From assembly GCF_018138085.1 (NCBI RefSeq), contig NZ_CP073105.1, positions 1-64,000 of the forward strand: DNA of 64,000 nucleotides, in the 5' to 3' direction. The notes below the pieces were generated by a model. That model saw nothing but the letters and a program-made list of their open reading frames with translations. It did not search any database and had not been told where the DNA came from. Of this stretch, positions 1-64,000 are shown in pieces. The first letter of the stretch is position 1; the number at the start of each line of letters is the position of its first letter. Both the position numbers and the translations under genes were made by a program. This DNA is from Stutzerimonas stutzeri. GTDB taxonomy: Bacteria > Pseudomonadota > Gammaproteobacteria > Pseudomonadales > Pseudomonadaceae.

Positions 1-1455
1 GTGTCGGTGGAACTTTGGCAGCAATGCATTGACCTCTTGAGAGATGAGCTGCCGGCCCAGCAATTCAACACATGGATCCGGCCGCTTCAGGTCGAGGCCG
101 AAGGGGAAGAGCTGCGGGTTTACGCGCCGAATCGGTTCGTTCTCGACTGGGTGAACGAAAAGTACCTGTCCCGATTGCTCGAACTGCTGTCGGAGCGCGC
201 CACCGGCTTGGCGCCGTCGTTGTCCCTGTTGATCGGTAGCAAGCGTACGGCGGCTGCGCCGCAGCCATTAGCGTCGGCGACTCGCAACCAGCAGCCGGTC
301 GGCTCGCCTGCCGCCGCGGCTCCCCCACAAGCTGGGCCGGCGGAAGCTCCGGTCATGGCTGCGGCTGAGGCCTCCCCTACCGTTGCTCCGGCGCGTGCCG
401 AGCGCAACGTACAGGTCGAAGGTGGGCTCAAGCACACCAGCTATCTCAATCGCACCTTTACCTTCGAGAATTTCGTCGAAGGTAAGTCGAACCAGCTGGC
501 ACGTGCCGCTGCCTGGCAGGTCGCAGATAATCCGAAGCATGGCTATAACCCGCTGTTTCTTTATGGCGGCGTAGGTCTCGGCAAGACGCACCTGATGCAC
601 GCGGTAGGCAACCATCTGCTGAAAAAGAACCCCAACGCCAAGGTGGTCTATCTCCACTCCGAGCGTTTTGTGGCTGACATGGTCAAGGCGTTGCAACTGA
701 ACGCGATCAACGAGTTCAAGCGCTTCTACCGCTCCGTGGACGCGCTACTGATCGATGACATCCAGTTCTTCGCCAAGAAAGAACGATCCCAGGAGGAGTT
801 TTTTCACACCTTCAATGCCCTGCTCGAAGGCGGGCAGCAGGTGATCCTGACCAGTGATCGCTACCCGAAGGAAATCGATGGGCTGGAGGAGCGACTGAAG
901 TCGCGGTTCGGCTGGGGTCTGACCGTAGCTGTCGAGCCACCCGAACTCGAAACGCGGGTGGCGATCCTGATGAAGAAGGCGGACCAGGCCAATGTCAACT
1001 TGCCACACGACGCGGCATTCTTCATTGCTCAGCGAATCCGCTCGAACGTCCGCGAGCTTGAAGGCGCGTTGAAGCGTGTGATCGCCCATGCGCACTTCAT
1101 GGGGCGTGATATCACCATTGAACTCATCCGCGAATCCCTGAAGGATTTGCTCGCGTTGCAGGATAAGCTGGTAAGCGTCGACAACATCCAGCGCACGGTA
1201 GCCGAGTACTACAAGATCAAGATTTCCGACCTGCTCTCCAAGCGCCGCTCTCGCTCGGTGGCGCGGCCGCGCCAGGTTGCGATGGCGTTGTCGAAAGAGC
1301 TGACCAACCACAGCCTGCCTGAAATCGGCGATGCCTTTGGCGGGCGGGATCACACGACGGTGTTGCATGCCTGTCGTAAGATTGCTGAACTTCGCGAGCT
1401 GGATGCGGATATTCGTGAAGATTACAAAAACCTGCTGCGCACTTTGACGACTTAA
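1..1455 (+). CDS. dnaA: Chromosomal replication initiator protein DnaA
   Basis: DnaA binds DnaA boxes at oriC, melts the origin and loads the DnaB helicase. The 484-residue protein starts at a GTG that is the first base of the window. It has an N-terminal oligomerisation domain (about 1-85), an Ala/Pro-rich linker (about 86-140), an AAA+ core with Walker A GGVGLGKT near residue 189 and Walker B LLIDD near 250, and a C-terminal helix-turn-helix with the signature [11 protein letters not shown] near 450. Length and domains are normal for Pseudomonas. It heads dnaA-dnaN-recF-gyrB. The 36-base gap to dnaN is too short for oriC, so the origin most likely lies just upstream, outside the window. Confidence 0.98.
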
Positions 1456-1491
1456 AAGACTGCGGCCAATTAATAGGCAAGGGACCAGACC

Positions 1492-2595
1492 ATGCATTTC
1501 ACTATTCAACGCGAAGCCCTGTTGAAACCTCTGCAGTTGGTTGCCGGTGTTGTCGAACGGCGCCAGACCTTGCCGGTGTTGTCCAACGTCTTGCTGGTTG
1601 TGCAGGATCATCAGCTGTCCCTGACCGGTACCGACCTTGAAGTCGAACTGGTTGGCCGAGTTGCGCTTGAGGACGCCTCCGAGCCTGGCGAGATCACCGT
1701 ACCGGCGCGCAAGCTTATGGATATCTGCAAGAGCCTGCAGCCCGATGCACTGATCGACATTCGATTGGACGACCAGAAGGTCGTGATCAAGTCCGGGCGT
1801 AGCCGGTTCTCGCTTTCCACCCTGCCGGCCAATGATTTCCCTACGGTCGAAGAGGGCCCGGGGTCGCTGAATTTCAGCGTCAATCAAGGCAAGATGCGTC
1901 GTTTGATCGAGCGCAGCAGCTTCGCGATGGCCCAGCAGGACGTCCGCTACTACCTGAACGGCATGCTCATCGAAGTATCCAGTGGAATGTTGCGAGCGGT
2001 CGCGACCGACGGCCACCGCTTGGCGATGTGTTCCATGCAAGCCGGTATCGAACAACCCGATCGCCACCAGGTTATCGTGCCGCGCAAAGGCATTCTGGAA
2101 TTGGCGCGTCTGCTCACCGATCAGGATGGCGAAGTCGCTATTGTCCTGGGTCAGCATCATATTCGTGCCACAACCGGCGAGTTCACCTTCACCTCGAAGC
2201 TCGTCGATGGGAAATTCCCAGACTATGAACGCGTGTTGCCCCGCGGAGGTGACAAGCTGGTGGTGGGTGAGCGGCAGACGCTGCGCGAAGCGTTCAGCCG
2301 TACCGCGATCTTGTCCAACGAAAAGTATCGGGGTATCCGCCTGCAGCTTGAGAGCGGGTTGTTGAAGATTCAGGCTAACAACCCCGAGCAGGAAGAGGCC
2401 GAAGAAGAGGTTGCAGTCGACTATTCGGGAGGCTCGTTGGAAATCGGTTTCAACGTCAGCTACTTGCTTGATGTACTGGGCGTCATGACCACAGATCAGG
2501 TCCGACTGATTCTGTCCGATGCCAACAGTAGCGCGCTGGTTCAAGAGTTCGATAACGACGATTCGGCGTACGTCGTCATGCCGATGCGTTTGTAA
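1492..2595 (+). CDS. dnaN: DNA polymerase III beta subunit (sliding clamp)
   Basis: The beta clamp forms a ring dimer around DNA and tethers polymerase III and other partners. The 367-residue product has the usual length and three-repeat architecture, beginning MHFTIQREALLKPLQ and ending in the conserved YVVMPMRL tail. The ATG at 1492 follows a GGGACCAGACC leader. It lies 36 bases after dnaA and 11 bases before recF, in the standard replication-gene order, so it is probably co-transcribed with them. Confidence 0.98.
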   Translation: MHFTIQREALLKPLQLVAGVVERRQTLPVLSNVLLVVQDHQLSLTGTDLEVELVGRVALEDASEPGEITVPARKLMDICKSLQPDALIDIRLDDQKVVIKSGRSRFSLSTLPANDFPTVEEGPGSLNFSVNQGKMRRLIERSSFAMAQQDVRYYLNGMLIEVSSGMLRAVATDGHRLAMCSMQAGIEQPDRHQVIVPRKGILELARLLTDQDGEVAIVLGQHHIRATTGEFTFTSKLVDGKFPDYERVLPRGGDKLVVGERQTLREAFSRTAILSNEKYRGIRLQLESGLLKIQANNPEQEEAEEEVAVDYSGGSLEIGFNVSYLLDVLGVMTTDQVRLILSDANSSALVQEFDNDDSAYVVMPMRL

Positions 2596-2606
2596 CCCAC
2601 CACTGA

Positions 2607-6130
<3,524 letters not shown>

Positions 6131-6155
6131 GCGTCTCGTGGTTGCAACATCTACA

Positions 6156-6180
6156 AGCCCGGCGCAAGCCGGGCTTTTTT
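6156..6180 (+). terminator. Rho-independent terminator after gyrB
   Basis: An 8-bp GC-rich hairpin (AGCCCGGC, loop GCAA, GCCGGGCT) is followed by a run of T residues. It starts 25 bases after the gyrB stop and ends directly against the third parS site. Confidence 0.92.
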
Positions 6181-6195
6181 GTTCCACGTGGAACA
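6180..6195. other. parS centromere site 3 (gyrB-ahpF intergenic)
   Basis: TGTTCCACGTGGAACA is a perfect 16-bp palindrome and matches the Pseudomonas parS consensus. It abuts the gyrB terminator. Unlike the other sites it is intergenic and under no coding constraint. Confidence 0.93.
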
Positions 6196-6305
6196 CCATA
6201 GGGCGAGTCAATCGGCATTCTTGGTTTAATCAATTTAGAGAATCCGGATCTGTCCCCTAAGCTGTGTTCATCAACTTATGAACCTTAGCTGCAAAGGAAT
6301 TCCGC

Positions 6306-7871
6306 ATGCTCGACACTAACCTGAAAACGCAACTGAAAACCTACCTGGAAAAGGTCACCCAGCCGTTCGAGATCGTCGCGTCCCTCGGTGACGGCGAGAA
6401 ATCCCAGGAAATGCTCGATCTGCTGGAAGAGATCACCAGCCTGAGCGACAAGATCACGCTGCGCACCGATGGCGACGATGTTCGTCGTCCGTCGTTCGCG
6501 CTCAACCGCATCGGCGGCAATATCAGCCTGCGCTTCGCCGGCATTCCGATGGGGCACGAATTCACCTCGCTGGTCCTGGCCCTGCTGCAGGTCGGTGGCC
6601 ATCCGTCGAAGACCGCGCCGGAGATCATCGAGCAGATCAGGAACCTCGACGGTGAGTACCGCTTCGAAACCTACTTCTCGCTGTCCTGCCAGAACTGCCC
6701 GGACGTGGTCCAGGCGCTGAACCTGATGGCCGTGCTCAACCCGAACATCCATCACGTCGCCATCGACGGTGCGCTGTTCCAGGAAGAAGTCACGGTGCGC
6801 CAGGTCATGTCGGTGCCGAGTATCTATCTCAACGGTGAGCTGTTCGGCCAGGGTCGCATGGGCGAGGAAGAAATCCTCGCCAAGCTCGACACCGGCGCCT
6901 CGGCGCGCGATGCCGAGAAGCTCAGCGCCAAGGACGCCTTCGACGTGCTCGTCGTTGGCGGTGGTCCAGCCGGTGCCGCGGCGGCCATCTATGCCGCGCG
7001 CAAGGGCATCCGTACCGGTGTCGCGGCCGAGCGCTTCGGTGGCCAGGTGCTGGACACCATGGCCATCGAGAACTTCATCTCGGTCAACGAGACCGAAGGC
7101 CCGAAACTGGCTCGTGCGCTGGAAAACCACGTGCGCGAATACGACGTCGACATCATGAACCTGCAGCGCGCCGCCCAGCTGATTCCCGCCGAGAAGGCCG
7201 GCGGACTGCACGAAATCAAGCTGGAGAACGGCGCCTCGCTGAAGGCCAAGACGCTGATCCTGGCCACCGGCGCGCGCTGGCGCGAAATGAACGTGCCCGG
7301 CGAGCAGGAATACCGCGGCCGTGGCGTCGCCTACTGCCCGCACTGTGACGGCCCGCTGTTCAAGGGCAAGCGCGTCGCGGTGATCGGTGGTGGCAACTCG
7401 GGCGTCGAAGCGGCCATCGACCTGGCCGGTATCGTCGCACAGGTCACGCTGCTGGAATTCGACAGCCAGCTGCGCGCCGACGCCGTGTTGCAGAAGAAGC
7501 TCAACAGCCTGCCCAATGTCACCGTGATCACCAGCGCGCTGACCAGCGAAGTCCACGGCGACGGGCAGAAGGTTACCGGGCTGACCTACAAGGACCGCAA
7601 CTCCAGCGAGTTCCACCAGCTGGAGCTTGAAGGCATCTTCGTGCAGATCGGCCTGCTGCCGAATTCCGACTGGCTGAAGGGCACGGTGGAGCTGACCTCA
7701 CGCGGCGAGATCATCGTCGATGCACGCGGCGAGACTTCGCTGCCGGGCATCTTCGCCGCCGGCGACGTGACCACCGTGCCGTACAAGCAGATCGTCATTG
7801 CGATCGGCGAGGGCGCCAAGGCTTCGCTGAGCGCCTTCGATCACCTGATCCGCAGTTCGGTCGCCGACTGA
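6306..7871 (+). CDS. ahpF: Alkyl hydroperoxide reductase subunit F
   Basis: AhpF is an FAD- and NADH-dependent disulfide reductase that recharges the peroxiredoxin AhpC. The 521-residue protein has the N-terminal tandem thioredoxin-fold domain with Cys128/Cys131 (CQNC), an FAD site GGGPAG near 218, the thioredoxin-reductase-like active site CPHC at 344-347, and an NAD site GGGNSG. Length matches the family. The start is supported by AAAGGAATTCCGC before ATG. No ahpC is adjacent, unlike the common ahpCF operon. It stands alone between gyrB and the plsC group, bounded by terminators on both sides. Confidence 0.96.
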
Positions 7872-7883
7872 GCCGCGGGTAAA

Positions 7884-7926
7884 CAAAAAAAGGGGGAGTC
7901 GACGCAGGTCGGCTCCCCCTTTTTTT
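7884..7926. terminator. Bidirectional terminator between ahpF and plsC
   Basis: An A-run, a stem AGGGGGAG...CTCCCCCT (7891-7898 with 7913-7920) and a T-run form a symmetrical terminator. It can serve ahpF on the plus strand and the convergent plsC on the minus strand. Confidence 0.9.
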
Positions 7927-7942
7927 GTTCCGCTATTGTTGT

Positions 7943-8680
7943 TCAGGCGCTGCGTTCGAGCTCGCTGACCTGCAAGTTGACCCAGTCTTCGGCCCGCTGG
8001 TTGAGTTCGGCAACCGCCCGCGGCCCTTCGCTTTCGGCGCGCATTGCCGGCCCTATGACGACCCGAATGGTTCCAGGCCGTTTGCCCCAGCCGGACTTGG
8101 GCCAGAACATTCCCGCGTTATGTGCGATTGGCAGCACCGGCAGGTCGGCATTCACGGCCAGCGCCGCCCCGCTGCGGGAAAACTTTCCCGGTTGGCCGAC
8201 CGGCACGCGGGTACCTTCAGGGAAGATCAGCACCCAGGCGCCCTGCTCCAGGCGCTCCTGGCCCTGCTTGGCGACCTGGCGCAAGGCGGCCTTGGGGTTG
8301 TCGCGATCGATGGCGATCGGCTTGAGCAGCATGATCGCCCAGCCGAAGAACGGGACGCGTAGCAACTCGCGCTTGAGTACCTGGCTCAAGGGCTCGAAGT
8401 AGGCGGAAAGGAAGAAGGTCTCCCACGTGCTTTGATGCTTGGCGAGAATCACGCAGGGCCGGTCCGGAATATTTTCCTGGCCGCTGACTTCATAACGCAG
8501 GCCGACGATGGTCTTGGCCAACCATACCGCGCTACGGCACCACGTCTGGACGACGAAGCGATAGCGCGTGCGAAACGACATGAAGGGCGCGCAGACCAGG
8601 CTGACCAGACACCAGGCAAAAGCCGTGAAGGCCAGCAACAGATAGAACAAAGCAATGCGCACCGGCAGCAATACGCTCAT
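7943..8680 (-). CDS. 1-acyl-sn-glycerol-3-phosphate acyltransferase (PlsC family)
   Basis: The product acylates lysophosphatidic acid to phosphatidic acid in membrane phospholipid synthesis. The 245-residue protein begins with a hydrophobic segment (about 5-33). It carries the acyltransferase HX4(D/E) motif as HQSTWE (H82, E87) and the substrate-binding FPEGTR at 153-158. It overlaps the upstream gmhB by four bases (ATGA), in the operon glyQ-glyS-gmhB-plsC. This is the position of lptA in P. aeruginosa. Confidence 0.93.
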   Translation of the reverse strand: MSVLLPVRIALFYLLLAFTAFAWCLVSLVCAPFMSFRTRYRFVVQTWCRSAVWLAKTIVGLRYEVSGQENIPDRPCVILAKHQSTWETFFLSAYFEPLSQVLKRELLRVPFFGWAIMLLKPIAIDRDNPKAALRQVAKQGQERLEQGAWVLIFPEGTRVPVGQPGKFSRSGAALAVNADLPVLPIAHNAGMFWPKSGWGKRPGTIRVVIGPAMRAESEGPRAVAELNQRAEDWVNLQVSELERSA

Positions 8681-9219
8681 TGCTTTGTCCCCAGCAGATG
8701 TTCGGCTACTGCCGCCAGGTCATCGAAAAACCGCGTGCCCGGTGGCAGCGCACCTTCCAGAGTCTTCATGCCCTTCCCGGTTCGCACCAGATAAGGCACG
8801 CCGCCCAGACGCATCCCTGCATGCAGATCACGATGGCTATCGCCGACAACCGGCACGCCTTCGAGATTTTCCAGGTGAAAGTGCTCGGCGATCTTGAGGA
8901 ACAACCCGGGCAACGGCTTGCGGCAATCGCAGCCGGCGTCCGGTCCGTGCGGACAGTGCACGATGAGGTCGATACGACCGCCCTGCTCCATCACCAGCTG
9001 CTGTAGCTTGAAATGCATGTCGTCGAGCGTGGTTGCGTCGAACAGGCCGCGTGCCAAGCCGGACTGGTTGGTGGCGACCGCCACCGTCCAGCCCGCCTTG
9101 CACAGCCGAGCGATGGCTTCGATGGATCCCGGAATCGGGATCCATTCGGCCAGGCTCTTGACGTACGCGTCGGAGTCCTCGTTGATCACTCCGTCGCGGT
9201 CGAGCACTATCAGTTTCAC
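8677..9219 (-). CDS. gmhB: D-glycero-beta-D-manno-heptose-1,7-bisphosphate 7-phosphatase
   Basis: GmhB is a HAD-family phosphatase that removes the 7-phosphate in ADP-heptose synthesis for the LPS inner core. The DRDGVIN motif carries the two catalytic aspartates (D7, D9), and CPHGPDAGCDCRK holds the structural zinc ligands. I place the start at the GTG at 9219, giving 180 residues beginning MKLIVLDRD as in related Pseudomonas proteins and following the glyS stop by a few bases. An ATG at 9255 would add 12 residues and overlap glyS by 32 bases, which seems less likely. Confidence 0.9.
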   Translation of the reverse strand: MKLIVLDRDGVINEDSDAYVKSLAEWIPIPGSIEAIARLCKAGWTVAVATNQSGLARGLFDATTLDDMHFKLQQLVMEQGGRIDLIVHCPHGPDAGCDCRKPLPGLFLKIAEHFHLENLEGVPVVGDSHRDLHAGMRLGGVPYLVRTGKGMKTLEGALPPGTRFFDDLAAVAEHLLGTKQ

Positions 9220-9223
9220 TGGC

Positions 9224-11278
9224 CTAGCCAAGTGCGGAAATATCGGCAACGCCAAGGAACAATCCTCTCAACCGGGCAAGCAAGGCATAGCGGTTGGCGC
9301 GCACCGAAGGGTCTTCGGCATTCACCAGTACCGCCTCGAAGAAGGCATCCACCGGCCCCCGCAGGTGCGCCAGGCGTTCCAGCGCCTCGCGATACTGGCG
9401 GTTCGAGGCAAGTGGCTGAACCGCCTGTTCAGCCTGTTGCAGAGCGGAATACAGTGAAAATTCGGTGGCGTTGTCGAAGTAGCGCGGCTCTACCGTCTCC
9501 GGCAATTTCGCCTCGAACTTGCTGAGCAGGTTCCAGACACGCTTGTTGGCCGCTGCCAGGGCTTCGGCTTCCGGTAGATTGCGGAACGCCTGCACCGCCT
9601 GCACCCGCTGATCGAAATCCAGCGCCGAGCCCGGCTGTACGGCACGCACCGACAGATAGGACGCCACCTCGATGCCTTCGTCTTCATAACGCGCCCGCAG
9701 GCGATCGAAGATGAATTCCAGCACCTGATCGGCCAGCCCCTCGGCCTTCACCTGCTTGCCAAACTGGCTGACGGAAAACCGCACAGCGGCCACCAGATCG
9801 AGGTCCAGTTGCTTTTCGATGAGGATGCGCAGGATGCCCAGCGCAGCGCGGCGCAGCGCGTAGGGGTCCTTGCTGCCGGTGGGCAGCATGCCGATGCCGA
9901 AGATGCCGACCAGTGTGTCCAGCTTGTCTGCCACCGCCAGCACTGCGCCGGTGTGGGTGGTTGGCAGTTCGGCGCCAGCACCGCGTGGCATGTATTGCTC
10001 GTTCAAGGCCAAGGCGACGTCGTTGGGCTCGCCACCGTTGGCAGCGTAGTAGTAGCCGGCGATGCCCTGCATTTCCGGAAACTCGCCGACCATTTCGGTG
10101 GCCAGGTCGCACTTGCTGAGCAAACCGGCGCGCGCGGCCCACTGGGCGTTGCCCTCGGTGCGCTCGGCAATGAAAGCGGCGAGCCGGGAGACCCGCAGCG
10201 CCTTGTCATAGACGCTGCCGAGCTGCGCCTGGAAGATCACGTTCTTCAAACGCTCATTGAAGCTGTCCAACGGCTGCTTCTTGTCCTGCTTGAAGAAGAA
10301 CTCGGCATCGGTCAGACGTGGACGGACGACCTTCTCGTTGCCGGCGATGATCTGCGCCGGATCCTTGGATTCGATGTTGGCCACGGTAATGAAACGCGGC
10401 AGCAGCTTGCCGTTGGCGTCCAGCAGGCAGAAGTACTTCTGGTTGTCCTGCATGGTGGTGATCAGCGCCTCCTGCGGGACCTCCAGGAACCGTTCTTCGA
10501 AGGAACACACCAGCGGTACAGGCCATTCGACCAGCGCGGTGACTTCGTCCAGCAATGCCGGCGGCACGATGGCCGTGCCGTTCTGCTCGCCGGCCAGTTG
10601 CTCGATACGCTTGGCGATCAGCTCGCGGCGCTCGGCGAAATCGGCGATCACACGAGCGCCACGCAGGTCCTCCAGATAGCTAGTCGGCTTGGAAATGCGT
10701 ACCGGGCCCGGACTGTGGAAACGATGGCCGCGGGACTCACGACCCGCGCGCTGGGTAAGAATCGTGCAATCGATCACCTGGTCGCCCAGCAGCATCACCA
10801 GCCACTGGGTCGGCCGGACGAACTCTTCCTTGCGTGCGGCCCAGCGCATGCGCTTGGGGATCGGCAGGTCGTTCAACGAGGTTTCGACGATGCCAGGCAG
10901 CAGCTCGGCGGTCGGCTGGCCCGGAATCGAGCGGCTGTACCGGAGTTTTGGGCCGCTACGGTCGATTTCAGCGAGGTCCACACCACACTTGCGGGCGAAG
11001 CCCAGGGCGGCCTGGGTCGGCTCGCCTTCGGCGTCGAAGGCTGCCTGCAGCGGCGGGCCGTCGAGGTTGATGCTGCGATCCGGCTGTTCGCTATCGAGCT
11101 GCTCAATCAGCACCGCGAGGCGCCGCGGGGCGGCAAACGCCTGCACCCGCCCATAGGCGAGGCCAGCATCCTTCAAGCCTTTTTCGATGCCCGAACGGAA
11201 TGCCTCGGACAACTTGCCCAAGGCCTTGGGTGGCAGCTCTTCGGTGCCGAGTTCGACCAGGAAATCCAGTGCACTCAT
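9224..11278 (-). CDS. glyS: Glycine--tRNA ligase beta subunit
   Basis: This is the beta subunit of the heterotetrameric bacterial glycyl-tRNA synthetase, which binds tRNA and is needed for charging. The 684-residue product begins [20 protein letters not shown], the typical family start, and ends in an anticodon-binding-like domain. The glyS ATG overlaps the glyQ stop by four bases, so the two subunits are translationally coupled. Confidence 0.97.
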
Positions 11279-12222
11279 TCTGCAGCCTCCAGCTTGGCCA
11301 ATACTTCGTCACGCAGATCAGGGGTCGCCATGGGGAAGCCGAGCCTGGCGCGCGCCTGCAGGTAGCTCTGCGCCACCGCACGAGCCAGTGCGCGTACGCG
11401 CAGAATGTATTGCTGACGTGCGGTCACCGAGATGGCCCGGCGGGCATCGAGCAAGTTGAAGGTATGCGAGGCCTTCAACACCATTTCGTAGGTGGGCAGC
11501 GGCAGTTCCAGCTCGATCAGCCGGTTGGCTTCCGACTCGTAGAAATCGAAGAGTTCGAACAGCTTGTCGACGTTGGCGTGTTCGAAGTTGTAGGTCGATT
11601 GCTCGACTTCGTTCTGATGGAAGACATCGCCATAGGTGACGGTGCCGAACGGGCCGTCTGTCCAGATCAGGTCGTAGACCGAGTCGACGCCTTGCAGATA
11701 CATCGCCAGACGCTCCAGGCCATAGGTGATCTCACCGGTGACCGGGTAGCACTCGATTCCGCCGACCTGCTGGAAGTAGGTGAACTGGGTCACCTCCATG
11801 CCGTTCAACCAGACTTCCCAGCCAAGACCCCAGGCACCCAGCGTCGGTGATTCCCAGTTGTCCTCGACGAAACGGACGTCATGGACCGAGGTGTCCACGC
11901 CAATACGGCGCAGCGACTCGAGGTAAAGCTCCTGGAAGTTTTCCGGGTTGGGCTTGAGTACCACCTGGAACTGGTAATAGTGCTGCAGGCGGTTGGGGTT
12001 CTCGCCATAGCGGCCATCGGTGGGACGGCGCGAAGGCTGCACATAGGCGGCGTTCCAGGTTTCCGGACCGATGGAACGCAAAAACGTGGCGGTGTGGAAT
12101 GTACCGGCGCCCACTTCCATGTCATAGGGTTGCAGAACGACGCAACCCTGCTCTGCCCAGTAGCTTTGCAGGGCGAGGATCAGGTCTTGGAAGGTGCGCA
12201 CGGCAGGCGTAGGCTGGGTCAA
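11275..12222 (-). CDS. glyQ: Glycine--tRNA ligase alpha subunit
   Basis: This is the catalytic alpha subunit of glycyl-tRNA synthetase, which forms glycyl-adenylate. The conserved core ([62 protein letters not shown]) is complete. The open frame extends upstream to 12411, but family length (315 residues) and homology point to a TTG start at 12222 preceded by AGGTGAAAT. The extra 63 codons resemble untranslated leader. It heads the glyQ-glyS-gmhB-plsC operon and is divergent from tag. Confidence 0.95.
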
Positions 12223-12360
12223 AATTTCACCTGTGCTGGCTTCGACAGAAAGCCCCGGAGTATACCCGATAACGGCTCCGGCCCGTGGTAGCGCGTGCCT
12301 TCCGGCGCGCATCGGTGGCCAGGCCATCTGCTCGTCGCCCTTTTCGAAAGGACAAAGGAC

Positions 12361-12921
12361 ATGCCGCGTTGCGCCTGGTGCAGTGACGATCCGCTGTACA
12401 TCGACTATCACGACAACGAGTGGGGCGTACCAACCCGCGATCCGCAGGTGCTGTTCGAATTCCTCATCCTCGAGGCTTTCCAGGCCGGGCTGTCGTGGAT
12501 CACCGTGTTGCGCAAGCGCGAGCGTTATCGCCAGGTGCTGTTCGGCTTCGATCCCCAGCGTCTGGCGCAGATGACCGATGCCGAAATCGACGAGCGCATG
12601 CTCGACCCGGGCATCATCCGCAACCGACGCAAACTCGAGGCGGCACGGCGCAACGCGCAGCTGTGGCTCGAGCTGGACGATCCGGCCGGCTGGTTGTGGT
12701 CATTCGTCGATGGTCAGCCGAAGATCAATCATTTCGAATCGATCAAACAGGTCCCGGCGGTGACCGCCGAAGCCGAGGCGATGAGCCGCGCGTTGAAGAA
12801 GGCCGGCTTCAGCTTCGTCGGCCCGACCATCTGCTACGCCTACATGCAGGCCTGCGGCATGGTCATGGACCACACCATCGATTGTGATCGCTATGCGATG
12901 CTGGCCGATGCGAGTGCCTAG
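12361..12921 (+). CDS. tag: DNA-3-methyladenine glycosylase I
   Basis: Tag excises 3-methyladenine from alkylated DNA. The 186-residue protein has the family start [22 protein letters not shown] with the zinc ligand Cys4 and a conserved His, and the C-terminal HTIDC supplies the remaining zinc ligands. An upstream in-frame start at 12295 exists, but the ATG at 12361 has AAAGGAC just before it and gives the family length. It is divergent from glyQ with about 140 bases between starts. Confidence 0.95.
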
Positions 12922-12995
12922 TGGTCAGGCTGCCGAACGAGTAGCGCAGCGCCCGGAGCAGTTACACTAGCGGCTTTGATTTTCGGGAGAGATCC

Positions 12996-13883
12996 TTGGA
13001 CAAGTTCAAAGGTGCGCTGGTGGTCGGCTTCCTGCGCCTGTTCGCCCTCCTGCCCTGGCGCGCGGTACAGGGGCTGGGCAGTGCCATCGGCTGGTTGATG
13101 TGGAAGCTGCCCAATCGTTCGCGCGAGGTCGCCCGCATCAATCTGGACAAGTGCTTTCCCGAGCTCGCCAACACCGAGCGGGAACGGCTGTTGCGCAAAA
13201 GCCTGCAGCAGATCGGCAAGACCTTCACCGAAAGCGCCTGTGCCTGGATCTGGCCGGCAGACAAGACCCTGCGTCTGGTCAAGCAGGTCGAGGGCCTGGA
13301 AGTGCTCGAACAGGCATTGGCGTCCGGTAAGGGCGTGGTCGGTATCACCAGTCACCTGGGCAATTGGGAAGTGCTCAATCACTTCTATTGCGCGCAGTGC
13401 AAACCGATCATTTTCTATCGCCCGCCCAAGCTCAAGGCCGTGGACGATCTGCTTCAGCGGCAGCGGGTCCAGCTGGGCAACAAGGTGGCGCCTTCGACGC
13501 GTGAAGGCATCATCAGTGTCATCAAGGAAGTGCGCAAAGGTGGCGCCGTGGGTATTCCCGCCGACCCGGAGCCCAGCGAGGGCGCCGGTGTCTTCGTGCC
13601 CTTTCTCGGAACCCAGGCGCTGACCAGCAAGTTCGTGCCCGGCATGCTCACCGGCGGCAAGGCGGTGGGGGTATTCCTCCATGCGTTGCGCCTGGACGAT
13701 GGTTCAGGCTACAAGGTGATCCTCGAAGCGGCGCCGCCGGCCATGTACGACGAGGACGTAGAGGTCGCGGTCGCCGCCATGAGCGGCGTCATCGAGCGCT
13801 ACGTGCGCACTTGGCCGAGCCAGTACATGTGGACCATGAAACGCTTCAAGAAACGCCCGGCAGGCGAACGCCGCTGGTACTGA
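12996..13883 (+). CDS. Lipid A biosynthesis lauroyl/myristoyl acyltransferase (LpxL/HtrB family)
   Basis: The enzyme adds a secondary acyl chain to a lipid A precursor at the inner membrane. The 295-residue protein has one N-terminal hydrophobic segment and the catalytic HX4E motif as HLGNWE (H120, E125). The start is a TTG at 12996 with GGGAGA six to ten bases upstream; no closer ATG fits. It is followed by the PilZ gene, as in P. aeruginosa (PA0011-PA0012). Which hydroxyl it acylates cannot be told from sequence. Confidence 0.92.
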   Translation: MDKFKGALVVGFLRLFALLPWRAVQGLGSAIGWLMWKLPNRSREVARINLDKCFPELANTERERLLRKSLQQIGKTFTESACAWIWPADKTLRLVKQVEGLEVLEQALASGKGVVGITSHLGNWEVLNHFYCAQCKPIIFYRPPKLKAVDDLLQRQRVQLGNKVAPSTREGIISVIKEVRKGGAVGIPADPEPSEGAGVFVPFLGTQALTSKFVPGMLTGGKAVGVFLHALRLDDGSGYKVILEAAPPAMYDEDVEVAVAAMSGVIERYVRTWPSQYMWTMKRFKKRPAGERRWY

Positions 13884-13905
13884 TAAACGACAAGCAGGAC
13901 GTCAA

Positions 13906-14172
13906 ATGGCCAACCAGCGACAGCATCCACGTGCCCCCATGAAGTGCCGCATCCGCATCAGTCACGAATCCTTCGGCGAAATCTTCGCCCATACCCGTGA
14001 TCTGTCCGATGGCGGCGTCTACGTCAAACATCCCCAGCTGACCGAGCTGCGCACCGGGATGATCGTCAGTGGCCAGGTGCAGGACCTGCCGATTCCGGCG
14101 CCGGAGCTGGAAATGGAAGTCATGCGGGTCGACGCGGAGGGTGTCGGGCTGCGCTTCGTCGGACGCGACTGA
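13906..14172 (+). CDS. PilZ domain-containing protein
   Basis: This single-domain PilZ protein of 88 residues is expected to bind cyclic di-GMP. The RQHPR motif near the N terminus (RxxxR type) and DLSDGGVYV near residue 35 (DxSxxG type) match the binding signature. It starts 22 bases after the acyltransferase gene and is probably co-transcribed. The downstream target is unknown. Confidence 0.88.
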   Translation: MANQRQHPRAPMKCRIRISHESFGEIFAHTRDLSDGGVYVKHPQLTELRTGMIVSGQVQDLPIPAPELEMEVMRVDAEGVGLRFVGRD

Positions 14173-14339
14173 GCGCTTGCAACGGCCTGGTCCAGGCCGG
14201 GCGACATGGCCGCATAGAGCGCCGAATACCGCGTGGCAGACGGATGCGGGAAAGCCCTTGTCCTTCGAAAACATCCTGATACATTTAGCCTCCCGGATCC
14301 GCCCCTACCCGTGGCCAGGTCCTTGCGAGGCGCTTTTCC

Positions 14340-16973
14340 ATGAGTCGCGCGGTTGTTGAAGTCGGCTCCACCCCTGCCGAAGATCCTGTAGTTCCCTCCT
14401 TTTTATTTCTCGAACGGCTGCGGCCCTACCGGCACGCCATCGGCCTGTGCGTGTCGCTAGTGCTCTTCGCCCTGGCACTGCTCGCCTGCTGGCATCTGCT
14501 TGGCTCGATCGATAAGGGGCAGGTGCGCGACGCATTGGCCGCGGTGCCTCCACGCTCGCTGTTGCTGTCGGCATTGGCGAGCCTGGCCGGAGTGGTTGTG
14601 ATGATGGCCTACGAGGCGTCCGCAGCCCGTTACGCGCAGGTGCGTCTGCCATGGCGTACCCTGGCGCTGGGCGGCTTCTGCGCGTTCTCGATTGGCAACG
14701 CGGTCGGCTTCTCCGTGCTCTCCGGCGGCTCTGTGCGCTATCGCCTGTATGGCCGGTTGGGGCTGGGTGCGGCCGACGTCGCGAGGATGACCTTGTTCGC
14801 CAGCCTTTCGCTGGGCCTGTGTCTTCCAGTAATGGTCGCCTTCGCTGCGCTGTATCAGCCGGCCGATGCGGCGCGGGCGCTACATATATCGGAGCCTGTC
14901 CTGCGCATCGTTGCCATTGGAATTCTCCTGTTGGCCGGTGCGGCAATTGGCGTGGCCGTTCGCTTCCGCTCCGAGGCGCGCCCGGCACCGGGCTGCTGGC
15001 GCGTCGAACTGGGGCGGCTCAGCGTGCGCGTGCCTGGCGGCCGCCTCACATTCACGCAACTGGTCATTAGCGTGCTGGACGTCGGTGTGGCTGCCTCCGT
15101 GCTCTACCTACTGTTGCCGGATGCGCCGCCCTTCGTCAGCTTCGCGCTGATCTACATGCTGGCGCTGGCTGCCGGCGTGCTCAGTCATGTGCCGGGTGGC
15201 GTTGGTGTGTTCGAGGCGGTGCTGCTGGCAGCGTTCGCGGGGCGCCTCGATCCGGCCGCGCTGATCGCCGCCATGCTGCTTTACCGTTTGCTCTACGTGC
15301 TCCTGCCGCTGTGCGTCGCCGGTGTGCTGTTGCTGATCGCCGAAGCACGCCGCCTCTGGCTGGCGCGTCAGGTGGCACGGGTCGCCGGCGGTCTGGCCGT
15401 TCCGCTGCTGGCGCTGCTGGTGTTCGTGGCCGGCAGTCTGCTGCTGTTTTCCGGCGCGACCCCAGCGGTCGATGAGCGCCTGGCAACCTTGGGCTTCCTA
15501 CCGCTGGCGGTGATCACCGCATCGCATCTGAGCGCCAGCCTGATCGGCACGCTCTGCCTGCTATTGGCCCAGGGGCTCTATCGGCGCCTGTCCGCGGCCT
15601 GGGCGCTGACGCTGGCGCTGCTCTGCCTCGGCGCGCTGGCCTCGCTGCTCAAGGGCATCGATTGGCCGGAAGCGCTCGTCCTGCTGGCGATTGCGGCATT
15701 GCTGGCGACCTTCCGCCGCGAGTTCTATCGCCACAGTCGGCTCATGGAAGCGCCGGTTTCGGGCGCGGCGCTGGCCGGAACCCTCGGCATCCTGGCTGCG
15801 TCGGTCTGGCTGCTGCTGTTCGCCTATCAGGACGTACCCTACAGCCATGAACTCTGGTGGCAATTCGAGCTGGACGCCAATGCACCGCGCAGCTTGCGCG
15901 CCGTGCTCGGCAGCGTGCTGGTGCTGGTCGTGGTCGGTGTCACCTGGCTGTTGCGTCCGCCACCGCCGGCCATCCGCCTGCCTGACGGCGAGGCGCTGGC
16001 ACGGGCGGCACGGATCGTCGGCAACGGCGAGCAGCCCGAAGGCGGACTTGCGCTCAGTGGCGACAAGGCCCTGCTATTCCACCCCAACGGTGACGCCTTC
16101 GTCATGTATGCCCGGCGCGGGCGCAGCCTGGTCGCGCTGCATGATCCGATTGGCCAGCCCCACGAGCGTGCCGAGCTGATCTGGCAGTTTCGCGACCTAT
16201 GCGACCGCCATCACGCTCGCCCAGTGTTCTATCAGGTGCGCGCGCAGAATCTGTCGAACTACCTGGACATCGGGCTGACGGCGCTCAAGCTGGGCGAGGA
16301 AGCGTTGGTCGACCTGGCCGGCTTCGACCTAGCCAGCAACGGCAAGGAGATGACGGCCCTGCGCTACACCTGGAATCGCGGCCAGCGTGACGGCTTGACG
16401 GTCCAGTTCTACGCCCCCGGTGAGGCGCCGATCGACGAACTGCGCGGCATCTCCGATGCCTGGCTGCAGGGCAAGAAGGTGCGGGAGAAAGGCTTTTCCC
16501 TGGGCCGTTTCAGCGCCGACTATCTCGCCCATTTCCGCATCGTGGTGGTGCGCGTCGACGGGCGCGCGGTGGCCTTCGCCAATTTGCTCGAATGCGGCAG
16601 CCGCGCCGTGGCCAGCCTGGACCTGATGCGCGTGCTGGCCGACGCGCCCAAATCCACCATGGAGTTCCTCATGCTCGGGCTGATCCTGCATTTCAAGGAG
16701 GCCGGCTACGCCCGCTTCAGCCTGGGTATGGTACCCCTGGCCGGCCTGCAGCCGCGTCGCGGCACGCCGCTGCCGTTGCGCCTGGGTGCCTGGGTGTTCA
16801 CCCGTGGCGAGAGTTTCTACAACTTCCAGGGACTGCGCCGGTTCAAGGACAAGTTCCAGCCGCAGTGGGAGCCCCGCTACCTGGCGGTGCCCGCCGGTCT
16901 CGATCCCTGGGTGGCGCTGGCCGACACGGCGACGCTGATCGCCGGCGGCATGGGCGGATTGGTGAGACGCTGA
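14340..16973 (+). CDS. mprF: Bifunctional aminoacyl-phosphatidylglycerol synthase/flippase MprF
   Basis: MprF transfers an amino acid from aminoacyl-tRNA to phosphatidylglycerol and flips the product outward, lowering surface negative charge and resistance-relevant cation uptake. The 877-residue protein has an N-terminal polytopic membrane half (about residues 30-540) with the flippase motif SHVPGGVGVFE, and a cytosolic DUF2156 synthase domain (about 545-860) with FYQVRAQNLSNYLDIGL, KGFSLGRF and FYNFQGLRRFKDKFQPQW. Whether it uses lysine or alanine cannot be read from the sequence. acvB follows by one base. Confidence 0.93.
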   Translation: MSRAVVEVGSTPAEDPVVPSFLFLERLRPYRHAIGLCVSLVLFALALLACWHLLGSIDKGQVRDALAAVPPRSLLLSALASLAGVVVMMAYEASAARYAQVRLPWRTLALGGFCAFSIGNAVGFSVLSGGSVRYRLYGRLGLGAADVARMTLFASLSLGLCLPVMVAFAALYQPADAARALHISEPVLRIVAIGILLLAGAAIGVAVRFRSEARPAPGCWRVELGRLSVRVPGGRLTFTQLVISVLDVGVAASVLYLLLPDAPPFVSFALIYMLALAAGVLSHVPGGVGVFEAVLLAAFAGRLDPAALIAAMLLYRLLYVLLPLCVAGVLLLIAEARRLWLARQVARVAGGLAVPLLALLVFVAGSLLLFSGATPAVDERLATLGFLPLAVITASHLSASLIGTLCLLLAQGLYRRLSAAWALTLALLCLGALASLLKGIDWPEALVLLAIAALLATFRREFYRHSRLMEAPVSGAALAGTLGILAASVWLLLFAYQDVPYSHELWWQFELDANAPRSLRAVLGSVLVLVVVGVTWLLRPPPPAIRLPDGEALARAARIVGNGEQPEGGLALSGDKALLFHPNGDAFVMYARRGRSLVALHDPIGQPHERAELIWQFRDLCDRHHARPVFYQVRAQNLSNYLDIGLTALKLGEEALVDLAGFDLASNGKEMTALRYTWNRGQRDGLTVQFYAPGEAPIDELRGISDAWLQGKKVREKGFSLGRFSADYLAHFRIVVVRVDGRAVAFANLLECGSRAVASLDLMRVLADAPKSTMEFLMLGLILHFKEAGYARFSLGMVPLAGLQPRRGTPLPLRLGAWVFTRGESFYNFQGLRRFKDKFQPQWEPRYLAVPAGLDPWVALADTATLIAGGMGGLVRR

Positions 16974-16974
16974 A

Positions 16975-18225
16975 ATGAAACGAGACAGCTGGTTCAAAGG
17001 CGGACTGTTGGCCGCCGCCTTGGTGGTCGGTATCGCCGTCGTCTGGCACGAACGTGACGACTCGGGGCTGCAGCATTTGGTACTGAATGACGGTACCCCA
17101 GCACTCCGGATCGGCGCGCATGCCGCCCCGCAGCACGTGCTGATACTGGTCACCGAACAGCAGCGGCTCGACCCGGCCACGCTCGAGCGCCTGGCCGCTT
17201 CAGGCTCGGTCGAGCTGGTGCAGGTGCCGCTGTCCGGCAGTTGCGTGGCGCAGCAACGTCAGCGCACGGAAGCCGAAGGATTGCTGGGCGGCGCTCCAAC
17301 GCTGGTGGCCGGGCTCGGCCCCGCCTCCGTCTCGGCCTGGCGCTGGCTGGCTGAACAGAAAGACGACTCGGCCCAGGCGCTGTCGGTGGGCTTCGATCTG
17401 GAGCATCCCGATTGTGCCGAGCCGCTGCCGCAGACGGCGCCACACGGCCGCTGGATCGGCGCCTGGAATGACAACCCGGGCGATGCCAACGCGCTGTTCC
17501 TGCGTGGCCAGTCCAATGCCGAACCGCGCATCAGCGCCTACGGCACGGCATTGACGACGGTGCTCGAGTCCGAGCTGGCCCGCCTGCTCAGCGGCCAGGC
17601 CAACCCGATGCCGGTGATCGAACACCCGGCGGCAACGCCGTCGGACACCCTGACGCTGTTCTATTCCGGTGACGGCGGTTGGCGGGACCTGGACCGCGCC
17701 TCGGCCGAGCACATGGCCAAAGTCGGCTACCCGGTGGTCGGCATCGACACCCTGCGCTACTACTGGCAGCACAAGAGCGCCCAGCAGAGCGCCGACGACC
17801 TGTCGCGGCTGATGCAGCACTACCGCGAGGCCTGGCACATCAAGCGTTTCGTGCTCGCCGGCTACTCGTTCGGGGCCGACGTGTTGCCGGCGATCTACAA
17901 CCGCCTGCCCGGCAGCGATCGCGAGCAAGTCGATGCGTTGCTGCTGCTCGCCTTCGCCCGCAGCGGCAGTTTCGAGATCGAGGTGAGCGGTTGGCTCGGC
18001 AAGCAAGGCGAAGAAGCGGCGACGGGTCCGGAGATGCGTCAGCTGCCGGCCGCCAAGGTGTTTTGCGTATATGGCAGCGAGGAGGCGGCCGACAGCGGTT
18101 GCACTCAACCCGGCGCCGTCGGTGAGCGGCTGCAACTGTCTGGCGGTCATCATTTCGATGGTGACTACGATGCCCTGGCGGAAAAGCTGCTCGCCGCGAT
18201 TCGGGCACGCCAACCCGGTTCCTGA
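16975..18225 (+). CDS. acvB: AcvB/VirJ family aminoacyl-phosphatidylglycerol hydrolase
   Basis: AcvB-type proteins are periplasmic alpha/beta hydrolases reported to hydrolyse lysyl- or alanyl-phosphatidylglycerol, reversing MprF. The 416-residue protein has an N-terminal membrane/signal segment (about 8-24). Its C-terminal hydrolase domain begins near 215 (LTLFYSGDGGWRDLD), with nucleophile S298 in GYSFGAD and a catalytic His candidate at 392-393 (HHFDGDYD). It starts one base after the mprF stop, so synthesis and hydrolysis of the same lipid are encoded together. Confidence 0.88.
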   Translation: MKRDSWFKGGLLAAALVVGIAVVWHERDDSGLQHLVLNDGTPALRIGAHAAPQHVLILVTEQQRLDPATLERLAASGSVELVQVPLSGSCVAQQRQRTEAEGLLGGAPTLVAGLGPASVSAWRWLAEQKDDSAQALSVGFDLEHPDCAEPLPQTAPHGRWIGAWNDNPGDANALFLRGQSNAEPRISAYGTALTTVLESELARLLSGQANPMPVIEHPAATPSDTLTLFYSGDGGWRDLDRASAEHMAKVGYPVVGIDTLRYYWQHKSAQQSADDLSRLMQHYREAWHIKRFVLAGYSFGADVLPAIYNRLPGSDREQVDALLLLAFARSGSFEIEVSGWLGKQGEEAATGPEMRQLPAAKVFCVYGSEEAADSGCTQPGAVGERLQLSGGHHFDGDYDALAEKLLAAIRARQPGS

Positions 18226-18305
18226 GCGGCGTCTCCCGCAGACGGCTGTAGCGGGGGGCAGGCCGTTGTGGTCATCCCGTCACGCCGGGAGGGAGCCCCT
18301 GCGAC

Positions 18306-18328
18306 GCCATTGCCTTGGTCTGGCAATG
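18306..18328. terminator. Hairpin between convergent acvB and TPR gene
   Basis: CCATTGCC and GGCAATGG form an 8-bp perfect stem with a 7-base loop between two convergent genes. There is no T-tract, so it may be a weak or factor-dependent terminator. Confidence 0.45.
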
Positions 18329-18361
18329 GCCGAGGCCTGTACCGGCTAGCCCGGTTGGGCT

Positions 18362-18679
18362 TCAGGACTTAACCGGCTTGTCGAGCTTGCGCAGGAATAC
18401 GCCCATTTCCTTTTCGGCCTGCTTGTCGCCGTGCGCCTGCGCGGCGATCAGGCCTTGCTCCCAGGCGCGTCGCGCGCCTTCGAGGTCGCCGCTAGCCTGC
18501 AGTGCCTTGCCGAGCAGCTTCCAGGCCGCCGAATAATTTGGATCCTGTTCGACGCAGCGCTGCAGATGCGTCGCGGCCTGCGCTGCGTCGCCCGCATCCA
18601 GATAGCCCTTGCCCAGGCCAAAGCGCAGCATGGGATTGTCCATGCCTTTGGCGAGCATCTTTTCCAATGATTCGAGCAT
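18362..18679 (-). CDS. Tetratricopeptide-repeat protein
   Basis: This small soluble protein of 105 residues consists of about two and a half TPR units (YLDAGDAAQAATHLQRCVEQDP, AWKLLGKALQASGDLEGARRAWEQGL) and probably mediates protein contacts. The ATG at 18679 is preceded by AAGAGGAAG, a good ribosome-binding site, and is preferred over the longer frame to 18739. It corresponds in position to PA0015 of P. aeruginosa. There trkA comes next; here the ectoine island intervenes. Confidence 0.85.
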   Translation of the reverse strand: MLESLEKMLAKGMDNPMLRFGLGKGYLDAGDAAQAATHLQRCVEQDPNYSAAWKLLGKALQASGDLEGARRAWEQGLIAAQAHGDKQAEKEMGVFLRKLDKPVKS

Positions 18680-18742
18680 GGCTTCCTCTTGATCGCGCCA
18701 ATGGGTCGGTACGGTGAGCAGGTCGACCCATTCCGCCAATCG

Positions 18743-19582
18743 CTAGCTAGCCTGGGTGACCGCGCTGAGAAACTCTTGAGTACGGGTTTCCTGCGGGTTG
18801 CCGAACAGCTCGTCCGGGGTCCCCTGCTCATGGATGCGGCCTTCGTTGAAGAAGCATACCCGGTCGGCGAACTCGCGGGCGAAGCCCATCTGATGGGTGA
18901 CCATCAACATGGTCAGGTTGTGTTCGTCGCCGAGGCGGCGGATCACGTTGAGCACTTCGCCACAGAGCTCCGGATCCAGTGCCGAGGTCACCTCGTCGAA
19001 CAGCATCACCCGTGGCCGCATGGCCATGGCACGGGCGATGGCCACACGCTGTTGCTGACCACCGGAGAGTTGCGCCGGGTAATGCTCGAGTTTGTCCTCC
19101 AGCCCGACCATGGCCAACAGCTCGTCCGCGCGTTCGCGGGCTTCGGTTTTCGACAGCCCCAGCACCTGCACCGGCGCCTCCATCACGTTCTGTCGAGCGT
19201 TCATGTGCGGGAACAGGTTGAAGCTCTGGAAGACCATGCCGACCTTGCCGCGCACGTGGCGCTGGTAACGACCGCTGGCCGGAATCAGATGGCCGTCGGA
19301 CGCGGGCATGTGGGTCAGCGGCTCGCCGTCGACTTCGATGACGCCATCGTCGATGGTTTCCAGGGTCATCAAGGCGCGCAGCAGGGTCGACTTGCCTGAG
19401 CCGCTGGGGCCAATGATCGCGACCTTCTCGCCATTGGCGACTTCCAGATCGAGGTGATCCAGTACGGTGAGGTCGCCGTAGCGCTTGGTCACCTGGTCGA
19501 AGCGCACCAGTGGCTCGGCCACGTCAGGGTTGCCGTTGGCGAAGGTGTTCGGACTGGCGTCGAGATGCGGTGAAGTATTCAT
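18743..19582 (-). CDS. ehuA: Ectoine/hydroxyectoine ABC transporter ATPase
   Basis: EhuA is the polar-amino-acid-type ATPase that powers ectoine import. The 279-residue protein has Walker A GPSGSGKST (58-66), signature LSGGQQQR (172-179), Walker B VMLFDE (192-197) and the H-loop MVTHQ. A roughly 20-residue N-terminal extension precedes the usual start. It overlaps ehuD by four bases as the last gene of ehuB-ehuC-ehuD-ehuA. The substrate is assigned from the adjacent ectoine catabolic genes. Confidence 0.88.
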   Translation of the reverse strand: MNTSPHLDASPNTFANGNPDVAEPLVRFDQVTKRYGDLTVLDHLDLEVANGEKVAIIGPSGSGKSTLLRALMTLETIDDGVIEVDGEPLTHMPASDGHLIPASGRYQRHVRGKVGMVFQSFNLFPHMNARQNVMEAPVQVLGLSKTEARERADELLAMVGLEDKLEHYPAQLSGGQQQRVAIARAMAMRPRVMLFDEVTSALDPELCGEVLNVIRRLGDEHNLTMLMVTHQMGFAREFADRVCFFNEGRIHEQGTPDELFGNPQETRTQEFLSAVTQAS

Positions 19583-20238
19583 CGGGCAAGCTCCAAGCGG
19601 TTTTCAAGACGGCGGACGCACCAGGCCAGGGCCAGGCTCAGGATCAGGAAAAACAGGCCGACCATGGTGATCGGTTCCAAGTAGCGGAAGCTCTCGGAGC
19701 CGATGTTCTTGGCCTGCTGCATGATTTCGACCACGGTGATCGCCGAAAGCACCGGGGTGTCCTTCAACATGGCCACTAGGTAGTTGCCCAGCGCCGGCAA
19801 TATCGGCCGCAGGGCCTGGGGCAGGATGACGTCGCGGTAGGCGGTCGTCGGCTTCATGTTCAGCGCGGTCACCGCCTCCCATTGCGCCCGCGGGACCGCA
19901 TCGAGCCCCGCCCGATACACCTCTGCCGTGTAGCAAGCGTAGTGCACGGCGATGGCGACGATGCCGGCCTGCAATGCGCTGAGGTTGATGCCGTAATTGG
20001 GGAATACATAGAACAGGAAATAGGCCTGGATCAGCAGCGGCGTGCTGCGGATGAATTCGATCAGGCCGGTAGCCGGCCAGGAAAGCCACACACGCTTGCT
20101 GCGGCGGGCGACGGCCAGAAACAGGCCGAGCACCACGGCAATGGCGAAGCCGCTGATGGTGATGCCGATCGTTTTCAGCGAAGCCTGTAGCAACTGAGGC
20201 AGGATTTCCCAGGCGAACTGCCAATCGAAGAAGCTCAT
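19579..20238 (-). CDS. ehuD: Ectoine/hydroxyectoine ABC transporter permease EhuD
   Basis: This is an inner-membrane permease of the HisM/GlnP family, 219 residues with about five membrane segments. It carries the EAA-type loop that contacts the ATPase (DAVPRAQWEAVTALNMKPTTAYRDVILPQALR). It overlaps ehuC upstream and ehuA downstream by four bases each, so stoichiometric translation is likely. Substrate assignment rests on context. Confidence 0.87.
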   Translation of the reverse strand: MSFFDWQFAWEILPQLLQASLKTIGITISGFAIAVVLGLFLAVARRSKRVWLSWPATGLIEFIRSTPLLIQAYFLFYVFPNYGINLSALQAGIVAIAVHYACYTAEVYRAGLDAVPRAQWEAVTALNMKPTTAYRDVILPQALRPILPALGNYLVAMLKDTPVLSAITVVEIMQQAKNIGSESFRYLEPITMVGLFFLILSLALAWCVRRLENRLELAR

Positions 20239-20930
20239 GCCAGGCCCCCTTTGATCCGCCCGCGGCTGAGGCGCCGTTCGACCAGGCGCATGCCTAGGTT
20301 GATCGCCTGGGCCATGACGAAGTACATCACCAGCGCCATGCCGAAGATTTCCAGGGTCATGAAGGTCGCCTGGTCCAACTGCCGTGAACGGAACGCCAGA
20401 TCGGAAATGGTGATGAGCGAAACCAACGAGGTGTTCTTCAACAGTTCGATCAGCAGGTTGGTCCCAGGCGGGATGGCTGCCAGCAGCGCCTGGGGCAGGA
20501 TGACCCGGGTAAAGCGCTTGATTGGCGGCATGTTGAGCGCCACACAGGCTTCATATTGCCCACGTGCCACCGAGCGGATGGTGCCGCGCATGACCTCTGC
20601 GCCGTAGGCGCCGATATGCAGGCCCAGGCCGCAAATGGCCACGGTTAAGGCGGACAGTTCCACGTGGAACGGCGGCATCGGCAGCACGAAATACAGCCAG
20701 AACAGCTGGACCAGCAGCGAGGTGCCGCGGAACACCTCGATATAGACAATCGTGAACCAGCGCAGTGGAGCGAACGGTGACAGGCGACCCAGGGCACCGA
20801 GTACGGCGCACACGATCGCCAATAGCGAGGCCCAAAAGGTGATCTGCAGTGTCACCCAGGCCCCTTGGAACATGAGGGGAAGGAGTTCGCCCATAGGTTC
20901 GATGCCTCTGTTGCAGGAACGAAACCACAC
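20235..20930 (-). CDS. ehuC: Ectoine/hydroxyectoine ABC transporter permease EhuC
   Basis: This is the second permease of the importer, 231 residues, with the EAA loop SVARGQYEACVALNMPPIKRFTRVILPQALL. A perfect 14-bp parS core lies within the frame at 20657-20670, where it encodes Phe-His-Val-Glu-Leu. The gene starts 45 bases after ehuB and overlaps ehuD by four bases. Confidence 0.87.
   Translation of the reverse strand: MWFRSCNRGIEPMGELLPLMFQGAWVTLQITFWASLLAIVCAVLGALGRLSPFAPLRWFTIVYIEVFRGTSLLVQLFWLYFVLPMPPFHVELSALTVAICGLGLHIGAYGAEVMRGTIRSVARGQYEACVALNMPPIKRFTRVILPQALLAAIPPGTNLLIELLKNTSLVSLITISDLAFRSRQLDQATFMTLEIFGMALVMYFVMAQAINLGMRLVERRLSRGRIKGGLA
20657..20670. other. parS-like centromere site 4 (inside ehuC)
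   Basis: GTTCCACGTGGAAC is a perfect 14-bp palindrome identical to the core of site 3. The outer bases (A and G) do not pair. It lies about 20.7 kb from the start of dnaA, inside a coding region of the ectoine island. The match is direct; ParB binding is inferred. Confidence 0.75.
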
Positions 20931-20975
20931 GAGCGGAGCCCCGTGCCACCTGAGGCACGAGGCTCCGCGCGTGGA

Positions 20976-21827
20976 TCACTGGGCGCAGAGTTGCACGGCG
21001 GTCTTGTCGGTGATGTTGGACTTGTCGAAGCCGAACGGCTCGACGGTCTTCAGGTGCTCTTCGCTGCCGAGCCACTTCTTCAGTTCGGCATTCACGGCGT
21101 CGCGCAGCGCGGTGTCTTCGGGGCGGAACGCCAGCGCACCATAGCCGGTGTGCGACGGATCGTCCTTGAACTCGCTGATGGCCTCGAGCGAGTCGCCACC
21201 CTTCTCTGCCAGGCCCTTCATGGTCAGCTGGGTGCCTACCGCGGCATCGGCGCGGCCGCTGCGCACCGCCTGCAGCTGCGCGGTGGTATCGGGGACCTGA
21301 AGGATCTGGTCATCGCTGATACCGCCGTCGCGTGCGTAGTTCAGGTTCACGGTACCGGACATGATCGCCAGCTTGGCACCGCTCTTGGCGATGTCTTCGT
21401 AACTGTGCAGGTTCTTCGGGTTGCCCGCCTTCACCAGCAGCGTATCGGGCAGCTGGTACTGCGGATCGGTGAAGATCACCTGCTTGCAGCGCTCGGGCGT
21501 GATGTACATGCCGGCCGCGATCAGGTCGAAGCGCCCGGCACGCAGGCCGGGAATCAGCGAGCCCCACTCGGTGAGGACGGGCTTGATGGTTTCGACGCCC
21601 ATCCGCTGGAAAATCTTCTCGACGATCTCCGGCGATTCGCCCGTGACGCTGCCGTCGGTGGCGGTGTAGGCGAAGGGGGTTTCGTTGGCATAGCCGATGC
21701 GGACACTGTTGCTCTTCTTGATCTCATCAAGGGTGTCGGCGTTGGCCAGGCTGGCGAGCGAGAGGCCGGCCAGTGCGGCGGAGGCGAGCAACAGCTTGCC
21801 GAAATGGAAAGGACGTGCGCGATTCAT
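20976..21827 (-). CDS. ehuB: Ectoine/hydroxyectoine-binding periplasmic protein EhuB
   Basis: EhuB is the solute-binding receptor of the importer. From the ATG at 21827 (preceded by AGGAGAATTCACG) it is 283 residues with a signal peptide (about 1-32, ending ASLANA) and a family-3 solute-binding fold (VRIGYANETPFAYTATDGSVTGESPEIVEKI). The open frame extends upstream to 21980, but there is no support for that start. It is first in the leftward operon and divergent from enuR. Confidence 0.89.
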   Translation of the reverse strand: MNRARPFHFGKLLLASAALAGLSLASLANADTLDEIKKSNSVRIGYANETPFAYTATDGSVTGESPEIVEKIFQRMGVETIKPVLTEWGSLIPGLRAGRFDLIAAGMYITPERCKQVIFTDPQYQLPDTLLVKAGNPKNLHSYEDIAKSGAKLAIMSGTVNLNYARDGGISDDQILQVPDTTAQLQAVRSGRADAAVGTQLTMKGLAEKGGDSLEAISEFKDDPSHTGYGALAFRPEDTALRDAVNAELKKWLGSEEHLKTVEPFGFDKSNITDKTAVQLCAQ

Positions 21828-22004
21828 CGTGAATTCTCCTGTGCTTTTATGGTTCGCAGGCGGGCCTGCTGTATTTAGGAGGGCAGCTTCATGAGCATCA
21901 GGACAGGGCATTCCCTGCCTCAGCGCGGCTTTGGACTTCTTTTTATTCGGGATGTGCGCCGCGTTTCGCCGCCCGAGCATAACAAAGACCGTTTTCTCAA
22001 TGGG

Positions 22005-22017
22005 ATTGCACTAGGAC
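22005..22017 (+). promoter_or_regulatory. Candidate EnuR operator, copy 1
   Basis: ATTGCACTAGGAC lies in the 247-base divergent ehuB-enuR intergenic region, 58 bases upstream of the enuR ATG. A close relative (AATGTACTAGGAC, 11 of 13 identical) occurs on the minus strand upstream of eutB. The ATTGCA hexamer recurs at 22019-22024. Assignment to EnuR is inference from position and recurrence. Confidence 0.4.
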
Positions 22018-22074
22018 AATTGCATGACACTGCACTTCGGCTGATCCTGTCGGTTCGACTGAAGGTGGATCGTC

Positions 22075-23484
22075 ATGCGCAACTGGAAACAGGCCTTGCT
22101 CGCTGCCCGGAGTGGCGCGTCGAAATACAAGCTGCTGGTTACCGCCATCGCAACCGACATCGAACAGGGAAACCTGCACGATGGCCAGCGTCTGCCGCCG
22201 CAACGGCTGCTGGCCGAACAACTCGACATCAGCGTGCAGACGGTGACCAACGCCTACAAGGAGTTGGAGCGCCAAGGCTGGGTGCGCTGCGAGGTCGGGC
22301 GCGGCAGCTTCGTCAGTCGGAGGATCAGCGAGCGTGTAGCCAGCTCCATGCTCGATCGCGGTGAGAATTCGCTGCTCGATTTCTCTACCGCGCGGATCAT
22401 CCGGACGGACAGCCATGACCGTTACTGGCGGCAGACCTGCGAGGAGCTGGCCGCCGAGCATGAGCAACCGTGGATCCATGCCTGCCGTCCAATCGCCGGC
22501 TTCGAGCATCACCGCGAAGTGGGCGTGCAATGGCTCGCCGGGTTGGGCCTGACCGTAGAGTTGCAGGACCTGCTGCTCACCAACGGCACCTCCCATGGAA
22601 TCTTTCTCGCCCTCGCCTCTCTGGCTGGACCGGACGACCTGGTGCTCTGCGAAAACTGTACCGACCACGGGGTAATCGGCACCGCCCAGGTCCTCGGCTT
22701 CACCCTCCAGGGGGTCGAGACCGACCGTCATGGTCTCGATCCGGAGCATTTCGAGGATCTGTGCGGCAACGAGCGGGTCACCGCCCTGGTCTGTACGCCG
22801 AACCTGAACAACCCCACCAGCACCATCATGCCGGATACGCGTCGTCGCGAGATCGCCGAGATCGCCCGTCGCTATGGCGTCTACGTGATCGAGGACGACG
22901 TATACGGCCCACTGTTGGGCGATTATCGCGACGCCTTGCCGATCAGCCATTACCTGCCGGAACGCTCGTTCTACTGCACCAGCCTGACCAAGTCGGTGCT
23001 TACCGGGCTGCGGATCGGCTATATGGCCATGCCGCGGCGGCTGGCTTTGCGCACCGAAAGCATCTTGCGGGTCAACAGCTGGATGGCCGCGCCCCTGCTG
23101 GGCGAAATCGCCACACGCTGGATCGAGCGCGGTGTGGCCGATGAGCTGGTGCGTGTTCAGCGTGGGCTGATCGCGACCCGCCAGGCCGCGGTGACCGCCG
23201 AACTGGGCGATTACCTGCGCGGCAGCCATCCGGCTTCCCTTAGTGCCTGGCTGAACGTGCCCGAGCACTGGGAGCTGGATGCGCTGCAGCACGAGCTGCG
23301 TAGGCGCGAGATCGCGCTGACCCTGCCCGACCCTTTCCTGCCGCCGGGAAGCCAGCGGCCCAAGGCGATGCGTCTGTGCGTGGGTGCCGAATGCGACGAC
23401 GAGCGTTTGCGCGAGGGGCTGTGCAGCATCCGCGAAGTCTTCGAGCAGTTTCCGGAGATCCACGAATTTCGCGGCGCCCGCTGA
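22075..23484 (+). CDS. enuR: MocR-type regulator of ectoine catabolism EnuR
   Basis: EnuR belongs to the GntR/MocR regulators that carry PLP in an aminotransferase-like domain. Family work shows it senses ectoine breakdown products and de-represses uptake and catabolic genes. The 469-residue protein has an N-terminal winged helix (about 15-80, LPPQRLLAEQLDISVQTVTNAYKELERQGWV) and an aminotransferase-like domain with PLP lysine K306 in SLTKSVLTGLR. It lies between the divergent ehu operon and eutB, the usual location. Confidence 0.88.
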   Translation: MRNWKQALLAARSGASKYKLLVTAIATDIEQGNLHDGQRLPPQRLLAEQLDISVQTVTNAYKELERQGWVRCEVGRGSFVSRRISERVASSMLDRGENSLLDFSTARIIRTDSHDRYWRQTCEELAAEHEQPWIHACRPIAGFEHHREVGVQWLAGLGLTVELQDLLLTNGTSHGIFLALASLAGPDDLVLCENCTDHGVIGTAQVLGFTLQGVETDRHGLDPEHFEDLCGNERVTALVCTPNLNNPTSTIMPDTRRREIAEIARRYGVYVIEDDVYGPLLGDYRDALPISHYLPERSFYCTSLTKSVLTGLRIGYMAMPRRLALRTESILRVNSWMAAPLLGEIATRWIERGVADELVRVQRGLIATRQAAVTAELGDYLRGSHPASLSAWLNVPEHWELDALQHELRRREIALTLPDPFLPPGSQRPKAMRLCVGAECDDERLREGLCSIREVFEQFPEIHEFRGAR

Positions 23485-23589
23485 CAGCGAATCGCCCGTG
23501 CACCACGTGCGCGCATTGCCAGCCTATGAGCCCATGAACTGGGCGTTTCGGCCCTTCGGAGCGGCACAATCGTGGGGCGAAAAAAAAGA

Positions 23590-23602
23590 GTCCTAGTACA
23601 TT
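23590..23602 (-). promoter_or_regulatory. Candidate EnuR operator, copy 2
   Basis: On the minus strand this reads AATGTACTAGGAC, 11 of 13 bases identical to the copy in the ehuB-enuR region. It lies 58 bases before the preferred eutB start, directly after a run of A. The spacing from the downstream start is close to that of copy 1. Confidence 0.4.
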
Positions 23603-23659
23603 GGGCTGCTGAAATCGGCGCTCCTACACTCGGCGACATCCACCATCGGAATGTTCGCC

Positions 23660-24631
23660 ATGCAGCCGATTCTTCTCGACCAGCTCTTCGAAGCACGTGA
23701 ACGCATTCGCGGCCTCGTGCGGCAAACGCCGCTGGAGCGTTCGGCGTCGCTCAGCCGGCTGGCTGGCGTACCGGTGTGGTTGAAGCTGGAATCGCAGCAG
23801 GCCACCGGCAGCTTCAAGCTACGTGGCGCGAGTTATGCGGTCGCGCAGTTGTCAGAGGCGCAGAAACGCCTCGGCGTGGTCTCCGCCTCCACCGGCAATC
23901 ATGGCCGTGCGCTTGCGTACGCGGCGGCGCAGCAGGGGGTCACCGCCATCGTCTGCTTGTCGCAATTGGTGCCGCCGAACAAGGTGCAGGCGATCCGCGA
24001 GTTGGGCGCCGAGGTGGTCATCATCGGTCACAGCCAGGACGACGCCCAGGTCGAGGCCGAGCGCATCGCCCGTGAACGGGGCGCCGCCTTCATCCCGCCG
24101 TTCGACCATCCGCAGGTCATCGCCGGCCAGGGCACGCTCGGCCTGGAAATCCTCGAGCAGTGCCCGGAAGTCGCCGAGGTGCTGGTGCCATTGTCCGGCG
24201 GCGGCCTGTTTGCCGGTGTCGCTCTGGGCCTCAAGCGTCAGCGCCCGGAAATCCGCGTTCATGGCATCAGCATGCGGCGTGGCGCGGCGATGTACGCCAG
24301 CCTCGAGGCAGGCCACCCGGTCGAGGTGCAGGAATGCCCCAGCCTGGCCGATTCACTGGGCGGCGGCATCGGCCTGAACAATCGCTACACCTTCGCCCTC
24401 GTGCGCGAGCTGGCCGACCAGATCCATCTGCTCGACGAGCCGGCCATCGCTGCCGGCATCCGCCATGCCTATCACGAGGAGCGGCTGGTGATCGAAGGCG
24501 CCGCCGCCGTTGGCATCGCCGCGCTGCTCGAACGTTCGATCAAGCCGCGCGGGCCGGTGGTCATCGTGATCAGCGGCCGCAACCTGGACACCGGACAGCA
24601 CTTGCGCGTGCTCAACGGCGCCGACGAATAA
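23660..24631 (+). CDS. eutB: Hydroxyectoine utilization dehydratase EutB
   Basis: EutB is a threonine-dehydratase-like PLP enzyme proposed to remove the hydroxyl of the hydroxyectoine-derived intermediate. The PLP lysine is in GSFKLRG (K53 from this start), and the phosphate-binding glycine loop is LSGGGLFAG. I prefer the ATG at 23660 because CGGA lies nine bases upstream; an ATG at 23651 would add three residues. It begins the rightward catabolic run. Its partner gene eutA is not present nearby. Confidence 0.84.
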   Translation: MQPILLDQLFEARERIRGLVRQTPLERSASLSRLAGVPVWLKLESQQATGSFKLRGASYAVAQLSEAQKRLGVVSASTGNHGRALAYAAAQQGVTAIVCLSQLVPPNKVQAIRELGAEVVIIGHSQDDAQVEAERIARERGAAFIPPFDHPQVIAGQGTLGLEILEQCPEVAEVLVPLSGGGLFAGVALGLKRQRPEIRVHGISMRRGAAMYASLEAGHPVEVQECPSLADSLGGGIGLNNRYTFALVRELADQIHLLDEPAIAAGIRHAYHEERLVIEGAAAVGIAALLERSIKPRGPVVIVISGRNLDTGQHLRVLNGADE

Positions 24632-24681
24632 CCCAACCCAAACCCGACAACCTTGCTACCGGTGCGTCCGGAGTAGCCTCA

Positions 24682-25680
24682 ATGGAGATCAACATGGCCG
24701 AGACCGTGCTGCTCAGCGAAACCGATCTCCGCGCTTGCCTGGCCCTCGATCCGGCCAGCCTCGACGCGGTCGAACATGCTTTTCGCCTGCTCGCGACCGA
24801 GGCGGTGGCGATGCCGCCGATACTGCGCCTGGACATTCCCGAGCATAACGGCGAGGTCGACGTGAAGACCGCCTACCTGCCCGGCCTGCCGCGCTTTGCC
24901 ATCAAGGTCAGCCCCGGCTTCTTCGACAACCCGACGCTCGGCCTGCCGAGCCTGAACGGGCTGATGATGCTGTTCTCGGCGCGTACCGGTCTGCTCGACG
25001 CCCTGCTGCTGGACAACGGCTTCCTCACCGCGGTGCGCACGGCCGCCGCCGGCGCGGTGGCGGCGAAATGGCTGAGCCGGGCGGATGCCAGCCGCGTGGC
25101 CATTCTCGGCGCCGGCGAGCAGGCGCGTCTGCAACTGGCTGCCCTGCGCCTGGTGCGCGATATCCGCGAGGTGCGCATCTGGGCACGCGACCCTGAGAAG
25201 GCGGCGGTTTTTGCCAGCGAGATGGAGGGCGTCGAGGCGCGGGTCGCGGACCATGTCGATGCCGCCATGGACGGGGTCGACATTTCCATCACCACCACGC
25301 CCAGCCGCACGCCCTTGATCCAGCCGCATCATCTGCAGCCGGGCCTGCACATCACCGCCATGGGTTCGGATGCCGAGCACAAGAACGAAATCGCCGCCGC
25401 CACTCTGGCCGCCTGCGATCTCTACGTCGCCGACCGCCTGAGCCAGACCCGGGTACTCGGCGAACTGCACCACGCACTCGCCGCGGGCGTGGTGGATAGC
25501 GATTCATCGTCCCTCGCCGAACTCGGCCAGGTGATCGCCGGGCATCACCCCGGCCGCACCTCGGCCGGTCAGGTCACCCTTTGCGACCTGACCGGCACCG
25601 GCGCGCAAGACACTGCCATCGCCAGCTTCGCCTTCGACCGGGCGCGCGCAGCGGGCAGGGGTTTCATCTTCAACCCCTGA
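24682..25680 (+). CDS. eutC: Ectoine utilization protein EutC (ornithine cyclodeaminase family)
   Basis: EutC belongs to the ornithine cyclodeaminase/mu-crystallin family of NAD(P)-dependent enzymes and is proposed to act after EutB in hydroxyectoine degradation. The 332-residue protein has the Rossmann motif GAGEQARLQLAAL and the family segment GLLDALLLDNGFLTAVRTAAAGAVAAKWL. ATG at 24682 has GGAG eight bases upstream; ATG at 24694 also has GGAG and is an equal alternative. A much longer open frame upstream overlaps eutB and is not credible. Confidence 0.84.
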   Translation: MEINMAETVLLSETDLRACLALDPASLDAVEHAFRLLATEAVAMPPILRLDIPEHNGEVDVKTAYLPGLPRFAIKVSPGFFDNPTLGLPSLNGLMMLFSARTGLLDALLLDNGFLTAVRTAAAGAVAAKWLSRADASRVAILGAGEQARLQLAALRLVRDIREVRIWARDPEKAAVFASEMEGVEARVADHVDAAMDGVDISITTTPSRTPLIQPHHLQPGLHITAMGSDAEHKNEIAAATLAACDLYVADRLSQTRVLGELHHALAAGVVDSDSSSLAELGQVIAGHHPGRTSAGQVTLCDLTGTGAQDTAIASFAFDRARAAGRGFIFNP

Positions 25681-25779
25681 TCTTCAGACGCGAGCCTGTT
25701 CGCGCCCGGGCCGCACGCCGGGCTCGCGAGCCAGCTCGCCCCTGCAGAGCAAGCGCGGTCCATCCACGAGGGCAAAAAG

Positions 25780-26970
25780 ATGTCCGAAATCGTCGTCAAT
25801 CTCCCGTTCAGTCGGGAGGAATATGCGTTGCGTATCAGCCGGGTCCGCCAGGTCATGGCCGCCCGCGGTATCGAGCTGCTGATCGTCACCGACCCGTCGA
25901 ACATGGCCTGGTTGACCGGTTATGACGGCTGGTCGTTCTACGTCCACCAGTGCGTATTGCTGGCGCTCGAAGGCGATCCGCTGTGGTTTGGCCGTGACCA
26001 GGACGCCAATGGCGCACGCCGCACCGTGTTCATGGGCGATGACGATATCGTCGGTTACCCGGATCACTACGTGCAGTCCAGCGTGCGTCATCCGATGGAC
26101 TATCTGTCGCGCGAGGTGATCGCCGCGCGCGGTTGGGACCGCCTGGCCATCGGTGTGGAGATGGACAACTACTACTTCAGCGCGGCCGCCTTCCGCTCGC
26201 TGCAGCAGCACCTGCCGCACACGCAATTCTTCGACGCCACCGCGCTGGTCAATTGGCGGCGGGCGGTGAAATCGCCTCAGGAAATCGAGTACATGCGCGT
26301 CGCCGCGCGCATCGTCCAGCGCATGCACGAGACGATCTACGAGCGTATCGAGCCGGGGCTGCGCAAGAACGAGCTGGTCGCCGATATCTACCGCGCCGGC
26401 ATCCTCGGGGTCGAGGGCCACGGCGGTGACTATCCGGCAATCGTGCCGTTGCTGCCGACCGGCGCCGATGCCAGTGCGCCGCACCTGACCTGGAACGACA
26501 ACCCGTTCCGACTGGGCGCCGGCACCTTCTTCGAGATTGCCGGCTGCTACAAGCGCTACCACTGTCCGCTGTCGCGCACCATCTACCTGGGCAAACCGCC
26601 GGCGCACATTCTCGAGGCCGAGCAGGCGGTGGTCGAGGGCATCTCCGCGGGCCTCGCAGTGGCGCGCCCGGGCAATACCACCGGCGATATCGCCCGCGCC
26701 TTCCTCAAGGTGCTCGACAAGTTCGACATCCAGAAGGACAGCCGCTGCGGCTACCCGATCGGCATCAGCTATCCGCCGGACTGGGGCGAGCGGACCATGA
26801 GCCTGCGTCCGAGCGATGAAAGCGTGCTGGAGCCGGGCATGACCTTCCACTTCATCCCCGGACTGTGGATGGACGACTGGGGGCTGGAAATCACCGAGAG
26901 CATCCTGATCACCGAGACCGGGATGGAAACCTTCTGCGACTTGCCACGCAAGCTATACGTCAAGGACTAG
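25780..26970 (+). CDS. doeA: Ectoine hydrolase DoeA (EutD)
   Basis: DoeA opens the ectoine ring to N-acetyl-diaminobutyrate. It is an M24 (creatinase/Xaa-Pro peptidase) fold protein of 396 residues, with an N-terminal creatinase domain (IELLIVTDPSNMAWLTGYDGWSFYVHQ) and a C-terminal pita-bread domain (GHGGDYPAIVPLL, HFIPGLWMDDWGLEITESILIT). Several metal ligands of true peptidases are replaced, as known for this hydrolase. doeB follows after two bases, and DoeA and DoeB are known to work together. Confidence 0.92.
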   Translation: MSEIVVNLPFSREEYALRISRVRQVMAARGIELLIVTDPSNMAWLTGYDGWSFYVHQCVLLALEGDPLWFGRDQDANGARRTVFMGDDDIVGYPDHYVQSSVRHPMDYLSREVIAARGWDRLAIGVEMDNYYFSAAAFRSLQQHLPHTQFFDATALVNWRRAVKSPQEIEYMRVAARIVQRMHETIYERIEPGLRKNELVADIYRAGILGVEGHGGDYPAIVPLLPTGADASAPHLTWNDNPFRLGAGTFFEIAGCYKRYHCPLSRTIYLGKPPAHILEAEQAVVEGISAGLAVARPGNTTGDIARAFLKVLDKFDIQKDSRCGYPIGISYPPDWGERTMSLRPSDESVLEPGMTFHFIPGLWMDDWGLEITESILITETGMETFCDLPRKLYVKD

Positions 26971-26972
26971 CC

Positions 26973-27977
26973 ATGAGTGAAACGCTGCTGCGCAACCCCA
27001 TCAGCCCCACCGTCGACTTCGAACGTGACGGTGTGCAGCATGGCTATCTGCGCCTGCCCTACTCGCGCGACGACTCGGCCTGGGGCGCGGTGATGATCCC
27101 CATCAGCGTAGTCAAGAACGGCGCGGGCCCCACCGCGTTGTTCACCGGTGGCAACCACGGCGACGAGTACGAAGGCCCGCTGGCGCTGAGCAAGCTGGCC
27201 TGCAATCTCGACCCGGCGCGGGTGCAGGGTCGGGTGATCATCATTCCGTTCATGAACGCGCCGGCGGTATGGGCCGGCACACGAACCTCGCCCATCGATC
27301 ACGGCAACCTCAACCGCAGCTTCCCCGGCCGACCCGACGGCAGCGTGACCGAGAAGATCGCCGATTACTTCCAGCGCAGCCTGCTGCCGCTGGCCGATCT
27401 GGTGCTGGATATCCACTCGGGCGGCAAGACCCTCGACTTTCTGCCTTTCGCCGCCTGCCACCTGCTGCCCGACAAGGCCCATCAAGCCCGTTGCGAGGCC
27501 GGCATGCGGGCCTTCGCTGCGCCCTACTGCATGCGCATGCTGGAGCAGGATGCGCTGGGCATGTACGACACCGCGGCCGAGGCGCTGGGCAAGGTGTTCG
27601 TCACCACCGAGCTCGGCGGCGGCGGCTCCATCAGTGCCCGGACGCTGGCCATCGCCGAGCGTGGCGTGCGCAACCTGCTGATCCATTTCGATCTGCTCGA
27701 TGGCGAAATCGAGCCGGCCGAGTCGGTGATGCTGGACATGCCGGACGGTGATTGCTACCTGTGCAGTGAGAGCGATGGGCTACTCGAACTGTGCAGGGAC
27801 CTGGGCGAGACCGTGCGGGCCGGCGAACTGGTGGCGCGGGTGCATGATGCACGGCGCACCGGTGCCGCGCCGGTTGAATACCGTGCACGGCGCGGCGGCC
27901 TGATCAGCGCGCGGCACTTTCCGGGACGGGTGCAGAGCGGCGACACGCTGGCGGTAATTGCGCAGGTGCTGCAGTGA
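26973..27977 (+). CDS. doeB: N-alpha-acetyl-L-2,4-diaminobutyrate deacetylase DoeB (EutE)
   Basis: DoeB removes the acetyl group of N-alpha-acetyl-diaminobutyrate made by DoeA. It belongs to the aspartoacylase/succinylglutamate desuccinylase zinc-hydrolase family. The 334-residue protein has zinc ligands in GGNHGDEYEG (H62, E65) and LDIHSGG. The ATG at 26973 lies two bases after doeA; the longer upstream frame overlaps doeA and is rejected. Confidence 0.91.
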   Translation: MSETLLRNPISPTVDFERDGVQHGYLRLPYSRDDSAWGAVMIPISVVKNGAGPTALFTGGNHGDEYEGPLALSKLACNLDPARVQGRVIIIPFMNAPAVWAGTRTSPIDHGNLNRSFPGRPDGSVTEKIADYFQRSLLPLADLVLDIHSGGKTLDFLPFAACHLLPDKAHQARCEAGMRAFAAPYCMRMLEQDALGMYDTAAEALGKVFVTTELGGGGSISARTLAIAERGVRNLLIHFDLLDGEIEPAESVMLDMPDGDCYLCSESDGLLELCRDLGETVRAGELVARVHDARRTGAAPVEYRARRGGLISARHFPGRVQSGDTLAVIAQVLQ

Positions 27978-28076
27978 GCGCCGCGCCTGTTGGGCGACGA
28001 GCGGCTCGTCAGTCCACGGCCGGAGGGCGCAAGAGAGCTGCAGTGTCGTCCGGACGCGATGTTTTTGGGAGGCTGC

Positions 28077-28583
28077 ATGCACAAGCTCGATCGCTATGAC
28101 TTGAAGATTCTGCGCATCCTGTCCGAGGATGGCCGGATCACCAAGTCGGCGCTGGCCGAGGCCATCAACCTCTCGGTGACGCCGGCCTGGGAGCGTGTGC
28201 GCAAGCTCGAGGCCGCCGGGCTGGTGCGCGGCTATCGGGCGCTGATCGACTGGGGCGCGCTGTTCCGGACCCAGCAGGTCCTGGTGGAAATCAGCCTGGC
28301 ACGGCATACCGCACAGGATATGCGGCGCTTCGAACAGCGCCTGGCCGACGCGCCGGAAGTCGCTTTCTGCTACGCCACCGGCGGTGGTATCGACTACATC
28401 GCGATGATCCGCGCACGCGACATCGACCACTACCAGCGCTTCATCGACGCGCTGTTGCTCGAAGACCTGGGTATCGAGCGCTACTACACCTACATCGTCA
28501 CCAAGAGCGTCAAACGCGACGAGGGCGGCGCCCCCACGGCACCCGACGAAGACGTACAGGCGCCGCATACGGGGACGTTCTGA
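28077..28583 (+). CDS. doeX: Lrp/AsnC-family regulator DoeX
   Basis: This is an Lrp/AsnC-type regulator usually found within ectoine degradation clusters. The 168-residue protein has an N-terminal helix-turn-helix (DLKILRILSEDGRITKSALAEAINLSVTPAWERVRKLE) and a C-terminal ligand-binding domain. ATG at 28077 is preceded by GGGAGG at ideal spacing, so the longer frame from 27990 is not used. With EnuR it gives the island two local regulators. Confidence 0.86.
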   Translation: MHKLDRYDLKILRILSEDGRITKSALAEAINLSVTPAWERVRKLEAAGLVRGYRALIDWGALFRTQQVLVEISLARHTAQDMRRFEQRLADAPEVAFCYATGGGIDYIAMIRARDIDHYQRFIDALLLEDLGIERYYTYIVTKSVKRDEGGAPTAPDEDVQAPHTGTF

Positions 28584-28653
28584 CCGGCGCGACTATCACC
28601 ACGGCTCGAATGCCACTAGAATGCGCGCCGCCTTGGCCCTGTTGGCCCGGCAA

Positions 28654-28690
28654 ATGGGTTCCCTCACCCCATCACGTTTAAAAAGGACAT
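28654..28690 (+). promoter_or_regulatory. preQ1-I-like riboswitch upstream of yhhQ
   Basis: ATGGG (28654-28658) pairs with CCCAT (28668-28672) around the loop TTCCCTCAC, and an A-rich tail leads to GGA (28685-28687). TCC in the loop (28660-28662) can pair with that GGA, forming the H-type pseudoknot of preQ1-I aptamers and masking the yhhQ ribosome-binding site. The downstream gene is a queuosine-precursor transporter, a known preQ1 regulon member. Translational OFF control is inferred. Confidence 0.72.
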
Positions 28691-28693
28691 GCC

Positions 28694-29347
28694 ATGCTGC
28701 AGATTCCCTCGTCGGTCCATAGGGCCACACTGGGCGGCCTGATCGCCTTCCACATCCTTATCATCATCGCCAGCAACTACCTGGTGCAGCTGCCGATCAC
28801 TCTGTTCGGCTGGCACACCACCTGGGGCGCGTTCAGCTTCCCGTTCATCTTCCTGGCCACCGACCTGACCGTGCGCCTGCTCGGCAAGGGCCCGGCACGC
28901 CGCGTGATCGCTCGCGTCATGGTCCCGGCGCTAATCGCCTCCTATGTGGTTTCGGTGTTGTTCCATCAGGGCGCGTTCAGCGGGTTCGCGGCGCTGGGTG
29001 AGTTCAACCTGTTCGTGTTTCGCATCGCCATCGCCAGCTTCCTCGCCTACGTGTTCGGCCAGATCCTTGACATCCAGGTGTTCGACCGGCTGCGGCGGCT
29101 GCGTCAGTGGTGGGTCGCGCCCACCGCCTCCACGATATTCGGCAATCTGCTGGACACCTTCGTGTTCTTCTCCATCGCCTTCTGGCACAGCGACGACGCC
29201 TTCATGGCAGCCAATTGGGTGGAGATCGCCAGCGTCGACTACGTGATCAAGCTGGGCATCAGCCTGGCGCTGTTCGTGCCGCTCTACGGCATGCTGCTGA
29301 ACGCCATCGTGCGCATGCTGCCGGTACAGCAGACCGCGACCGCATAA
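28694..29347 (+). CDS. yhhQ: Queuosine precursor (preQ0/preQ1) transporter YhhQ
   Basis: YhhQ (COG1738, VUT family) imports 7-deazaguanine precursors for queuosine in tRNA. The 217-residue protein is very hydrophobic with about six membrane segments and the family motifs TDLTVRLLGKGPARR and APTASTIFGNLLDTFVFFSIAF. A preQ1-I-like aptamer overlaps its ribosome-binding site. It lies inside the ectoine island between doeX and doeC with its own control, so it is probably a separate transcription or translation unit. Confidence 0.9.
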   Translation: MLQIPSSVHRATLGGLIAFHILIIIASNYLVQLPITLFGWHTTWGAFSFPFIFLATDLTVRLLGKGPARRVIARVMVPALIASYVVSVLFHQGAFSGFAALGEFNLFVFRIAIASFLAYVFGQILDIQVFDRLRRLRQWWVAPTASTIFGNLLDTFVFFSIAFWHSDDAFMAANWVEIASVDYVIKLGISLALFVPLYGMLLNAIVRMLPVQQTATA

Positions 29348-29395
29348 GCGACAGCCTCGGCCAGAGCGCAAAAAGTGCTTGGCTCCTACGCGTAG

Positions 29396-29434
29396 GGTGG
29401 AAAACGGCGAAGCCTTTTCCACCGCAGCCTCCAG
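29396..29434. repeat. Palindromic intergenic repeat (GTAGGGTGGAAAA type)
   Basis: GGTGGAAAA and TTTTCCACC form a 9-bp inverted repeat around CGGCGAAGCC, preceded by GTAG. A relative with the GTAGGGTGGG lead occurs at 61621-61686, so this is probably a dispersed genomic repeat. Confidence 0.5.
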
Positions 29435-29557
29435 GCTTTTCTCGTTTGCCCACCGCCAAACAGAAAATTCCGCCCGCCAATCGCGCCGCTACGGAAAAAA
29501 GCCCAAGCCGCCCTCCCCTAGCATGTCTCCCATGCCACTCGGCCCGGAGGCATCGCC

Positions 29558-31021
29558 ATGTCGCTCAAACACCCGCTGTTGTTCAAATCACTGTGCTACG
29601 TCAACGGTCAGTGGATCCACAGCCGTAGCGGCGCCAGTGTCGCCGTGCAAAACCCGGCCAATCTGGCCGAGATCGGCCATGTACCGATGCTCGAACGTGA
29701 GCAGATCGTCGCCGCGGTGGACGCCGCCGAGCGAGCCTTTGCGTCCTGGCGTCTACAAAGCCTGGACGAGCGTGCGGCCCTTTTGCAGCGCTGGGCCGCG
29801 CTGATCCTGCAACATCAGGACGATCTGGCGGCGATCCTTTGCGAAGAGCAGGGCAAGCCGCTGGCCGAGGCGCGGGGCGAAATCCGTTATGCGGCCAGTT
29901 TCATCCCCTGGTTCGCCGAGGAGGCTCGGCGGTTGTATGGCCGGACCATCCCGAGCCATATCGCCAATGCCGACCTGAGCACCCTGAAGGAGCCGGTCGG
30001 TGTCTGCGCCCTGCTCACGCCCTGGAACTTCCCCAGCGCGATGATCACCCGCAAGGCCGCCGCGGCACTGGCGGCCGGCTGCACGGTGGTGGTCAAGCCG
30101 GCGCACGAAACGCCTTATTCGGCCTTCGCCCTGGCTCAGCTCGCCGAGGAAGCGGGCCTGCCGGCCGGCGTGTTCAACGTGGTGCTCGGCGAGCCGCAGA
30201 TGGTCATGCAAACCCTGGTACAGGATTCGCGCGTGCGCTCGGTGAGCTTCACCGGTTCGACCCGGGTCGGTCGCTTGATCCTGGAGGCCGCGGCCTCCGG
30301 GGTGAAGAAGGTGGCGCTGGAACTGGGGGGCAATGCACCCCTGATCGTCTGCGCCGATGCCGACCTCGAGCACGCCGTGCAGGTGGCGCTGGATGCCAAG
30401 TTCCAGACCTCCGGGCAGGACTGTTGCGCCGCCAACCGTATCCTCGTCCAGCGGCCGATCTACGAGGCGTTCCTGACGCGTTTCGCCCGTGCCGTACGTG
30501 AATTGCGTGTGGGCCTCGGGCTGGATGAACGCAGCCAGATCGGCCCGCTGATGCACCAGGCGGCGTTCGACGCCACCACCGCGCGGGTTGCCGACGCGCT
30601 GGAAAAGGGCGCTCGGCTGCTGGCCGGCGGCGAGCCCCACGCCCTTGGCGGCTGGTTCTGGCAGCCGACGCTGCTGGCCGACGTTACCCCCGATATGCGC
30701 ATTTACCGCGAAGAAAATTTCGCCCCGATCGCCGGCGTGCTGCCGTTCGATAGCCTCGACGAGGCTGTCGGCATGGCCAACGACACCGAATACGGGCTGG
30801 CCGCCTACATCTGCTCGAACCGGCTGGACGTGATCCACCCGCTCATCCGGCGTCTCGATCACGCGATGGTCGCGGTCAATGGCACCAAATTCACCGGCCA
30901 CCCGATCCCCTTCGGTGGCATGAAAGCCTCCGGTCTCGGCCGAGAAGGCGGCAGCGAGGGCTTCGAGCCCTTCGTCGAGACCAAGTACGTCTGCGTCCAT
31001 CACCAAGGCCAGCGGTACTGA
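29558..31021 (+). CDS. doeC: NAD(P)-dependent semialdehyde dehydrogenase DoeC
   Basis: DoeC is assigned to the oxidation of aspartate semialdehyde to aspartate late in ectoine breakdown. The 487-residue protein is a canonical aldehyde dehydrogenase: TPWNFPSAMITRKAAAALAAGC cofactor segment, catalytic general base E255 in LELGG, and nucleophilic cysteine C289 in SGQDCCAANR. By sequence alone it could be a succinate-semialdehyde dehydrogenase; the neighbouring doeD supports the ectoine role. The start is the ATG at 29558 with GGAGG upstream. Confidence 0.82.
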   Translation: MSLKHPLLFKSLCYVNGQWIHSRSGASVAVQNPANLAEIGHVPMLEREQIVAAVDAAERAFASWRLQSLDERAALLQRWAALILQHQDDLAAILCEEQGKPLAEARGEIRYAASFIPWFAEEARRLYGRTIPSHIANADLSTLKEPVGVCALLTPWNFPSAMITRKAAAALAAGCTVVVKPAHETPYSAFALAQLAEEAGLPAGVFNVVLGEPQMVMQTLVQDSRVRSVSFTGSTRVGRLILEAAASGVKKVALELGGNAPLIVCADADLEHAVQVALDAKFQTSGQDCCAANRILVQRPIYEAFLTRFARAVRELRVGLGLDERSQIGPLMHQAAFDATTARVADALEKGARLLAGGEPHALGGWFWQPTLLADVTPDMRIYREENFAPIAGVLPFDSLDEAVGMANDTEYGLAAYICSNRLDVIHPLIRRLDHAMVAVNGTKFTGHPIPFGGMKASGLGREGGSEGFEPFVETKYVCVHHQGQRY

Positions 31022-31080
31022 TGGCCTGCTTGATCGGGCGGAGCTGTGGCACTGAGTTGGCGCAATGCTCGGGCCGCTTC

Positions 31081-31260
31081 CGTGGGAGCCCGACCTCGGG
31101 GCGAAGCGCTCGGAGCACCGGATTGGCGACATTCGGCGCGAGGTCGCGCCTCCCACAAGTGGGGGCGGCGTTCACTGCTTTTTCGTGGGAGGCCCTACCC
31201 CGGGGCGAAGCTTTTCGGGCACCGAGTTGGCGCCGTTCGCCGCGGGTCTTGCCTCCCACA
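31081..31260. repeat. Two REP/BIME-like inverted repeat pairs
   Basis: The 390-base doeC-doeD gap holds two tandem pairs (about 31081-31157 and 31184-31260). Each opens with GTGGGAG, has a GGGGCGAAGC segment, and closes with the inverted CTCCCAC. This is the style of Pseudomonas REP doublets. A related copy lies at about 48807-48884. No gene is visible in the gap. Confidence 0.68.
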
Positions 31261-31411
31261 GAACCTGGCCACTAGCCGGAGAGCCAACAACACGCTGGCG
31301 GGCCGAAAACAGCCTGCCAGGCAAGCCGAGCCATTTCCGCCCTTAGGGGCGGGTCAGGATGAGGGAGGCGGAATCCGAGCCCCTTTTTCCATTACCGCAA
31401 AGGAGACGCCC

Positions 31412-32791
31412 ATGAGCCATGACTACGATGCCCTCTTCGCCCAGGACCGTGCCCACTTCATGCACCCGTCCACCCATGCCCATGACCATGCCAGCGGGGC
31501 GCTCAAGGGGCGCATCGTCACCGGCGCCTCGGGCATCCGTATTCGCGATCACGAAGGCCGCGAGCTGATCGACGCCTTTGCCGGGCTGTACTGCGTGAAC
31601 ATCGGCTACGGCCGCACCGAGGTGGCCGAGGCCATCTACCAGCAGGCCAAGGAACTGGCCTACTACCACACCTATGTCGGCCACTCGACCGAGGCCATCA
31701 TCGAGCTGTCGCGGCGCATCATCGACTGGGCGCCCGAGGGCATGAAGAAGGTCTATTACGGCCTCTCCGGCTCGGATGCCAACGAAACCCAGATCAAGCT
31801 GGTGCGCTACTACAACAATGTGCTCGGCCGCCCGCAGAAGAAAAAGATCATCTCCCGCCAGCGCGGCTACCACGGCTCGGGCATCATGACCGGCAGCCTG
31901 ACCGGCCTGGCCAGCTTCCATCAGCACTTCGATCTGCCGCACGCGGACATCAAGCATGCCGCCTGCCCGCATTTCTACAAGGCCCCGGCCGGGATGGACG
32001 AGGCGGCGTTCGTGCGCCATTGCGCCGACGGCCTGGAGCAGCTGATCCAGCGTGAAGGCCCGGACACCGTGGCCGCCTTCATTGGCGAACCGGTGATGGG
32101 CACCGGCGGCATCATCGTCCCGCCCACCGATTACTGGGAGGCGATCCAGGCGGTGCTGACGAAATACGACATCCTGTTGATCGCCGATGAGGTGGTCTGT
32201 GCCTTCGGCCGTCTGGGCACGCCCATGGGCAGCCAGCTGTTCGGCATGAAGCCGGATCTGATCACCACCGCCAAAGGACTCACCAGCGCATACGCGCCGC
32301 TGTCTGCGGTGATCGTCGGGGAAAAAGTCTGGGACGTGATCGACGAAGCCTCCGCGCGCGACGGCGCCATGGGGCACGGCTGGACCTACTCCGGGCACCC
32401 GATCTGTGCCGCGGCGGCGCTGGCGAATCTGGATATCCTGGAAAGGGAGAACATTCCCGGCAATGCCGCCGAAGTGGGGGCCTATCTCAATGCACAGCTG
32501 CGCCAGACGTTCGACCATCACCCGCTGGTTGGCGAGGTGCGCGGCATCGGCATGCTGGCAGCGCTCGAGTTCATGGCGGATCGCGAGGCCCGTACGCCGT
32601 TCGACCCGGCGCTCAAGGTCGGTCCGCGCGTCTCGGCCGCTTGCCTGGAGCGCGGCATGATCGCCCGCGCCATGCCGCACGGCGACATCCTCGGCTTCGC
32701 CCCACCACTGGTTCTGACCCAGGCGGAGGCCGATCAGGTGGTCGAGATCGCCCGAAGCGCGGTAGACGCGGTAGCTGCCGAGGTGCTCTGA
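31412..32791 (+). CDS. doeD: Diaminobutyrate transaminase DoeD (class III aminotransferase)
   Basis: DoeD is assigned to the conversion of L-2,4-diaminobutyrate to aspartate semialdehyde, linking DoeB to DoeC. The 459-residue class III aminotransferase has the PLP lysine K288 in TTAKGLTSAYAP, the cofactor aspartate in LIADEVVCAFGR, and YYGLSGSDANETQIKLVRYY. ATG at 31412 follows AAAGGAGACGCCC, a strong ribosome-binding site; a longer frame upstream covers the REP repeats and is rejected. Confidence 0.83.
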   Translation: MSHDYDALFAQDRAHFMHPSTHAHDHASGALKGRIVTGASGIRIRDHEGRELIDAFAGLYCVNIGYGRTEVAEAIYQQAKELAYYHTYVGHSTEAIIELSRRIIDWAPEGMKKVYYGLSGSDANETQIKLVRYYNNVLGRPQKKKIISRQRGYHGSGIMTGSLTGLASFHQHFDLPHADIKHAACPHFYKAPAGMDEAAFVRHCADGLEQLIQREGPDTVAAFIGEPVMGTGGIIVPPTDYWEAIQAVLTKYDILLIADEVVCAFGRLGTPMGSQLFGMKPDLITTAKGLTSAYAPLSAVIVGEKVWDVIDEASARDGAMGHGWTYSGHPICAAAALANLDILERENIPGNAAEVGAYLNAQLRQTFDHHPLVGEVRGIGMLAALEFMADREARTPFDPALKVGPRVSAACLERGMIARAMPHGDILGFAPPLVLTQAEADQVVEIARSAVDAVAAEVL

Positions 32792-32807
32792 CGCACCTCG
32801 TGGAACC

Positions 32808-34181
32808 TCAGAAGAAGGTCAGGCCGGCCTGGAACAGGCGCTCCACGTCGCGGATGTGCTTCTTGTCGACGAGGAACAGGATCACGTGGTCGCCCGACGC
32901 GATGACCGTGTTGTCATGGGCGATCAGCACTTCCTCGTCGCGGATCACCGCGCCGATGGTGGTGCCTGGCGGCAGGACGATCTTGCCGATGGCGCGGCCG
33001 ACGACCTTGCTCGAGCGCGGATCACCGTGGGCGATCACTTCGATGGCCTCGGCCGCACCGCGGCGCAGCGAATGCGCGCTGACGATGTCGCCGCGGCGCA
33101 CGTGGGTCAGCAAGGTGCCGATGGTGGCCAGCTGCGGGCTGATGGCGATGTCGATCTCGCCGCCCTGGACCAGATCGACATAGGCCGGGTTGTTGATGAT
33201 GCACATCACCTTGCGCGCGCCGAGGCGCTTGGCCAGCAACGACGACATGATGTTGGCTTCGTCGTCGTTGGTCAGCGCGAGGAAGACGTCGGCATCATTG
33301 ATGTTTTCCTCCACCAGCAGGTCGCGGTCCGAGGCGCTGCCCTGCAGGATGATTGTGCTGTCCAGGGTGTCGGAGAGGTGACGGCAACGGGCCGGGTTCG
33401 ATTCGATGATCTTCACCTGGTAGCGGCTTTCGATGGCCTCGGCCAGGCGCTCGCCGATATGTCCGCCACCGGCGATGACGATGCGACGATAGCTGTCGTC
33501 GAGCCGGCGCATCTCGCTCATCACGGCACGAATATGCCCGCGCGCGGCGATGAAGAAGACCTCGTCGTCAGCCTCGATCACCGTGTCGCCCTGAGGCAGG
33601 ATCGCCTGATTGCGGCGGAAAATGGCGGCCACCCGCGTGTCGACGTTGGGCATGTGCTTGCGCAGCTGGCGCAGTTCCTGGCCCACCAACGGCCCGCCGT
33701 AATAGGCACGCACGGCCACCAGCTGCGCCTTGCCCTCGGCGAAGTCGATCACCTGCAGGGAACCGGGATGCTCGATCAGCCGCTTGATGTAGTTGGTTAC
33801 CACCTGCTCGGGGCTGATCAGCACGTCGACCGGAATCGCTTCGTTGCTGAACAGGCCGGAGCGCGTCAGGTACACCGACTCGCGTACCCGGGCGATCTTG
33901 GTCGGGGTATGGAACAGGGTGTAGGCGACCTGACAGGCGACCATGTTGGTTTCGTCGCTGTTGGTCACCGCCACCAGCATGTCGGCATCGTCCGCGCCGG
34001 CCTGGCGCAGCACCGTCGGGAACGAGCCTCGACCGACCACGGTACGGATGTCCAGGCGATCGCCCAGGTCGCGCAGGCGATCGACATCGGTGTCGACCAC
34101 GGTGATGTCGTTGGCTTCGCTGGCGAGGTTTTCGGCAAGCGTACCGCCGACCTGCCCTGCACCGAGAATGATGATCTTCAA
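32808..34181 (-). CDS. trkA: Trk system potassium uptake protein TrkA
   Basis: TrkA is the cytoplasmic NAD-binding regulator of the TrkH/TrkG potassium channel. The 457-residue protein has two RCK modules, each with a dinucleotide-binding motif ([11 protein letters not shown] near residue 7 and [11 protein letters not shown] near 239) and a C-terminal RCK_C part. It is downstream of rsmB on the same strand (fmt-rsmB-trkA), as in P. aeruginosa. Potassium uptake is the first osmotic response, which fits the osmolyte theme nearby. Confidence 0.96.
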
Positions 34182-34251
34182 GCGATCACTCCTGAAAGGC
34201 AGCTGTGGGCCGCCGCATCCATGATTGGCGGAAGCATTCCGCCTGGCTCAT

Positions 34252-35580
34252 TTACGAATTCTGGCCGTTGGGTTGGGCCGCGATTTTTATCAGTTTGGCG
34301 TAATAGAAGCCGTCATGGCCGTTTTCCTGCGGCAGCAACTGACGCCCATGGGATTGTTCGACACCGAAACCGCTCGGCAAATCCAGTTCACGGGCACCAG
34401 GCATGCGCGCCAGGAAGGCTTCGATCACCTCGCGGTTCTCGGTCGGCAGTACCGAACAGGTGGCATAGAGCAGCACGCCGCCGACCGCCAGCGTCGGCCA
34501 GAGCGCATCGAGCATCTCGCCTTGCAGCGTCGCCAGCGGCGCGATGTCGTCGGCCTGCCGGGCCAGCTTGATGTCCGGGTGGCGACGAATCACCCCCGTC
34601 GCCGAACAGGGTGCGTCGAGCAGAATGCGCTGGAACGGCTGGCCGTCCCACCAGACTTCGGTCGCGCGCGCATCGGCCGCGACCAGCTTGGCCTGCAATT
34701 GCAGGCGGTCGAGGTTTTCCTGAACGCGCTGCAGCCGCTTGGGCTCCAGGTCCAGCGCGATGACTTGCGCCAGCGCCGGCTCGCGCTCGAGGATATGGCA
34801 GGTCTTACCGCCGGGTGCGCAGCAGGCATCCAGCACGCGCTGCCCCGGCGCGAGATCGAGCAGGCCGGCGGCCAGTTGTGCGGCTTCGTCCTGCACGCTG
34901 ACCCGGCCTTCGGCAAAGCCGGGCAACTGGTTGACGTCGCAGGCCGCAGCCAGACGGATGCCATCCTCGCTGTGCTCGCAGGCAAAGGCGTCGATACCGG
35001 CGCTTTGCAGCTCGCCAAGGTAGGCGTCGCGCTGGGTCTGACGATGGTTGACCCGCAGCATCATCGGCGGATGAACGTTGTTCGCCGTGCAGATCGCCTG
35101 CCAGTGCTCGGGCCAGTGCGCCTTCAGGGCCTTTTGCAGCCAGCGCGGGTGGGCGAAGCGGATCACCGGATCGCGCTCCAGCTCGGCGAACAACGCCTCA
35201 CCGTCACGCTGGGCGTTGCGCAGAACGGCGTTGAGCAATCCTTTGGCCCATGGCTTTCGCAACTTTTCCGCGCAGCCGACGGTTTCGCCGATGGCGGCGT
35301 GCGGTGGGATGCGCGTATAGAAAAGCTGATAGAGACCGACCAGCAGCAAGGCTTCGACATCGCGATCGGCGGCCTTGAACGGCTTCTGCAGCAGGCGCTC
35401 GGCGAGGCCAGCCAGGCGCGGCTGCCAGCGGGCCGCACCGAATGCCAGGTCCTGGGTCAGGCCGCGATCGCGGGCGTCGACCTTGCCCAACACTTCGGGC
35501 AGGCTGCCGTTCAGCGAGGCCTTGCCGGACAGCACGGCGCTGAGCGCACGCGCCGCGGCCAGGCGCGGGTTCATCGACAT
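34252..35580 (-). CDS. rsmB: 16S rRNA (cytosine-967-C5)-methyltransferase RsmB
   Basis: RsmB methylates C967 of 16S rRNA. The 442-residue protein has an N-terminal NusB-like domain (about 1-140) and a Rossmann methyltransferase domain with SAM motif [32 protein letters not shown] (motif IV Cys) and [14 protein letters not shown] (catalytic Cys). The fmt stop and rsmB start overlap as TAATG. An ATG two codons further in is an alternative start. Confidence 0.95.
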
Positions 35581-36509
35581 TATTCGAACACCTTGCCAGG
35601 CGTGAACTGCTCGCGCCGGCTGTTGTACAGGTCGCCGAAATGCAGCGGCTTGCCGTTCGGCAGTTGCAGACGGATGAGCCGCAACGAGCCCTCGCCGCAC
35701 GCGACCTGCAGCCCATCCTTGCTGGCCTCGAGGATCTGGCCGGGCGCGCCCCGCCCTGAATCCAGGCAAGCGGCATGAATCTTCACGACGGCGTCGTCCA
35801 GCCGGCTATGGCAGATCGGCCAGGGATGAAAGGCCCGCACCAGACGCTCCAGCTCAACGGCCGGGCGGCGCCAGTCGAGGCGCGCCTCGTCCTTGTTCAG
35901 CTTGTGCGCATAGGTGGCCTGGCTGTCGTCCTGCACCTCGCCGCTGAGCGTGCCCGCCTCGAGCGCGGCGACGGCCTGGACCAGCGCATCCGAACCCAGC
36001 GCGGAAAGGCGGTCATGCAGGCTGCCTCCCGTGTCATCAGCGGTGATTGGCGTGCTGACCTTGAGCAACATCGGCCCGGTATCCAGCCCGGCTTCCATCT
36101 GCATCACGGTCACGCCGGATTCGCTGTCGCCGGCCTCGATGGCGCGCTGGATCGGCGCCGCTCCCCGCCAGCGTGGCAGCAGCGACGCGTGGCTGTTGAT
36201 GCAGCCCAGGCGGGGCAGATCGAGCACGGCTTGCGGCAGGATCAATCCGTAGGCCACCACCACCATCAGGTCGGCGTTCAGCTCCGCCAGCTCGGTCTGC
36301 GCCTCGGCGGCACGCAGGGTCTGCGGTTGATAGACCGGAATGTCGTGCTGCACGGCGAGCTGCTTGACCGGGCTGGGCATCAGCTTCTGCCCGCGCCCGG
36401 CTGGCCGATCCGGCTGGGTGTAGACCGCCACCACCTGGCGCCCGGCGTCGAGCAGGGCTTGCAGATGCTGAGCGGCGAACTCCGGTGTTCCGGCAAAAAC
36501 GATGCGCAT
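35580..36509 (-). CDS. fmt: Methionyl-tRNA formyltransferase
   Basis: Fmt formylates initiator Met-tRNA using 10-formyl-tetrahydrofolate. The protein begins [16 protein letters not shown] and has the folate-binding signature [14 protein letters not shown] and the catalytic segment [14 protein letters not shown] use the ATG at 36509 (309 residues); a TTG at 36527 would add six residues but lies against a terminator hairpin. def lies upstream on the same strand, the usual def-fmt pairing, but here separated by a terminator. Confidence 0.95.
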
Positions 36510-36527
36510 AGGGGACTCGTCAATCAA

Positions 36528-36555
36528 TAAAAAAGGCTTGCTGCTGCAAGCCTTT
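36528..36555 (-). terminator. Rho-independent terminator between def and fmt
   Basis: On the minus strand AAAGGCTTG, loop CAGCAG, CAAGCCTTT is followed by TTTATT, a 9-bp stem with a T-tract. It lies 12 bases after the def stop and 19 bases before the fmt ATG, so it may reduce fmt expression from the def promoter. Confidence 0.8.
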
Positions 36556-36566
36556 GGGGTCGGTGA

Positions 36567-37073
36567 TCAAGCCTGCTGACGGTGAAGCTTTTCCAGCTTC
36601 TTCTTGATCCGGTCGCGCTTGAGATTGGAGAGGTAGTCGACGAAAAGTTTGCCGTTGAGGTGATCGCATTCGTGCTGGATGCACACCGCGAGCAGGCCTT
36701 CGGCGATCAGCTCGTAGGGCTGGCCGTCGCGATCCAGCGCCTTGACCTTGACCTTCTGCGGGCGGTCGACGTTCTCGTAGAAACCGGGCACCGACAGGCA
36801 ACCTTCCTGGTACTGCTCCATCTCGTCGGTCAGGAACTCGAACTCGGGGTTGATGAAGACCCGCGGCTCGGACTTGTCCTCGGACAGGTCCATGACCACC
36901 ACGCGCTTGTGCACATTGACCTGCGTCGCGGCCAGGCCGATGCCGGGGGCGTCGTACATGGTCTCGAACATATCGTCGATCAGTTGACGAATGCCGTCGT
37001 CGACCACGTCCACCGGTTTGGCGATGGTGCGCAGGCGTGGATCGGGAAATTCTAGGATGTTCAGGATTGCCAT
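36567..37073 (-). CDS. def: Peptide deformylase
   Basis: Def removes the N-formyl group from nascent proteins and is a metalloenzyme. The 168-residue protein has all three family motifs: [17 protein letters not shown] (metal Cys) and HECDHLNG (HExxH). It is first in the leftward set def-fmt-rsmB-trkA and divergent from the LysM gene. Confidence 0.97.
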
Positions 37074-37221
37074 ATGCGTTTGTGATGCACTTATGGAATA
37101 AAGTCAAAAGCCGCTGCTAAGATGCCGGGCAGCTTGTAAACGGCTTAACGCCGCTTTCCACAAGGGTTTCTGCGGCGCTAGGGCGCTTTACGTGAAGGCA
37201 CATCATAAAGGGATTCACCAC

Positions 37222-38247
37222 ATGAGGAAATCACTACTCGCCCTGCTGCTGGTGGCGGTCGGCGGCCTGGCGCACGCCGCTGTGACGCTCAAGGATGGCC
37301 ATCCTGAGCAATACACCGTGGTGAAAGGTGACACGCTCTGGGACATTTCGGGGCGCTTTCTCAAGGAACCCTGGAAGTGGCCGGAGCTGTGGCACGCCAA
37401 CCCCCAGGTGGAAAACCCGCACCTGATCTATCCCGGCGACAGCCTGAGCCTGGTCTATATCGACGGCCAGCCGCGCATCGTGCTCAACCGTGGCGCGTCG
37501 CGCGGGACCATCAAACTCTCGCCTACCATTCGCACCACGCCCATGGCCGAGGCGATCAGCACCATCCCGCTGGAAGCCATCAACAGCTTCCTGCTGAGTA
37601 ACCGCATCGTCGACAACGTGGCCGAATTCGAGGCTGCGCCCTACATCGTCGCCGGCAATGCCGAGCGCGTCATCAGCGGCGCCGGTGATCGCGTCTACGG
37701 CCGCGGCAACTTCCAGGACGACATCAAGGTTTACGGTATCTTCCGGCAGGGCAAGACCTATGTGGATCCCGAGACCCAGGAGTTCCTGGGCATTAATGCC
37801 GATGATGTGGGCACTGCCGAACTGCTGGACATGGAAGGCGACATCGCCACCATGATGCTTACCCGGGTCACCCAGGAAGCACGCCTTGGCGACCGCATGT
37901 TCCCCAGCGAAGAGCGGGCGGTGAACTCCACCTTCATGCCGAGCGAGCCGAAAGGCGAAGTCAACGGCGTGATCCTCGACGTACCGCGTGGCGTCACCCA
38001 GATCGGCCAGTTCGATGTGGTAACCCTGAACAAAGGCGCGCGTGACGGGCTGAGCGTTGGCAACGTGCTAGCGGTGTACAAGACCGGCGAAACCGTACGC
38101 GATCGCGTGACGGGCGAGCGGGTCAAGATCCCCGACGAGCGCTCGGGCCTGCTGATGGTCTTCCGTACGTACGACAAGCTCAGCTATGGCCTGGTCTTGC
38201 AGGCTACGCGCTCGCTGTCGGTGATGGATAAGGTGCGTAATCCCTGA
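37222..38247 (+). CDS. LysM peptidoglycan-binding domain protein
   Basis: This exported protein of 341 residues has a signal peptide (about 1-20, ending AHA) and a LysM domain immediately after it (YTVVKGDTLWDISGRFLKEPWKWPELWHANPQVENPHLIYPGDSL), followed by a long C-terminal region of unknown fold. It matches the position and form of PA0020. I start at the ATG at 37222, which places the signal peptide correctly; an in-frame GTG at 37192 is unlikely. It is divergent from def and ends at a terminator. Confidence 0.9.
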   Translation: MRKSLLALLLVAVGGLAHAAVTLKDGHPEQYTVVKGDTLWDISGRFLKEPWKWPELWHANPQVENPHLIYPGDSLSLVYIDGQPRIVLNRGASRGTIKLSPTIRTTPMAEAISTIPLEAINSFLLSNRIVDNVAEFEAAPYIVAGNAERVISGAGDRVYGRGNFQDDIKVYGIFRQGKTYVDPETQEFLGINADDVGTAELLDMEGDIATMMLTRVTQEARLGDRMFPSEERAVNSTFMPSEPKGEVNGVILDVPRGVTQIGQFDVVTLNKGARDGLSVGNVLAVYKTGETVRDRVTGERVKIPDERSGLLMVFRTYDKLSYGLVLQATRSLSVMDKVRNP

Positions 38248-38255
38248 GTTTCCCG

Positions 38256-38280
38256 AGCCCCGCCGACGCGGGGCTTTTTA
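38256..38280 (+). terminator. Rho-independent terminator after the LysM gene
   Basis: AGCCCCGC, loop CGAC, GCGGGGCT followed by TTTTT forms a classic 8-bp terminator, nine bases after the stop codon. Confidence 0.92.
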
Positions 38281-38331
38281 CTGCTGATACCACCGCATGG
38301 ATGCGGTGCGACGAGACAAGGATGCTCTCCT

Positions 38332-39429
38332 ATGCCCGCGATTTCCCCTGCCGAACTGGAAGCCCGCCTGCGCCTGCATCTGCTGCCGGAGCTCGGCCCG
38401 CGGCGTCTGCATAAGCTGCTCAGCGCCTTCCCCGATGCCTCCTCCGCGCTCAGTGCGCCGGCGGCCGCCTGGCGTGCGCTGGGGCTGCCGGTCAGTTGTG
38501 CCGAACCCCGACGCAGCCCGGCGATACGCGAACGCGCCGCCGCCGCGCTGAGTTGGTTGGAACAGCCCGGTCATCACGTGCTGATGTGGGACGCCCCCGA
38601 TTACCCCGCGCTGCTGGCGGACCTACCGGATGCGCCGCCGCTGCTGTTCGTCGAAGGCGATCCGAGCCTGCTGGAGCGGCCACAGCTGGCCATGGTCGGC
38701 AGTCGTCGAGCCTCGCGCCCGGGCCTGGACAATGCCACCGCCTTTGCGCGGAGCCTTGCGGGCGGTGGTTTCGTGATTACCAGTGGCCTGGCCCTCGGCA
38801 TCGATGGCGCGGCCCACCAGGGCGCACTGGATGTGGCCGGCCAAACGATCGCCGTGCTGGGTACCGGCCTGCAGCATCTCTACCCGCGCCGGCACATTGG
38901 CCTGGCCGGGCGCATCGTCGACGGTGGCGGCGCGCTGGTCTCGGAATTGCCGCTGGACTGTGCACCGCACGCCTCCAACTTTCCTCGCCGCAACCGCATC
39001 ATCAGCGGGCTCTCGCTCGGCGTGCTGGTGGTCGAGGCCAGTCCCTTGAGTGGTTCGCTGATCACCGCCCGGCTGGCCGCCGAGCAAGGTCGGGAGGTCT
39101 ATGCCATCCCCGGTTCGATCCATCACCCCGGCGCACGCGGCTGCCACCAATTGATCCGTCAGGGCGCGGCGCTGGTCGAGAGCGTCGACGACATCCTCCA
39201 GGCTCTCCGGGGTTGGCAGCAGACGACCGCGAATGGCCAGCCGCAGTCGCAGCCGGAGCGACCGGCACATGCACTGCTCGATCAACTGATTGCCGGGTCG
39301 ATGACCAGCGAGACCCTCGCCGGAGCGGTGGAACAACCGCTGGCCCAGGTACTGGCGGAACTGACCGAGCTGGAAATCGAGGGGCTGGTCGCCTGTGAAA
39401 ACGGAGTCTGGGTCGCGCGGGTCCGCTGA
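38332..39429 (+). CDS. dprA: DNA-processing protein DprA
   Basis: DprA protects incoming single-stranded DNA and loads RecA during natural transformation. The 365-residue protein has the extended Rossmann fold with MVGSRRASRPGLDNA, SGLALGIDGAAHQGAL and FPRRNRIISGLSLGVLVVEA, plus a C-terminal winged-helix-like region. P. stutzeri is naturally transformable, so the gene fits the organism. tsaC follows after about 60 bases. Confidence 0.95.
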   Translation: MPAISPAELEARLRLHLLPELGPRRLHKLLSAFPDASSALSAPAAAWRALGLPVSCAEPRRSPAIRERAAAALSWLEQPGHHVLMWDAPDYPALLADLPDAPPLLFVEGDPSLLERPQLAMVGSRRASRPGLDNATAFARSLAGGGFVITSGLALGIDGAAHQGALDVAGQTIAVLGTGLQHLYPRRHIGLAGRIVDGGGALVSELPLDCAPHASNFPRRNRIISGLSLGVLVVEASPLSGSLITARLAAEQGREVYAIPGSIHHPGARGCHQLIRQGAALVESVDDILQALRGWQQTTANGQPQSQPERPAHALLDQLIAGSMTSETLAGAVEQPLAQVLAELTELEIEGLVACENGVWVARVR

Positions 39430-39492
39430 GCGTGGCTGTGCAGCCGCATGTGCTTGGGTACACTGCGCCGATCAGTCTCAGCGGGGGTGCGA

Positions 39493-40050
39493 ATGATCGG
39501 TAACTGGCGTGTGCAGCAGGCGGCGCGGGTGGTCAGGAATGGTGGCGTCATCGCCTATCCGACCGAAGCGGTCTGGGGACTGGGTTGCGACCCATGGGAC
39601 AGCGACGCGGTGCACCGCTTGCTGGCGTTGAAGGAGCGGCCTGTGGAGAAGGGCCTGATTCTCGTGGCCGATTGCATCGAGCAATTCGATTTTCTGCTGG
39701 AAGACCTGCCCGAACGTTGGCTGGACCGACTGGCGGGCAGCTGGCCGGGGCCCAATACCTGGCTGGTGCCGCATCGTCAGCGGTTGCCTGGCTGGATCAC
39801 CGGCAAGCACGACAGCGTGGCGCTGCGTGTCAGCGATCATCCGTTGGTCGCCCGACTATGTGCACTGACCGGGCCGCTGGTTTCCACCTCGGCGAACCCC
39901 GCCGGCCGCCCTTCGGCGCGTTCACGTTTGCGTGTCGAGCAGTATTTCCCCAGGCAGCTCGACGCCGTGCTCGGCGGGCGCCTGGGTGGTCGGCGCAATC
40001 CCAGCACTATCCGCGACCTGCGAAGCGGCGAAGTGATAAGGGCGAGCTAG
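39493..40050 (+). CDS. tsaC: Threonylcarbamoyl-AMP synthase TsaC
   Basis: TsaC makes threonylcarbamoyl-adenylate for the t6A37 modification of tRNA. The 185-residue YrdC-fold protein has [18 protein letters not shown] and the KRPxxKGL-type motif as [13 protein letters not shown], and [12 protein letters not shown] near the C terminus. ATG at 39493 follows GGGGGTGCGA; the longer frame from 39448 is less likely. Confidence 0.94.
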
Positions 40051-40134
40051 TCGGCAGCCGGAGGCGGGAAGCCAGAAGGAGACACTGGCGCGCACCAGGT
40101 AACTGCTCCTTTAGCTTCCAGCGTCCCACTGCGG

Positions 40135-42184
<2,050 letters not shown>

Positions 42185-42236
42185 TCCGGCAGCCATAACC
42201 GCGCGCCCAACGCCCCTGCTTCAGACGAGAACATCC

Positions 42237-43055
42237 ATGGATCGCTACGCCGTATTCGGCAACCCCATCGCCCACAGCAAGTCTCCGCAGATTCACCGCC
42301 TGTTCGCCGAACAGACCGGCCAGTCGCTCAGCTATGAGCCGCTGTTGGCGCCACTCGACGATTTCGCCGGGTTTGCCCGTGGGTTTTTCGAGACCGGACT
42401 GGGCGCCAATGTCACCGTGCCGTTCAAGGAGCACGCTTGTCGCCTGGCCGATAAGCTGAGCGAACGCGCGCGCCGTGCCGGTGCGGTCAACACCCTGAAG
42501 AAGCGCGAAGACGGCACGCTGCTGGGCGACAACACCGACGGCGTGGGCCTGGTGCGCGATCTGCTGGATAACGCCGGCGTGGTGCTGCAAGGCAAGCGTA
42601 TCCTGCTGCTGGGCGCCGGCGGTGCGGTGCGCGGTGTGCTCGAGCCGTTGCTGGCGCAGCGGCCAGCTGCGCTGGTCATTGCCAACCGCACGCTGGGCAA
42701 GGCTGAACAGTTGGCCGGTGAATTCGCCGAGCTGGGCCCCGTGAGCGCGAGCGCCTTCGAGCAGCTGCAAGGCCCGTTCGATGTGATCATCAACGGCACC
42801 TCGGCCAGCCTCGGCGGCGAGCTACCGCCGCTTGCCGACAACCTGATCCGCTCGGGTGCAAGCTTCTGCTACGACATGATGTACGGCGCAAAGCCGACGC
42901 CCTTCTGCCAGTGGGCCTCCGACCTTGGTGCGCAGACCCGAGATGGCCTCGGGATGCTGGTCGAGCAGGCCGCGGCGGCCTTCGAGTTGTGGCGTGGCGT
43001 GCGGCCGGCCTCGGCTCCGGTGCTGGCGCAGCTGCGTCAGCAACTGGCCGGCTGA
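42237..43055 (+). CDS. aroE: Shikimate dehydrogenase (NADP+)
   Basis: AroE reduces 3-dehydroshikimate to shikimate in aromatic amino acid synthesis. The 272-residue protein has the shikimate site ([22 protein letters not shown]), catalytic lysine in NVTVPFKE, and the NADP motif [13 protein letters not shown] followed by ANRTLGKA. It is probably co-transcribed with hemF. The next gene converges from the minus strand. Confidence 0.96.
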
Positions 43056-43062
43056 GGGGCAC

Positions 43063-43674
43063 TCAGACGCGGAAGTGGATCTGTTGGTGCAGATGCTGCG
43101 GCGTTTCCAACTCGTCGATCATGCCGGCGGCGACGCGGCGAAGCTGCACACGGCGGTCCTCGCCCGGCAAGCCTTCGAGATTGGCAAAGTCCTCGATCGA
43201 CAGGTCTTCGCCGCCGGTTTCGGCATCCACCAGGGTCCACTTCAACGGATGCGCGGCGACCCGTTGCAGCGCAGCAGCAACCGTTGGCTCCTCGCCATGG
43301 GCGCTGAAGTCAGCCACCAGCAGCAGGCGTTCGACGTCGACCTTCGGCAAGCCTGACAACAGGGCGTCGACCGCCTGGTAGAAATCATGTGGCTGTGCGG
43401 CCTCGGCGTCACCCGAGGCGGTAGGCACCGAACGGCTGTCGAACAGGCAGATCACCGCGTCCATGCCGGCGACGCTCTGCGACACGCTGATGGCGTCGAA
43501 CAGGTCGCCCGTCTTGGCACGCAGCCCCGGGCGAACGGTCATCGAGTTGAGGTCGTCGACCAGGGCCACCGCCTCGTGCTGGCGGCTCAGCAGCTCGCAG
43601 AGCAAGGCGTTGCCCAGGCTGGAGTGCGCCCCGTACAGGGCGAACTTGAGGCGCGGCGTCTCGGCGTTGAGCAT
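43063..43674 (-). CDS. NAD(P)-binding Rossmann-fold protein, unknown substrate
   Basis: The 203-residue product looks like an atypical short-chain dehydrogenase/NAD(P)H-binding protein. The N terminus LKFALYGAHSSLGNALLCELL resembles a degenerate GxxGxxG motif (G-A-H-S-S-L-G). No catalytic Tyr-x-x-x-Lys was identified. I use the ATG at 43674; ten upstream codons are also open and the ribosome-binding site is weak. It follows the DUF883 gene by four bases and may be co-transcribed with it. Confidence 0.6.
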   Translation of the reverse strand: MLNAETPRLKFALYGAHSSLGNALLCELLSRQHEAVALVDDLNSMTVRPGLRAKTGDLFDAISVSQSVAGMDAVICLFDSRSVPTASGDAEAAQPHDFYQAVDALLSGLPKVDVERLLLVADFSAHGEEPTVAAALQRVAAHPLKWTLVDAETGGEDLSIEDFANLEGLPGEDRRVQLRRVAAGMIDELETPQHLHQQIHFRV

Positions 43675-43678
43675 GGCG

Positions 43679-43993
43679 TCAGCGACGGGTGACCAGATAG
43701 CCAATCAGCGCCACGGCGCCGGCCGCCAGCGCCACGGTGCTCAGCGGATGCTCGCGTACGCATTCCTTGGCCATACGGCTGGCGTCGCGACCCCGCTTGG
43801 ACAGGTCACGGCAGTGTGAATCCCAGTCAGCGTCTTGCCACAGCGATTCGGCGCGCGAGCGCAGCGAATCGAGGCGGTGCCGCGATCCTTGGGTCGCGTC
43901 GTGCTTGAGGTCGTCGAGCGCCGTCATCAGGTTGTGGATTTCGCGTTCGATCTCGTCGCGTGTGGTGGGTTTGCGGCTGAAGAAGCGGGACAT
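43679..43993 (-). CDS. DUF883 family membrane-anchored protein (ElaB/YqjD-like)
   Basis: This small protein of 104 residues has an amphipathic helical body (TTRDEIEREIHNLMTALDDLKHD...) and a single C-terminal membrane segment (LSTVALAAGAVALIGYLV) ending RR. ElaB/YqjD proteins tether to the inner membrane and bind ribosomes in stationary phase; that role is known for the family and inferred here. ATG at 43993 follows GGGGAGAA. Confidence 0.82.
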   Translation of the reverse strand: MSRFFSRKPTTRDEIEREIHNLMTALDDLKHDATQGSRHRLDSLRSRAESLWQDADWDSHCRDLSKRGRDASRMAKECVREHPLSTVALAAGAVALIGYLVTRR

Positions 43994-44403
43994 GGCTGGT
44001 TCTCCCCTCTGAATGTGCTGGTTTGGACCCCGTGAACGGCTGAAGGTGCAGCCACACGGCAAGCGGTCTGGTAGGCAGCGGACCCACAACAGTCACCTTG
44101 GGTTCCCGTCTGTCGGGACGATTGGTCCAGCGGCGCGGCGCCGCCGATAGCCAAGGAGGCGCCCGTGGCAGGGCCTGCGCGGGTTACGGGTCAGCGAGGC
44201 CGTGGATCTTCTTCTACACTCAGGCGGCGTTCGACACGCAAGCGCCCGGCGGGCCGGGGAGGCGAGCCGAACGGCGCAATCCAAAGCCGCTGCGGCACAC
44301 CGCGAAATAAGCTGCACGGGGCCTTATCTTCGGCCTGGGTTTACCTAATAATGCGCGCCGCGTCCGTCGGCTTCGGCGCTTCTTTTTCACTGCCAATTCA
44401 TCG
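43994..44403. other. Intergenic region between DUF883 gene and pbpG
   Basis: These 410 bases separate two divergent genes. I see no credible gene, tRNA or repeat. A TAATAAT element near 44345 could be a -10 region for pbpG, and GC-rich short palindromes are present, but nothing is distinctive. Confidence 0.5.
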
Positions 44404-45357
44404 GTGTTCATTTTGAAAATTCGTCAAACGATTCTTGGTCTCCTGTTCGCCTGCGGCAGCGTCGTCCTGCCCCTCTCCGTCACCGCTGCCCCGGCGAGCT
44501 CCGCGCACCAGGAGCTGGCGTCTGGCAGCGCCCTGCTGATCGACCTGAAGACCAACGAGGTGCTGTATTCGAGCAACCCCGACCTGGTGGTACCGATCGC
44601 CTCGGTGACCAAGTTGATGACCGCGATGGTCGCGCTCGACGCCAAGCTGCCGCTCGATGAGCAACTGCCGGTCACCATTCGCGATGCGCGGGAGATGCAG
44701 GGCGTGTTTTCACGGGTGCGCATCGGTAGCGAGATCAGCCGGCGCGAGATGCTCCTGTTGGCGCTGATGTCGTCGGAAAACCGCGCTGCGGCAAGCCTCG
44801 CGCATCACTATCCGGGCGGTTACAGCGCTTTCATCCAGGCCATGAACACCAAGGCCAAGGCACTGGGCATGACCCACACGCGCTACGTCGAACCCACCGG
44901 GCTGTCGGTGCAGAACGTGTCCAGCGCCAACGACCTGGTCAAGCTGCTCAAGGCCAGCCAGGCCTATCCGCTGATCGAGCAGTTCAGCACCACCCACGAG
45001 AAGACCGTCGCCTTCCACAAGCCCAACTACACGCTGGGCTTTCGCAACACCAACGCGCTGGTGCGCAAGCCTGACTGGAACATCCAGGTGACCAAGACCG
45101 GCTTCACCAACGCCGCCGGCCACTGCCTGGTGATGCGCACCGTGATGAACAAGCGCCCCGTGGCGTTCGTGGTGCTGGATGCCTTCGGCAAGTACACGCA
45201 CATGGCCGACGCCAGTCGCCTGAAGAAGTGGATGGAGACCGGCAAGGTGACCCCGGTCGCCCCGGCCGCGCTGGCCTACAAGCAGCAGAAGATGGCCGAG
45301 CGGCGCCTGGCCGCTCGATCCGGCGGCGCGACGACGGTCATCGCCGGCGCTCGCTGA
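44404..45357 (+). CDS. pbpG: D-alanyl-D-alanine endopeptidase PbpG (PBP7 family)
   Basis: PBP7-type enzymes cleave D-Ala-meso-DAP cross-links in peptidoglycan in the periplasm. The 317-residue protein has a signal peptide (about 1-29, ending TAA), and the serine-enzyme triad SVTK (S67-K70), SEN (124-126) and KTG (231-233). The GTG at 44404 is used; a TTG three codons downstream is an alternative. The C terminus is a basic tail. A stem-loop follows the gene. Confidence 0.92.
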
Positions 45358-45377
45358 AACGCCAGAGTCCGCTGGCA

Positions 45378-45402
45378 GCGCCGTGCGCAGGTCGCACGGC
45401 GC
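45378..45402. terminator. Stem-loop downstream of pbpG
   Basis: GCGCCGTGCG, loop CAGGT, CGCACGGCGC is a perfect 10-bp stem 21 bases after the pbpG stop. There is no T-tract, so termination is only suggested. Confidence 0.5.
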
Positions 45403-45551
45403 AAACCTCTGCGGCTCGGCCTTCACGCGGCCAACGGATACGGCCGCCGCCGCTCATACGCGTATCGATACGCGCCTCGATGCAACGATGCCGGTGCAGC
45501 TGACTCAAACGACTACATTCTCCCTCAGCGCAACGGGATTCGAACGTCGTT

Positions 45552-47621
45552 ATGAGCACGCCAGACAACACCTACATCGAGTGGCTGGAAAACCAGTCCA
45601 TGCTAAACGCCGCCCGCCAGCGGGCCCGGCTCTATGCAGGCCAGGCGCGGCTCTGGCAGCGTCCCTATGCCCAGGCGCGGCCACGCGATGCCAGTGCCAT
45701 CGCCTCGGTGTGGTTCACCGCCTACCCGGCCGCCATCATCACGCCAGAAGGCGGCTCGGTGTTGCAGGCGCTGGGTGATGACCGGCTCTGGAGTGCACTC
45801 TCCGAGCTGGGCGTGCAGGGCATCCACAACGGCCCGATGAAGCGCTCCGGCGGGCTGCGCGGGCGCGACTTCACGCCGACCATCGACGGCAACTTCGACC
45901 GCATCAGCTTCGACATCGACCCCAACCTCGGCACCGAGGCCGAGATGCTGCAGCTCAGCCGCATGGCCGCAGCGCACAATGCGGTCGTCATCGACGACAT
46001 CGTGCCGGCGCACACCGGCAAGGGCGCCGACTTTCGGCTTGCCGAGATGGCCTACGGCGACTATCCGGGCCTCTACCACATGGTCGAGATCAACGAGGAA
46101 GACTGGCCGCTGCTGCCGGACGTGCCCAAAGGCCGCGACTCGGTGAACCTCTCGCCGATGGTGGTCGACCAGCTCAAGGACAAGCACTACATCGTCGGCC
46201 AGCTGCAACGGGTGATCTTCTTCGAGCCCGGCATCAAGGACACCGACTGGAGCGCCACCGGCGTGATCACCGGCGTCGACGGCAAGCGCCGGCGCTGGGT
46301 CTATTTGCATTACTTCAAGGAAGGCCAGCCGTCACTGAACTGGCTGGACCCGACCTTCGCCGCCCAGCAACTGATCATCGGCGACGCCCTGCATGCCATC
46401 GATGTCTCCGGCGCGCGGGTGCTGCGCCTGGACGCCAACGGCTTCCTCGGCGTCGAACGCCGCGCCGAGGGTACCGCCTGGTCCGAGGGGCATCCGCTGT
46501 CGGTGACCGGCAACCAGCTGATCGCCAGCACCATCCGCAAGGCTGGTGGCTTCAGCTTCCAGGAGCTGAACCTGACCATCGACGACATCGCCGCGATGTC
46601 CCACGGCGGCGCCGACCTGTCCTACGACTTCATCACCCGACCGGCCTATCACCACGCCCTGCTCACCGGCGATACCGAGTTCCTCAGGCTGATGCTGCGC
46701 GAGGTGCACGCCTTCGGCATCGACCCGGCCTCGCTGATCCACGCCATGCAGAACCACGACGAGCTGACCCTCGAGCTGGTGCACTTCTGGACCCTGCACG
46801 CCTACGACCATTACCACTACCATGGCCAGACGTTGCCCGGCGGCATCCTCCGTGAACACATTCGCGAGGAAATGTACGAGCGGCTGACCGGCGAGCACGC
46901 GCCCTACAACCTCAAGTTCGTCACCAACGGCGTGTCCTGCACCACGGTCAGCGTGATCACCGCGGCGCTGGGCATTCGTGACCTGAACGCCATCGGCCCG
47001 GCCGAGATCGAACAGATCCAGCGGCTGCATATCCTGCTGGTCATGTTCAACGCCATGCAGCCCGGCGTATTCGCCCTCTCCGGCTGGGACCTGGTCGGTG
47101 CCCTGCCGCTGGAAGCCGAGCAGGTCGAGCACCTGATGGGCGACGGCGATACCCGTTGGCTGCACCGTGGCGCCTACGACCTGGCCGACCTGGCGCCGGA
47201 AGCCGAAGTCTCCAGCGAAGGCCTGCCCAAGGCGCGCTCGCTCTACGGTAGCCTGGTCGATCAGCTGCAGAACGTCGGCTCCTTCGCCTGCCAGCTCAAG
47301 CGCATCCTCAGCGTGCGCCGCGCCTACGACATCGCCGCCAGCAAGCAGATCATGATCCCCGACGTGCAGACTCCGGGTCTGCTGGTCATGGTTCATGAAC
47401 TGCCGGCTGGCAAAGGCGTGCAGATCACCGCGCTCAACTTCAGCGCCGAGACCATCAGCGAGACGCTCACCCTGCCCGGCATCGCGCCCGGCCCGGTGGT
47501 GGACATCATCCACGAAAGCGTCGAAGGCGATCTGACCGAGAACGGCGAAATGACCTTCAACCTCGATCCCTACGAAGGCCTGGCCCTGCGTGTGGTGAGC
47601 GCCGCGTCGCCGGTGCTGTGA
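45552..47621 (+). CDS. treS: Trehalose synthase / maltose alpha-D-glucosyltransferase TreS
   Basis: TreS interconverts maltose and trehalose by intramolecular glucosyl transfer. This 689-residue GH13-type protein has the catalytic set D294 ([11 protein letters not shown]), E338 (GFSFQELNL) and D403 (MQNHDEL). Its length equals that described for the P. stutzeri trehalose synthase. The form differs from the shorter Mycobacterium-type TreS: the N-terminal region [23 protein letters not shown] is characteristic. No glycogen or other trehalose genes are adjacent. Trehalose is an osmoprotectant. Confidence 0.9.
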
Positions 47622-47752
47622 GCCCGTCGGACCCGCGCCGGCTTTTTCGGGCTTGGCGCGGCGGCGACGGCGCACTACCGTGTGGGGCGAATCCCCGAAC
47701 GACAATGCGGCCAGCGGCCTCGCGCCGGCTGGCCCCGGAACAGGAGCAACTC

Positions 47753-48751
47753 ATGACTGCGGAAAACATGCGCCACATCGAACATCGCCCAGGCGGCGGC
47801 GCCGAGTGTCTGCGAGTGGCCGAGGGGCCGGTGCCCGAGCCGGGCCCGCAGGATGTGCTGGTGCGTGTCGCCTACGCCGGCATCAACCGCCCGGACGTGT
47901 TCCAGCGCTCCGGCAGCTACCCGCCGCCACCGGATGCCTCGCCATTGCTGGGCCTGGAGATCGCCGGTGAGATCGTCGCGCTGGGTGCCGAGGTCAGTGG
48001 CTGGGCGGTGGGCGACCAGGTCTGCGCGCTGACGCCCGGCGGCGGCTACGCCGAATATTGCGTGGCGCCCGCCGAGCATTGCCTGCCGGTGCCGGCCGGG
48101 TTGTCCTTGATCGAGGCCGCCGCCCTGCCGGAAAACTACTTCACCGTCTGGAGCAACGTCTTCGACCGCGGTCGCCTGCAACAAGGCGAGACCTTCCTGG
48201 TGCACGGCGGCTCCAGCGGCATCGGCCTGACCGCGATCCAGCTGGCCAAGCAGTTCGGTGCCCGCGTGCTGACCACCGTCGGCAATGCCGAGAAGGCCGA
48301 AGCCTGTCGCCGTGCCGGTGCCGACCGAGTAATCCACTACCATGAGGAAGATTTCGTCGAGGTGGTCGCCGAGTTCACCCAGGGCAACGGCGCTGACGTC
48401 ATTCTCGACATGGTTGGCGGCGACTACATTCCACGCAACGTGAAGTCCCTGGCCATCGAAGGCCGGCTGGTGCAGATCGCCTTTCTCAAGGGTAGCCGGG
48501 TCGAGCTGGACACCTCGCCGATCATGCGCAAGCGCCTGACCTTCACCGGCTCGACGCTGCGCCCGCGCAGCCGTGCCGACAAGGCCGCCATCGCCGCCGC
48601 GCTGCGCGAGCAGGTCTGGCCGTTGCTGGAGCAGGGTCGCTGCCATCCGGTGATCCATGCGACCTTCCCGCTGGCCGAGGCGGCCGAAGCGCACCGGCTG
48701 ATGGAGAGCAGCAAGCACATCGGCAAGATCATGCTCGATCTCGCGCCTTAA
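47753..48751 (+). CDS. NAD(P)H-quinone oxidoreductase (PIG3-type MDR)
   Basis: The 332-residue medium-chain reductase resembles the PIG3 quinone oxidoreductases: an N-terminal GroES-like domain (VAYAGINRPDVFQRSGSYPPPP) and the cofactor motif VHGGSSGIGLTAIQLAKQFGARVLTTVG. No zinc ligands are evident. ATG at 47753 has CAGGAG seven bases upstream; the longer frame overlapping the treS end is rejected. The physiological substrate is unknown. Confidence 0.88.
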   Translation: MTAENMRHIEHRPGGGAECLRVAEGPVPEPGPQDVLVRVAYAGINRPDVFQRSGSYPPPPDASPLLGLEIAGEIVALGAEVSGWAVGDQVCALTPGGGYAEYCVAPAEHCLPVPAGLSLIEAAALPENYFTVWSNVFDRGRLQQGETFLVHGGSSGIGLTAIQLAKQFGARVLTTVGNAEKAEACRRAGADRVIHYHEEDFVEVVAEFTQGNGADVILDMVGGDYIPRNVKSLAIEGRLVQIAFLKGSRVELDTSPIMRKRLTFTGSTLRPRSRADKAAIAAALREQVWPLLEQGRCHPVIHATFPLAEAAEAHRLMESSKHIGKIMLDLAP

Positions 48752-48806
48752 AGGCGCCGCCCGAACCACCGGGAGGTCGCGCCTCTTGCAAACGCGGCGA
48801 TGCGTC

Positions 48807-48884
48807 TGTGGGAGCCCCGACCGCGGCGCGAAGCTTTGCTTTGAGCGGGCAGGGACCGCATCGGCCGCGAGGTCGCGCTTATTG
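48807..48884. repeat. REP-like inverted repeat
   Basis: A GTGGGAG-CCCCGACC...GCGCGAAGC arm and an inverted CCGCGAGGTCGCGC arm match the style of the pairs at 31081-31260. It lies between two genes and shows no coding. Confidence 0.55.
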
Positions 48885-48987
48885 CAAAATTAACAAGGCG
48901 GGCGGCCCCGGGACATTTGCCTGGCGCGCGGCGCTGGCTATAGTGCGCGCCGGGCGGCCGCAACGGTCGCCCCGCCCGCCCCTCGCC

Positions 48988-49632
48988 ATGAGAGCCACCG
49001 TGCCCACGCCCACCCGCCTCCGCGTTCTGCGCGCCCTCGTCGCCGGGCTCGCTGCCCTGCCCGTCATCGCCCTGGCGCAGGCCCTGTGCAGCGCCGACCA
49101 GCAGCCGCTGTGCCTGAATCGCTGCACCTGTTTGCCCGCCCCGGTTCCGCCAGCGAGCCTGCAGAGCGAGGCGCTCTACCAGCGTCTGCAAGGGTTGGCG
49201 GCGGCCGGGCTGGAGGCCTGGATTCGCCAGTCGCGCGACCAACTGGCCATGCAGCCGAGCCAGCCGGTGCCGTTGCAGGTGCGCTCGCAACTGGAGCCGT
49301 ATTACGACCTGGCCGTGCTGGAAACCGCGCGCTATCGCGTCGGTGACGACAACGTCCTGACCACTGCCGGTGCCCTGCTGCGCAACCCCGACATCGCCGC
49401 CGTCACGCTGATCGACCTGATCGTGTTCCGCAACGAGGCCGATGCCGAGCACAACGTCGCCCTCTGGGCCCACGAACTCAAGCACGTCGAGCAATATTTG
49501 CAGTGGGGCGTCGGCGAGTTCGCCCGACGCTACACGCAGGACTACCAGCAGGTCGAACGGCCCGGCTACGCCATGGAGCTGCGGATCGAACGCGAGCTGG
49601 GTCAGCGTGCCGCGGGGCCGACGGCGCCCTAG
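48988..49632 (+). CDS. Exported protein with HExxH-like motif (DUF4157-like)
   Basis: The 214-residue product has a hydrophobic N-terminal segment compatible with a signal peptide (about 12-30, ALVAGLAALPVIALAQA), a Cys-rich stretch (LCLNRCTCLP) and the motif AHELKHVEQY with H162, E163 and H166. This resembles the DUF4157 putative metallopeptidase signature. The extended upstream frame covers a REP repeat, so the ATG at 48988 is preferred. Activity and target are unknown. Confidence 0.66.
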   Translation: MRATVPTPTRLRVLRALVAGLAALPVIALAQALCSADQQPLCLNRCTCLPAPVPPASLQSEALYQRLQGLAAAGLEAWIRQSRDQLAMQPSQPVPLQVRSQLEPYYDLAVLETARYRVGDDNVLTTAGALLRNPDIAAVTLIDLIVFRNEADAEHNVALWAHELKHVEQYLQWGVGEFARRYTQDYQQVERPGYAMELRIERELGQRAAGPTAP

Positions 49633-49854
49633 CGGCTGCTCATCGCGTCGACGGTCGCGCAGGCAGGGATCGGCTGGTGGCCGCTCCGGTCCGCGTTTCT
49701 CCGAGTCCTCCGGTCGGGCTTTTGTCGGCTCGTCGGCTGATGCTGGAACCATCCGCCGCTTCCCCGCCTCTGCTCTATACAGGCTGTCACCAGCATCGAA
49801 CCGAGCCGAAGCGGCGCCGTCACGCGCCCGGCTCGCCAGACGAGGATCAAGCAC

Positions 49855-50073
49855 ATGAGCGACGAACAGCGCATACGCGACCGGGCCTATGAAATCTGGG
49901 AAGCCAAGGGCCGTCCCGAGGGCCAGGAGGCCGAACACTGGGCCCAGGCCCGCGACGAGGTCGAGTTCTACAAGGAGGGCGACGCCACCGCCGGTAGCGT
50001 CGAGAGCAGCGTCGCCATTCCCATGCCGGCGACGGGGGCCAATGCCGACACAAAGCCGGATCGCGACAACTGA
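49855..50073 (+). CDS. DUF2934 domain-containing small protein
   Basis: The 72-residue acidic protein begins with a DUF2934 motif (RIRDRAYEIWEAKGRPEGQEAEHWAQARDEV), a short helical domain often found in small soil-proteobacterial proteins of unknown function. The rest is low-complexity and hydrophilic. ATG at 49855 is preceded by a purine-rich AAGCAC, a weak ribosome-binding site. Confidence 0.78.
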   Translation: MSDEQRIRDRAYEIWEAKGRPEGQEAEHWAQARDEVEFYKEGDATAGSVESSVAIPMPATGANADTKPDRDN

Positions 50074-50191
50074 TCGCGCCGCCAGGCGCGCCAGCACTTG
50101 CGCTGCTGGCGCGCCCTGGCAGCCATGCCCGACAACCTTCCGAAGCTGATGCTGCCTCGAGCCGCCCCAATTACAGGCTCCTGACTTCCCG

Positions 50192-52240
50192 ATGACGTAC
50201 GCACTCGACTATCAGGCCATATTCGAAGCCAATCCCAACCTGCACCTGATCCTGGCGCCGGATAAAGATTTCACCGTTCTGGCCGCGAACGACGCGAGGC
50301 TGCGCGCAACCTATACACGCCGAGAGCAGAGCGTGGGCCGCCCGGTTTTCGAGGTGTTTCGCAAGAATCCGGATGATCCTGACGAGTTCGGCACAAGCGT
50401 GCTGCGCGCCTCCCTGGAGCGCGTTCTGCGCAGCCGCAGCCCTGACGAGATGGCCATCACCCGCTACGACATCCCGCGTCCGGCCTCGGAAGGCGGCGGC
50501 TTCGAGGTGCGCTACTGGAGCCCGGTCAACGTCCCGGTACTCGGCGCCGACGGCAACGTGCGCTACATCATCCACCAGGTCGAGGACGTGACCGACGAGG
50601 TGCAGCAGCCTGATGCGGGCATGCTCAGCCACCTCAACGAGCGCTTTCGCGCCGCCCTACTGGCCTCGGGCACCGGCACCTTCAACTGGGCGCTGCGTGA
50701 CGGCAGCCTGCACTTCGACAGTGCCTTGGAACAGATATTCGGCCTGGCCCATGGCGTCCGTGTCGCCAACCTCGAGGGCTTCGTCGCCCAGGTCCATCTC
50801 GAGGACCGTGAGCGGGTGCGCCAGGCGTTCGAGCAGTATGCCGAGGGTGAGGATTTCGCCATCGAGTTCCGCCTGGCCCGCGCCAGTACCGGGGACAAAT
50901 GGCTGGCCTGCAAGGCCAAGGCCTTCTGCGATGCCGAGGGCACCCTCGCCTACGTCGCTGGCGCCTGCACCGACATCACCGCACGCAAGCAGGCCGAAGA
51001 ATCGCTGCGTATCAGCGAGAACCGCCTGCGCCAGCTCAATGAACAGCTCGAAGCGCGGGTGGCGACTGAAGTGCGTGAGCGCAGCCGTACCGAAGACGCC
51101 CTGCGCCAAGCCCAGAAAATGGAAGCCGTCGGCCAGCTCACCGGCGGCATCGCCCACGATTTCAATAACCTGCTCACCGGCATCGTCGGCAGCCTGGACC
51201 TCATGCAGCGCCGCCACGCCCGCGGCGAGCAGGACCTGGATCGCTACATCAACGCCGCGGTCACCTCGGCCCAGCGTGCCGCGGCGCTGACCCAACGGTT
51301 GCTGGCCTTCTCGCGCCGACAAACCCTTCACCTCAAGCCGGTCGACGTCAACCAGCTGGTGGCGTCCCTGGAAGATCTGCTGCACCGCACCACCGGCGAA
51401 AACATCACGCTGGAGACCCGGCTCAGCGCCGGCCTGCTGCCCGCCTGCATGGATGCCAATCAGCTGGAAAGCGCGGTGATCAATCTGGTCATCAACGCCC
51501 GCGACGCCATGCCCCACGGCGGGCGTATCACCGTGTCGACCGCCTCCTTCGTCATGGGCAACCGGCCCGATCCGGCCAAGCGCGGCCTGAACGAAGGCGA
51601 ATACATCCTGCTCAGCGTGACCGATACCGGCACCGGCATGACGCCGGAAATAATCGCGCGCGCCTTCGAGCCCTTCTTCACCACCAAACCCATCGGCCAG
51701 GGCACCGGGCTCGGGCTTTCCATGGTCTATGGCTTCATCAAGCAGGCCAAGGGCTACGTGCAGGTCGAGTCCGAGCCGGGCCGCGGCAGCCGCGTCTGCC
51801 TCTACCTGCCGGTCCACCATGGCGAAGCGGTCACGCCGGTCCCCGAAAGCGAGCCGGTGCTCAACGGCGCGGGCGAAACCATCCTGGTGGTCGAGGACGA
51901 GCCGGTGGTCCGCTCCCTCGTCGTCGAGGTGCTTAACGATCTCGGCTACCAGACGATCGAAGCTGGTGACGCCACCGAAGCCCTGCCCAGCCTCGAGGAT
52001 GGCCAGCGCATCGACCTGCTCATCACCGACGTCGGCCTGCCCGGCATGAATGGCCGGCAACTGGCAGACGTCGCCCGCCAGCACCGCCCCAGCCTCAAAG
52101 TCCTGTTCGCCACCGGCTACGCCGAAAGCGCCACGGCGAAGGATTTCCTAGGCAAGGGCATGGCCGTCATTACCAAACCCTTCGCCATCGAAGCCTTCGC
52201 CAGCAAGGTCCGCGAAATGCTCGGCCCGCAGGCCGGCTGA
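50192..52240 (+). CDS. Hybrid PAS sensor histidine kinase with C-terminal receiver
   Basis: This is a 682-residue soluble hybrid kinase. It has two PAS-like regions (about 1-130 and 150-270), a coiled coil (about 270-310), a dimerisation/phosphoacceptor domain with H322 in [13 protein letters not shown], a HATPase domain ([26 protein letters not shown]) and a receiver domain with phospho-acceptor D613 in [10 protein letters not shown]. No membrane segment is seen, so the signal is cytosolic. No partner regulator is adjacent and the stimulus is unknown. Confidence 0.88.
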
Positions 52241-52510
52241 GCCCGGCGCCTTGCTGCTCGAGGGTAATCAGGCGCAGCCGTGAACCGGTCACAGCCCTGA
52301 AAAGCTGTGGCCGGGACGGGCCAGACACGTCTGCCAAACCCGTCCCCTTCCCTGCGCTCCTCCCTTGCGGTGCGACGCCTGAGCCTGGATGCGCCGGATG
52401 GGACGCGATTCACATGCCGCTGGTCCGCTACTTGCTCGCTAATAGCCATCAGCCACTGGCTGGGTAATTACTTCCCAGAAACAGACTATTCACAGAGACA
52501 GGTAGGTTCT

Positions 52511-53449
52511 ATGAAACGTGTAATGACATGGATGCTCGCGTTTTCACTGCCTTGCGCCGCAAGCCTGCAGGCGGCCAAGTCCGCGCAATGCGAGGTGGTG
52601 CGGCTGGCAGACGTCGGCTGGACCGACATCACCATGACCACAGCGATCACCCGCCTTCTGCTCGGCGATCTGGGTTATCGGACCCAGGTGTCGCGGCTGT
52701 CGCTCCCGGAAACCTACGCTGCCCTGGCGGATGGGAAGATCGACGTGTTTCTCGGCAACTGGATGCCCGCGCAGGCCGCGCTTGCCCAGCCGCATCTGGA
52801 TGCCGGGCGGATCGAGAAGCTGCAAACCAACCTGCCGGTCGTGCGCTATACCCTGGCCGTGCTGGAGCCCGCCTACCAGGCGGGGCTGCATGATTTCGCC
52901 GACATCCAGCGCTTCAACAAAGAGCTGGGCGGGAAAATCTACGGGCTCGAGCGCGGTAATGGCGGTAACAAGATGGTGCAGAGCATGATCGACGGCAACG
53001 TCTTCGGCCTGCAGGGTTTCACCCTGGTGGAATCGAACGAGAACGAAATGCTCAATCACGTCGAGCTGGCCCAGCGTCTGGGCAAACCGGCGGTGTTCCT
53101 GGGTTGGGAGCCGCACCCGATGAACGAACGCCTTCGCATGGTCTACCTGTCCGGCGGCGATGCCTATTTCGGCCCCAATAACGGCGCCGCACAGGTCAAC
53201 ACCGTCGCCCGCGGCGGCTTCTCGAAAGACTGCCAGAACCTGACGCGGCTATTTACCAACATGACCTTCACCATCGCGTCAGTCAGTGGACTGATGGCTG
53301 CGGTGCAAGAACCCAATACCAATCGCCGCCGGGTTGCCAAGCAATGGATCGAAGACAACCCTGACACCGTCGCCACCTGGCTCAAGGGTGTCAGCCATCG
53401 TGAGGGCGGAGCGGCGATAGCAGGAGTACGTTCGGCGGCAAGCAACTAA
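52511..53449 (+). CDS. Orphan choline/glycine-betaine ABC transporter substrate-binding protein
   Basis: The 312-residue protein has a signal peptide (about 1-22) and an OpuAC/ChoX-type fold: VVRLADVGWTDITMTTAITRLLLGDLGYRT, DVFLGNWMPAQ and AVFLGWEPHPMN, the aromatic-box type of quaternary-amine binding proteins. No permease or ATPase is adjacent. Pseudomonas often uses several orphan binding proteins (CaiX, BetX type) with one core transporter; that is inferred here. ATG at 52511 is chosen because it begins the signal peptide. Confidence 0.82.
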   Translation: MKRVMTWMLAFSLPCAASLQAAKSAQCEVVRLADVGWTDITMTTAITRLLLGDLGYRTQVSRLSLPETYAALADGKIDVFLGNWMPAQAALAQPHLDAGRIEKLQTNLPVVRYTLAVLEPAYQAGLHDFADIQRFNKELGGKIYGLERGNGGNKMVQSMIDGNVFGLQGFTLVESNENEMLNHVELAQRLGKPAVFLGWEPHPMNERLRMVYLSGGDAYFGPNNGAAQVNTVARGGFSKDCQNLTRLFTNMTFTIASVSGLMAAVQEPNTNRRRVAKQWIEDNPDTVATWLKGVSHREGGAAIAGVRSAASN

Positions 53450-54262
53450 GCACGGATCGGCGAAAGGCCGTCGCGCCGAGACGCACTAAGAGGCGCCCGG
53501 CCGCATCAATGCGGTGGTCGCCGTGGTGGCGGAACAGCCTGTTACCTTTGGTACCCAGCAGACGAGCGCAGGCAGCATTTCGCCTCGCTAGCGCTGGCGA
53601 AGCTGGATAACCGGCCGCCAGCGCTAGCTGACATTGCCTAGGCCCGTCGTGATTGCTATACCTCGCTTGCAGCAGGTCGGTGGCCAGCGCTCATTGTCAG
53701 CACCGATTAAGCCGCCCGGCTTCGACACCGTAGTCGTCAATAGCAAGCAACAGGGCCGTCGTCTTGTCCAGCGGTGTCCGCCCAGGGCCTGCCGTTGAAC
53801 TCAGCGAAACCCTTCATCTGTTAACCCTGCAAAAACTACTGATTAAGCCTTTCGGACCCTTTACCTGGCATATCGCCATCGGTAACGTGCCAGAGCGCGC
53901 CAGGATCTCCGCGCGCACACTTCGCCGCTCCGGCTCAAGCCCAGCGGTCAGCACAACGGGCATCCGCCCACACCAAGGACAGGCAGCGATGGCCCGCTTT
54001 TTCCCCGAATTGCTCCCAGGTTGCGACGCAAGCGAATACAGCGTCTCCGCCATCTTCTCCGTATTTGCAATCCGTCGTAGCGCCTTTCACGAGTTGATCC
54101 ATGGCAAAAGTCATAAGCATGGCCGTGACGTGGTGCATAACCAGAAAGACGGGCGTCGAAATCGTTGTGCTGCCCGGCGTAGAGCTGCTCAAGTCGCGAC
54201 GAAGAGAATCTTATCCACCACGCCCGTTCGGGGTGTTATGCACCAATTGGTGTCTAATTATA
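53450..54262. other. Gene-poor region before the cassette array
   Basis: About 810 bases separate the betaine-binding protein gene from the first cassette. Several short frames exist but none resembles a known protein. A perfect 13-bp inverted repeat (53587-53599 with 53616-53628) forms a hairpin. An integron integrase would be expected here on the minus strand, but no tyrosine-recombinase motifs were found. The right end grades into the AT-rich array and ends in a GTTAGGC core. Confidence 0.6.
53587..53628. repeat. Perfect 13-bp inverted repeat hairpin
   Basis: GCTAGCGCTGGCG is followed by its exact inverted copy CGCCAGCGCTAGC after a 16-base spacer. It lies 137 bases after the betaine-binding gene and has no T-tract. 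Role unknown. Confidence 0.6.
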
Positions 54263-54269
54263 GTTAGGC
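54212..54269 (+). other. Candidate attI recombination site
   Basis: The first cassette begins at a GTTAGGC core (54263-54269). Upstream lies GGTGTTATGCACC and a GCACCAATTGGTG dyad, reminiscent of the TGTTATGNAGC repeats of integron attI sites. No attC-like partner arm is present to the left, so this is more likely attI than attC. The 5' limit is arbitrary. Confidence 0.4.
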
Positions 54270-54274
54270 ACAAC

Positions 54275-54613
54275 ATGAAACTAGACCGTGCCAGGCAGTT
54301 AATAAATGAGGGGATTGATAGAAACAACCCAATGGGTAGCCTCATTCATATTCTTGAATCAGCTATTGAACTCGTGTCGCTCCCGGATAATGATTTCTGT
54401 TGGTCATATTGGGAGAGTGGAGAAGAAGCAAAGCAAGAGATGCTTGCTTTAATAGGTTCAGTAAAAAATGGCGTTTTACCTGACCAAGAAAAAATATCAG
54501 TACTGTTTGCTGTAACTGGCCCGCTGCAAGAGGTTAGCATGAGCAGTGGCTGGGCTGACGCATACTTAAAAATTGCGGATAAATACGATAAAGTTGAAAG
54601 TATTTTATGGTGA
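54275..54613 (+). CDS. Cassette 1 hypothetical protein
   Basis: The 112-residue acidic soluble protein (MKLDRARQLINEGIDRNNPMGSL..., ending DKYDKVESILW) is not recognised. It is mostly helical by composition and has no signal or membrane segment. The ATG at 54275 lies six bases after the GTTAGGC core with no clear ribosome-binding site, common in first cassettes. A longer frame from 54101 crosses the recombination core and is rejected. It ends just before attC-1. Confidence 0.68.
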   Translation: MKLDRARQLINEGIDRNNPMGSLIHILESAIELVSLPDNDFCWSYWESGEEAKQEMLALIGSVKNGVLPDQEKISVLFAVTGPLQEVSMSSGWADAYLKIADKYDKVESILW

Positions 54614-54615
54614 GC

Positions 54616-54692
54616 GGCTAACAAGGCGCTCAAATCGTTCGCTTCGCTCACTGGGACGGGCTAAAGCCCGCCCCTTAGCTTAATCGTTAGAG
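54616..54692 (+). repeat. attC-1 (cassette 1)
   Basis: The site opens with CTAACAAGGCGCTCAAA, shares the TTCGCTTCGCTCACTGGGACGGGCTAAAGCCCGCCCC core, and ends at GTTAGAG (54686-54692). Its outer arms differ from the other six, so it may be of another lineage. Confidence 0.85.
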
Positions 54693-54701
54693 ATCAACAT
54701 C

Positions 54702-55249
54702 ATGGCTGCACTTTTAGCCGTTATAATCGCCGGAGCCATAGCAGTATTTATGTTTGGCTTCCTAGTTGCCGCCTCATTCAATGTAGGCTGGGGCCTGTCA
54801 ATCGGAGAAATAGCTTCGCTATTCGTTGCATCAGCTGCTTTTTTTATCTCAACATATCAGACGTATACAACAAGGTTGCATAATAGACTTACAGTTAAAC
54901 CAAAAATCTCAATAAATATATCGCTATCAACGGGGAACTCCCCATCTGTTGGATTTTTTGTGAAAAACTCAGGCACCGGCCCAGCAGTGATTGAAAGCAT
55001 AGAACTAATAAAAGGTAACGAAAGCGGTTATTAACAGATGGATCGTTTAAAAAAATTGTTCCCAACTGGGCTAATCAACAATTCAAATTCACAGCACTAC
55101 CCATGGGCTACCCCCTACTAAGCAATGATGGCGTATGGATTGTTGAAACGTCATCCTCAAATCATGCAGTCTTTGACTCAGAGCTTGATGGCTTACAATC
55201 AAAGTCAAATATAAGTCTATTTACGATGAGCTCTTTTCCGGCTCGTTGA
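54702..55249 (+). pseudogene. Cassette 2 membrane protein gene, frameshifted
   Basis: The first frame (54702-55034) encodes 110 residues with two hydrophobic N-terminal segments and a following soluble domain. After the TAA at 55032 the coding sense continues in another frame from about 55028 to a stop at 55249, adding about 73 residues (LLTDGSFKKIVPNWANQQ...). One base appears missing in the GG run at 55026-55027. The full product would be about 182 residues, an N-terminal membrane anchor with a cytoplasmic domain. Family not recognised. Confidence 0.7.
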
Positions 55250-55261
55250 GTGTCAATTGAT

Positions 55262-55337
55262 CTCTAACAACTGGTTCAAACCGTTCGCTTCGCTCACTGG
55301 GACGGGCTAAAGCCCGCCCCTTAACCAAACGTTATGT
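55262..55337 (+). repeat. attC-2 (cassette 2)
   Basis: This 76-bp site has the outer arm TAACAACTGGTTCAAACC, which pairs with CCTTAACCAAACGTTA, and an inner GGACGGGCTAAAGCCCGCCCC hairpin. The core GTTATGT is at 55331-55337. Confidence 0.9.
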
Positions 55338-55360
55338 GCTATCAAATTAGGGAGTGAGTA

Positions 55361-56098
55361 ATGATTCCTAAGTATGGAAGTAATAAATTTCAGTGCCCAC
55401 ACTGCGAAACAGTTGCTGCTCAAGAGTGGTTTACAGCGAACAAAGCAAGCTCGACAGCAACCAGCATCATTAACCACCTCTATTTGGATTACAGAGCAAA
55501 AATTGATGATTATTCGCAAGAGACAATAAGTAGGTTTCTACAAGAAATTAATAATCCATTTAGCAACAGTTTTTATAAATTTGTCCCTAACGGTTTCGCA
55601 GTAGCAACATGCTCCTCATGTGAAAATTTTACACTATGGGTCAATACGGAGATTGTATTCCCAAAAAAAACCACGCTGCCGCCACCAAATGCCGACTTGA
55701 ACGAAGATATAAAATCTCTTTACCTTGAGGCCGCATCAATTCTTGTGGATTCGCCGAAAGGTGCGACAGCTCTACTGAGACTGGCACTCCAGAAATTGTT
55801 AGAGCAAGTCGGCAAGAGTGGTAAGAATATCAATGGTGATATCAAAGAGTTAGTTGCAGAAGGACTTAGCCCTAAAATCCAACAAGCTTTAGATCTGCTT
55901 AGAGTTATAGGAAATAATGCTGTTCATCCAGGACAGATAAACTTAGACGACAACACTGATATTGCTCAAAAACTTTTTGGGATTTTAAATTTTATTGCGG
56001 AAGAGCTTTTGACAAAACCAAAAGAGCTGGAGCAACTATATGCCGATTTAATCCCAAGTGAAACCAAAGAGCATATTAAGCAACGGGATGGAACATAA
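55361..56098 (+). CDS. Cassette 3 DUF4145 domain protein
   Basis: The 245-residue protein has an N-terminal zinc-ribbon-like pair of CxxC motifs (CPHCET, CSSCEN) and a C-terminal DUF4145 domain (IKSLYLEAASILVDSPKGATALLRLALQKLLEQVG...IGNNAVHPGQ). DUF4145 proteins occur with restriction and other defence genes, but no activity is established for this one. ATG at 55361 is preceded by GGGAGTGAGTA, a good ribosome-binding site. Base composition is AT-rich, unlike the chromosome. Confidence 0.82.
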   Translation: MIPKYGSNKFQCPHCETVAAQEWFTANKASSTATSIINHLYLDYRAKIDDYSQETISRFLQEINNPFSNSFYKFVPNGFAVATCSSCENFTLWVNTEIVFPKKTTLPPPNADLNEDIKSLYLEAASILVDSPKGATALLRLALQKLLEQVGKSGKNINGDIKELVAEGLSPKIQQALDLLRVIGNNAVHPGQINLDDNTDIAQKLFGILNFIAEELLTKPKELEQLYADLIPSETKEHIKQRDGT

Positions 56099-56167
56099 CA
56101 AATGGTTCAAACCGCTCACTCCGTTCGCTGGGACGGGCTAAAGCCCGCCCCTTAACCAACGTTAGGT
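56093..56167 (+). repeat. attC-3 (cassette 3)
   Basis: The 75-bp site overlaps the last codons of the DUF4145 gene. Its inner loop reads CGCTCACTCCGTTCGCTGGG instead of the usual TTCGCTTCGCTCACTGGG. The core GTTAGGT is at 56161-56167. Confidence 0.9.
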
Positions 56168-56178
56168 TGCAAGGGATT

Positions 56179-56544
56179 ATGCACGACATTAAATCAAACC
56201 TTTACCCATGCGCTCACTGCACCGGAGTCGGTACATGCAAGAACGGCCAGGAAGAACAATCGTGTGCCGTTTGTGTAAAGGACAGTGAATTAAAAGGCAA
56301 GGTGTTCATAGGGCTTCCCTGTTCTGTTTGCGGCGGAATAGGCCAAGCAGAGCCAAAAACAGAGCGCATCAATAAGCGTATGCCAGCGTTGCTCGGCTTC
56401 GCGGTAGTTTTCTTGCTCATCAGTATCGTGTTTTTTGCCGCATTAACAAACAGCCAATACTTCAGTGAAATCCTTGCCTTTTCCGGTACGCTAATTGGTA
56501 CGGTGCTAGGTTTCTATTATTCAGCCCGTGCGCGAGCAACCTAA
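56179..56544 (+). CDS. Cassette 4 zinc-motif membrane protein
   Basis: The 121-residue protein has two DnaJ-like cysteine motifs (CAHCTGVGTC near residue 9 and CSVCGGIGQ near 46), with a CAVC between them, and two C-terminal membrane segments (about 68-90 and 98-115). This suggests a zinc-binding cytosolic head on a membrane hairpin. ATG at 56179 follows AAGGGATT; a TTG at 56167 is an alternative. Not assigned to a family. Confidence 0.72.
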   Translation: MHDIKSNLYPCAHCTGVGTCKNGQEEQSCAVCVKDSELKGKVFIGLPCSVCGGIGQAEPKTERINKRMPALLGFAVVFLLISIVFFAALTNSQYFSEILAFSGTLIGTVLGFYYSARARAT

Positions 56545-56614
56545 CAACCGGTTTAAACCATTCGCTTCGCTCACTAGGACGGGCTAAGGCCCATCCCTTA
56601 ACCAAACGTAGTCC
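56539..56614 (+). repeat. attC-4 with defective core
   Basis: The arm ACCTAACAACCGGTTTAAACC is intact, but the crossover core reads GTAGTCC (56608-56614) where GTTRRRY is expected, as if one T were lost. The inner arm is also altered (GGGCTAAGGCCCATCCC). Recombination here is expected to be weak. Confidence 0.82.
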
Positions 56615-56631
56615 TATACAGAGGGTCCGCG

Positions 56632-57060
56632 ATGGCTCGAAGATCAACCAAGGCAGAAAATACCTTATTCGTTCTTGCCTTGATTATTGGGCTTCCTATC
56701 TACGGAATTTCAAAAATATTTGAGACCTCTGGCTGGGTAGCTCCATCACTTATAGTTACCGGAGTGCTGGCCCTAATAGCACTGTACAAATACAACAAAA
56801 AGCAGCAGCGCCTCGCATATCTACGAGAGAAATACAAAGAAGAAATAATTGTCCGTAAGATCTATGATGGATATTTCTGGGAAGGACAAACCTCTGAACA
56901 GCTTCTAGACTCCTTAGGTAGTCCTGAGGCTGTCGACAACAAGCTGTTAAAAACAAAAACAAAAGAAATTTGGAAATACAATCGGCAAGGTGTAAACCGC
57001 TTCGCACTTCGAATCACAGTAGAAAATGGCTATGTAGTTGGCTGGGATAAAAAGGCCTAA
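56632..57060 (+). CDS. Cassette 5 small membrane protein with BamE-like tail
   Basis: The 142-residue protein has two N-terminal membrane segments (about 10-30 and 35-52), a basic linker, and a C-terminal domain (GQTSEQLLDSLGSPEAVDNKLLKTKTKEIWKYN...ENGYVVGWD). The tail resembles the SmpA/BamE-type small beta-alpha fold in pattern (a GxPxxVD, Y, and V-x-G-W-D spacing), which is only suggestive. Start at ATG 56632; no strong ribosome-binding site. Confidence 0.7.
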   Translation: MARRSTKAENTLFVLALIIGLPIYGISKIFETSGWVAPSLIVTGVLALIALYKYNKKQQRLAYLREKYKEEIIVRKIYDGYFWEGQTSEQLLDSLGSPEAVDNKLLKTKTKEIWKYNRQGVNRFALRITVENGYVVGWDKKA

Positions 57061-57126
57061 AAATTGGTTCACCACTCGCTTCGCTCGCTGGGACGAGCTA
57101 AAGCTCGCCCTTAACCAAACTTAGGC
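57055..57126 (+). repeat. attC-5 with defective core
   Basis: The outer arm reads GCCTAAAAATTGGTTCACC and the crossover core CTTAGGC (57120-57126) has C in place of the G of GTT. The invariant AAC is AAA on the other side. The site overlaps the stop of cassette 5. Confidence 0.82.
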
Positions 57127-57147
57127 CACAGTCAACAGGAGAAAATC

Positions 57148-57363
57148 ATGGCTGGAATGCTTCAAATAATTACATACCTGCTCGCTTTCTATCTAGTAAT
57201 CAAGGGGGTAGAAATTCTTCAAATTGCTCTATCGTCAAATAGGGAGAAGCGCGGAGGAATTATCACATTGGGCGTATTGGTGCTACTGGCTTGCCTGATG
57301 GCTGCCGGCAGCTTTGTTGCTATGCAAGATCAGCAAGTGCAATCACTCAGTCGAAACCAGTAA
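57148..57363 (+). CDS. Cassette 6 small two-helix membrane protein
   Basis: The 71-residue protein is two hydrophobic helices (about 4-28 and 38-60) with a short basic loop (SSNREKRGG) and a polar tail. ATG at 57148 has AGGAG six to ten bases upstream. No family is recognised; it could be a small toxin, an immunity or a membrane-associated regulator. Confidence 0.65.
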   Translation: MAGMLQIITYLLAFYLVIKGVEILQIALSSNREKRGGIITLGVLVLLACLMAAGSFVAMQDQQVQSLSRNQ

Positions 57364-57378
57364 CTCTCATGAGCGTCC

Positions 57379-57465
57379 CCCTAACTTGCGGTTCAAGTCG
57401 TTCGCTCCGTTCACATGGCCGTCCAAAAGCCGCGCTTTTGGACGGCCCTTAACCTAGCGTTAGGC
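57379..57465 (+). repeat. attC-6 (longer, variant hairpin)
   Basis: This 87-bp site has the usual outer arms but an inner hairpin GGCCGTCCAAAAGC / GCTTTTGGACGGCC with a 14-bp stem unlike the others. The core GTTAGGC is intact at 57459-57465. Confidence 0.85.
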
Positions 57466-57488
57466 GGAAGCGCAAGGAGGCCATCAGC

Positions 57489-58036
57489 ATGAACGCGGTT
57501 TCGAAAGAAACAGCTCTTGAGTTTTGTAAGTTATGCAATTGGGCATACGAGTGCTGGTCGACACATAAACAGCTATTTGATAGCAATAGAAATCGTGAGA
57601 ATACTTTAGGTAAAGCTAGATACTTCACATCTAGGCTATCGATCATAACGCAAGAATATTCTCTCCAGCAGATTTGCAAGCTTCATGACCCAGCAATACA
57701 GCAGAGCAAAATTAATCTGACAATCGACTACATCTGCCGTTTTGGCGACTGGGCTGAATCAAGCACAAATATTCTGACCATTCAGAAAATCTCTCGAGCC
57801 TCGCAACAAAACTAAATGCGGCCCGCAACAAACTTCTAGCACACAATGACCTTGAGACAATAATGAAAAATGAAACTCTTGGAGAGTTTCCTCTAGGTGC
57901 AGACGAGCAGTATTTCAAGGAACTGCAAAACCTAGTCAACCTAGTGCATGAGAAATGGTTTGAATGCCCCTACCCGTTCAACGATTTAGCGATCGCAGAT
58001 GCCAATGACTTCATTCAGCTACTCAAGAAAGCCTAA
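57489..58036 (+). pseudogene. Cassette 7 HEPN/AbiU2-like gene, frameshifted
   Basis: The first frame (57489-57815) encodes 108 residues and stops prematurely. The coding sense continues in another frame to the TAA at 58034-58036 (LATKLNAARNKLLAHNDLETIMKNE...). Joined, the product is about 181 residues. It has helical content and RNKLLAHND, the RX4-6H signature of HEPN nucleases, with the preceding QQICKLHDPAI...NLTIDYI pattern of AbiU2-like proteins. A single base seems lost between 57760 and 57800. ATG follows AAGGAGG. Confidence 0.68.
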
Positions 58037-58106
58037 CAAGTGGTTAGAACCGCTCGCTTCGCTCACTGGGACGGGCTAAAGCCCGCCCCTTAACCAAACG
58101 TTAGCT
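58031..58106 (+). repeat. attC-7 (cassette 7)
   Basis: The 76-bp site runs from GCCTAAC to GTTAGCT (58100-58106), with both cores matching consensus, and overlaps the end of cassette 7. It is the last recognisable attC. Confidence 0.9.
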
Positions 58107-58115
58107 GGTATTGCT

Positions 58116-58460
58116 ATGAGTATTGATCAGTCCGAAACCGTCGACATCATAAGCCAGGCACCGGATGGCACCGTTGTGCTTACCATATCCGATCATCTGG
58201 AGTGGGACGCACAAAATGAGCACCTCTTTCTGCTACAAGAAAAGCTGAACTCATACTTTCGTTTCCTCGAAAGTGGTAAGATCTATGAATCTTATCCAAG
58301 TGCTAAAGGCGCCAATTTTCTCCTTAGCTTAGTTTGCCAGTTTCGACCAACAGAGGTAGCGTTGGGCTTTCTTGAAAGAGTTAGAAGTATTGCAGAGAGC
58401 GCAGGCTGTGGATTCAGTTGGCGGCCTCTCAATGGGGCATACATCGATGACCACGACTGA
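58116..58460 (+). CDS. Cassette 8 DUF6572 domain protein
   Basis: The 114-residue protein matches the DUF6572 form (VVLTISDHLEWDAQNEHLFLLQEKLNSYFRFLESGKI). It is soluble and acidic; function is unknown. It starts ten bases after the GTTAGCT core of attC-7. No attC follows it, so it is the truncated last cassette of the array or a cassette joined to chromosome by a deletion. Confidence 0.76.
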   Translation: MSIDQSETVDIISQAPDGTVVLTISDHLEWDAQNEHLFLLQEKLNSYFRFLESGKIYESYPSAKGANFLLSLVCQFRPTEVALGFLERVRSIAESAGCGFSWRPLNGAYIDDHD

Positions 58461-58472
58461 GATCATATATAT

Positions 58473-58856
58473 ATGACCCACTCCTTTTCCATACTCCCGC
58501 AGAACTTCGCAGTCGCACGGTTAGAGCCGAATGCTGACCTGCCGAGCGCTGTTTTGGCATCACCGGGCTTTATGTCGATCACTCGGACAGAGGATGAACT
58601 GTCGATCGTCTGTGCGGAGAATGTCGCAACCGGCTTAACCCGAGTGGATAGCGCGTGGCGCGCGATCAAGGTGCAGGGGCCGTTTGCTTTTGATCAAACG
58701 GGGGGGTTGGCGTCCTTCCTAGACCCGCTCGCGGTGGCTGCCATCGGTATTTTTGCGGTGAGCACCTTCGATACCGACTACATCCTGGTCAAGTCGGCTA
58801 ATCTCGAAGCCGCGGTGGCGGCGTTGAAGGATGCGGGCCACCCTCTCCTGGTCTGA
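58473..58856 (+). CDS. ACT domain-containing protein
   Basis: The 127-residue protein resembles two tandem ACT-like modules (LSIVCAENVATGL near 50; IGIFAVSTFDTDYILVKSANLEAAVAALKDAGH at the end), a fold that binds amino acids allosterically. It starts 12 bases after cassette 8 behind an ATATATATG stretch with no clear ribosome-binding site. GC content rises back toward the chromosomal level here, marking the right edge of the array. Confidence 0.72.
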   Translation: MTHSFSILPQNFAVARLEPNADLPSAVLASPGFMSITRTEDELSIVCAENVATGLTRVDSAWRAIKVQGPFAFDQTGGLASFLDPLAVAAIGIFAVSTFDTDYILVKSANLEAAVAALKDAGHPLLV

Positions 58857-58891
58857 TACAGAAAGCTCACCAATCACTATAGGGACATAGC

Positions 58892-59287
58892 ATGGATAAC
58901 CAATACGCTACGCCATTAGCGAAGCTGGTAACTACCGAAAATACCTCCGGCATGGGGCGCGACGCTGAGATTCCGGAAGGCGTGAAGGGGTGGAGCTGGG
59001 GCGCCTTTATGTTCAATTGGATATGGGCGTTGAGTAATCGCACGTGGATAGGGCTGTTTGCACTGCTTCCCTATGTTGGATTTCTCATGGCAGTGGCGCT
59101 TGGAATCAAGGGCCGGGAGTGGGCCTGGAGGAATAAGAAGTGGGAGAGCGTAGAGCACTTCCAACGCGTGCAAAGGCGTTGGTCGCTCTGGAGCCTTCTC
59201 TTCGTTGGCGTTGCGATAGTGGGCATTCTCGCTGCCATCGCCATTCCTGCGTACCAGGACTACGTGCAACGTGCCTCGGGCGGCTGA
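58892..59287 (+). CDS. Small membrane protein with pilin-like C-terminal helix
   Basis: The 131-residue protein has an N-terminal polar region, a central hydrophobic pair (WSWGAFMFNWIWALSNRTWIGLFALLPYVGFLMAVALGIKG) and a basic stretch. Its final helix (VGVAIVGILAAIAIPAYQDYVQRAS) closely resembles the N-terminal helix of type IV pilins but sits at the C terminus, and no prepilin cleavage site (GFTLIE) precedes it. The membrane part resembles DUF2628-like proteins. Function unknown. Confidence 0.72.
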   Translation: MDNQYATPLAKLVTTENTSGMGRDAEIPEGVKGWSWGAFMFNWIWALSNRTWIGLFALLPYVGFLMAVALGIKGREWAWRNKKWESVEHFQRVQRRWSLWSLLFVGVAIVGILAAIAIPAYQDYVQRASGG

Positions 59288-59303
59288 GAGCTGAACGGGG
59301 AAG

Positions 59304-59357
59304 GGGACAGGTCCATTGGCTTGGCGGTCGCCGACTTCAAGAAAACGGACCTGTCCC
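59304..59357. repeat. 11-bp inverted repeat
   Basis: GGGACAGGTCC (59304-59314) is repeated inverted as GGACCTGTCCC (59347-59357) around a 32-base loop, in non-coding DNA after the small membrane gene. This looks like a dispersed palindromic unit or a terminator-like stem. Confidence 0.5.
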
Positions 59358-59562
59358 GCTGCCCTGGCTATCCCAAGCGGCGTACGTGCGCCTGCTCCTC
59401 GCGCTGCGTTAATAGACTCTTAGAACATCACGCCGCAAGCAGCGCGATAGTGCTGTAAGGCCCGCAATCTCCTGTCAGTATCTACACGCGGGCTTTGGCG
59501 CACACGGCCTTGAGTTCGTCATGGCTGGACTTGCCCCTACAAAACCGGACACCAACTCCCCG

Positions 59563-60438
59563 TTAAATTGATGCTGCTGCCAAGCGCCTGAACTCCCTCG
59601 GCGAGCGGTATTTCAAAGCGCTGTGCGGATGCTGCTCGTTGTAATGCTCGAAGGCAATTGCCAGGTTGCGCAGCGCCGTTTCTCGATCCGGTTTGGGCAT
59701 GTGCGCCACGTAGTCACGCTTGATCGTCTTCACGAAGCTCTCAGCCATGCCGTTGCTTTGCGGGCTGCGAACTGGGGTGGTCACCGGCTGCAAGCCGATC
59801 TGTCGAGCAAACAGGCGTGTCTGTTCGGCGGTGTACGCCGAGCCGTTGTCGCTTAGCCATTGCACCGGCGTGGCGGGCAGTTGATCACCAAAGCGCTTCT
59901 CCACGCTTTCCAGCATCAAATCGCGGATATCATCGCCGCTGTACCCGGTCGGGCTCGCGACCCAGCCGATGGCTTCGCGATCACAGCAATCCAGGGCGAA
60001 GGTCACGCTCAGTTTGGCGCCGTCCTCGCAACGGAACTCAAAGCCGTCCGAGCACCAACGCGTATCGCTGGCTTCCACCGCAATACGGCCTTCGTGCCGA
60101 CGCGGCACACCGGGCTGTTTGATGCGGCGCTCAAGCAGCAAGTTGTGATCACGCATGACCCGGTAAACCCGCTTCACATTGATCGCCGGTAGCGACTGGG
60201 TTTCACGGGCGCGACGCAGCAATCCCCAGACGCGGCGGTAGCCGTAGCTGGGAAGTTCGCTGACCTGTTGCTGGATTTCAACTACCAGATCAGCATCGTT
60301 CACAGGCCTGCTCCGCCGTACTTTGGGGGATGCCGATTGCTTGATTCGAACCGTTAATTGCGAGCGCGCCACACCGAGACATTCGCTGACCAGCTTCACT
60401 GGTCGTCCCCCGGCAACAAGGGTGAGTGCGCAATCCAT
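59563..60438 (-). CDS. IS3-family transposase OrfB (DDE integrase domain)
   Basis: The 291-residue OrfB has the rve-type catalytic core. The DDE residues are visible as D in [13 protein letters not shown] in [10 protein letters not shown] and E in [17 protein letters not shown]. An N-terminal HTH_21-like segment ([14 protein letters not shown]) is present. It overlaps orfA and is in its -1 frame, so the active OrfAB is expected by programmed frameshifting. Confidence 0.94.
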
Positions 60439-60788
60439 TTTCGCGACCGGGCGATCTCCACGGCCTCTTTGAGGATTTCTGCTTCCATCGTTTTCTTGCC
60501 CAGCATCCGTTGCAGTTCACGGATCTGCTTGAGCGCATCGCTCAGCTCGGAGGCAGGTACCACGGCTTCGCCAGCACTGACCGCCGACAAACTGCCGTCT
60601 TGGTAAAGCTTGCGCCACAGGAATAGTTGGTTGGCATTGATGCCGTTACGCCGAGCCACCAACGAAACGCTCTGCCCGGGCTCAAGGCTCTCTCGAACCA
60701 TGGTCAGCTTTTGCTCAGGGCTCCAGCGGCGCCGCCGCTCCCGACCCAAAAGCTCCCCACTCTTATCGTTGCTATTAGTCATAAACAT
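60396..60788 (-). CDS. IS3-family transposase OrfA
   Basis: The 130-residue OrfA is a helix-turn-helix DNA-binding protein ([46 protein letters not shown]) with a C-terminal leucine-zipper-like coiled coil ([31 protein letters not shown]). The first ATG of the frame at 60788 is used, though a nearby downstream ATG is also possible. A CGAAAATGG stretch in the overlap may be the slip site. Confidence 0.92.
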
Positions 60789-61049
60789 AACCGTTTGCCT
60801 ATCCCTTATCGTAAGGGGGAAACGGTGTCCTGTCTTTCAGGGGGCTCGTTCAATGGCTCACCAGTTGCCGCTTACCCAGTTCGCCTGCCGCGTGCAGCGC
60901 TTCGATTGCCTCAAGCCCACGGGCGCCACCTCCAGGTTCTCGGGCCAGCCGAAAGAAAAAGCACAGATTTGTTTACCAATCAGTGGCTAGCTTCATAACA
61001 GCGTGTCACGTTCTACGGCGTAGCCCTTAATCCAACCAGGTCAGCACCC

Positions 61050-61616
61050 ATGCAGCTAACGACACTCCTCGTTCCAACCTACATACAAATGCTCAAAACT
61101 CTTTCAGGCTGGCTGAAGAAAGCGCAGGCCCAGCTACCGGAAGCAGAGGCGCAGGCGCTGTTATCCGCACGTCTAGCGCCCGACATGTATCCGCTGTCCA
61201 CTCAGGTTCGCTTTGCTTGTGTGCAGGCGCGGGAGGCCGTGTGCCGTCTGAGAGGAGAGCCGCTGCCAGCTGCCATTAACGAGCTGTTGAACGAGGGCCG
61301 ACAGGCTGTCAAACACCCCGGATCGCTTGCAGAGGCTTATGCCCGTATCGATGAGACGGTCACGTTACTCGACGGCCTCGCAGCCGATGCGCTGGATGCG
61401 AAGGCAGACAAGCCAATCGCCCACGAACTGCCAAACGGGATGATTTTTGACCTGAGCGCGGAGCAATACGCCCGTGACTGGACGCTGGCGCAGTTCTATT
61501 TCCACGTCATGACCGCCTATTCGATATTGCGTAATCAGGGGATCAATCTCGGCAAGGCCGATTACGTGGCGCACATGCTGCCTTATCTGCGTCCTGAATC
61601 GATTCCAAAGGGGTAG
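61050..61616 (+). CDS. DUF1993 domain-containing protein
   Basis: The 188-residue protein fits DUF1993, a DinB-like helical bundle family of unknown function (TYIQMLKTLSGWLKKAQAQL, FYFHVMTAYSILRNQGINLGKADY). No signal or membrane segment is present. Start at the ATG at 61050. Its neighbours on both sides are repeats or mobile DNA, and no partner is obvious. Confidence 0.85.
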   Translation: MQLTTLLVPTYIQMLKTLSGWLKKAQAQLPEAEAQALLSARLAPDMYPLSTQVRFACVQAREAVCRLRGEPLPAAINELLNEGRQAVKHPGSLAEAYARIDETVTLLDGLAADALDAKADKPIAHELPNGMIFDLSAEQYARDWTLAQFYFHVMTAYSILRNQGINLGKADYVAHMLPYLRPESIPKG

Positions 61617-61620
61617 CCGG

Positions 61621-61686
61621 GTAGGGTGGGTTGTAGCCCACCAGAGCGGCTCGGCCATGGGTTGGCGGGCTGAAGCCCAGCCTACG
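61621..61686. repeat. Palindromic intergenic repeat
   Basis: GTAGGGTGGGTTGTAGCCCACC is followed by GGCGGGCTGAAGCCCAGCC, two hairpin-forming units after the DUF1993 gene. They resemble the GTAGGGTGG repeat at 29396-29434. Confidence 0.55.
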
Positions 61687-61843
61687 GAGTTGCCTGGGGC
61701 GACGCGAAACGGAAATGGAAGCAGATTTATTTTTTTTGGCCACTCCGTCCGCTTATCGCTCTCAATCAAATTGAACACTGCGGCACGACACTCCGGCATC
61801 AATCCAGCCATGTTCCGCTCAGCTTCAACAGCGTTCTTATGGC

Positions 61844-62254
61844 TCACCCGTTCGGCACGACCTTGTAGGGCGTATTGCTGAAGAAGATGTTGCGCCAGTC
61901 CGGGCGCCATTGAGGGATGCTCAGGGTAAAGCCCTGGGTGCGCTTGTCGAAGTCGATCCAGGTCACGCCCAGGGTTTGGCTGTCCTCGCTTGGCCGCATG
62001 TCCACTGAGCGCGTGGTAAAGAGTGGGCTGCGATATACCTTCGACCGATCTGCACGGTCGACGATGCGCAAATACGACAGGCCTCCGCCAGGAGCTAACA
62101 GGCCCTTTACCGGCACGCTTTCGATCAAATGCCCACCTTGCGGGCTGACTTGCGAAACCGACGGCGGCGCGCTCAGCGCATCGCTCAGGCTCCAGCCAAA
62201 GAGCAGGGCGAGCGCGGCGAGAAGGCTGCATACAGCGAGAATGGCTTTGTTCAT
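61844..62254 (-). CDS. Membrane-anchored protein, candidate immunity partner
   Basis: The 136-residue protein has one N-terminal hydrophobic segment (about 5-28, a signal anchor or signal peptide) and a soluble C-terminal domain rich in Trp, Arg and Asp. No family is recognised. It starts one base after the DUF6402 stop on the same strand. This arrangement, toxin-like gene followed by a small exported or anchored protein, is common for effector-immunity pairs, so an immunity role is a hypothesis. Confidence 0.55.
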   Translation of the reverse strand: MNKAILAVCSLLAALALLFGWSLSDALSAPPSVSQVSPQGGHLIESVPVKGLLAPGGGLSYLRIVDRADRSKVYRSPLFTTRSVDMRPSEDSQTLGVTWIDFDKRTQGFTLSIPQWRPDWRNIFFSNTPYKVVPNG

Positions 62255-62255
62255 G

Positions 62256-63151
62256 TCAGCGTTTCGGCAGGGTGATGGCGGGCGTGCCAGGTGGCAAGGG
62301 TTCGCGTAGCAGATCGGAAAACACGCGGAAGTCTCCGCCTCGTTTGTATCTGGCCCGGTAATCGGCGAAATGACTGTTCAGCACAAGCATGTAGCGTTTG
62401 CGCTGCTCGTCTATGTAGCGCCTTTGGTTCTGAGCACTCATTCCGAACAACGATTGCTGCGTGATGCTGCGGGAGACCGCATCGACGCCGGCATTATGCG
62501 CCGTGGCCTCCAGCAGGCTGGGAGCGACACCATCGAAGTTCCAGAAGCCCAGCGGCTGGCTGAACACCGAGCCATCGTCGTTGAAGTCGTAGTTGTCCTC
62601 AGCATAGAACAGCAAGGTTCTCGGGCGAAACAGGATGCGATCTGCATGTACTTCTACGTCACCCTCGGCCGCTACCCGCAGGTTGAAGTCCGCCAGCGCT
62701 CCTCGCAGGTCGTTGAGGCCTTCGCTGCCCCACTTGGAAAAGGTGATCGCGCGTGAGTTGAAGTAGCCGAAGCGCTCCACCGCGCTCGCCAGGTTCGGGA
62801 AAACCAGGGGATAGCAGCCGAGCCCCTTGTCGCCATAGGCCGTGAGCAGATGCTTGCGAATCTCACCCATGGCGGCGGTGTTGTTCCAGCTTCGGCGCAG
62901 CTCGGCGAGAACCGGCTGGACCTTGTCGAAACTGGCCACCCAGCTCATCTTGACGATGCTTTCCTCGATGTAGGCCAGGGTAGTCCCTGAAACCAGTGGC
63001 GCATCAGCGCGGCGGAAACCGGCCAATCGATGGCATCCATGGCTGCGGGAATATCGGTGATCTTGAACAGCCTGGCCTGAACTGGGGCGCCTTGCGTATT
63101 GCTCGCAGGGCTAAGGTTAGATTGTGCGACGACTGGCTCCGTGCTCGACAT
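62256..63151 (-). pseudogene. DUF6402 family gene, frameshifted
   Basis: The N-terminal part (from 63151) reads MSSTEPVVAQSNLSPASN...DIPAAMDAIDWPVSAALMRHWFQG, and the frame then fails. The body of the protein continues in another frame to 62256 (TTLAYIEESIVKMSWVASFDKVQPVL...QPLGFWNFDGVAPSL). The break is at a GGG run (62985-62987) and one missing base restores a protein of about 298 residues. DUF6402 proteins occur beside type VI secretion spikes and may be effectors. It follows the PAAR gene by nine bases. Confidence 0.76.
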
Positions 63152-63160
63152 GCTGTGGCC

Positions 63161-63673
63161 TCAACCAACGAAGATTTCGGTTTGTGGGGCGAACTCGACG
63201 GACACGGTTTCGGCCGCGTAGCCTGCTACACGTTTGGTCTTGCCGTCCTCGTCGGTAACGCCTTCGATGACCTTGCCGGAGGCCGTCTTCAGCTTGTAGG
63301 GGCGGTTGGCCAAAGGCAGGCCGGTATCGCTATCGCTGAGCACGAAATGCTCGTCTAACTGGTTGGGTAGCGGCGCTGGCGCAGTGAAGGGCGCCGGGCT
63401 CACCGACGAGCCGACCAGGATATTGCCGGAGCCAGTCACGACGCTGCCGCCATGCGTCGTGGGGCTGCCGAGGAAGGCAACTGGCTTGCCGTTGACCAAG
63501 ATAGTGGCTTCGCCTTCTGGTATCGCGCCGCCACAGCTACTGGCGTCACCGACTCGGGCAGCAGGTAGGTTATTGAACAACACGTCGGGCGAACCAACCG
63601 CTATCGGGTTGGAACCGTGGCCGGGGATGGGGCAGGAGTGGGTGTCGGATAAGCGAGCAGCGGGCTTGGCCAT
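63161..63673 (-). CDS. PAAR domain protein with C-terminal extension
   Basis: PAAR proteins cap the VgrG spike of type VI secretion systems. The 170-residue protein has a PAAR domain (about 1-95, beginning MAKPAARLSDTHSCPIPGHGSNPI, with Cys14, His17-like ligands) and a C-terminal domain (YKLKTASGKVIEGVTDEDGKTKRV) that looks like the transthyretin-like adaptors that recruit cargo. ATG at 63673 follows AAAGGAACTCGT. No VgrG or structural T6SS genes are in the window, so this is an orphan module. Confidence 0.86.
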   Translation of the reverse strand: MAKPAARLSDTHSCPIPGHGSNPIAVGSPDVLFNNLPAARVGDASSCGGAIPEGEATILVNGKPVAFLGSPTTHGGSVVTGSGNILVGSSVSPAPFTAPAPLPNQLDEHFVLSDSDTGLPLANRPYKLKTASGKVIEGVTDEDGKTKRVAGYAAETVSVEFAPQTEIFVG

Positions 63674-63859
63674 ACGAGTTCCTTTCGTATCTGAGTGAAG
63701 GGCCAAACCCTAACAAGTCTGGGGGCGTTCATCGACTTCGCGATCCCAAGGAATCCGACCTGTTAACGTTTTTGCTTTACAAGGGCTGTCCGGATCGCAC
63801 CGCTCCAGCTGCAGCCGTCTGCCGTATCATGCGCAGCCCATTTACGTTCATCGACCTCC

Positions 63860-64000
63860 ATGACCACCCTCGAACTCATCGCCTCCGCCCTCGGCGTCCT
63901 TTCCGTCTGGCTCACGGTGCGGCAGAACCCGCTGTGCTGGCCCATCGGGTTGGTGATGGTGTCGCTTTATGGGTGGTTTTTCTTCGAGGTGCGGCTGTAT
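63860..64000 (+). CDS. pnuC: PnuC-type nicotinamide riboside transporter, 5' part
   Basis: A frame starting at ATG 63860 (MTTLELIASALGVLSVWLTVRQNPLCWPIG...) runs open to the window edge, 47 residues. The opening, with the hydrophobic segment and LTVRQN...WPIGLVMVSLYGWFFFEVRLY, matches PnuC transporters. It is truncated by the window. The ATG has no strong ribosome-binding site visible. Confidence 0.82.
   Translation, partial: MTTLELIASALGVLSVWLTVRQNPLCWPIGLVMVSLYGWFFFEVRLY

Follow-up and report, generated by a model that had tools for sequence, protein, structure and literature searches.

An integrase-less cassette array with its own attI in Stutzerimonas stutzeri, a candidate docking site for a distant integron integrase

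CALINs, cassette arrays set apart from an integron integrase gene (intI), are reported to be mobilizable in trans by a functional IntI, and in Xanthomonas they recur at seven loci that are separate from the ilvD-linked intI, as set out in the part of PMC12444791 used here. One attI-headed CALIN is already in print, that of the Shewanella prophage M16-3, where it lies beside a complete integron according to the relevant portion of PMC9892861. A chromosomal integron of Pseudomonas stutzeri strain Q is cited in PMC2426708 and PMC8876359, and an excerpt of the latter places the cassette promoter within intI. In this context it is of importance that IntegronFinder, by the description of the program in the section of PMC9024848 relied on here, provides no attI detection outside class 1 integrons, so that attI-headed arrays could be missed. 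Among open-licence papers, no report of conserved intI-free attI platforms was found, nor of a conserved multi-site arrangement.

The array described here lies in the window, a stretch of 64 kb from a Stutzerimonas stutzeri chromosome; its features are compiled in the table. Seven attC in a single orientation, with small genes between them, extend from 54616 to 58106, on which repeat finding without a model and a covariance model agree, so that the seven same-family sites of the preliminary description are borne out. The attC-model search of the whole genome proposed there returned E values of 3.5e-22 to 1.5e-13 for the seven sites of the window; the model was trained on 12 attC, these seven and five at a distant intI locus, and the two sets therefore match by construction. 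At an E value of 0.01, with 150 of 1909 first-look candidates scored, the 5.07 Mb genome yielded the 12 training sites and no others. A first attC structure model (R1) gave a poor fold and was replaced by a second one (R2). From attC1 to attC7 the sites measure 77, 76, 75, 76, 73, 87 and 76 nt. The named fold pairs hold in 90.1% of the cells of the 12 attC, against 29–54% when the partner is slid by one to three columns, and folding of single sites as ssDNA gave z ≤ −2 for five of the seven window attC, the other two reaching −1.06 and −0.90. The GC content is about 62% on the left side of the array and drops to 38–49% inside it. Judged by eye, the ends of attC4 (CGTAGTCC) and attC5 (ACTTAGGCC) carry no regular GTT core, which hints at reduced activity, and the sole ORFs of cassettes 2 and 7 are shorter than the cassette (two broken-looking cassettes). 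The DUF4145 protein of cassette 3 (55361–56098) matches PADLOC PD-T7-4 with 246 bits and represents a candidate phage-defence gene carried on a cassette.

Table. Features of the intI-free platform and its conserved neighbours (window positions)
Feature	Position	Strand	Remarks
Hybrid histidine kinase gene, conserved left neighbour	50192..52240	+	Pfam; left of attI in several relatives
Leader	54131..54205	+	Common in outline with intI-linked attI; GGTGCATAA at left end; alignment of 57 copies
attI copy	54206..54269	+	Two direct repeats; core GTTAGGC 54263–54269; assigned by similarity and position
Cassette 1	54270..54692	+	ORF 54275–54613; attC1 54616–54692
Cassette 2	54693..55337	+	ORF 54702–55034, not filling the cassette; attC2 55262–55337
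Cassette 3	55338..56167	+	ORF 55361–56098 (DUF4145; PADLOC PD-T7-4); attC3 56093–56167
Cassette 4	56168..56614	+	ORF about 56179–56544; attC4 56539–56614, irregular core
Cassette 5	56615..57127	+	ORF 56632–57060; attC5 57055–57127, irregular core
Cassette 6	57128..57465	+	ORF 57148–57363; attC6 57379–57465
Cassette 7	57466..58106	+	ORF 57489–57815, not filling the cassette; attC7 58031–58106
Terminal ORF (DUF6572), no attC after it	58107..58460	+	ORF 58116–58460; also in G028
ACT-domain gene, conserved right neighbour	58473..58856	+	
DUF1993 gene, conserved right neighbour	61050..61616	+	

The special feature of this array is its head. The GTTAGGC at 54263, at first counted as the first core of the attC series, turned out to be the core of an attI, since it matches the attI of the resident intI locus: positions 54211–54269 align with the latter over 59 bp at 84.7% identity (E 6e-13), and the window attI and the resident attI are each 89% identical to the consensus of the copies. 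Its direct repeats lie at 54210–54220 (CTTATCCACCA) and 54235–54245 (GTTATGCACCA), both of the TTATNCACCA type in the window copy, and the first cassette starts at the GTTAGGC core. Because the left junction of the window array matches the resident attI, the genome possesses two attI and one intI. By similarity and position, the array is more than a cluster of attC, having what appears to be an attI of its own. A search of 53700–54400 for promoters of the sigma-70-like type, and of this type only, gave 0 matches, with 0.5 expected.

No intI was hit in the 64-kb window, and a six-frame profile of 14 intact IntI proteins revealed no trace of the gene over the 4 kb preceding the array, in accordance with the claim that no integrase gene is present on that side. 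The possibility of intI remnants left of the array was dropped, as tblastn with the resident IntI produced chance-level matches in the window only and the profile remained blank. An intact intI on the other side of the array or close by, named in the preliminary description as the observation that would speak against it, was looked for and not found. The search for intI elsewhere, also suggested there, found a single integron integrase scoring above the family cut-off anywhere in the genome, located about 860 kb from the array at G000:C1:913861-914823 (TIGR02249 hit C1:913879-914823, 495 bits against a cut-off of 265, with eight further hits under the cut-off). Its frame of 321 codons contains no stop and is apparently intact, and NCBIfam gives the same family. 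On the other side of the gene, in the opposite direction, this locus has its own attI and five attC, and attC2 of the window, used as a plain DNA query, matches three of these attC at 86–97% identity over their length; the earlier option of an integrase far away fits this arrangement, in which the distant gene has an attC array of the same family. The window array and the resident intI array have no cassette in common, their attC being the only match. In terms of the usual classes, seven attC with no integron integrase nearby correspond to a CALIN, while an attI at the head, followed by cassettes in one orientation, is by sequence what a complete integron displays; the adjacent intI of a complete integron is missing, the nearest one over the cut-off being the gene about 860 kb away.

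The position of the platform in the window, termed locus B, is conserved and free of intI. It was recognized in 16 copies from 15 genomes, matched by one or both flanks (for L163 it was the left flank, 92% identical along 1.8 kb), and a trace of intI within 4 kb to the left was present in none of the 16. A further position, locus A, is represented by 12 copies in as many genomes, brought together on the basis of the left flank, and again none of the 12 shows intI. According to Pfam, the left neighbourhood of locus B comprises kinase, oxidoreductase and DUF2934 genes, the right one ACT, DUF1993 and PAAR genes; L172, clustered with locus B at first, was excluded because its kinase match is a paralogue at 27–48%. 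Since 15 genomes have the same intI-free platform, the absence of intI here does not go back to a recent loss in this genome alone. A clean empty site was found in none of 19 relatives, in which the gap between the flanking genes varies (L246 and L256 are short contig ends), and three of these gaps (L248, L262, L263) hold attC or a decayed attI. Several other elements surround the array. A gene for a glycine-betaine-type substrate-binding protein (52511–53449), left of the attI, occurs in four of 56 genomes of the genus at E 1e-100 and in G030 (L198) follows directly to the right of the final attC in the intI array. Transposase genes (HTH_Tnp_1, rve) at 59527–60853, right of the array and absent at that point in G028, belong to an element which we take to be of the IS3 type, and on the minus strand at 63582–63653 there is an Rfam match to the Pseudomonas sRNA P10 (54 bits).

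A survey of 56 Stutzerimonas-like genomes, one per species, located the attI query at 65 places in 36 of them. Sixty-two places from 35 genomes were analysed; G032:C1:915047, G065:C60:2919 and G015:C25:2 were omitted, the last two of which adjoin intI by their coordinates. Nineteen of the 62 adjoin an intact or broken intI, and the flank beyond intI is common to 17 of these 19 (L190 and L208 differ). The other 43 copies are spread over 29 genomes. For 40 of them the left flank, covering 4 kb in most cases and 815 (L169), 1927 (L211) and 3131 (L187) bases in others, is devoid of any intI trace; in L200 and L210 the 5′ end of intI survives as a short stub, and L206 is truncated by the end of its contig. 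In three of the 40 the attI is truncated (L207, L213, L217). At least one attC follows to the right in 37 of the 43 copies without full or broken intI alongside, and in four of the remaining six the contig there extends for at most 700 bases. At least two analysed copies are found in 22 of the 35 genomes, with a maximum of four. Attached to two loci are attC left of the attI match (five sites at L217, one at L177), and the 36-bp attI piece of L217, inside an array and beside assembly N, is likely an assembly artefact and was taken out of the cassette counts. In G070 two copies about 11 kb apart (L205 and L207, one truncated) occupy the same neighbourhood, as if duplicated or rearranged. Outside the genus, 390 genomes of the order gave matches in five, two from this genus and three from one other genus of the family; in the latter three (L264, L265, L266) an attI-like site is followed on its right by attC, and the stretches analysed contained no match to intI.

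In quality, the attI copies of genomes with intI do not differ from those of genomes without it (p 0.30): the median identity of orphan attI was 0.94 in genomes with an intact intI (n = 10) versus 0.905 in those without one (n = 18), G069 (intI of another type) and G013 (broken intI) being counted among the latter, in an alignment that left out five of the 62 rows (L175, L206, L207, L213, L217) and with groups set by hand. In 11 of 13 pairs the attI was more identical than its flank, often slightly, with one tie and one reversal, in pairs that share genomes and are not independent.

It appears probable, on the strength of these sequence comparisons, that the array is a CALIN equipped with an attI and that a distant IntI loads it in trans, together with other docking sites. 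The platform, in which the attI and its leader precede seven cassettes and an integrase gene is lacking, would then belong to a set of conserved attI docking sites of the Stutzerimonas-like genus. One IntI, produced from a gene elsewhere (here at 913.9 kb), would excise cassettes at attC and insert them at the attI copies, its own as well as remote ones, and in this way cassettes would come and go in trans at the remote positions; the resident IntI presumably acts on the window attI and may well still do so. Most simply, the attI copies would go back to old duplicated integrons that lost intI, with L200 and L210 keeping a 5′ stub. Counting against loading in trans are the lack of a common cassette in the two arrays of this genome, the irregular cores of attC4 and attC5 and the two broken-looking cassettes, the 11 of 35 genomes that have attI copies and no intI at E 1e-40, an attI quality that does not differ with the presence of intI, an often slight lead of attI over flank in identity, the blank promoter search and the chance that the cassette block of G024 described below came from outside.

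Cassette turnover at locus B can be followed by comparison with G028, the nearest relative at this locus. The two sequences are collinear at 83.4% from 50244 to 54269, share attC-sized matches only and are otherwise unrelated from there to 58029, and become collinear again from attC7 on at 89.7%; the change of cassettes ends exactly at the last base of the attI core. For only four of 55 locus-B cassettes (15 arrays, L163 included) does another genome carry a homologue at this locus. Cassette 5 of the window has one at this locus in G066 (92%). By the same measure, 29 of 135 cassettes of the intI loci have homologues, and the cassettes of locus B are thus at least as little shared; bodies below 100 or above 4000 bp and the array of L217 were dropped, and arrays were taken within 8 kb to the right. 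A family of nine long 'cassettes' of about 1–2.5 kb recurs across loci (L169, L171, L178, L192, L196, L216) and is possibly an insertion element dwelling in arrays. It can also be imagined that a complete integron lost its intI long ago and that array and attI have been frozen and decaying ever since. The irregular cores of attC4 and attC5 with the broken-looking cassettes would be at home in such a relic, as would the intI stubs of L200 and L210, the persistence of attI copies in 11 of the 35 genomes with no intI at E 1e-40 and the lack of a cassette common to the resident and the window array. Yet a frozen array should not differ wholly from its nearest relative between the attI and attC7 while both flanks stay collinear, nor would it leave 51 of the 55 locus-B cassettes without a counterpart at that locus elsewhere, and it does not account for a block of two cassettes in G024; a relic is accordingly unlikely.

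In G024 the first two cassettes of locus B (at 50 kb) match cassettes 17 and 18 of the intI array (at 3.78 Mb), with 98.75% identity over 881 bp. The match runs from the attI core to the end of the second attC, and both sides differ beyond it; the attI pair of G024 shows 95% identity over 61 bp, a closer match than that within the pair of the present genome, and the block is the sole case of such sharing within a genome that was seen. Its place, first at an intI-free attI and deep in an intI array, is what insertion by IntI at a remote attI would be expected to leave. The block could alternatively have come into both arrays from outside, but insertion at the remote attI would still be needed. 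Cassette 1 of the window is found in full length in the G024 intI array (89%) and also, in G060, at locus A (95%), which means that one cassette is present at all three kinds of site. For the genome of the window we infer movement in trans, the best sequence evidence coming from G024. Homologous recombination, or transfer of the whole locus between strains with IntI idle at the remote attI, could find homology in the attC, which are high-identity repeats of about 70 nt, and the neighbourhood is rearranged in places (the two sites in G070). In the G024 and G028 comparisons, however, one end coincides with the attI core beside unrelated sequence; as the core alone is common there, a crossover by homology is not expected at this point, and the explanation seems quite improbable. 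That the head is a chance off-target (attG-like) insertion site of the kind mentioned for integron integrases in a passage of PMC12444791, rather than an attI, is scarcely credible in view of about 64 bp with both direct repeats and the outline of the leader, common to intI-linked attI and across genomes.

Conserved intI-free capture sites with differing cassettes suggest that one integrase may serve several docking sites per chromosome. A wider form of loading in trans by a distant IntI, for which we see about even chances, is a distributed integron: in this genus one chromosomal IntI would serve one to three additional docking attI in trans, conserved and lying far apart, each with its array. 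If true, enzyme, capture sites and expression context would be split over the chromosome, and the docking sites would be maintained irrespective of the enzyme. Debris or chance insertion is one way to interpret cassette arrays that lack an integrase; headed by a conserved attI, they would be working capture sites, and their recurrence at fixed places would have a possible reason. One cell with one enzyme and several natural attI sites would furthermore provide a clean test of the action of IntI in trans.

Compared with the systems described so far, the locus resembles a CALIN in having at least two attC and no intI nearby, and departs from CALINs as usually defined, which have no attI, by an attI at its head and by a platform conserved in 15 genomes. 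The integron of strain Q, to judge by its genus, probably has an integrase and an attI of the kind present at the resident locus (913.9 kb); in strain Q intI is in cis, with the cassette promoter reported inside intI, whereas the platform of the window stands without intI. With the prophage M16-3 of Shewanella, too, one genome contains both a CALIN and a complete integron, and an attI belongs to each of them, but in the account drawn on it is one case within one prophage, and conserved chromosomal platforms across species are not part of that account. The CALINs of Xanthomonas share with the present locus the occurrence of integrase-less arrays at recurrent positions, with intI at one fixed place; the text of PMC12444791 consulted describes no attI for them, while the locus in Stutzerimonas is headed by one.
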